Shown here: piece after piece, positions 1 to 29,073 of the stretch
Layout: each line of letters starts with the position of its first letter
Numbering within the stretch: the first letter of the stretch is position 1
Virus record (IMG/VR): IMGVR_UViG_3300048033_001694
Coordinates: 1-29,073 of that record
Reading direction: 5' to 3' (one strand)
Source: a virus
Length of the DNA stretch: 29,073 nucleotides
Position numbers and translations under genes: made by a program
Notes under the pieces: model-generated
What the model saw: only the letters and a program-made list of their open reading frames with translations
The model's database searches: none
Told to the model about the DNA's origin: nothing

Positions 1-183
1 CTACCCTTTTAGCTGCCTCTCAATCTTCTCCATATGCGCCTTGAGCGCTTCCGGCTCCTGTGAGCCGTTTTTTTGCGCCCAATCGGCAGGGGAGGGGAGG
101 GTGAGCCCCCTAGCCTCCCAGAATTTCTTGATATCCGGGAAGGTCAGTCGATCCTTCCATCCGCCCTTCTTGAAGGCATTCAC
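1..183 (-). CDS. Unassigned 60-codon frame, probably the 3' end of a broken gene
   Basis: The frame ends with TAG at positions 3-1 and would encode about 60 residues: a basic start (AFKKGGWKDRL), then FPDIKKFWEARG, then a Lys/Glu-rich helical end. I do not recognise the family. The only start is GTG at 183 and no Shine-Dalgarno sequence precedes it. The frame is also open upstream of 183, inside the helicase fragment, without a stop as far as I followed it. It is therefore more likely the tail of another gene joined to the interrupted gajB-like frame than an independent gene. It does not resemble what should follow motif II in a UvrD helicase. Composition resembles the gajAB-like remnant more than the GC-rich phage genes. 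Confidence 0.25.
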   Translation of the reverse strand: MNAFKKGGWKDRLTFPDIKKFWEARGLTLPSPADWAQKNGSQEPEALKAHMEKIERQLKG

Positions 184-617
184 ACTATAGCGTGTTGAGG
201 AACTGAGCAGTCCTGATACTCGTCCACTATGAGACGGTCGTAGTTCGCGGCAATGATGTCATCCAAGTGGGGTTCTTTTAAAAGACCGCACGCAGCTTTT
301 CTGATCTTTGGATAATCTGGGCGCGTGGCCTTTAGAAGCGAAGCGTTTGCGCCGGATCGTTCCGGAAACATGGATAGCAGCCGGATCACCCAGCCATCAA
401 TTGTCATCAGGCGAAAGGCAGACGTTGGCACGCCAGCGCTTGCAAGTCGGCTCCTAAGGGCCGCCACGCCTGCATTCGTATGGGTAAGTACTAGCACGGG
501 CTTGGGGCCAGTATGGCACGTCAAAGCTTGAGCGATCAGGTGGGTTTTCCCACATCCAGCCGGAGCCGTCACCGTACCACGTTCTATGGACAGAAGATCA
601 ATCGGCGTTTCATGCAT
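180..617 (-). pseudogene. gajB-like UvrD/SF1 helicase, 5' fragment only
   Basis: This 145-codon frame carries the N-terminal half of a UvrD-like SF1 helicase ATPase. It has a P-loop APAGCGKT at residues 18-25, a motif Ia-like stretch LVLTHTNAGVAALRSRL at about 42-58, and motif II DEYQD at 132-136. It stops with TGA nine residues after motif II, so motifs III-VI and the second RecA-like domain are missing; GajB-type helicases are usually near 500 residues. The ATG at 617 overlaps the stop of the upstream nuclease fragment by 8 bases, the coupling expected of a gajA-gajB operon. In Gabija systems the helicase works with the OLD nuclease against phage. Here the protein should be inactive. Related UvrD-like helicases sit next to OLD nucleases in other defence operons, so the Gabija name is an inference from the pair. 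Confidence 0.75.
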
Positions 618-1857
618 TATTGATCCATGAGAATATTGCAGCCAGGACCTGCCGGAACCACTGTTGAGAGTTTTGCCATTCTGGACCGACTATATTTCGA
701 CCGATGTATTCCATCGAAGCAACATTTTTGAACCAAGGATTGTTCTTCTGCTTGGATGCCTTGGCAAGTATGGCCCTAGTGTCTGGACTAATATTCCCCA
801 ATAGGCTCTCGGCTTCGAAAGCATTAAGGTCAAAAGCATTGTCGGATGCCGATTTGATCCATTGGTCAATGCTGCCCCGGGCATGCAAGTCGATTGCATA
901 CGCGACAAGCCCTTTAACTACAGTGTCAGAGACGCCTTGAAAGATTGCATCTTCGATCGCCTGCCCCGGTTGCCATTTGAAAACAGCCCCTCCAGCGTCT
1001 TCAAAAGCTGTTTCCGCCGCTGCATCTGGCTGTTTATCATCATCCCTGAAGACAGCGACCGGGTAGCCCACATCGACAAGAGCTTGCCCCCTACCAATAA
1101 CTCGGGTGACTCCGCCTCCATCAGCAAGAGAAACGCCGCGAGCCGCTAGAGGTTGGTAGGTCGCATTTGATGAAAAACAGGCATCCAGCCCTCGAAGAAA
1201 GCCAACTTCGCTGGCACCTTCGCAAACAATAACCCTGCGGGAAAGAAAAGCTTCAGGGTGTGAGCGGATCGTACCTTGGGCGTCGTCTTCGACACCGACC
1301 TTTTTTGCCTCATGACTTCCGTTGTCAATCTTGCGCAGTACAAAAAGCTGGTTTCCGGAAAGCTCCCTCAAAGCTGTCGGAGAATGGGTTGTAACAAATG
1401 CCTGCAAAGGTGGATTTACCTCCTTGGCCCCCAAAGAGGAAAGCAACCGAATAATTCGATGTGGTTCAAGACCATACTCCAGCTCGTCGATCAGTATCAG
1501 CGAAGATTTTTCGGCAGCGGCCCGCTGCAACCCGGCAATGAGAAGCCGAATTGAGCCTACGCCCAAATTTCTCAATGGCACGCCCTTGGCGTCATGAAGC
1601 GAAACTGCACCACCGGAAAAACTGACGCTATGTGCGTCAAGCAATGCTTTGGCATCTTTTCCCGCTTCGATCCCGAGAGAAGAAGCTGTTTCCCGCACAG
1701 TTTTAAGCGTTTCACTCAACTCCTTTTGAGCATCATCGCCAAATGTGTCTCGCGCAATTCTGGCAGCATTGACAAGGGCAGCTGAGGCATCCGCTGTTTC
1801 TTCGTTCAGTTTGTTCAGTACGGAACCGCGCCGCCAACTGAGGTTGTAGTCACTTAA
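610..1857 (-). pseudogene. gajA-like OLD-family ATPase-TOPRIM nuclease, N-terminus missing
   Basis: An open frame runs unbroken from about 1857 to a TGA at 610, roughly 415 residues. The first part (LSDYNLSWRRGSVLNKL, then an acidic helical stretch) reads like real protein, so the TTG at 1719 is not the natural start. An ABC-type ATPase half follows: a signature-like NLGVGSIRLLI, Walker B LILIDELEYGLEPH near 1480 and an H-loop VTTHSP near 1390. A TOPRIM domain comes next, with an acidic VCEGASE near 1220 and FRDDDK near 1040. The N-terminal ATPase part with Walker A, perhaps 150-200 residues, is absent because coding sequence of a phage gene begins at about 1855. GajA binds nucleotides and nicks DNA; without Walker A this copy should be dead. 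The downstream helicase fragment overlaps its stop by 8 bases. Other OLD classes are possible. Confidence 0.75.
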
Positions 1858-2489
1858 GGCTCCAAGGCGGTTAGGAGGGTGCTGTCGTGGGGCACATGCC
1901 CCTCGAAGACGAGCATCGAGCCCGTCCGAGGCTCGACCGCATACCAGCCGCCGATATATGCGTCCGGGTTGTTACAGGGCCAGAGCCGCTTGCCGGCGTT
2001 AGCCGGATCGTAGAAGCGCACCGCCCCGCGATGGAGCGAGGTCTCGGGGCAATCCGCGTCTAGGACCACCCGCGGGTAATAGGTGCAGACGATGTCAGTC
2101 TGGATATGCGTGTGCGCGTTGATCCCGACGTTTTCCCGCGCGGCCCGGCGCTGCCAGAAGGTGTCCGACATCATCGCGATCTCGCCCGTGTGGTCGTAGC
2201 CATAGGCCAACTGCAGGTATTCGCGCACCCCGGCCGCCACCATTTGCGCCAGAACGGCGATGGCCGGGTCCCGCCGGTCAATCAGGAAGTTGTGCCGCAG
2301 ATGCCCAAGATGGTTGGTCTGATCCCCAACGTTGCGTCCGTCGCCATCGTCTTGGATGCGATTGGCAACTGCGTCCTCGGCAGCCAGCGCGTGCAAGCGG
2401 TCATTGAAGCCCTCTGGCATCTCCCAATGCTTGTGCATGACAAAGGCGGGAAAGATCGTTTGAAGCTCCGTTGTGGTTGGGATTTCCAT
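1854..2489 (-). CDS. 2OG-Fe(II) oxygenase-like protein, probably C-terminally truncated
   Basis: The 211-residue product resembles the putative 2OG-Fe(II) oxygenases (TIGR02466-like) carried by some phages; the substrate is unknown. A candidate first iron-ligand region is GINAHTHIQTD followed by CTYYPRV, matching the family pattern of an N..H.H segment before a YY strand. The second region is GSMLVFEGHVPHDS, matching the usual strand ending in the distal His. Family members normally continue with a strand carrying an R-x-S motif that binds 2-oxoglutarate. Here the protein stops right after LLTALEP, and the TAA lies where the nuclease-derived sequence begins. The ATG at 2489 overlaps the upstream stop as TGATG. 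The product is probably inactive or impaired if the Arg is truly lost. Family assignment is by eye. Confidence 0.6.
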   Translation of the reverse strand: MEIPTTTELQTIFPAFVMHKHWEMPEGFNDRLHALAAEDAVANRIQDDGDGRNVGDQTNHLGHLRHNFLIDRRDPAIAVLAQMVAAGVREYLQLAYGYDHTGEIAMMSDTFWQRRAARENVGINAHTHIQTDIVCTYYPRVVLDADCPETSLHRGAVRFYDPANAGKRLWPCNNPDAYIGGWYAVEPRTGSMLVFEGHVPHDSTLLTALEP

Positions 2490-3400
2490 CAGACGACCTC
2501 GACGTTGATCACCCCGACCGCCGTGTAATGCTCGGCGTTCAGCTTGATCTTGATCTGCTCGCCGGCCTCCAGACCCAGCGCCTGCACCCGCACCGAGCCC
2601 CGGCCGCTCGCATCGGTCAAAACCCGTGCCCGCGGCAGGTAGCCCGCATCGCTTTCGACCTTGAAGCGCGTTGCGCGCTCGCAGGCCGCGCCGCCGTCAT
2701 TCCAGATCAGATGGAAAGGGATGTCGATCGAGCCGCCCGCAGGGACGGTGATGTTCGCCGCGTCCGCGATGGCCGTGAAAAACCAGCGCTTAAACCACTG
2801 CCCATCGTTCGGGATGTCCGCGTCGGCGATCCGACCGTTGATCGTGGTGCCGTTCAGAAGGATCGGGTCGCCGTCGCACAGAAGCTCGATCCGCGTCTGG
2901 CCAAGGTCGTCCGTCGCGAAGGGCATGAAGATAACCAGCGCATTGGAGACGCCATTGATCGCCCGGAAACGCCACGAAAAGTCGATCTTTTCCTTGGCCG
3001 ACTGCGCGAAACGATTGCGCCACGGCAAAGGGAAGCCCGAAATATTGGTGCAGATGTCGATGATGGAGTAATCGACGAACTCGTCATGCCCGACCATCCC
3101 GTCCAAAAAGACGTAGGACCGACCTCGGTAGACGCCGCCATGCTCCGTCCCGGGCAGGTCCGGGATGAACAGGCCGTTTCCGCTCGCATCAACAATGCCC
3201 TCGCGGTTCACGTTCTCCATTGGCGCAGACAGAAGGGGTTCGATTTCCGCCCAAGGCGCACTGCCGTTGGGGCCGCTCGTTGTGCCTTCGTCAGCCTTCT
3301 CGAAAACACAGACGCCTGCGTAATTTGACTTTACATCGAGGGCGTAGTGCAACCGGGCGCCGTTACGGTCGATTAGGTAAACCCCGGTTTCAATGGTCAT
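2489..3400 (-). CDS. Phage tail-fibre-region protein, function unknown
   Basis: This 303-residue protein has no signal peptide or membrane segment. It looks mostly beta, with many short polar strands, and ends in a compact segment (GRGSVRVQALGLEAGEQIKI) like a small beta-sandwich. I do not recognise a catalytic motif. It lies at the distal end of the late operon, after the fibre genes, where host-recognition or adhesin subunits are typical, so a structural role at the fibre tip is an inference. The start is well supported: AAGGAG lies 7-8 bases before the ATG at 3400. Its stop overlaps the ATG of the oxygenase-like gene by one base, so the two are translationally coupled. Confidence 0.6.
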   Translation of the reverse strand: MTIETGVYLIDRNGARLHYALDVKSNYAGVCVFEKADEGTTSGPNGSAPWAEIEPLLSAPMENVNREGIVDASGNGLFIPDLPGTEHGGVYRGRSYVFLDGMVGHDEFVDYSIIDICTNISGFPLPWRNRFAQSAKEKIDFSWRFRAINGVSNALVIFMPFATDDLGQTRIELLCDGDPILLNGTTINGRIADADIPNDGQWFKRWFFTAIADAANITVPAGGSIDIPFHLIWNDGGAACERATRFKVESDAGYLPRARVLTDASGRGSVRVQALGLEAGEQIKIKLNAEHYTAVGVINVEVV

Positions 3401-3533
3401 GATGCATCTCCTTGATCTGCGAATGAAGCTCTTTGATCGCCTTGATCAGGAGACCCACGAGATTGCCATAGGCGAGGCACAGCACGACCTCGACCTCGAT
3501 CACGGCCTTTGGCGCAACCAGATCATCAGTCAA
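3390..3533 (-). CDS. Small 47-residue protein with a helical C-terminal segment
   Basis: A TTG at 3533 opens a frame of 47 residues: an acidic/hydrophobic start (TDDLVAPKAVIEVEVVLCL), then AYGNLVGLLIKAIKELHSQI, then a His-rich end. The AYGNL..LLI.AIKEL pattern is typical of the C-terminal helix that follows intramolecular-chaperone domains in phage tail fibres, so it may be a small fibre-associated helix. It overlaps the end of the C1q-like fibre gene by 8 bases and the start of the next gene by 11, and it fills a gap that would otherwise hold no coding in this tightly packed operon. There is no clear Shine-Dalgarno before the TTG. Readthrough or frameshift from the gene upstream is an alternative way to express it. 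Confidence 0.45.
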   Translation of the reverse strand: MTDDLVAPKAVIEVEVVLCLAYGNLVGLLIKAIKELHSQIKEMHHDH

Positions 3534-4485
3534 TCTTTTCTATCGTCAGGGTTGTGGCACCAAAGGTGGTGCAGGTGACACCAGCAATTACTTGGACATA
3601 AAGGCCGATTGTATCACCAGCAGACAGGTCGAATATACTTGTATAACTCATGCTGCCAGCGGCGTTGGGGACGTTCGATCCGTCACGATGATATGTATAT
3701 CCTGCCCCTGTTAGATCGGCCAGCTCGTTAATAGTTGGATACCAAGCCAAAGTCGTCCTAGTGCCGCTTGAGTGGGTGGCTCCTGCAGCCCAATCTATCC
3801 GATACAAGCCACTGGTGTTGACCGTTACCCGTTGGCCATCACCAGACAATGTAAAGTTGTCGCCCAAAACTTCAGCGAAGTTCCACGTTAAAAAGCCCCC
3901 AGCCCCAGTATAATTCTGCGTATCCGTTTTTCGCAGACGCGCATATATTTTCTCTGCGCTAATAGGCGGTTGCGAAGCGAACCACGCAGTCATACGAGCG
4001 CCGCTTGTTGCGCCGCCGCCGCTTTCGGTTCGAAAGTTCACCACATCACCAGCGTTAATCGTGATCGGCGCTGGCAGCACTACGGACGCATCAGCGGAGG
4101 CACCAACGGGTAGGCTGTAGGCAGATACACCATTGACGATCACGGCGATACTTGTTCCAGCATTCGCCGCAACTCTTGATGAAAATGTCAGTGCGTAGAG
4201 TTTGCACGAACTCGGTATTTTTATGCCACTGTTTGATCCCGTTACGTCACCGTTACCGAAAGACCATTGGTAACCACCACTCGTTGCGTTGGATAAAGGT
4301 CCCGTTTCTTCTGCCCAGATTGCGAAAATACCGCCAGCCGAAGCATTAGTTTGATGCGCCACGGCACCAGTGGTGTCGGTGACATACGTGTCAAAGCCAG
4401 CCCCAGTCCGCACAAAATAGATCGTATCTGCCTCCAACGTACCGGGCAGAGCCGATACAACCTTGTGAGCTTGAAATACAGCCAT
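3526..4485 (-). CDS. Tail fibre protein with C1q/TNF-like C-terminal domain
   Basis: A 319-residue fibre-like protein. Residues 1-45 (with ALPGTLEADTIYFVRTG) match the N-terminus of the neighbouring fibre gene, a probable shared attachment segment. The middle is Ser/Thr/Gly-rich beta sequence with a VNGVSAYSLPVG strand pair. The last ~135 residues have the pattern of a C1q/TNF-like jelly roll: KTDTQNYTG, then VNTSGLYRIDWAAG, then a YTYHRDGSN strand, then LSAGDTIGLYVQV and a final strand LTIEKID. Such heads trimerise and bind receptors in phage fibres. The DNA is visibly more AT-rich than the head and tail core genes, with ATA, TTA and TCA codons, as expected of an exchangeable host-range cassette. 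Only a weak GGTG-type ribosome binding site precedes the ATG at 4485. Confidence 0.75.
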   Translation of the reverse strand: MAVFQAHKVVSALPGTLEADTIYFVRTGAGFDTYVTDTTGAVAHQTNASAGGIFAIWAEETGPLSNATSGGYQWSFGNGDVTGSNSGIKIPSSCKLYALTFSSRVAANAGTSIAVIVNGVSAYSLPVGASADASVVLPAPITINAGDVVNFRTESGGGATSGARMTAWFASQPPISAEKIYARLRKTDTQNYTGAGGFLTWNFAEVLGDNFTLSGDGQRVTVNTSGLYRIDWAAGATHSSGTRTTLAWYPTINELADLTGAGYTYHRDGSNVPNAAGSMSYTSIFDLSAGDTIGLYVQVIAGVTCTTFGATTLTIEKID

Positions 4486-4490
4486 TTAGA

Positions 4491-5057
4491 TCACCAGCCC
4501 GTTGAGTTCCATGCGATAACAGGCAGAGCGCCGTTGTAAGTCAGCTTGCCGTTTCCGTCCTCACCAACCTTGTCCAACTGGGTCTTGTTGGCATGGGTGT
4601 GGCGCTTTGCAACTGCATCATCAATGTCAGCAACAGAAGAAGTTGGACGACCAACAATGCCAGCCCAGTTGAGCGTAACGTCCATGCTTTCATGCTCGGC
4701 AATCTTCACCCAAGCGGATGTGCCAGCGTTGTAGACGTAGGTTGCCGCACCAGACGTGACCGTTGCATCGGCGGACGCATCCAGAACAAGCACCTGAATG
4801 TTGGCAGTCGGGGACAGCGCATTTCGTGCGGCAATATCTGCGACGATCTCAATTCCCGCACCAAGGCCAGAAATGGAAGCGTCAATGAGCGCCTGCACAT
4901 CGTCCTGACCGATCACACGTTTGACGGTCGTTCCCGCTGCGCCAGTGACGTAGACCTCCACATAGTCAGGCTTGGCGGCAGGTGCGATCAGATAGATCGA
5001 GTGCGCCTCCAGCGAACCCGGCAGTGCGGTTTCTTTCCAGATTTTGTATTCAGCCAT
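4491..5057 (-). CDS. Tail fibre subunit, paralogous N-terminus to the C1q-like fibre
   Basis: A 188-residue protein starting with ALPGSLEAHSIYLIAPA, clearly related to the first residues of the next gene in the operon. A short helical part (DDVQALIDASISGLGAGIEI) and then beta sequence follow. One segment reads TYVYNAGTSAWVKIAEHESM, a common phage-fibre repeat in which a display value is followed by a short strand. Near the C-terminus, NWAGIVGRPTSSVADIDDAV followed by KRHTHANKTQLDKV is a typical fibre motif (GRP..S...ID.AV, H.H.N...LD). The protein is probably a shaft or adaptor segment. GGAG lies 8 bases before the ATG at 5057. The C1q-like fibre gene starts only 5 bases downstream of its stop. 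Confidence 0.7.
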   Translation of the reverse strand: MAEYKIWKETALPGSLEAHSIYLIAPAAKPDYVEVYVTGAAGTTVKRVIGQDDVQALIDASISGLGAGIEIVADIAARNALSPTANIQVLVLDASADATVTSGAATYVYNAGTSAWVKIAEHESMDVTLNWAGIVGRPTSSVADIDDAVAKRHTHANKTQLDKVGEDGNGKLTYNGALPVIAWNSTGW

Positions 5058-5069
5058 CGGTTTTACTCC

Positions 5070-5339
5070 TTACCATTGTGCTGATGCGAGTTGTGGCGGG
5101 GGGACGTATAGGCCATCGGCCAACCGCTCGATGCGATTGCCAGATTGATCGCTCAGAGGCTCCTCGCCAGAGATGAGAGAGATCCAGTCCGCGCGCGTGC
5201 CGCCAAAACCCTCGAGCACAGCAAGATCATAGGCAGACAGACCGTGTGGCCCCGGCTGGCCGCCGAGGTAGACGGGTGCGGCACCAGCCGGAACAGAAAT
5301 CCGGATTGGGCCCTGCGTTGACTTAATCTTGATCGTCAT
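5070..5339 (-). CDS. Small fibre/linker protein with collagen-like and SAYxLAVxxGFxGT motif
   Basis: An 89-residue protein. After a beta-rich N-terminus comes GGQPGPHGLSAYDLAVLEG followed by FGGTRADWISLISG. This is the common phage tail-fibre signature in which a short Gly-Pro stretch is followed by SAY.LA...GF.GT...W..SL, thought to act as a folding or trimerisation element between fibre segments. The rest (about 30 residues) is polar, ending in Pro- and Gln-rich sequence. The start ATG at 5339 overlaps the stop of the upstream gene as ATGA. Together with the two fibre genes that follow it forms the fibre cassette. Its own role as adaptor is inferred. Confidence 0.65.
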   Translation of the reverse strand: MTIKIKSTQGPIRISVPAGAAPVYLGGQPGPHGLSAYDLAVLEGFGGTRADWISLISGEEPLSDQSGNRIERLADGLYVPPPQLASAQW

Positions 5340-5686
5340 AAGTCTGCCCTCCGCGTTACCGGCACGGCGACCGGGATTTCGAGAATAAATTGCAGATGCT
5401 TGTCTGGCGGCAGGTCGGTCCGGATCATGTCAAGCACCACTGAGCCGCCCTGCATGCCATCCGTCGCCGCCGCAGGGATGCGCAGCTCCATCTCGGTGTC
5501 GCTGATGCGATAAAGACCGGCGTTGCTTTCAAGCGCCGCGATCGGCACCGGGTCAGAAATCTTGCTGCGAACATGCGCCAAGAACGTGCCGACCTCTGGA
5601 AAGATCGGGGCCTCGCTCACAATCCGCTGCGCCCATTCATAGCCGGCAAAGATTACCGAGCCATTCACAGTAGTCTGATCAGTCAT
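5336..5686 (-). CDS. Hypothetical protein of the fibre module
   Basis: A 116-residue soluble protein of mixed alpha/beta pattern. It contains VGTFLAHVRSKISD, then GLYRISDTEMELRIPAAAT, then a final hydrophobic strand (LQFILEIPVAVPVTRRADL). No family recognised. The arrangement suggests a small beta domain that could serve as a tail or fibre adaptor. The start at 5686 has a strong ribosome binding site, GGAGGAG, three bases before the ATG, and overlaps the end of the o-spanin gene by 8 bases. It is coupled through ATGA to the next fibre gene, so it belongs functionally with the fibre cassette rather than with lysis. Confidence 0.6.
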   Translation of the reverse strand: MTDQTTVNGSVIFAGYEWAQRIVSEAPIFPEVGTFLAHVRSKISDPVPIAALESNAGLYRISDTEMELRIPAAATDGMQGGSVVLDMIRTDLPPDKHLQFILEIPVAVPVTRRADL

Positions 5687-5888
5687 GGCTCCTCCACCCG
5701 CATAGGCGCTCCCCGATTTCGTTGTGGGCGACGATGTGCGCCAGCGTTCCGTCGCTCAGCACATCTGCGCGGGAGGGGCGGATGGGCTCCGCCCAGTCGC
5801 AGTCGTCGCGCATCCAGCGGGGTTCAGTCGCGCATCCAGCGGTCAGCCCGACGGTCAAGATCAGCGCGATTAGCGTTGCGAACTTCAT
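5679..5888 (-). CDS. Rz1-like outer-membrane spanin lipoprotein
   Basis: The likely start is the ATG at 5888, preceded by AAGGAG at 7 bases, giving 69 residues. An in-frame upstream start at 5909 would put seven charged residues before the signal and is less likely. The N-terminus MKFATLIALILTVGLTAGC is a lipoprotein signal with lipobox LTAGC (Cys19). The mature part contains CDWAEPIRPSRADVLSDGT and AHNEIGERLCGW, the pattern of Rz1-like lysis proteins of alphaproteobacterial phages. It should be anchored in the outer membrane and pair with the i-spanin to fuse the envelopes at lysis. It begins inside the 3' end of the Rz-like gene in another frame (65-base overlap), the classical nested spanin arrangement. 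Confidence 0.75.
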   Translation of the reverse strand: MKFATLIALILTVGLTAGCATEPRWMRDDCDWAEPIRPSRADVLSDGTLAHIVAHNEIGERLCGWRSHD

Positions 5889-6072
5889 GTCTCGTCTCCT
5901 TGGCGGCATGCATGGAACGGATGCGGGTATCGGCGCGTCGGATCGCGAGCTCCGCCTCGGCTTGGAGGCGGCCTTGGCGGATCAGAACCCAGACCGCGAT
6001 GGCGATGGCGCCGGCCAGCCCGGCCCAAAGGGCGACGCGGCGGCCGATGCCGGCGAAGAAGGTGGTGATCAT
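5824..6072 (-). CDS. Rz-like inner-membrane spanin
   Basis: An 82-residue protein from the ATG at 6072. One N-terminal transmembrane segment (ALWAGLAGAIAIAVWVLI, about residues 14-31) is followed by a charged, Ala-rich helix running to the end (AEAELAIRRADTRIRSMHA and onward). This is the i-spanin layout: membrane anchor plus periplasmic coiled coil. Its 3' end contains the out-of-frame start of the Rz1-like lipoprotein gene, which supports the pairing. The start overlaps the stop of the upstream small gene as ATGA, giving coupled translation within the lysis block. The ribosome binding site is weak (GGGGAA). An in-frame extension upstream lacks support. Confidence 0.7.
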   Translation of the reverse strand: MITTFFAGIGRRVALWAGLAGAIAIAVWVLIRQGRLQAEAELAIRRADTRIRSMHAAKETRHEVRNANRADLDRRADRWMRD

Positions 6073-6284
6073 GCCGGGTTCCCCGCGTGAATGCGCAGGC
6101 AGCGCGTGTCGAGGAGGAGGACAGTCAGCCCTGCCTCCTCGGCGATGGCCCGCATGTGGTCGTGGTATCGGACAGCCGCGTCCTCGCAGGCCTCGAAGGC
6201 CGGGTAGTAGACGGGGCTGATGCCGCTGCCGCAATCTGGGCCGGGATCACCGGCGATGCAGCTCGCTACGACGAGGAGCCACAT
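6069..6284 (-). CDS. Small Cys-rich protein between endolysin and spanins
   Basis: A 71-residue product from the ATG at 6284, which overlaps the endolysin stop as TGATG. The N-terminus is short and hydrophobic (MWLLVVASCIAG), suggesting export or weak membrane association, but no clear cleavage site is visible. There are four cysteines, at about residues 9, 18, 33 and 62, compatible with periplasmic disulfides. The middle reads ISPVYYPAFEACEDAAVRYH. I do not recognise the family. Its place between endolysin and spanins suggests a lysis-related or superinfection role, but that is only context. Longer in-frame starts upstream lie inside the endolysin gene and give Arg-rich, unlikely sequence. 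Confidence 0.55.
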   Translation of the reverse strand: MWLLVVASCIAGDPGPDCGSGISPVYYPAFEACEDAAVRYHDHMRAIAEEAGLTVLLLDTRCLRIHAGNPA

Positions 6285-7222
6285 CACGAGGTCCTCCCGG
6301 TGCGGTGGTCCTCGATCCGGGCGTTTCGCGCCTTCATGGCGTAGACGATCACGCCCACGAACACGGCCGCGCCAAGCCACGGCAGAGCGGCAGAGAGCCA
6401 GCCATCGAGGCCGAGAACAGCAAGTGCGCGCTCGGCCAATGCCCGGGCGTTTTCCGCCTCCGCGACCGCTGGCGCGATCTGCGATCCGACGGCGCCGACG
6501 GCGCCCACGACCCCGAGACCGATCTGGGCGTTCGAGGCCGATACGATCCGGCTTTCGTCTGGCACCCCGGCCGCCCGCTCAGGCGCAACAGCCCGGGGGG
6601 CGGCGCCTTCCAGCGCATCGGTCAGCGCCACGTCGATGATCGGGACCAGCGGCAGGGCGTTGTCGTCCCGGAAGGCGAGGATCGCTGCCCGGGTGCGCGG
6701 CCCTATGATCCCGTCGGACTTGCCGACCTCGTGGTAGCCAAGCGCCCGCAGGCGCTGCTGCACGTCCCGGACGCTCATCGTGACGGCCGGGGCCACATTG
6801 CCGGCCCGGCGCACGCCCAGCAGCTTCGACTTCGCGCATCGCTTCACGTTGACCGCATCGGCCTGATTGCCGCCAAGCACCTCGATCGAGGCGCCGACGG
6901 TGCGGACGAAGAAGCCGACATGCCCCTGCCACCCATTCGGGTCGCCGCGGGAGAAGATCACCACGTCGCCTTCCTGCGCGTCGGCCAGATCAACCGGGAT
7001 GCCCCAGTCGAGGTAGGAGCGCGCGTTGAGCATCCGCGTCGAGCGAACACCCGCGCGCTCGATGCAGGCACCGACAAAAGCGGCGCACCACGCAACGCTG
7101 TCCCCCTCGACCCACTCGTGGCCGACGTCGCGGAACATTGTGATGATGTCCAAGTTGGATGCCGGCCCCGGCACTTCTCGCGTGCCGAGAAAGGTTTTTG
7201 CGATGCTATATGGGGTCTTCAT
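6284..7222 (-). CDS. Endolysin: TIGR02594-type peptidase + PG-binding domain + C-terminal membrane segment
   Basis: A 312-residue protein. The start at 7222 is set by AGGAGG about 9 bases upstream. The N-terminal domain (about 1-140) is of the TIGR02594/NlpC-like Cys peptidase type: DSVAWCAAFVGA with Cys46, EGDVVIFSRG, and GHVGFFV with His101 as the likely catalytic pair. Residues about 150-200 form a peptidoglycan_binding_1 domain (VRDVQQRLRALGYH, then DGIIGPRTRAAILAF). A Gly/Val-rich segment at 234-250, a short Ala/Glu helix and a hydrophobic segment at about 275-297 (LPWLGAAVFVGVIVYAM) follow, with a basic tail. The C-terminal anchor is not part of a plain soluble endolysin. It implies membrane tethering, possibly released or exposed on membrane depolarisation. 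It sits just downstream of the holin-like gene. Confidence 0.8.
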   Translation of the reverse strand: MKTPYSIAKTFLGTREVPGPASNLDIITMFRDVGHEWVEGDSVAWCAAFVGACIERAGVRSTRMLNARSYLDWGIPVDLADAQEGDVVIFSRGDPNGWQGHVGFFVRTVGASIEVLGGNQADAVNVKRCAKSKLLGVRRAGNVAPAVTMSVRDVQQRLRALGYHEVGKSDGIIGPRTRAAILAFRDDNALPLVPIIDVALTDALEGAAPRAVAPERAAGVPDESRIVSASNAQIGLGVVGAVGAVGSQIAPAVAEAENARALAERALAVLGLDGWLSAALPWLGAAVFVGVIVYAMKARNARIEDHRTGRTS

Positions 7223-7351
7223 GGCGCAAGCCTCCTGATATGGCGCGCGCCACGGCCCGCAGGGCGGGCGTGGGACGGGCGTTTCATGTTGTTGGCTGGG
7301 GGGTGGGTGCAGTAAGTGCACGATGCCGCTAGGCGGCCCTGCTATCGCGCC

Positions 7352-7675
7352 CTATCGGCGGTGGTCTTTTGTCGGATCGGCAAAGCGGTCCAGAAGAAAC
7401 TCATAGAGGCGGTCGATCTTGCCCTCGATGCCGTCGAACCGCTTCACGATGGCGGGCTGGTCGATCTTCGCGACCTCGATCTCGAGCGCGGCAACGCGGC
7501 CGCGGATGTCGTGCACGTCGGTCTTGATGCCCTCGATGTCGCGCTCGGTATTGTCCGGCTTCGGCCGGATCGTCTGCCAAAGCTTCACGATCACAAGGAT
7601 CGCACCGGCGACGCCGCCGAGCCCGATGATGAAATAAACAACTATCGGGATGCCTGAAACCCAATCTCGTTCCAT
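7352..7675 (-). CDS. Holin-like membrane protein with coiled coil
   Basis: A 107-residue protein with one clear transmembrane segment at about residues 9-31 (IPIVVYFIIGLGGVAGAILV) and a long charged coiled-coil C-terminus with heptad-like hydrophobics (IEGIKTDVHDIRGRVAALEI onward). This one-TM plus coiled-coil layout just upstream of the endolysin gene is seen for several phage holin or lysis-accessory proteins, so a holin role is an inference from context. GAGGAG lies about 7 bases before the ATG at 7675. A 129-base non-coding gap separates it from the endolysin start; I see no convincing hairpin-plus-T terminator there. Confidence 0.55.
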   Translation of the reverse strand: MERDWVSGIPIVVYFIIGLGGVAGAILVIVKLWQTIRPKPDNTERDIEGIKTDVHDIRGRVAALEIEVAKIDQPAIVKRFDGIEGKIDRLYEFLLDRFADPTKDHRR

Positions 7676-7711
7676 GCGCTGCTCCTCAGGTTCGTCGTGA
7701 GACTAATTCAA

Positions 7712-8083
7712 TCAAATGGAGGGTTGGGTTGGCCAAGCCGGTTTAAATGGGTCTTCGGCTTTGTTGGGAAGGTCGCGTAGCGCTTGCCTGTATATCCGCC
7801 ATGCGGCTTGGTTTACGGGGGCATCTGGCAGTTGGGTCCAGTCTGATTGGACCAGCAAGGCGTTTCTGGTAAGCCTCAGGGTTTGGAGTGCGTTTTCAAA
7901 CTCGATCTGTTCGATTTCCGCGCCTGAAAAGGCCTGAACAACCCCATCGACAAGTCTTGTCTCGCACCCGTGCAGCCCGTCGACCGCAACGCCATCGCCC
8001 AAGATCCAGTCTGGAATCACGTCAGCGGAGGTCTCGAAGCAGGTCTTGTATGTGCCATCCTTGTTGTAAATCGTGACTTTCAT
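7712..8083 (-). CDS. Tail fibre assembly / tail assembly chaperone-like protein
   Basis: A 123-residue protein from the ATG at 8083. A longer in-frame start at 8251 lies inside the J-like gene and gives non-protein-like sequence. The C-terminal half is characteristic: LRLTRNALLVQSDWTQLPDA, then NQAAWRIYRQALRDLP, then PAWPTQP, the pattern of the phage tail-fibre-assembly/chaperone family (PF16778-like). Such proteins help fibres fold or attach and are usually minor or absent in the particle. The gene starts two bases past the TGA of the J-like gene. A role with the downstream fibre cassette is inferred. Confidence 0.7.
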   Translation of the reverse strand: MKVTIYNKDGTYKTCFETSADVIPDWILGDGVAVDGLHGCETRLVDGVVQAFSGAEIEQIEFENALQTLRLTRNALLVQSDWTQLPDAPVNQAAWRIYRQALRDLPNKAEDPFKPAWPTQPSI

Positions 8084-8084
8084 A

Positions 8085-11000
8085 TCACACCTGATTGATA
8101 AGCATGGTTTGATTGAAGCCGGACACGCGGGCTTCTGGGCCGTTCCAGGCGACGGCAAACTGCAAACCGAGGTTGAGGGTGTTGCTCGTAGCCACCCCGG
8201 AGAAAACAATGATGTCGTTCCCAACGCCGTCTGCACTGCCGTTGTACACAAACTTCACAAACTCGGGAGGGGAATTGACGGTCGCGGGGTCAAGGCCTTC
8301 AATCACTGACCTTGCGGACAAGGAAAGTGTCGTTGTGTGGGGTATCCAGGGCCGGAATGTGATGATGGCCAGGACCTTGCTGCCGATGATGACGTTTGAA
8401 ATCGGCAAGACGGCATTCATGTACACACCTGGGGGGACGGCAAAGGTGCCCGCGCTGCCATATTCAATTCTCGTCAGGCCGGGCAGCCTTTCGACGGATA
8501 TCGTTCCTGCCTTGATTTGATCGGCTGCCAATCCATCTGCGGAGATTTTTTCAGCAGATATGGCGCCTGCTGCGATAAGTCCGGCGGTGATCGTATTGGC
8601 CGCGATCTTGTTGGTTGTGATTGCTCCTGCGCTGATTTTGTCGGCGGTGACCGCATTCGTCGCGATCTTGCCTGCAGTGACGGCATTGGTCGCAATTTTG
8701 TCGGCGACCACGGCCCCGGCCGCGATCTTGTCAGTTGTGACTTGCCCGGCGCTGATCTTTGCGGCTGTGACGGCATTGGTCGCAATCGTATTTGCCGTCA
8801 CCGCGCCGGCCGCAAGCTTCTGCGTTGTGACCGCGCCGGAGACGATGTTACCCGCCGCGATGGCGTTCGCGGCTACTTTGTCGGCCGTGACTGCGCCGGC
8901 TCCGATTTTGTTGGCGTCGATGGCCGCTGCGGCGATCTTGCTCGCCTCAACCGCCCCGGCGCTGATCTTTGCGGCTGTGACGGCATTGGTGGCGATCTTG
9001 TCGGCGAGGATGGCGCCGGCTGCGATCTCACCGGCTGTGACGGCCCCGGCGGCGATTTTTGGCGTTGTGACTGCATCATCGCTGATCTGGGTGCCGGTTA
9101 TTTGCCCCGTCAGCTTTGCGGCGGCAAGGCTATTGATCTGGGTATTGGTAAGCTGTCCCGAAATCTTGGTTGCGGCCATGCCGGCGATCTTGGCGTCGGT
9201 GATGGCGTTGTTGTCGATCTGGGCTGTTGCAAGCTGCCCGGCAATTTTGGCCGCGCCGATGCTTGCGATTTGCGCATCGGTGAGCTGGCCTGCGACCTTT
9301 GCGGCATCGATGCTGGCGATTTGTTCACTTGTGAGCTGGCCGGTTATGTCGCTGGCCGCGAGGGTTGCAGTCGCGCTGGTCCATTCTGCACCCGACCAGG
9401 TGTAGAGGGTTTGGTCTGTTGTCAGATAGACGGTTCGGCCTGCGAAGTTGCCGGATGTTGGCAAGGAACTGAGGATTTCGACAGGAGATAGCCCTGCGTC
9501 ATTCATCAGGCCTTTGATGCCGCCGTCCAAATCTTCGCCGCTGAAGAAAATGGCCATTGTCGTTACGGAAAGCCAACTAGACCACTCGGTCGGGCGGTCC
9601 AACACATAGCGACCGCGCACTTCATATTCTGCTTCGGGGAGCAGCCCTTCAGAAACGAGAACTGCTCCTGCAGCACGATCAGCCAAGCCCGCTGACACAA
9701 TTTGTGCTGTTGCTTTTAAACGGACCTCGAAACGTACAAGCAAGGCATCCAGCGCTGATGTTCCGACCCACGTCAAAGTGATGGCCGGGCGTCGATCAAG
9801 ACCAAGTGCGTCCTTGATCGTGCTCGCGGATACGGACCAGCCTTCAATTATTTGCGCAGGGCGCGGAGCCAGCCCCGTAACCGGGATCACCGCGGGGAGA
9901 TCGTCTGCTGACGTCCAGCCGTAATCGCTTGGGTCCCGCTCGCGCAGAATGAGCTCTTGGTTCACTGTTCCCGGCTGGTCGATGATCTCGATCAGCTCAA
10001 AAACCTTGTTGGTGTAGCCGTTTTGCTCCGAGGTCCACGCGATTGTGTCCAGCGGCTCGAGCATGAACGCCTCGGGCGGGAGCACAAGCCGGTGGACCCG
10101 GAACCGTCGAGCATCCTTGATGTAAGCATTCATCAGATGCGCGACTTGGCTCTGGTTCGAGCAGGCGGGGAAGTTGATGCTGGTGGGCAGCCGCCGCCCG
10201 CCATCTTCCGCCTCCCATGTGGCGTTCAGAACCTGTGGCGCGGCACGGGAAGTCCAGAGGCTTTCAGGCTCCGGGTATTCAGACGAGATCGCGTTGGCGC
10301 TGGCTGCAAGACCCGGGAAGGGTTCGAGCTCCTGCGGCTCGGAAATGACGATGTCCTCGTCCGTGATGAACTGCACAGGGGCAGCCGGAGCGCCGACGCG
10401 CATCCGGAAAACGCCGCCCATCTCGCTGACCTGACCGAGGCAGGTCTTGGCAAGCTCGTCGATCACCTCTGCCGGCTCCATGTCGAGCTTGATCTCAAGC
10501 CCGGCTTGGAAGCTGGGTCGCGACCCGATCAGCAAGTCACAGGCGTTCATGGCGGCGAACCAGTTGTCGAGTGGCAGGTCCTCGGCCGGCACGTCGCCGC
10601 CCCAAACCTCGCCCGTGGGCAGGCGGATGCCGCGCAGGATGTTGTAGATCATCACGGCGGGGTTTGCGGAGCGCGTCCATGTGGCGGGGTTGGGCCACCG
10701 CTGGGGGCCGGAGCCGCCGACAGTGCTGTCGAAGCGAGGGTCATAGAGAGGGATGCCGTCGAGCTCAAAACGCACGGTCGGCAGATTGTTAAAGACTTCG
10801 CGGTTGTAGCGGAAGGTCAGAACGGCGTAGCCGGTGTTGATCCCAATGAAGCTGCTGCTCCACGGCCGATCCGAATAGCTTGAGTACTTCGACACAAGCA
10901 TGGGGTCTGCGGCAGTCTGCGTGCCGTCGTAGAACTTGATCCATGCGTGATCTTTGCCGCCGATACGCTGCCCGAGCAGGGGAAAGCCGTAATCGGGATG

Positions 11001-11405
11001 CGCTGTCGCGGCCAAGCTCGAATAGCCATCGTTCAAGATCACACGCGACAGCCCGATGCCGGGCAGGTCGCTGAGCTCGATGACATAGGTCAGAAAGCCG
11101 TTCGGGGTGCCGCCATCGTCATGGCTCATCGGCGGGCACACATGATGGCCAGCAGTGGCGGTCCGGCCGAGGATAAAGCCTTGCGGCTCGGTGCCGCCGG
11201 TTGTTGTGACGGCCGTTTGGATGCCGCTCTGCTGAATTTTCGGCTTCGGCGTCAGCGCGCGCGCGATCAGGGAAATCCCCACGGAGATCGCCGTGTTGAC
11301 GATCAGCGACCCGATGAACGAGCTCGCGGCGAAGGCCGAGACAGCCGAAATCGCCCCACCGATGGCGGTGGCAACGGCGGCAATAGCTGCACCGACTGGG
11401 GGCAT
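8085..11405 (-). CDS. J-like tail tip / host specificity protein
   Basis: A 1106-residue protein. The N-terminus is Ala/Gly/Ile-rich and hydrophobic (GAAIAAVATAIGGAISAVSA and onward to about residue 52), as in many gpJ-like tip proteins. The core to about residue 600 contains segments such as TYVIELSDLPGIGLSRVILN, PAVMIYNILRGIRLPTGEVW and AEDLPLDNWFAAMNACDLL. These follow the gpJ pattern of baseplate-hub-like domains, and fibronectin-like strands follow. Residues about 686-977 are short repeats, and the last 129 residues form a small beta domain, probably the distal receptor-binding part. The ATG at 11405 overlaps the stop of the NlpC-like gene by one base. Position after K-like and before fibre-assembly genes is as in lambdoid tails. 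Confidence 0.85.
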   Translation of the reverse strand: MPPVGAAIAAVATAIGGAISAVSAFAASSFIGSLIVNTAISVGISLIARALTPKPKIQQSGIQTAVTTTGGTEPQGFILGRTATAGHHVCPPMSHDDGGTPNGFLTYVIELSDLPGIGLSRVILNDGYSSLAATAHPDYGFPLLGQRIGGKDHAWIKFYDGTQTAADPMLVSKYSSYSDRPWSSSFIGINTGYAVLTFRYNREVFNNLPTVRFELDGIPLYDPRFDSTVGGSGPQRWPNPATWTRSANPAVMIYNILRGIRLPTGEVWGGDVPAEDLPLDNWFAAMNACDLLIGSRPSFQAGLEIKLDMEPAEVIDELAKTCLGQVSEMGGVFRMRVGAPAAPVQFITDEDIVISEPQELEPFPGLAASANAISSEYPEPESLWTSRAAPQVLNATWEAEDGGRRLPTSINFPACSNQSQVAHLMNAYIKDARRFRVHRLVLPPEAFMLEPLDTIAWTSEQNGYTNKVFELIEIIDQPGTVNQELILRERDPSDYGWTSADDLPAVIPVTGLAPRPAQIIEGWSVSASTIKDALGLDRRPAITLTWVGTSALDALLVRFEVRLKATAQIVSAGLADRAAGAVLVSEGLLPEAEYEVRGRYVLDRPTEWSSWLSVTTMAIFFSGEDLDGGIKGLMNDAGLSPVEILSSLPTSGNFAGRTVYLTTDQTLYTWSGAEWTSATATLAASDITGQLTSEQIASIDAAKVAGQLTDAQIASIGAAKIAGQLATAQIDNNAITDAKIAGMAATKISGQLTNTQINSLAAAKLTGQITGTQISDDAVTTPKIAAGAVTAGEIAAGAILADKIATNAVTAAKISAGAVEASKIAAAAIDANKIGAGAVTADKVAANAIAAGNIVSGAVTTQKLAAGAVTANTIATNAVTAAKISAGQVTTDKIAAGAVVADKIATNAVTAGKIATNAVTADKISAGAITTNKIAANTITAGLIAAGAISAEKISADGLAADQIKAGTISVERLPGLTRIEYGSAGTFAVPPGVYMNAVLPISNVIIGSKVLAIITFRPWIPHTTTLSLSARSVIEGLDPATVNSPPEFVKFVYNGSADGVGNDIIVFSGVATSNTLNLGLQFAVAWNGPEARVSGFNQTMLINQV
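8475..9074 (-). repeat. Twenty tandem decapeptide (30-bp) repeats in the J-like protein
   Basis: Residues 778-977 of the J-like protein divide without gaps into twenty units of ten residues with consensus A-V/I-T-A-x-K-I-A/S-A/T-G/N. Examples are AVTAAKISAG (twice exactly), AVVADKIATN and AVTADKISAG. Each unit is 30 bases, giving exactly 600 bases. The DNA repeats are diverged at third positions, so the protein pattern is under selection. Ala-Val-Thr and Lys-Ile repeats of this kind are common in phage tail proteins and probably form a beta-helical or fibrous stalk. Length variation between relatives is expected through unequal recombination. Confidence 0.85.
9075..9350 (-). repeat. 17-residue (51-bp) repeats preceding the decapeptide block
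   Basis: Immediately N-terminal to the decapeptide block, residues 686-777 show a second repeat type of about 17 residues with pattern x-A-A-K-I-A-G-Q-L-T-x-x-Q-I-x-S-I. Copies include DAAKVAGQLTDAQIASI, GAAKIAGQLATAQIDNN, AATKISGQLTNTQINSL and AAAKLTGQITGTQISDD, with one interposed decapeptide AITDAKIAGM. The K-I-A core is shared with the ten-residue units, so both probably belong to one extended stalk fold. Confidence 0.75.
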
Positions 11406-11797
11406 TACTCTCTCCGAAGCATGAAGGCGCGCTTCATCTGCGCGCGGGGAATGAGCCCGAGCCCCTCTGGGCGAAGGCAGTAAACCATCTCACCGGCCAC
11501 GATGCCAAAGGCGTTGTTTTCCAGAACCGCCACGTCGCCTATCTGGGCAAGCGCCGGCTTCACCTCTTCGAGGTAGGCAGCGGCAAGCGCGACATGGTCC
11601 TGAAACCCGGCCTCCTCAAGGATCGCTTGGCCGCGGCGCAGGCTGCGATACTGACTGCGCCACCCCCGAGCGAGGTCCCGGCCGGTTGCCTTTTTGACCC
11701 ATCCAGCGGCGAACAGAGCGCAATCGTGGGTGCCCGGCCGGAATGGACGCTTGCCGGCATCGGCGGCGTAATCGATGAGCAGGGTTGTCGTGTCCAT
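11405..11797 (-). CDS. NlpC/P60-like (DUF6950-type) tail protein
   Basis: A 130-residue protein with the motif GTHDCALFAAGWVKKATG around Cys26 and a later GDVAVLENNAFGIV, the layout of small NlpC/P60-like proteins placed between tail-hub and J genes (comparable to the peptidase part of lambda K or gene transfer agent gp14). The expected His in a GHVG-type motif is not obvious; the corresponding stretch reads FGIVAGEMVYCL. It may therefore be a degenerate structural version rather than an active peptidase. Its ATG at 11797 overlaps the upstream stop and its own stop overlaps the J ATG. Confidence 0.7.
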   Translation of the reverse strand: MDTTTLLIDYAADAGKRPFRPGTHDCALFAAGWVKKATGRDLARGWRSQYRSLRRGQAILEEAGFQDHVALAAAYLEEVKPALAQIGDVAVLENNAFGIVAGEMVYCLRPEGLGLIPRAQMKRAFMLRRE

Positions 11798-12408
11798 CAG
11801 GCCTTTTCCCGTTTTTCACCCCACCAGACACCGACCTCGCCTGCGATGTCGGTGTATCGGCGGAAACCATCGTCGAATTGCCGGCGGCGCATCTCCACGT
11901 CGGAACGAGTGAGCGTCAGGGCCCGGGTAAGGCCGCGCGCCGCGCTGGCGAGGCTGACTGTTGCCTGTCCATTCCCGCCGACCTCGCCCTTTCGAAGCTT
12001 CACCTCATCGACCCACCCCCGAAAGACGCGGATGGGCTCGGCTATGAGCTGACCCGTTTCGAGAGACAGCAGCGCCCGGTGGACCTCGGCAGGAGCAAGG
12101 CGCGCATCGTATTCCTGGAGCAACAACGCCACTTCTGGCGTCATTGGCGCGAGGACAACCTGCAGCATCCGGACTTCGAGCCCGATCCCGGCCCTGATAG
12201 GCTCCACTCCCACGAGGGCGCCTGCGCCGTAGTAGGTTCGGTTGACGCCGTTGATGGCGATCGTAAGGTGATCGTCGCCTTGCCAAAGGCCCAGCGCCTC
12301 TTGGGCGCCGGTTTCCCGGTTCCGGGCGACGACATGTACCATGTGGCGAGCGGCAATGCCTGACCGGGCGGACAGATAGTCCGCAGATGATGCGTCGAGG
12401 ATGCGCAT
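11797..12408 (-). CDS. Tail tip / baseplate hub protein
   Basis: A 203-residue protein from the ATG at 12408, four bases after the upstream stop. In-frame starts further upstream (to 12549) lie in the preceding gene and are rejected. The sequence has ARHMVHVVARNRETGAQEAL, VNRTYYGAGALVGVEPIRAG and a C-terminal VFRGWVDEVKLRKGE, beta-rich and with an overall pattern of hub/tip proteins located just before the NlpC-like gene in alphaproteobacterial siphophages and gene transfer agents (gp13 position). I cannot name the family with certainty. It probably forms the ring between the distal tail protein and the J-like tip. Confidence 0.6.
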   Translation of the reverse strand: MRILDASSADYLSARSGIAARHMVHVVARNRETGAQEALGLWQGDDHLTIAINGVNRTYYGAGALVGVEPIRAGIGLEVRMLQVVLAPMTPEVALLLQEYDARLAPAEVHRALLSLETGQLIAEPIRVFRGWVDEVKLRKGEVGGNGQATVSLASAARGLTRALTLTRSDVEMRRRQFDDGFRRYTDIAGEVGVWWGEKREKA

Positions 12409-12412
12409 GCTT

Positions 12413-13066
12413 TCACCGCAAGGTTTGAATGAAGTCGAAGCTGGCGCCGCGACTGAGGGCCTGCCGGCCGGTACCATAGGTCGGCTCTGGCAGGAGCCGC
12501 GCCTTGCACGCTGGCCTGACAAGCGAGACCTGCAAGCCGGCGACCGCACCGGCCCTCAAATTGGGGACGACCTCAAGTGACGGCGAGAGCCCTGTGCTTG
12601 AGGCGTTCCCTCCGACAACGACACGATGGAGGGCGTGCCGGATGGGGTTCGTTCCGTATTCAAACGACAGCATGTCGCCAGCGGACAAGGTAAAGCCCGG
12701 CGGCAGGCCATTCAGCCGGAGCTCCCGCATGTTGGAGGAGACCGAGTGGATCGTGATGGTGCGGCCGGCAAGTGATGTGCCGTTGCGATCAGACGTCGGC
12801 CCCACCTTTCGAGGGTCGTGACAAAGGAAGCTGGCCCCCGGCTGATCAAGGAGCCCCAGAAGCGCTTCCATTGCTGCATGGCGATCGTGGATTGCCGGCG
12901 CGAGCCTTATGCTACCAGCCCAGAGGGATGCCCCAAGGCTGGCGCTTATGATGGTCCCGTCCCCGAGGCGGCTATGCTCCTGCGGGTGCGACAGCCGGAA
13001 CGTCACCTCCTCGACACGCAAGGCGCCGAGGAAATGATCGTAGCTGAGAGGGTATGTCAGCGCCAT
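12413..13066 (-). CDS. Distal tail-like protein
   Basis: A 217-residue protein starting at the ATG at 13066, which overlaps the tape-measure stop as TAATG. It is beta-rich: FRLSHPQEHSRLGDGTIISA, then LRLNGLPPGFTLSAGDMLSF, then HALHRVVVGGNASS, and a C-terminal strand GASFDFIQTLR. Position directly after the tape measure matches the distal tail or tail-tip M/L-like protein that caps the tube and recruits the hub. No enzymatic motif is seen. The family name is unknown to me. Confidence 0.6.
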   Translation of the reverse strand: MALTYPLSYDHFLGALRVEEVTFRLSHPQEHSRLGDGTIISASLGASLWAGSIRLAPAIHDRHAAMEALLGLLDQPGASFLCHDPRKVGPTSDRNGTSLAGRTITIHSVSSNMRELRLNGLPPGFTLSAGDMLSFEYGTNPIRHALHRVVVGGNASSTGLSPSLEVVPNLRAGAVAGLQVSLVRPACKARLLPEPTYGTGRQALSRGASFDFIQTLR

Positions 13067-15576
13067 TATCCGCTCCGTCGTGGGTCTTGGCTCACGCGGG
13101 CGACGGTGCGCGGCGCGACAAGCCGGTCATAGTCCCGCAGGCTTCCTTGAACGATCTCAACAGACTGGCTGCTGGCCCGATCAAGGATGCTGCCGACGAG
13201 CCCGTCGCCAAGCTCGATGCGAACGCGGGACATGCCGCCGGCATCGCTGCCATATTGCGCGGCCTCACGGCGGTTCAGGACCCGCTCCCCTCGCTGAAGG
13301 ATCGTCGGGACCTCATCCGGGCGGAGCCCCGCCCAGCCGCCAGAGTGCATGCGCGGCGCGCCAGCGAACGCGAGTGCAGGGACCTGCCGGGAGTACCCAG
13401 AGAGCCCGACCACGCCGCCAGCGTGCGAAACAGCCGCGGTGACGGCCGATCCGCCGCCCAAGCCCCCGAAAGCCCCAGCGAGCGCGTTGGCGATTGGGCC
13501 AAGCACTGCGTTGCGGAAGGTCAGGACCGCGAGGTCCTCAAGGATCGAGGCGACGAGGCCTTTGAAGTCGAGCTTGCCGGTCTTGACGAAGTTGCGAAAC
13601 GCGTTCTCGGCAGACTGGAAGCCGTTTACCAAGGTCTGACCAAGGCCCTTGCCCCAATCCATCGCGTCCTTGGCATAGCTCGCGAGCGAATTCGTGACTG
13701 CCTGCCAGCCCGTTGCGGCCTCCTGACTGCCCTCCGCCGCCTGTCGTCCGGCCTCCCGTGCTGCGTTGCCGGCGCCGTTCGCCGCCTCCTCGGTGGAGGT
13801 AAGCGCCGTAGCGAGCCGTTCAGCCGAGGTGCCAGCATCGTCAAGGGCAGCCGCGCCTTCATCACCGGCTCCGGAAACTGCGTCCCTGAGCGCCTGCCAA
13901 GAGGTGAGAGGTGCCGTGGCGCCGCCCGCAAGGTCCGCGGCTGCTTGCCGATAGGTGTTTGCGGTGGCGAGCGCCTCTCTTGCGACGCCATCAAGGCCAA
14001 GATCGGGTGCGCTGAGGGGGTTGTCCTCGAACGCCCTCCTGAAAGCTTCCGCGGCGGCGGTCCCGGCCTCTGCCGAGGACCCTGCGAATGGGTTCGGAAT
14101 GTCGCCGAGGTTGATTTCACCAATTTCGCCGAAGGTAGTCTCGACCCCAACCGCTGCGAGAGCATCCCTGATTTTGCCTGTGAAGCTGTCGATCCTACGG
14201 ATCGCGCCGTTCAGCATCGCCTCGATGCCGTCAAGCATCCGGTTGGCCGCCGAGAATACGAGATCGCCGATCACCGCAGGAAGGCGCGACCAGATTTCTC
14301 TGATCGCCAAAAGCACGCCCTCAAAGGTGTTCGCTGCGGCGTTCCCGAAATCAACGACCCGATCGATTGCGCCAGCAATGCCCGTCGCCGCATCGGCTTT
14401 CAGGTCGTAAAACATCGCCGTGGCGCGTGCGCCAGCCGCCGAAGCCCCCAACTTGATCCGGTCCCACACCTCAACGGCGACATCCTTCAAGAGGCGCATC
14501 GCCTCGCCGAAGCCGCCAGCACCGGAGGCAAGGCGCGTGAACCAGTAGACCAGCTCGCCTGCACCAACGATGAGCGCACCAATGCCGGTTCGGATCAGCG
14601 CGCCTTTGAGAACCACCAGCGTCGTGGCCAGACCACGCACTGAGAGTGCCGCAGCGGCCATCGCGGCCACCCAGCGACCAGCGAGGAAGGTCGCGAAGGT
14701 GCCTGCGTAGACCGCCAACCGGTCAAGGTTGCCCAGAACCGCACCAAAGGCCCTGCTGATCGGACTGCTGGAAGAGGCAAGCGCCACGAAGGCATTGGCC
14801 ACCGCCTCCAGCGACGGGGCAAGCGCCACGGCAATCCGGTTGCGCACGCCCGTAAACACCTGGCCAATGCTGACCAGCGCCAGTTCTGAGCGGCGCATGG
14901 CCGCGATGGCGTCAGCATCCAGAATAGCCCCAAGTGCCTGCGCCTGTGCCCCGAGCCTTGTCATTTCGGCACCACCGTTTTGCAGCAGCGGAATGAGCCG
15001 CGTGGTATCGGACGCCATGGCCTCGAGATAGAAGGTCATTTCCTGCTGGCTGACGCCTGCCTTCTCAAGGCTTGAGACATAGAGCTGGAGCGCCTCAGGA
15101 CCGGAAAGGCGGGCGAACTGGTCTGCCGTCACGCCCACGCGCGGCGCGATGTTCTCGAAAAAATCCGCCATCGGGCCACCGCCCGTTTGCAGGAAATCAC
15201 CGACGCGGTCATTCACGTCCTTCAGGATGTCGGCGAGCTTTTCCTGTTCTATCCCCACCGTGGCAGAGGCCGCCGACCACCGCTGAAACACTTGAGGTGC
15301 CGCATTTGCAACCTGGGAGAGCTGATTGATTTCATTGGCGGCGGCAACAGTGGACCGGGTCATTGCAACAACGGCACCGGCCAAGGCGGCCGCAGCAGCG
15401 GTGGCTGCAATGCGCGCACGGCGCGCGAAGGCTGCCATGCGGGCATTTGCCTGGTCCAATTCACGGCTCAGACGCCCCATACCCCGCGACCCGGCCGCAC
15501 CAACACCTTCCAGCTCGGCACGCACTTGCCGGCCGCCGGTCGCAGAGAGCCTGACAGAGACACGTTTTTCAGCCAT
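13066..15576 (-). CDS. Tail length tape measure protein
   Basis: An 836-residue protein from the ATG at 15576 (MAEKRVSVRLS), overlapping the upstream stop by 8 bases. A TTG four codons earlier at 15588 is the alternative. The N-terminus is helical (RLSRELDQANARMAAFARRA) followed by an Ala-rich hydrophobic segment, then the conserved tape-measure region (INQLSQVANAAPQVFQRWSA to LIPLLQNGGAEM). Further hydrophobic segments occur in the middle (for example VYAGTFATFLAGRWVAAMAA), as usual for tape measures that enter the membrane during ejection. The C-terminal part is Gly/Ala-rich and ends in a lambda-tail-like region (GERVLNRREAAQYGSD). At roughly 1.5 Angstrom per residue, the length would predict a tail of about 125 nm. 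Confidence 0.85.
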   Translation of the reverse strand: MAEKRVSVRLSATGGRQVRAELEGVGAAGSRGMGRLSRELDQANARMAAFARRARIAATAAAAALAGAVVAMTRSTVAAANEINQLSQVANAAPQVFQRWSAASATVGIEQEKLADILKDVNDRVGDFLQTGGGPMADFFENIAPRVGVTADQFARLSGPEALQLYVSSLEKAGVSQQEMTFYLEAMASDTTRLIPLLQNGGAEMTRLGAQAQALGAILDADAIAAMRRSELALVSIGQVFTGVRNRIAVALAPSLEAVANAFVALASSSSPISRAFGAVLGNLDRLAVYAGTFATFLAGRWVAAMAAAALSVRGLATTLVVLKGALIRTGIGALIVGAGELVYWFTRLASGAGGFGEAMRLLKDVAVEVWDRIKLGASAAGARATAMFYDLKADAATGIAGAIDRVVDFGNAAANTFEGVLLAIREIWSRLPAVIGDLVFSAANRMLDGIEAMLNGAIRRIDSFTGKIRDALAAVGVETTFGEIGEINLGDIPNPFAGSSAEAGTAAAEAFRRAFEDNPLSAPDLGLDGVAREALATANTYRQAAADLAGGATAPLTSWQALRDAVSGAGDEGAAALDDAGTSAERLATALTSTEEAANGAGNAAREAGRQAAEGSQEAATGWQAVTNSLASYAKDAMDWGKGLGQTLVNGFQSAENAFRNFVKTGKLDFKGLVASILEDLAVLTFRNAVLGPIANALAGAFGGLGGGSAVTAAVSHAGGVVGLSGYSRQVPALAFAGAPRMHSGGWAGLRPDEVPTILQRGERVLNRREAAQYGSDAGGMSRVRIELGDGLVGSILDRASSQSVEIVQGSLRDYDRLVAPRTVARVSQDPRRSG

Positions 15577-16257
15577 GATGGTGGTCAATCTCTTCGTTGG
15601 TTTTGCGGACCATCACCGCCTCAATGGGTGGCAAGAGTTCTGCGATGATCAGGGGCGAAAGCCCAAGGGCCGCCCCGAGTTGCAGGGCCGCACCCATGTC
15701 CCAACCGAGGACAGCGCCACCGCTCATCCCGCCTGCAACGCGAACTTGTCCGCCAAGCCGCTGGACGAGGTCCCAGATCTGCCAGCCCTCAAGTGTGCGT
15801 GGCGCATGCAGGCGGCGCGGGCATTCCGCGCAAACAGAGGGACAAGCCGCGCAATATTCACCGCCCCCGCCGAATTCCCAGTCGGCGAGAGCGGTCAGAC
15901 GTTTTTTTCCGCATCCAGTATCAGCGCGCCCGCGATGTATTTGGTCTGAAACGCTTCAAAGATGGGCCAGAGTTCCAAGAGCGCATCGATGCCTTCTGCG
16001 GTCAGCGCCAACGGTTTCCCGTCGCAATCGCCTATGCCCTCCCAGTCCTTCACGACGATGCGCGCGACAGCTTTGGCCACGATACGGGCCAGGTCGTCGT
16101 TGGAGGCGCCGGTTTCAGCATCGGTTGCGGCGGCGACGATCGCCGGATCGCTGCGCGCCGCCAGCATGATGGCCGTTGTCAGGGGCTCTACCAGCAGGCG
16201 AACGCCATGGCCAAGATCAAGCCAATGCGGCTCAGTGGACAGGTTCAGTCGGAGCAT
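15569..16257 (-). CDS. Tail assembly chaperone fusion (G-T type) made by -1 frameshift
   Basis: Predicted 229-residue fusion: 119 residues of the chaperone frame, then slippage at 15907-15901 into a frame that runs to TGA at 15569. The added 110 residues read KRLTALADWEFGGGG, then a CxxC-x3-CxxC cluster (EYCAACPSVCAECPRR), then GWQIWDLVQRLGGQVRVAGG, LGWDMGAALQLGAALG and IIAELLPPIEAVMVRKTNEE. This extension is clearly protein-like but has no usable start codon with a ribosome binding site near its 5' end. That fits frameshifting as in lambda G/GT, where the T part binds tail tube and tape measure. It lies exactly between tail tube and tape measure, as G/GT does. Frame join: complement of 15901-16257 followed by 15569-15901. 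Confidence 0.75.
15861..15907 (-). other. Programmed -1 ribosomal frameshift element
   Basis: The slippery heptamer A AAA AAC is at 15907-15901, in the correct phase (zero frame GAA AAA AAC). The spacer is six bases, 15900-15895, and includes the zero-frame TGA. A 13-bp stem follows without mismatches: 5' arm CCGCTCTCGCCGA (15894-15882), loop of eight bases, 3' arm TCGGCGGGGGCGG (15873-15861); two of the pairs are G-U. The -1 frame is open for 110 codons. Heptamer type, spacer length and strong stem all match known bacterial and phage -1 frameshift signals. Confidence 0.8.
15895..16257 (-). CDS. Tail assembly chaperone (G-like)
   Basis: A 120-residue protein from the ATG at 16257, which overlaps the tail-tube stop as TGATG; a longer frame to 16296 is in the tail-tube gene. 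It begins MLRLNLSTEPHWLDLG, contains MLAARSDPAIVAAATD, ARIVVKDWEGIGDCDG and LTAEGIDALLELWPIFEAF, and ends AGALILDAEKNV. This is the pattern of the short, acidic, helical chaperones upstream of tape measures. It normally coats the tape measure before tail-tube polymerisation and is not in the virion. Its last codons form the slippery heptamer used for the longer product. Confidence 0.75.
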   Translation of the reverse strand: MLRLNLSTEPHWLDLGHGVRLLVEPLTTAIMLAARSDPAIVAAATDAETGASNDDLARIVAKAVARIVVKDWEGIGDCDGKPLALTAEGIDALLELWPIFEAFQTKYIAGALILDAEKNV

Positions 16258-17198
16258 CAGTGGTCCTCGCGGTCGTTGGTTAGGGTGACTGTGCACATCC
16301 GGCCAAGACTTAGGTCACTCGCCGCCTGCCAGTCGAAGGTTGCCTGCACACCTTGTGGACCTGAGATTTCGATCCGGGGGCGTGGCAGATAGACGGCATG
16401 CGCGGTGACGGTGAGGCTTTCGCCCGTTGGCAGCGCGTAGGAGAATTCAAGCTCGCAGGCCTCGCCATTGATCGCCTGTGTCACCAGCGTCTGGTCCGCG
16501 AAGCGCACGACGACATTGCCGGTAAGCGCTGCGATAGACGGGTCCGCGCCGTCGATCTTGCCATCCGCTCGGATGGTTTCAATGCGGTCGAGATTGTTGG
16601 CATAGGTCAGATCGGCGGAGACAACATTGCCAATGTTCGCGCCATTTCGCGTGATCGCTCCGTTGAAATGCCCAAAGCGCTTCAGCGCGATGTTAGCCGG
16701 TGTACCTACCGCGCTTGTCGTGGCGATGGCCTCGCCCTGTGCCACGATACTGGCCGTTGCCGTCAGCAGCCCCGAGCGCGCCATCTGCCAGTTGATGCTG
16801 TCCACCATGCAGCCGGAATACATCGCATAGCGCGGCACCTCTGGCATGCCGGTCTCGACTGAGAAGCTGGGCAGCGCCCAGTTTCCGGAGCGGAACTCGT
16901 GGCTATAGGGCGCATCGGCACCCGTTGTGGTGGGCGCGCCAAAAGCGGCCTTCAGCCAGAAGCCGAAGGCCTCGGCATCGATCGGCATCACCACGTCCCC
17001 ATCCACCGTCACCGCATCCTTGATCGGCGCCTGTGGATCGCGTCCGTAGCCCAGCAGTTCCGAGGTCTGCAGTGGTTGCTCGGCTCCCAGCGTCGTGCTG
17101 GCAAAGGGCATCTTGGTGAAGCCGCTCAAAGGCGGCGTGCCATAGGTCGTCTCAAACGCCAGCGCCATTTGCGCCCGCGCGCCTTGGGCTCGTGCCAT
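16257..17198 (-). CDS. Major tail tube protein (lambda V position)
   Basis: A 313-residue protein. The start at 17198 has AAGGAG about 7 bases upstream; an in-frame extension to 17336 is rejected. The N-terminus ARAQGARAQMALAFETTYGT is followed by TSELLGYGRDPQ, DVVMPIDAEAFGFWLKAAFG, VDSINWQMARSGLLTATASI and a C-terminal beta domain. This is the tail-tube family pattern of alphaproteobacterial phages (PF18906-like), with a likely Ig-like addition at the C-terminus. It polymerises around the tape measure. It lies between the U-like terminator protein and the chaperone, as V does in lambda. Confidence 0.8.
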   Translation of the reverse strand: MARAQGARAQMALAFETTYGTPPLSGFTKMPFASTTLGAEQPLQTSELLGYGRDPQAPIKDAVTVDGDVVMPIDAEAFGFWLKAAFGAPTTTGADAPYSHEFRSGNWALPSFSVETGMPEVPRYAMYSGCMVDSINWQMARSGLLTATASIVAQGEAIATTSAVGTPANIALKRFGHFNGAITRNGANIGNVVSADLTYANNLDRIETIRADGKIDGADPSIAALTGNVVVRFADQTLVTQAINGEACELEFSYALPTGESLTVTAHAVYLPRPRIEISGPQGVQATFDWQAASDLSLGRMCTVTLTNDREDH

Positions 17199-17223
17199 GG
17201 TGTTTCTCCTTGAATGGGTCTCG

Positions 17224-17679
17224 TCAGCCCAGCGCGTCACTGGTCGCGTAGTGAAGGGTGATCGGAATGATCCCGGCCTTAAGGGATGCGGCTCCCTCGA
17301 CCGGAAGATCGACAGGCTCAGCGGCCTCCGGTTCAACCCAGTCGCAGAGTCCCCGCAAAGTCCGGTCGGCGGCGATCACAGCGCAGATCTGAGCGACAAG
17401 CGCATCGAAAAGGGCGTCCCGATCCGTTGCTGATTGCACGATCATCTCGAGTTCAGCGCGATGCTGGAAATGATAGGTCAGCGGCGACAATGTCACGCCT
17501 GGCTCTCCCGGTGTGCCGTCGCGCAGTATCATCATCCCGGCGGGCGGGATGCGTTCCGGGAGAACTTCCCCGCGCAGAACTGGCACATGCGGGATCGTCC
17601 TGAGCAGGTCCGCCAGGGCGGTCAGGATGGTTTCGCGGGTGGTGGGCATGTGGTTGTTTTCTGCCTTGAATTCCGCCAT
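17224..17679 (-). CDS. Tail terminator-like protein (lambda U position)
   Basis: A 151-residue product from the ATG at 17679. A GTG one codon earlier and an ATG at 17649 (MPTTRETI, 141 residues) are alternatives, and none has a strong Shine-Dalgarno. The sequence contains TILTALADLLRTIPHVPVLR, GVTLSPLTYHFQHRAELEMI and ALVAQICAVIAADRTLRGLC, the mixed alpha/beta layout of U-like minor tail proteins. Homologues in Rhodobacteraceae prophages are sometimes annotated as acyl-CoA transferase, for which I see no motif. It should cap the tail tube and join it to the head completion proteins. Its 5' end faces the antisense tRNA cassette. Confidence 0.7.
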   Translation of the reverse strand: MAEFKAENNHMPTTRETILTALADLLRTIPHVPVLRGEVLPERIPPAGMMILRDGTPGEPGVTLSPLTYHFQHRAELEMIVQSATDRDALFDALVAQICAVIAADRTLRGLCDWVEPEAAEPVDLPVEGAASLKAGIIPITLHYATSDALG

Positions 17680-17692
17680 CACAGCGAGCGGC

Positions 17693-17768
17693 GGGCCTGT
17701 AGCTCAGCGGTTAGAGCAGGGCGCTCATAACGCCTTGGTCGCAGGTTCGAATCCTGCCGGGCCTACCA
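17693..17768 (+). tRNA. tRNA with anticodon CAT, probably tRNA-Ile2 (lysidine type)
   Basis: A 76-nt cloverleaf with encoded CCA: acceptor GGGCCTG / CGGGCCT, anticodon stem GGGCG/CGCCT with loop CTCATAA, and T stem GCAGG/CCTGC with loop TTCGAAT. Anticodon CAT could be elongator Met or Ile2. Pairs C4-G69 and C5-G68, known positive determinants for the lysidine synthetase TilS, are present, and the variable loop TTGGTCG resembles Ile2, so I favour Ile2 reading AUA. It is antisense to the tail operon. Confidence 0.85.
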
Positions 17769-17770
17769 CC

Positions 17771-17855
17771 GCCCCCTTGGCGGAATCGGTAGACGCCAGG
17801 GACTTAAAATCCCTTGCCTTCGGGCGTGCCGGTTCGAGTCCGGCAGGGGGCACCA
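17771..17855 (+). tRNA. tRNA-Leu (TAA)
   Basis: An 85-nt class II tRNA with a long variable arm and encoded CCA. The acceptor GCCCCCT pairs with AGGGGGC, the anticodon loop is CTTAAAA (anticodon TAA), and the variable arm TGCCTTCGGGCGT and T arm GCCGG/CCGGC are clear. It lies two bases after the preceding tRNA and reads UUA (and UUG), a rare codon in GC-rich genomes. Confidence 0.93.
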
Positions 17856-17857
17856 AA

Positions 17858-17947
17858 GGAAGTGTGGCCGAGTGGTTTAAGGCTCTGGTCTTGAAAACCA
17901 GCGTAGGTGAAAGCCTACCGTGGGTTCGAATCCCACCGCTTCCGCCA
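17858..17947 (+). tRNA. tRNA-Ser (TGA)
   Basis: A 90-nt class II tRNA with encoded CCA. The acceptor GGAAGTG pairs with CGCTTCC (one wobble), anticodon stem CTGGT/ACCAG has loop CTTGAAA (anticodon TGA), the variable arm GCGTAGGTGAAAGCCTACC is long and paired, and the T arm GTGGG/CCCAC is intact. It is two bases after tRNA-Leu and ends six bases before the stop of the DUF6441 gene on the other strand. Confidence 0.93.
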
Positions 17948-17953
17948 GCCCTT

Positions 17954-18586
17954 TCACGACGCCCGCGCATCGAGCCAGTTCGCCACGATCAGCCCCGGTA
18001 TCGCTGCCTGCGCCCGTTCGGCGTCCCGCGCCAGCGACAGCCTTTTGGCGAGTTTCACCTGGGGCACCAAGAGGAAAATCGGCACCGTGCTCTGTCCACG
18101 CCCAGTCTTGGATCGTGATGCCACGCCCAGCCCACGGCTGTTCAGCCGCCCGTCGGCAACGAGCAGGCTTGGACCGCCCCGCCGATAGACAAACCGCAAG
18201 CGCAACCCGCGCCGCCTTTCCCATTCGCCGGGCGTGAGCGCCTTGCCGCGCGTGCCCTTACCGGCCGCTGGCGTTGGGATGGCAAGCCAGAAGCCGTCCT
18301 TTGAACGGATCAGTGGGCCCGTGTCATGCGCCCCGATGATCTGGGGTGCGTTGGACCAGACCAGTGCGGCCGCCTCGAGGCTTTCGCCTGCCGCCGGATA
18401 GGTCTTGGACCTGATCGTGTTGGCAAGCCGCTGTCCAAGGCGAGCGCGCATGATCTGGGCGCGCCAGTCGGATTTGAGACCAGAGCCTGCAACGCGCATG
18501 GCCGTGGTCACGGCCTTTTCACCGGCGAGGATTTCAGCGCGCATGGCGTTGACGATGTCGCCCGTGACGGAGAGGTCGAGTTTCAC
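17954..18586 (-). CDS. DUF6441 minor tail / head-tail completion protein (lambda Z position)
   Basis: A 210-residue protein starting with GTG at 18586, overlapping the upstream stop as GTGA. Characteristic segments are MKLDLSVTGDIVNAMRAEIL, AGSGLKSDWRAQIMRARLGQ, GAHDTGPLIRSKDGFWLAIP, RLRFVYRRGGPSLLVADGRL and TVPIFLLVPQVKLAKRL. This matches the DUF6441 family found in Rhodobacteraceae phages between the head-tail adaptor and tail terminator genes. Its role is probably head-tail or neck completion, like Z or gp10 of HK97-type phages. Its 3' end stops six bases short of the antisense tRNA-Ser. Confidence 0.75.
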   Translation of the reverse strand: MKLDLSVTGDIVNAMRAEILAGEKAVTTAMRVAGSGLKSDWRAQIMRARLGQRLANTIRSKTYPAAGESLEAAALVWSNAPQIIGAHDTGPLIRSKDGFWLAIPTPAAGKGTRGKALTPGEWERRRGLRLRFVYRRGGPSLLVADGRLNSRGLGVASRSKTGRGQSTVPIFLLVPQVKLAKRLSLARDAERAQAAIPGLIVANWLDARAS

Positions 18587-18894
18587 GCGGGCGTCGCCTC
18601 GATTGTCCAGATCAAGCGCTCCCGATCACGGATCGGCTCGCCCTGGATCAGGAAGGTTTCATCACCAATGAGGATCTGCTCATCGGGGCGGGGCGCGGGG
18701 AGTTCTGAGACGCGCACATCAAAGCGCATTGTCTCTGACACCAGACGTGCTGCCCCGAATGTAGTGACATCATCACTCCGACGCATGATGATGCGGATCC
18801 GGGTGAACTGCCCTTCGCTGTCACGATGCCAGGCCTCGTGGGCGAGGTTCGGATCAGCGAAGAGCAGATCGAGGGCCACGGCAAAGGCCGTCAT
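18583..18894 (-). CDS. Head-tail attachment protein (FII-like)
   Basis: A 103-residue beta-rich protein: TRIRIIMRRSDDVTTFG, then VSETMRFDVRVSELPAPRPD, then EQILIGDETFLIQGEPIRDR, ending in LIWTIEATPA. The size, the DVRVSEL...PDEQI...G..F.IQGEP pattern and the place after the major capsid gene fit the lambda FII-type head-tail joiner. It is coupled by GTGA to the DUF6441 gene and lies 12 bases after the capsid stop with only a weak ribosome binding site (TGAG). Confidence 0.7.
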   Translation of the reverse strand: MTAFAVALDLLFADPNLAHEAWHRDSEGQFTRIRIIMRRSDDVTTFGAARLVSETMRFDVRVSELPAPRPDEQILIGDETFLIQGEPIRDRERLIWTIEATPA

Positions 18895-18906
18895 GTCTCA
18901 GCGGCC

Positions 18907-19929
18907 TCAGTTCGAGCTGAAGATCCGGATCGCTAGGCGCGGGCGCTTATTCACCGGCAGGATTGATGCCTCGGTCATCAGGTCGATCCAGCGGCCCTTG
19001 GCGTCCATCATCTGCCGTGCGTAAAGCGGCAGGCCGACAGTGTTGGCGGTCTCCAGCAAATTGGCCGGGCCGCCATAGGTGGTTAAAGTGTCGAAGGTAC
19101 CAAGCGGGAAGGCGATCCCCTCGCCCGCAGGGATCAGCCGCTCTGAGGTGCCGTTCGAGAGGGTGACCGAGCCGTTGTATTCTTCGAAGAGAATGCCTGC
19201 GAAGGGGAAGGCCCGGCGCATGTCCTCTCGAAGCGGCTGACCGCCGGTGGCCGAGAAGAATTTGTAGGCCTCTTCGGTCTTGGGGTGGCTGATCAGCTTG
19301 TCAAAGAACTCCGAACTCACCAGTGCATGGGCTGTCGTCATGGTTTCGCCGAGCAGGTTGTCCTCGATGCCGCGGAGCACGGTGCGCACCTTGCCCTGGA
19401 TGTTGGTGCCGGCGGTGCCGAAGACGAAGTCGACCGAGATCTGTTCGATCCCGAATTCCGTGAAGTAGTTGTAGAGGGTCGTGCCCGCGCCATCCTTCAC
19501 GATGCCACGCAGCGCGTTCATCTCCATGTATTCGCGTGTCTGCGCATGCTTGCGGCGCATCAGTGTCAGCTTGCGGTTCATCACCTCGACCAGCGGATCG
19601 GCTGCGTCGGACAGGCCCAGCGCGGGCATGCCCTGAATGTCGGCGGGCAGGATCACATCATCATGCGGGATCCAGGGGAGCGCAAAGCTGCGCATCGAGC
19701 GCTGCTCGCGGGTGCCGACAGTGGCAGGCGCGCCCAGCGGCACGGAGGGCAGCAGGCTCAAGACGCCTTGGCGCTGTTCGATGACGATCGAACGCTGGGT
19801 GACGCCTTCAAAACGGAAGAGGCCGATCTGGCCGAGGCGGGTGTATAGATTGGGCAGGATGTTGATGGCCTGCGTCATCTCGGCGAGCGAATAGCCGCCC
19901 GCGTCAAACGGGTTGCGCGTGATGGTCAT
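18907..19929 (-). CDS. Major capsid protein (lambda gpE family)
   Basis: A 340-residue protein. Landmarks are the N-terminal NPFDAGGYSLAEMTQAINIL, FRFEGVTQRSIVIEQRQGVL, the P-domain-like DPLVEVMNRKLTLMRRKHAQ with EYMEMNALRG, and AHALVSSEFFDKLISHPKTE. The C-terminal part reads PFAGILFEEYNGSV and AFPLGTFDTLTTYGGPAN, the usual E-family metal- or contact-loop region. Length matches PF03864 members (about 340). GGAG lies about 7 bases before the ATG at 19929. A separate decoration protein precedes it, as in lambda D-E. Confidence 0.88.
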   Translation of the reverse strand: MTITRNPFDAGGYSLAEMTQAINILPNLYTRLGQIGLFRFEGVTQRSIVIEQRQGVLSLLPSVPLGAPATVGTREQRSMRSFALPWIPHDDVILPADIQGMPALGLSDAADPLVEVMNRKLTLMRRKHAQTREYMEMNALRGIVKDGAGTTLYNYFTEFGIEQISVDFVFGTAGTNIQGKVRTVLRGIEDNLLGETMTTAHALVSSEFFDKLISHPKTEEAYKFFSATGGQPLREDMRRAFPFAGILFEEYNGSVTLSNGTSERLIPAGEGIAFPLGTFDTLTTYGGPANLLETANTVGLPLYARQMMDAKGRWIDLMTEASILPVNKRPRLAIRIFSSN

Positions 19930-19994
19930 GGGGAACTCCGGGGAAAGGGGTGCTGCGCAGCTGCGCGATGGGGATCAGGGGACGATAAGTCGGA

Positions 19995-20375
19995 TCAGGT
20001 GGCGTCGCGTGGGATGATGCCGAGCGCGGTCAACTGGGCGTGCTTGGCCGCCGTCTTGGCCGCGTCATCGACGCTGGCGTCGAACACGAGCGCCGCTTTC
20101 GAGACGATGGCGGGGCCGCGTACGACCACGATGCCGGTCGCATCGGCCGCTGTCGCGTCGACGTCGTAAAGCAGGACAGCGGCCGCATTCTGCGCGCCAT
20201 CAGTGCCAGTGGCGGTGCTGAGCTTCATTTTGCCGCTCGCGGTGATGCGACCGAGCACAGCGCCGACAGGGTAGCTGGTGCCGGCCAGCAGCGTGATGGT
20301 CTCGCGGGTGAAGTTGGGGTTCAGCTCGTATTTTAGGACGTCGCCCATGGTGGGCGGTTGGGTCAGCACGGACAT
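19995..20375 (-). CDS. Head decoration protein (lambda gpD family)
   Basis: A 126-residue protein. I chose the ATG at 20375, with GGAG seven bases upstream, over a TTG two codons earlier. Typical gpD segments are DVLKYELNPNFTRETITLLA, GAVLGRITASGKMKL, NAAAVLLYDVDATA and a final ALVFDASVDDAAKTAAKHAQ followed by LTALGIIPRDAT. It binds the capsid after expansion and stabilises the head. A perfect hairpin terminator lies just upstream of the gene, and a 65-base gap with a 12-base palindrome (19955-19966) separates it from the capsid gene. Confidence 0.85.
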   Translation of the reverse strand: MSVLTQPPTMGDVLKYELNPNFTRETITLLAGTSYPVGAVLGRITASGKMKLSTATGTDGAQNAAAVLLYDVDATAADATGIVVVRGPAIVSKAALVFDASVDDAAKTAAKHAQLTALGIIPRDAT

Positions 20376-20401
20376 GGGCAATCTCCGAAGGATTGGGGGT
20401 C

Positions 20402-20440
20402 AAAAAAGAAATCCCCCGCCGGGGAGGAGCGGCGAGGGAT
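20402..20440 (-). terminator. Rho-independent terminator between protease/scaffold and decoration genes
   Basis: On the minus strand, ATCCCTCGCCG (20440-20430) pairs over 11 bases with CGGCGGGGGAT (20421-20411, one G-U), loop of eight bases, followed directly by TTCTTTTTT. It lies after the protease stop at 20474 and 27 bases before the decoration gene start, so it sits inside the head operon. It probably attenuates readthrough or separates a weakly and a strongly expressed part. Confidence 0.75.
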
Positions 20441-20473
20441 CAGGTGGGCGGTGCAGATATTCGGGGTTGCGGT

Positions 20474-20935
20474 TCAGCCCCTGCTGCCCGCCGAGGCAGC
20501 CTTCTTCGCGGCGGCCACGATGGGACTTTCTGTGGATTTGGGCAGAACGGGCGAAGGTGGCGCAGCGACGATGTCGCGGGCATCCGCCGCCGCGGAGGCG
20601 CGTTGAAGGACCAATTTGCGGAGGGCTTCTGGCGCTGTGCCATCGCGGAGCGCCTTGGCGGCATCGATTGCGATGCCGAGGCGGCCGGCCTGCGCCGCGA
20701 TCTCGGCGATTTCCGCTGCCGCCTCGCGAAGTTGCGCCGACAGCTCCGCCAGATTGCTGGGGTGCGCAGCCGCCGGGGCGGACAAAGGCGCGGCAGCTGC
20801 GACGGGCGCGGGGTCTTCTTCCTGCACGCTCTGTTCAGCTTCCTGCTCACCTTGTTCAGTCGCGCTCTCCAGCGCGGTGTCCTCGGCATCGCTGATTTCT
20901 GTATTTGCCTCGGTGGCGTAAGTTGTGGCGCTCAT
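20474..20935 (-). CDS. Nested scaffold protein (lambda Nu3-like), internal in-frame start
   Basis: An ATG at 20935, in frame with the protease (codon 321), begins MSATTYATEANTEISDAED and would give a 153-residue acidic, helical, Ala-rich protein identical to the protease C-terminus. AAAGGAGG stands five bases upstream, one of the strongest ribosome binding sites in the window and without purpose inside a gene unless it is used. In lambda, Nu3 is made the same way within C and acts as the assembly scaffold, later degraded. Confidence 0.75.
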   Translation of the reverse strand: MSATTYATEANTEISDAEDTALESATEQGEQEAEQSVQEEDPAPVAAAAPLSAPAAAHPSNLAELSAQLREAAAEIAEIAAQAGRLGIAIDAAKALRDGTAPEALRKLVLQRASAAADARDIVAAPPSPVLPKSTESPIVAAAKKAASAGSRG

Positions 20936-21895
20936 GGCGGCCTCCTTTGCTCGGGGATGACTGGCGCGGAGCAGCCGCGCGGTAGGTGATGGGGCAGACA
21001 GGCTTTTGCGAAAGCGAGCAAAGCCACGGGTGAGGTCGATCACCTCATCGGCAAGGCCAGCGGCGACGGCATCCGTCCCGCGGAAGGTCGCGGCTTCTGT
21101 CGCCAGCGCGGCCTCCTGGCTGAGCCGTCCAGCGCGGCCCGCGGCGACAGTCTCGGCGAAGAGAAACCGCAGCACATCGATCTCGCGCTGGATGTCATCA
21201 CGCACATTTTCGGGCAGCGGTTCATAGGGATTGCCATCGACCTTGTGCTGGCCGGAATGGATCAGCGTGACGCGCACCCCGTCCTGATCGAGCTGGCCGC
21301 TCAGATCGGCATGCATGACCACAACCCCGATGCTGCCCACGGAACCCGTGCGCGGCAGAAGGATGCGGTCGGCCTGGGAAGCCAGCGCATAGCCAGCCGA
21401 AAAGGCGTGCTCGGCGACAAAGGCCCAGACTGGCTTGTTACGACGAAGCGCGCGGATTTGATCCGCCAGGTCAAAAACGCCGGCAACCTCGCCACCGAAG
21501 CTGTCGATCTCAAGCGCCACCGCGCGCACGGACGGATCGCGTTTTGCAGCCTCGATCTGCGCCGCGATCCCTTCGTAGCTGGTCTGGCCCGAGGACTGCC
21601 CGATCCAGCCTCCGCGATGGATGAGAACGCCCGCGATCTCGATCACGGCGATGCCGTCCACGACCGGGTAGGGCGCATTGCCATGTTGCTGCAGACGCTC
21701 GGTGAGGTTTCCGGCCAGAATGCTGGCGCGGGCGGGTGTCGCGGCCGTGCTGTCGTGTGCCGCGTAGCCGTCCGAAAGCTCGACCTGTCGCCCTAGAATG
21801 CGCGGCCCGAGCCCTGACAGAAAAGCCATGGCCTTGGTGGGTTCAACCAGCAGCGGCGTGTTGAAAGCGCGCGCGGCAATGCGGGCGTGAAGCAT
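20474..21895 (-). CDS. S49 (SppA/ClpP-like) capsid maturation protease with scaffold extension
   Basis: A 473-residue protein. Residues about 80-300 are a peptidase S49 domain: VDGIAVIEIAGVLIHRGG, then ALEIDSFGGEVAGVFDLADQ, then AEHAFSAGYALASQADRI with likely nucleophile Ser166, then TGSVGSIGVVVMHADLS and IHSGQHKVDGNPYEPLP with likely Lys218. The last ~150 residues are acidic, Ala/Glu/Pro-rich and helical (LAELSAQLREAAAEIAEIAA), a scaffolding-type tail. This is the lambda C arrangement: the protease is made as a fusion to the scaffold and cleaves head proteins during prohead maturation. The ATG at 21895 overlaps the portal stop by one base. Confidence 0.87.
   Translation of the reverse strand: MLHARIAARAFNTPLLVEPTKAMAFLSGLGPRILGRQVELSDGYAAHDSTAATPARASILAGNLTERLQQHGNAPYPVVDGIAVIEIAGVLIHRGGWIGQSSGQTSYEGIAAQIEAAKRDPSVRAVALEIDSFGGEVAGVFDLADQIRALRRNKPVWAFVAEHAFSAGYALASQADRILLPRTGSVGSIGVVVMHADLSGQLDQDGVRVTLIHSGQHKVDGNPYEPLPENVRDDIQREIDVLRFLFAETVAAGRAGRLSQEAALATEAATFRGTDAVAAGLADEVIDLTRGFARFRKSLSAPSPTARLLRASHPRAKEAAMSATTYATEANTEISDAEDTALESATEQGEQEAEQSVQEEDPAPVAAAAPLSAPAAAHPSNLAELSAQLREAAAEIAEIAAQAGRLGIAIDAAKALRDGTAPEALRKLVLQRASAAADARDIVAAPPSPVLPKSTESPIVAAAKKAASAGSRG
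20941..20948 (-). promoter_or_regulatory. Internal ribosome binding site for the nested scaffold
   Basis: AAAGGAGG on the minus strand, five bases before the in-frame ATG at 20935 inside the protease gene. It is close to the perfect anti-16S complement and decides the internal start. Confidence 0.75.
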
Positions 21896-23403
21896 CAGGG
21901 TTGGTCCTCGTCAGGGCGCGGGCGGTCTTCCGCGTCATCGGTCTCATTGTTTGGCTCGGCCTCATCGTCCTCGATCGGAACTGACTGCACGCCCTGCGCG
22001 GGCGATCCCGGCCGGCGGAAATCAAGGCCCAGCGCGCGCTCACGTTCCCGTTCAGCGGCAATCTCACGATCAACCTGCTCAGCGTCGTAGCCGCGCTCGG
22101 CGATGGCCTGCGTTCGGGATTTCAGCCCTGCCTCGATCTGGGCGATCTCGGCATTGGCGTCTTTCAGCGGGTCGACCCAATCCCACTTCGTGGGGAGCCA
22201 GTCGGCGGCCAGCATCCGCGGTCGCTCGGCCTCGTAGCCGGGCAGGGACAGCGCGCCGGAGAGCACCGCAAGATCGAGCCAACGTGCATAGACCGGGCGG
22301 CAGAGCTGGTAGACCATCACTGAGTGCTGCCATGCTGAAACCCGACGGCGGAACTCGATCAGCGCCAGGCGCGAGTTCGAGAAGTTCCCCTTCACCATGT
22401 CATTGGCGAGATAGGGATAGGGGATGCCAAGTGCTGCCGAGATCTGAAGCAGCGTCCGGTACTGGAACGGCTCATAGGTCGCCCCGCTGTCCGCGGGCTG
22501 GCCGACGGTCACATCCTCGCCAGGATCCAGCCGGACGATCTGGCCCGGGCTGATCTCGACACCAGCGGGCATCTCTTCATCGTCCAAGGGCGCGAGCGGG
22601 TTCTCGGGGGCAGGAGAGGTCACGAACATTGCGTACATCGCGGCGACCTTTTTGCGGTCGAGCTCGGCGTCATCGTACTGATCCAGCAGGAAGAGCTTCA
22701 CGATCGCCGGGGCCAGTTTCGAGACGCCGCGCAGCTGCCCGCCCTCGACTGGGTCGATCACATGAATGATCTCCGAGGCGGGAACGCGCACGATTTCTCC
22801 TGAGAGCCCGGGATCGGTGCTGTCACCCGGGTGACGCCGGAAGAAGTGATAGGCGACGCGCCGCCCGATCCGGTCGAACTCGATCCCTTGACGGATGGCA
22901 TTGCCGTTGCGCGCCACGCCGGTCTCATGCAGGGGCAGCATTTCCGAAGGCAGCATCTGCAGCTGGAGGGGAACCGTGAGGCCGTCCTCGACCCGGCGCG
23001 GGCGGATCCGAACAAAAACCTCACCGGCCAGAAACACCTCGCGCGCGGCGCGGCGCTGCAACCCGTAGAAATCCGTCAGCCCTTCGGCGTCGGCATCATC
23101 GGTCCAGGCAAGCCAGAGCCGCTGAAGCTCTTCTTTCCGAGCGGCATCGGCCAGTTTCGAGATCGGCTTGATGCCATTGCCGACGGTGTTGGCGGCCCAG
23201 CTTTCGACTGCGTTCACGGCATAGCCATTGTTGCGCACGAGCCAGCGGGCACGGGCGGTAATGTCGGGACCTGATGCCGCGATCAGCGCATTCACATGCG
23301 CGCGTGTCGCCTGGAACCCGCGCAGGCGTCGGTGGTGCTGACCGGCATCAAACCCGCCGATGAAAGCCCCGAGGCGCTGACGCCAGTTCATGGCACCGCC
23401 CAT
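21895..23403 (-). CDS. Portal protein (lambda gpB family)
   Basis: A 502-residue protein from the ATG at 23403, which overlaps the gpW-like stop as TGATG; a GTG one codon upstream is possible. Family landmarks are RARWLVRNNGYAVNAVESWA, NTVGNGIKPIS, RRAAREVFLAGEVFVRIRPR, LQMLPSEMLPL, GIEFDRIGRRVAYHFFRRHP, VPASEIIHVIDPVEGGQLRG and NFSNSRLALIEFRRRVSAWQ. The C-terminus is acidic and low-complexity (DDEAEPNNETDDAEDRPRPD). It forms the dodecameric DNA entry ring and docks the terminase. Length is normal for PF05136. Confidence 0.9.
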   Translation of the reverse strand: MGGAMNWRQRLGAFIGGFDAGQHHRRLRGFQATRAHVNALIAASGPDITARARWLVRNNGYAVNAVESWAANTVGNGIKPISKLADAARKEELQRLWLAWTDDADAEGLTDFYGLQRRAAREVFLAGEVFVRIRPRRVEDGLTVPLQLQMLPSEMLPLHETGVARNGNAIRQGIEFDRIGRRVAYHFFRRHPGDSTDPGLSGEIVRVPASEIIHVIDPVEGGQLRGVSKLAPAIVKLFLLDQYDDAELDRKKVAAMYAMFVTSPAPENPLAPLDDEEMPAGVEISPGQIVRLDPGEDVTVGQPADSGATYEPFQYRTLLQISAALGIPYPYLANDMVKGNFSNSRLALIEFRRRVSAWQHSVMVYQLCRPVYARWLDLAVLSGALSLPGYEAERPRMLAADWLPTKWDWVDPLKDANAEIAQIEAGLKSRTQAIAERGYDAEQVDREIAAERERERALGLDFRRPGSPAQGVQSVPIEDDEAEPNNETDDAEDRPRPDEDQP

Positions 23404-23612
23404 CACAGGTCCTTCACAGCATACGAGCGGAGCACACGCCCAGCGCCGCGCTCGAGTTTCGCGATGCGCCGTTCGACATCGCCTATGGCCGCGGCAAGCT
23501 CGGCATCCGTGGCGTAGCTCACAGTCTTGCCTTCATAGCTGACCGACCGCGTGCCACTGTAGCGCGCAGCCAGAAGGACGCTGTGACGGAGTTTCAGCTC
23601 GTCGAGGGTCAT
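23403..23612 (-). CDS. gpW-like head-tail joining protein
   Basis: A 69-residue protein with two helices around a short beta hairpin: MTLDELKLRHSVLLAARYSG, then SVSYEGKTVSYATDAELAAA, then DVERRIAKLERGAG. This matches the lambda W / PF02831-type fold and size. It closes the portal after packaging. It sits between large terminase and portal as in lambda (A-W-B), three bases after the terminase stop. Confidence 0.82.
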   Translation of the reverse strand: MTLDELKLRHSVLLAARYSGTRSVSYEGKTVSYATDAELAAAIGDVERRIAKLERGAGRVLRSYAVKDL

Positions 23613-23615
23613 TGG

Positions 23616-25655
23616 TCATTCCATGTATTTGGGCGTGCTTATCTTCCAGCCACGCCGTCGTGGCGCTGCAATCCGTCCCGCTTGCGGTTCGGTCGATTTC
23701 ACGGGCTCAGTACCCTGCGCTTTGACAGCCGTTTCCACCCCTGCCTGCTTCTCCAACTGCCGCCACATGCGCTCGTCGAAGCGGTCGGCGCCGAGGATCC
23801 ACGCGGCGGCCCGAGCATAGACCCGTGTGTCGAGCGCCTCGTTCCGCTCGCGCATCTTCTGCCATTCCTGGCGGGCATAGCCGCGTCGGTCGCGGATGGT
23901 GACCAGCTGTTCGGCCACCAGCTGCTTGAGCCATTCGCTGTCGGCCCAGTCCGGCAGGTGGACCATGCCCGCGGGGTTTGGCACGCCCAGCGCGCGATCC
24001 TCATCGGACGGTCGCTCAAGGCGCAGATAGCGATAGGTCTCGGCCTTGAAGGTAGCTGTGGCCACCGTCCAGAGCCGAGCGCCTCGTTTCAGCTTCCGCC
24101 CATTCACCGTCGCATCAACGAAGGTGGGCCCTGACACCGGTGTCGCGCGGTTGAAGCCCTCAAGCCCTTTAACAGGTGCAACCTGCGCAATGCCTTGGGC
24201 CCGCGCCCAGGCGTAAACGGCGGATGTCTCATAGCCGGTGTCGATGGCCAGCTTCGCCAGCGGCATCACGGCGCCGTTCTCATGCACCCAAGTCTGGCCA
24301 AGCAGGTCCGTTAACGCCTGCCAGCAGGCAGGATCTCCAGGCCCACCCGGAATAACGATGTGATCGACAAGCCAGCTTTCCAATCCACGGCCCCAGGCCC
24401 AGACATCGACCTCGATGCGGTCCTTCTGCACATCGGCTCCCGCGGTCAGGAACAACCCGCCCATGGTAACCTGAGCGGCAAACACCTCACGTCGGTCCGC
24501 CAATCGCTGCCATTCCGGCGCATCGCCGCTTTCAACCCAGGTCTCGCCCAGAAGCGTGTTGCGCGCTGCGCGCAGCATCTCGTCCGAGCCCTGCGCCGCC
24601 AGCCAGTCCCGTGCGATCTGCTCCCAGCTCTTCCACCCGATCGGCGAATAAAGCGCCGAGAGGTGGAAGCCGATCGCGTTCGGATCGGCACTGCTCTCTG
24701 TTGCGCGCCATTCCCCACGCGCCAGCATGTCCGTCTTGTGGTGCTCGGCGATCGGGCGCTCGCAGCTCTCGCAGGCATAGGCAGCCGTCTCAGGCTTCCC
24801 CTTGTCCCAGCGCAGGCGCTCGAACTGCAGCCACTGCATATGACCGCACTGCGGGCAGGGTACAAAATACCGCCGCTGATCGCTGGCCTCGAACTCCCGC
24901 TCGATGCGAGAGAGCCCCCGGATCGTTGGGGTTGAGACCATGAACACCTTGCGCCTATGCGCAAAGGTGGTGGTGCGCGCCTCGGCCAGCGTTACCGGAT
25001 CGCCTTCTTCGTCAGCGGAAGCCGGATAAGCGTCGACCTCATCCAGAAACACGTAGCGCGCAGGCATCGACCGCAAGCCGGTAGCGCTGTTCGCCCCTGT
25101 CAGCACCAGAATGCCGCCCGGGAACTCCTTTGACAGCATCGAATTGCCCGCATCCCGCGAGCGCGCCGGCTGGACGCGCTCCTTCAGCGCCGGGCTATCC
25201 TCGATCAGAGGGTCGATCCGACCGCGCGAGGTGCGCTTGGCCATCTCGACCGTGGGCAGCACCGCCAGCATGGGGCCGGGCGCGTGATGGATCACAAAGC
25301 CGATCCAGTTGTTGCCCGCTTCCGTTGCGCCGACCTGGGCGGCCTTCATGAAGCTGATCCGCTGCGCGGGATGACCGGGCGACAGCGCATCCATAATGGC
25401 GCGCAGATATGGCGTTCGGGCTGTTCTGTATTTTCCGGGTTCAGCTGAGGCCCGCGAGGACAGCTTGCGATGCTTGTCTGCCCATTCCGACACTGTGAGG
25501 TCGGCGTCCGGTCGCATTCCCCGCCGCCAGGCGCGCAGGATATCCTCTGCGCCGTCAAAGGCGAGATCGAGGCCCTCGGTCAGATCAGATGTGTTCTCCT
25601 CATCATTCAAGCGAGACCCTGAGGTCGGCCAGGGCGTCGAGCTGCTCTCGGACAT
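23616..25655 (-). CDS. Terminase large subunit (lambda gpA family)
   Basis: A 679-residue protein of the gpA/PF05876 type. The ATPase part has the deviant P-loop KAAQVGAT at 104-111, Walker B VFLDEVD at 202-208 and a coupling-type motif MVSTPTIRG near 239. A four-cysteine cluster follows (C267-x2-C270 and C295-x2-C298), usual for the family. The nuclease half shows GADVQKDRIEVDVWAWGRGL near residue 400 and LAIDTGYETSAVYAWARAQG, carrying the acidic residues expected to bind metal. The enzyme packages DNA into the prohead and cuts at cos or at the end of the headful. The start at 25655 lies 53 bases inside the small-subunit gene. Confidence 0.9.
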   Translation of the reverse strand: MSESSSTPWPTSGSRLNDEENTSDLTEGLDLAFDGAEDILRAWRRGMRPDADLTVSEWADKHRKLSSRASAEPGKYRTARTPYLRAIMDALSPGHPAQRISFMKAAQVGATEAGNNWIGFVIHHAPGPMLAVLPTVEMAKRTSRGRIDPLIEDSPALKERVQPARSRDAGNSMLSKEFPGGILVLTGANSATGLRSMPARYVFLDEVDAYPASADEEGDPVTLAEARTTTFAHRRKVFMVSTPTIRGLSRIEREFEASDQRRYFVPCPQCGHMQWLQFERLRWDKGKPETAAYACESCERPIAEHHKTDMLARGEWRATESSADPNAIGFHLSALYSPIGWKSWEQIARDWLAAQGSDEMLRAARNTLLGETWVESGDAPEWQRLADRREVFAAQVTMGGLFLTAGADVQKDRIEVDVWAWGRGLESWLVDHIVIPGGPGDPACWQALTDLLGQTWVHENGAVMPLAKLAIDTGYETSAVYAWARAQGIAQVAPVKGLEGFNRATPVSGPTFVDATVNGRKLKRGARLWTVATATFKAETYRYLRLERPSDEDRALGVPNPAGMVHLPDWADSEWLKQLVAEQLVTIRDRRGYARQEWQKMRERNEALDTRVYARAAAWILGADRFDERMWRQLEKQAGVETAVKAQGTEPVKSTEPQAGRIAAPRRRGWKISTPKYME

Positions 25656-26157
25656 GGGTTTCCAGCACCCTCTGCAAGATCGCAGTCTCGATCGTCACCG
25701 CCTTGCCGGATGCCTTCTCCATGTCTGCGGACAATTGTGCGGCCATGAGGGCCGCCACGCGTGTGGGCCAGGTGACCCACAGATCCCGCTCCTGACGGGC
25801 CAGACGAAACACCAGCGTCTCGGCCCGCGCGCGATCCACTAGCACGCCCTTTTTTTTCTGGATCGAAAGCTGGCGCTCTTGCGCCTGATATACGGTCAGC
25901 GCCGTGCGTGCTTTGATATAGGATGTGCTGTCACCGGGACCTGAGACTACAGGCCCTTCACCATTCGCGCCAAGCCCTGCCCGCGAGCGCATCTGTTGAT
26001 CCGGATCGGTCGCTGAACCGCGCCGTACATCCGAGGCCGCGGCGTTGATCGAGCCATCGTCGAAGAGCACTAGGCGACCGGTCTTGCGGGCCTTCTGAAC
26101 AGCCCCGCGGGAGATCCCGGCATGCTCGGCATAGGCGCGTTCTGACATACCTTCCAT
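25603..26157 (-). CDS. Terminase small subunit-like DNA-binding protein
   Basis: A 184-residue protein from the ATG at 26157 (a second ATG at 26148 is possible). The N-terminus MSERAYAEHAGISRGAVQKA with GRLVLFDDGSINAAASD is a winged helix-turn-helix like lambda Nu1. A basic linker and a long helical part follow (YQAQERQLSIQKKKGVLVDR, then TLVFRLARQERDLWVTWPTR), as in the DNA packaging Nu1-like family, ending in a helix that should contact the large subunit. A run of eight A residues encodes KKK near residue 102. The gene is first in the late operon, after the AT-rich intergenic region. Confidence 0.75.
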   Translation of the reverse strand: MEGMSERAYAEHAGISRGAVQKARKTGRLVLFDDGSINAAASDVRRGSATDPDQQMRSRAGLGANGEGPVVSGPGDSTSYIKARTALTVYQAQERQLSIQKKKGVLVDRARAETLVFRLARQERDLWVTWPTRVAALMAAQLSADMEKASGKAVTIETAILQRVLETHVREQLDALADLRVSLE

Positions 26158-26278
26158 GGCGGTTGGATTGACCTCAAAATATTGAAAATAAACAGAAATA
26201 TCTGTCTATTTGAGTTGATTACACTTCCGCTTAGAGCGATTCTCACATCAAGCAAATTGCCTGATTGGAGACACCGAA
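26158..26278. other. AT-rich divergent intergenic region, candidate cos/promoter site
   Basis: A 121-bp non-coding region between the divergent terminase operon and the plus-strand genes, clearly more AT-rich than its surroundings. It contains the inverted repeat ACAGA-aata-TCTGT (26192-26205) within a candidate promoter. In lambda-like phages this place upstream of the small terminase gene carries cos. I see no recognisable cos sequence, so that is only positional. Confidence 0.4.
26182..26210 (+). promoter_or_regulatory. Candidate sigma70-type promoter for the plus-strand cassette
   Basis: TTGAAA at 26182-26187, a 17-base spacer and TCTATT at 26205-26210, about 69 bases before the ATG at 26279. 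The spacer contains the inverted repeat ACAGA-aata-TCTGT, which would suit an operator. A minus-strand promoter for the terminase operon could overlap it (TAGACA at 26208-26203) but has a poor -10. Confidence 0.35.
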
Positions 26279-26461
26279 ATGACCCTAGCTGCTCGCTACA
26301 ACGCAGAAGCCAAACGCCTGATGCCGCATATGGCAGACGATCTCGCGGTTGACCCCGCGATCGACAACGCCGGCCACATCGACGAGATCGTGTTCCGCCG
26401 CAGCGAATACCTGGGCGGCATGGCGGCGGTCCTCCTCGCGCTGATTGCGCAGCAGAAGTGA
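26279..26461 (+). CDS. Small hypothetical protein, 60 residues
   Basis: First of the plus-strand cassette. The product is helical and acidic (MTLAARYNAEAKRLMPHMAD, then FRRSEYLGGMAAVLLALIAQ). No family recognised; no signal peptide. GGAG lies nine bases before the ATG at 26279 and the candidate promoter is just upstream. The following gene begins 11 bases after its stop, so they are likely co-transcribed. Small early or accessory phage protein is the best guess from context. Confidence 0.5.
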   Translation: MTLAARYNAEAKRLMPHMADDLAVDPAIDNAGHIDEIVFRRSEYLGGMAAVLLALIAQQK

Positions 26462-26471
26462 GGGCGATCGC

Positions 26472-26753
26472 ATGAGCACCCGCGCACAGATTGCCATACA
26501 GACCGGACCCGAAGAATGGGCGCACGTCTACGTCCACTACGACGGCTACCCCGAGCACATGCTGCCAGCACTTCACGCTTGGACGCCCGAGGACATCCTT
26601 GCCGCCCGCGAGATCCGGCAAGTCAGCGCCGAGGCGCTGGACTGTTTTGATCCGCCGCGGGCGCCGCGAGTCTTGCCGCGACCAACCCGCGCCTTTGGCT
26701 ATTTGTATGTTTGGCACGACGGCACGTGGGCAGAAGCGGAGGCAGAGCAATGA
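26472..26753 (+). CDS. Hypothetical protein, 93 residues
   Basis: Starts at the ATG at 26472 (MSTRAQIAIQTGPEEWAHVY); an in-frame upstream start at 26445 overlaps the previous gene and is less likely. The sequence continues with VHYDGYPEHMLPALHAW and later AFGYLYVWHDGTWAEAEAEQ. The opening strand STRAQIAI followed by VHYDGYPEH is a pattern I have seen in small phage and plasmid proteins of unknown function. Two aromatic-rich strands suggest a small alpha/beta fold. It overlaps the next gene as ATGA. Confidence 0.55.
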   Translation: MSTRAQIAIQTGPEEWAHVYVHYDGYPEHMLPALHAWTPEDILAAREIRQVSAEALDCFDPPRAPRVLPRPTRAFGYLYVWHDGTWAEAEAEQ

Positions 26754-27148
26754 CCGAGCTGGTTCTTCCCAGTCAAAACGAGGCTCATGGATTTTACGGG
26801 CAGATGAGCACCTGCGCGTTGCGGGACAGGCCGACGGATCGGATCTGGGCGGTGACCTGCGCCTTTATCGGTCTGGCGACAGGTGCTGGCACCGAAGATG
26901 AGATGCGCGGCATCAGAGATTTTTTGGACAGCTCCATGGGTCGGCACTTTGCAGATGATGTGATTGACGCGCTGCAAGGCCGCACCATCAACAATGAAAT
27001 CGCAATCATTAAAGCCATCGAGAAATGGCAAGCCTGGACGATCAGCGTTGAGACCCAGCGGAAAGAAGGCATCCCGGCCGGGCTGCCGTACCTGACCGGT
27101 TGGGTGCAGCACTTTGCAATCTTGGGCGCGAATGGCACCGCCGACTGA
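26750..27148 (+). CDS. Hypothetical protein, 132 residues
   Basis: The ATG at 26750 overlaps the previous stop as ATGA; an in-frame start at 26711 is inside the preceding gene. The product contains RIWAVTCAFIGLATGAGT, DEMRGIRDFLDSSMGRHFAD and INNEIAIIKAIEKWQAWTIS, mostly helical and soluble apart from the hydrophobic first segment. No family recognised. Part of the same coupled cassette as its neighbours. The closing residues (WVQHFAILGANGTAD) are unremarkable. Confidence 0.5.
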   Translation: MTELVLPSQNEAHGFYGQMSTCALRDRPTDRIWAVTCAFIGLATGAGTEDEMRGIRDFLDSSMGRHFADDVIDALQGRTINNEIAIIKAIEKWQAWTISVETQRKEGIPAGLPYLTGWVQHFAILGANGTAD

Positions 27149-27183
27149 CGGCACACAGCAACACCAAAAATATGGAGGCACCG

Positions 27184-27753
27184 ATGCCGAAGATTTCTGA
27201 CACACAATCCATTATCCTCATACGTGCCGCAACCCGCCCTGGTAACTTGGCCATGCCGTTGCCCAAGGGGTTGGCTGGGGCTGCAGCCAAGATGACCGTC
27301 GGCAAAATGATCGAGCGCGGTTGGCTCGAAGAGGTCGACGCCAATCTCCGCCGCAAAGAGCCGCTCTGGCGCGAGACTGGCGATGGTCATGGCGCGACCT
27401 TGATTGCAACTGAGGCTGGGCTTGAAGCTATCGGCATTGATCCGGTCGTTGCGAGCACGGTCAGCAACATCCGCAAGGCTCGACCGGCGGGCAAACCTGC
27501 AGAAGCGGCCGCAGAGGCAAGCGAAGGCCCTAAGCTGGTCTCTATCCGGCAAGGTACCAAGCAGGCCCTGTTGATCGATATGCTGCAACGCCCCGAAGGT
27601 GCCTCGATCACCGAGATTGTTGAGGCGACATCTTGGCAAGCGCATACGGCGAGAGGTGCAATCTCTGGTGCCCTCAAGAAGAAGCTGGGACTGCCAATTA
27701 CTTCCGACAGACACCCCGAGCGCGGCACTGTTTACAAATTGGACGCGGCCTGA
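27184..27753 (+). CDS. DUF3489 protein
   Basis: A 189-residue protein from the ATG at 27184, with GGAG seven bases upstream; an earlier start at 27100 is rejected. The C-terminal part is the DUF3489 (PF11994) winged-helix-like domain: RQGTKQALLIDMLQRPEGAS, then ITEIVEATSWQAHTARGAIS, then GALKKKLGLPITSDRHPERG. The N-terminal part (AAAKMTVGKMIERGWLEEVD, then GATLIATEAGLEAIG) is a second small helix-turn-helix-like domain, joined by an Ala-rich linker. The domain pair suggests DNA binding, perhaps regulation of phage genes; the function is not established. It converges with the methyltransferase gene; the 57-base gap shows no clear terminator. Confidence 0.75.
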   Translation: MPKISDTQSIILIRAATRPGNLAMPLPKGLAGAAAKMTVGKMIERGWLEEVDANLRRKEPLWRETGDGHGATLIATEAGLEAIGIDPVVASTVSNIRKARPAGKPAEAAAEASEGPKLVSIRQGTKQALLIDMLQRPEGASITEIVEATSWQAHTARGAISGALKKKLGLPITSDRHPERGTVYKLDAA

Positions 27754-27810
27754 GCCCGTCCACCACGACATTGGCGACCGCCTCGATAAGTGATTGGCGC
27801 CGCGACTGCA

Positions 27811-29073
27811 TCATGCGGCTAGCCGCTTGGATTTAAGGCTTGCGAAACTCTCCCCGCTGTCTGTCAGAACGGCTTCCTCGCCGGTGAAAGCTTGCCAGCG
27901 CTCGATAGCGACATCGACGTAAACCGGGTTCAGCTCAACGCCGTAGCAAATGCGCCCAGTGGTTTCCGCCGCGATGAGCGTGGTGCCGGATCCTATGAAT
28001 GGCTCATAGATCGCTTGGCCGGGACTGGAGTTGTTTAGGATTGGGCGGCGCATGCATTCGACTGGTTTTTGCGTGCCGTGCACGGTCTCGGCATCTTGGT
28101 CCTTGTTTGCGATCTGCCAGAGCGTGGTTTGTTTGCGATCACTGGCCCAGTGGCCTTTGCCTTTGGTGCGCACGGCATACCAGCAAGGCTCATGCTGCCA
28201 GTGGTAATCGCCGCGGCTGAGCACCAGCCGATCCTTTGCCCAGATGATCTGGGAGCGGATGGCGAAGCCCGCGGCGATCAGGCTGTCGGCCACAGTCGCC
28301 GCGTGCAGCGCACCATGCCAGATATAGGCCACATCGCCGGGAAAGAGGGACCAGGCCTCGCGCCAATCCGCCCGGTCGTCATTCAGAACCTTGCCTGTAC
28401 GTTTGGTCTTTGCAGCGCCTGCTTGGTTGCGCCAAGAGGGATCGTATTCCACGCCGTAGGGTGGATCGGTCACCATCAGTAGCGGTTTGACGCTGCCCAG
28501 AAGGCGTCCAACCACATCGGCGCTGGTGCTGTCCCCACAGATCAGCCGATGCGGTCCGAGCTGCCAAAGATCACCTGCGACTGACACAGGGTTAACAGGC
28601 GGCTCTGGAATGTCATCTTCGCCTTCAAAAGCGCCATCGTCGCCCAGCGCATCGGGGTCCTGCAGCAGGGCATTCAGATCCTCATCCGAGAAGCCCAGTA
28701 GATCGAGGTCGAAGTCTTCCGCCAAGAGCCCTGCGATCTCGTCGCGCAGCATCGCTTCGTCCCATTCGCCAAGCTCGGTCAGCTTGTTATCAGCAATCCG
28801 GTAAGCGCGCCGTTCTGCTTCATCGAGATGGCCCAGCCGGATGACAGGGGCCTCTGTCAGCCCCAGCGCGCCGGCTGCCAGCACACGCCCATGGCCCGCG
28901 ATCAATTCGCCGTCGTCCGCGACCAAGCAGGGAACGGTCCATCCAAACTTCGCCATGCTGGCCGCAATCTTCGCAACCTGCGCCTCGCCATGGATCTTTG
29001 CGTTCTTGGCATAGGGGCGCAGCTTCTCGATCGGCCAGACCTCGATCTGGCGCGGCGCAAAGACAAGATCCAT
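27811..29073 (-). CDS. ParB-like domain fused to DNA N4/N6 methyltransferase
   Basis: A 420-residue protein whose ATG coincides with the window edge; an earlier start outside cannot be excluded. Residues 1-110 are a ParB/sulfiredoxin-like domain (IEKLRPYAKNAKIHGEAQ, GELIAGHGRVLAAGALG, ADNKLTELGEWDE). Residues about 165-400 are a PF01555 methyltransferase with motif IV DPPY at 203-206, HGTQKP at 332-337 and motif I EPFIGSGTT at 357-365, so order IV before I (beta type, N4-cytosine or N6-adenine). Such fusions are frequent just upstream of terminase in phages and may protect phage DNA from host restriction or regulate packaging. No cognate nuclease is visible. The gene is on the same strand as the late operon but separated by the plus-strand cassette. 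Confidence 0.87.
   Translation of the reverse strand: MDLVFAPRQIEVWPIEKLRPYAKNAKIHGEAQVAKIAASMAKFGWTVPCLVADDGELIAGHGRVLAAGALGLTEAPVIRLGHLDEAERRAYRIADNKLTELGEWDEAMLRDEIAGLLAEDFDLDLLGFSDEDLNALLQDPDALGDDGAFEGEDDIPEPPVNPVSVAGDLWQLGPHRLICGDSTSADVVGRLLGSVKPLLMVTDPPYGVEYDPSWRNQAGAAKTKRTGKVLNDDRADWREAWSLFPGDVAYIWHGALHAATVADSLIAAGFAIRSQIIWAKDRLVLSRGDYHWQHEPCWYAVRTKGKGHWASDRKQTTLWQIANKDQDAETVHGTQKPVECMRRPILNNSSPGQAIYEPFIGSGTTLIAAETTGRICYGVELNPVYVDVAIERWQAFTGEEAVLTDSGESFASLKSKRLAA

Follow-up and report, generated by a model that had tools for sequence, protein, structure and literature searches.

How a tailed phage would translate a 110-codon reading frame that has no start codon of its own is the question raised by this locus, which lies in a 29,073-nucleotide stretch of IMG/VR record IMGVR_UViG_3300048033_001694 (the whole of this stretch is here called the window). 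The carrier is a tailed phage of marine Rhodobacterales-type bacteria. The frame, designated T, overlaps the end of a gene designated G, and an initial annotation had read the two as G-T tail assembly chaperones joined by a programmed -1 ribosomal frameshift. Judged from the sequences of the window and its relatives, this is almost certainly what the locus encodes; the signal, its conservation, the gene context and a database match of G all speak for that reading. The genes concerned are the following.

16257-17216, minus strand: tail tube gene, directly upstream of G; matches Phage_tube_2
16257-15895, minus strand: gene G, tail assembly chaperone, with a zero-frame product of 120 amino acids
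15901-15572, minus strand: T domain in the -1 frame, 110 codons; its stop TGA is at 15571-15569
15572-16257, minus strand: GT fusion of 229 amino acids, predicted from a -1 slip at 15901
13066-15576, minus strand: tape measure gene, directly downstream and overlapping the end of T

The order of tail tube, G/T and tape measure genes is that of G/GT chaperone loci. The flanking assignments rest on a Phage_tube_2 match for the tail tube gene (2.3e-59) and on matches of the tape measure gene to Tape_meas_lam_C (8.1e-18) and a PHROG tape measure family (6.6e-113), while G itself matches PHROG 313, "Tail assembly chaperone" (E 3.7e-14). A PDB sequence search with G returned nothing credible (best E 0.015, to designed proteins). 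The genes are tightly packed: G starts at an ATG at 16257, which overlaps the tail tube stop codon and has GAGG 7 bases upstream, and the stop of T overlaps the start of the tape measure gene (ATG 15576). The 3' end of G reads GAA AAA AAC GTC TGA, with the stop at 15897-15895, and the following elements lie on and after it.

15907-15901, minus strand: slippery heptamer A AAA AAC, in phase with G (GAA AAA AAC)
15900-15895, minus strand: 6-nt spacer GTCTGA, which contains the G stop TGA and has the same length in relatives
15894-15882, minus strand: 5' arm of the stem, CCGCUCUCGCCGA, half of a 13-bp stimulatory stem
15874-15881, minus strand: loop CTGGGAAT, 8 nt
15873-15861, minus strand: 3' arm of the stem, UCGGCGGGGGCGG, the other half of the stem

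All of these elements had been proposed in the initial annotation, and all were recovered at exact coordinates: the in-phase heptamer, the six-base spacer, the 13-bp stem with an 8-base loop and no mismatch, the 110 open codons of the -1 frame, and the predicted 120- and 229-residue products just before the tape measure gene. One refinement is that two of the 13 pairs between CCGCUCUCGCCGA and UCGGCGGGGGCGG are G-U. The 49 nt 3' of the heptamer fold at -28.3 kcal/mol, compared to -14.3 +/- 2.5 for 200 dinucleotide shuffles of the same 49 nt (z = -5.6), none of which folded as well. Of the 39 XXXYYYZ heptamers on the minus strand, the next best has a downstream fold of -19.7, an overlapping register excepted. 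A search of Rfam found no family matching the frameshift element and returned one chance hit far below its cut-off.

Elsewhere in the minus-strand tail/connector module, three tandem tRNA genes (Met-CAT, Leu-TAA and Ser-TGA) lie antisense at 17693-17947 on the plus strand. Of 128 loci that could be tested, 23, counting the window, carry a Met(-Leu(-Ser)) set oriented this way and placed 1.9 to 3.4 kb upstream of the slip site, sometimes together with Thr-TGT. This is an unusual arrangement, an optional antisense tRNA cassette within a morphogenesis module. An 81-amino-acid open frame (GGIRTHGRLSPTLVFKTRALNHSATLP...) at 17725-17970 on the minus strand is the antisense of this cluster; it is probably spurious, and peptides of this type are a common misannotation.

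Conservation was assessed in loci related to the T domain. A T-domain scan of viral contigs gave 560 related stretches, of which 80 were kept, and a scan of prokaryote genomes gave 131, of which 80, mostly Rhodobacterales prophages, were kept; 14 phage records also matched. In the 166 loci of this first set with readable sequence, one of them the window, the heptamer is A AAA AAC in 161, G GGA AAC in 3 and A AAA AAA in 2, and it is always in phase. An extra search for the DUF7697 family in 289 evenly drawn genomes of the class, plus eight host genomes, yielded 15 loci not already in the set, 12 with A AAA AAC, 2 with G GGA AAC and 1 (L182) with a broken T frame. An in-phase heptamer of the form X XXY YYZ is thus present in 180 of 181 loci (173 A AAA AAC, 5 G GGA AAC and 2 A AAA AAA), loci that are mutually related and so do not count as independent trials. 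The heptamer is kept across T domains down to 33% identity. The sole exception, L182, is a 3.4-kb contig that lacks the heptamer where one would expect it and whose T frames are broken; it looks like a decayed copy, and it was dropped as a counterexample because its T frame is broken as well. No relative was found in which the heptamer is lost while the T frame is kept intact. In another locus, L160 (3001-3021), the heptamer and stem are intact but a TGA stands at T codon 8, which looks like a decayed T or a sequence error. The position of the G stop varies with distance from the window: in its clade (>70% T identity), G stops two codons past the slip site, within the spacer, in 84 of 86 distinct loci, and in most of the more distant loci G continues for 22 to 44 codons.

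Codon usage across the signal indicates that selection acts on the signal itself and not on the protein alone. The slip codons, Lys AAA and Asn AAC, show no synonymous change in 130 distinct sequences, and the preceding GAA is equally constant in the 129 that have Glu at this position. Within long frames of the same loci, AAA makes up 31% of Lys codons (AAG 69%) and AAC 64% of Asn codons (AAT 36%). At 17 codon positions upstream, synonymous differences occur in 20 to 73% of same-residue pairs; for the 3' stem arm (codons F G G G) the values are 0, 5, 9 and 2%, and at many codons past the stem they are back at 40 to 70%. The stem is conserved as a structure, an element that many but not all G/GT frameshift sites have downstream. 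Across 88 distinct signal regions, 94.2% of its cells hold standard pairs, compared to 45-60% when the 3' arm is slid. Two-sided covariation in the close set is modest (7 cells, 3 pairs), with few double changes because the helix is nearly invariant there. Among distant relatives (L179, L180, L181, L184 and L187), the stem is rebuilt from different bases and starts about 5-7 nt past the heptamer, and L180 and L181 retain a strong stem alongside a 6-nt insertion. The comparison of homologues that the initial annotation had called for bore it out, with slip codons free of silent change, a similar spacer distance and a stem 94% paired or rebuilt.

The claim that T lacks a start codon also held. 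In the window, the -1 frame contains no ATG, GTG or TTG from its upstream stop (57 nt ahead of the slip site) as far as T residue 20, and 107 of 136 distinct loci have none in the T frame between the upstream stop (or -150) and +60. Only one of the remaining loci with a possible T start has a Shine-Dalgarno-like match, and a search for homologues in which T has both a start and a ribosome binding site found none. The first possible start inside T falls at residue 18 to 65 depending on the relative, a position that is not conserved; the window has an ATG at residue 59. T in the relatives has no credible start of its own.

That internal ATG bears on how T has been described in databases. T matches Pfam DUF7697 (PF24752) with 90.4 bits (7e-26; curated cut-off 27 bits) over T residues 61-110, and PHROG 11212 with 2.5e-20 over residues 62-108. 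Each model covers no more than the C-terminal half of T, about 50 residues, and T is this family at full length. Since position 1 of the DUF7697 model falls on the internal Met59 of T (the matching part being 15572-15727, minus strand), the model looks truncated, and we infer that it was built from gene calls cut short by the missed frameshift; PHROG 11212 probably arose in the same way. T residues 1-58 are strongly conserved and include, outside both models, a C-x2-C-x3-C-x2-C motif at residues 17-27, whose four cysteines are invariant in a 46-sequence alignment and possibly form a zinc knuckle. An AlphaFold2 model of T built with 46 relatives was too poor for a fold search (pLDDT 57, pTM 0.36), a PDB sequence search with T returned nothing credible (best E 0.47), and a literature search found no paper mentioning DUF7697.

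Could the second frame be reached in some other way? Most members have a run of seven A before the C of the heptamer, and A runs are known slippage sites, so transcriptional slippage rather than ribosome slippage might open the T frame. Yet five relatives use G GGA AAC, which has no long run, and L158, L180 and L181 have only six A. A downstream stem that is conserved, and rebuilt in distant relatives, also suits a ribosomal stimulator, and we consider slippage during transcription very unlikely. Translation of T from an internal start such as Met59, giving a short DUF7697-like protein, is less probable still. The restriction of the DUF7697 and PHROG 11212 matches to T residues 61-110 and 62-108, together with the window's ATG at residue 59, is what such a start would give; against it, no start is conserved, with first candidates scattered over residues 18 to 65, and residues 1-58, four invariant cysteines among them, are strongly conserved. 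Sequencing error or gene decay is a negligibly likely cause of the frame break: L160, with its early T stop, and L182, with its broken frames, do look decayed, but about 180 contigs and genomes share this arrangement, and such conservation already refutes the idea.

Similar loci are known from other phages. The heptamer of phage lambda is G GGA AAG. The lambda G/GT tail assembly chaperones (Levin 1993; Xu 2004, 2013, as cited in the review PMC5009743, which describes G and GT) share with the window a place flanked by the genes for the major tail protein and the tape measure, the -1 direction, an overlapping T without a start and a slip near the end of G. The window differs in its heptamer, A AAA AAC, and in the strong, conserved 13-bp hairpin that follows, and database searches with its T returned no match to a lambda-type family. 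Closer homologues occur in the Rhodobacter capsulatus phages RcKemmy, RcKai and RcFrancesLouise (MW677517, OP009272 and MW677512), whose G is 37-41% and whose T is about 50% identical to those of the window. These phages use G GGA AAC, and in them G stays open for about 30 codons beyond the slip site, compared to two in the window. Their records annotate the frameshift as a joined CDS, and its length agrees with slippage at G GGA AAC. R. capsulatus phages are also touched on in PMC4882933. Synechococcus phage Sc-Yong805-1 and Nostoc phage Nsp-JY21 (OP858991 and PP438413) carry a homologous G and T with an A run and a strong hairpin but have the heptamer A AAA AAA, and their records give two separate genes, with T begun at an internal ATG and the frameshift missed. 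The suggestion that this frameshift may be unannotated therefore stands for the latter records and fails for the R. capsulatus phages.

What the sequences show is the signal, its phase, its conservation and its gene context; that ribosomes slip here, how often they do so and what G and T do is what we infer. On the standard reading, the Lys and Asn tRNAs slip back simultaneously with the hairpin as stimulator, and the frameshift would proceed as follows. A majority of ribosomes would stop at the G TGA and release the 120-amino-acid chaperone. A minority would be held up by the 13-bp hairpin, whereupon the tRNAs on AAA in the P site and AAC in the A site could re-pair one base back, on AAA AAA, and the slipped ribosomes would read on in the -1 frame to yield the 229-amino-acid GT fusion. 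If the lambda model described in PMC5009743 carries over, the tape measure would be coated by G, and the tail tube protein would be recruited to the tape measure through the T domain.

The choice of A-site codon deserves comment. In Escherichia coli, A_AAA_AAC is reported to be much less shift-prone than A_AAA_AAG (PMC5009743). A pattern scan, limited to what its pattern captures and short of an inspection of every tRNA, found a UUU lysine tRNA gene in all eight host genomes and a CUU gene in one only, Pararhizobium, confirmed with ARAGORN. A dedicated CUU lysine tRNA that makes AAG a poor slip codon was considered and rejected: with CUU in one of eight hosts only, it fails to explain the use of AAC. 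Because seven of the eight hosts appear to have only the UUU lysine tRNA, AAG should be available as a stronger site, although it is never used at the A site of the cassette. We offer tentatively, at somewhat below even confidence, that DUF7697-type T is a distinct T-domain family with a four-cysteine, possibly metal-binding knuckle right after the slip site, and that the consistent use of AAC and never AAG at the A site, despite an apparently single UUU lysine tRNA in seven of eight hosts, would fit selection for a weaker heptamer, boosted by a strong hairpin so as to set a low GT:G ratio.

This kind of frameshift is well known, and the locus, whose homologues are already annotated in R. capsulatus phages, is an added case that leaves the known mechanism unchanged. 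What it corrects is annotation: some public records, and apparently DUF7697 and PHROG 11212 too, lack the first 40 to 60 residues of T, and these two families of "unknown function" could be given names that identify them as T halves of tail assembly chaperones. The cassette is a deeply conserved, compact -1 frameshift from Alphaproteobacterial phages, usable as a reporter and a possible model for an Rfam entry.
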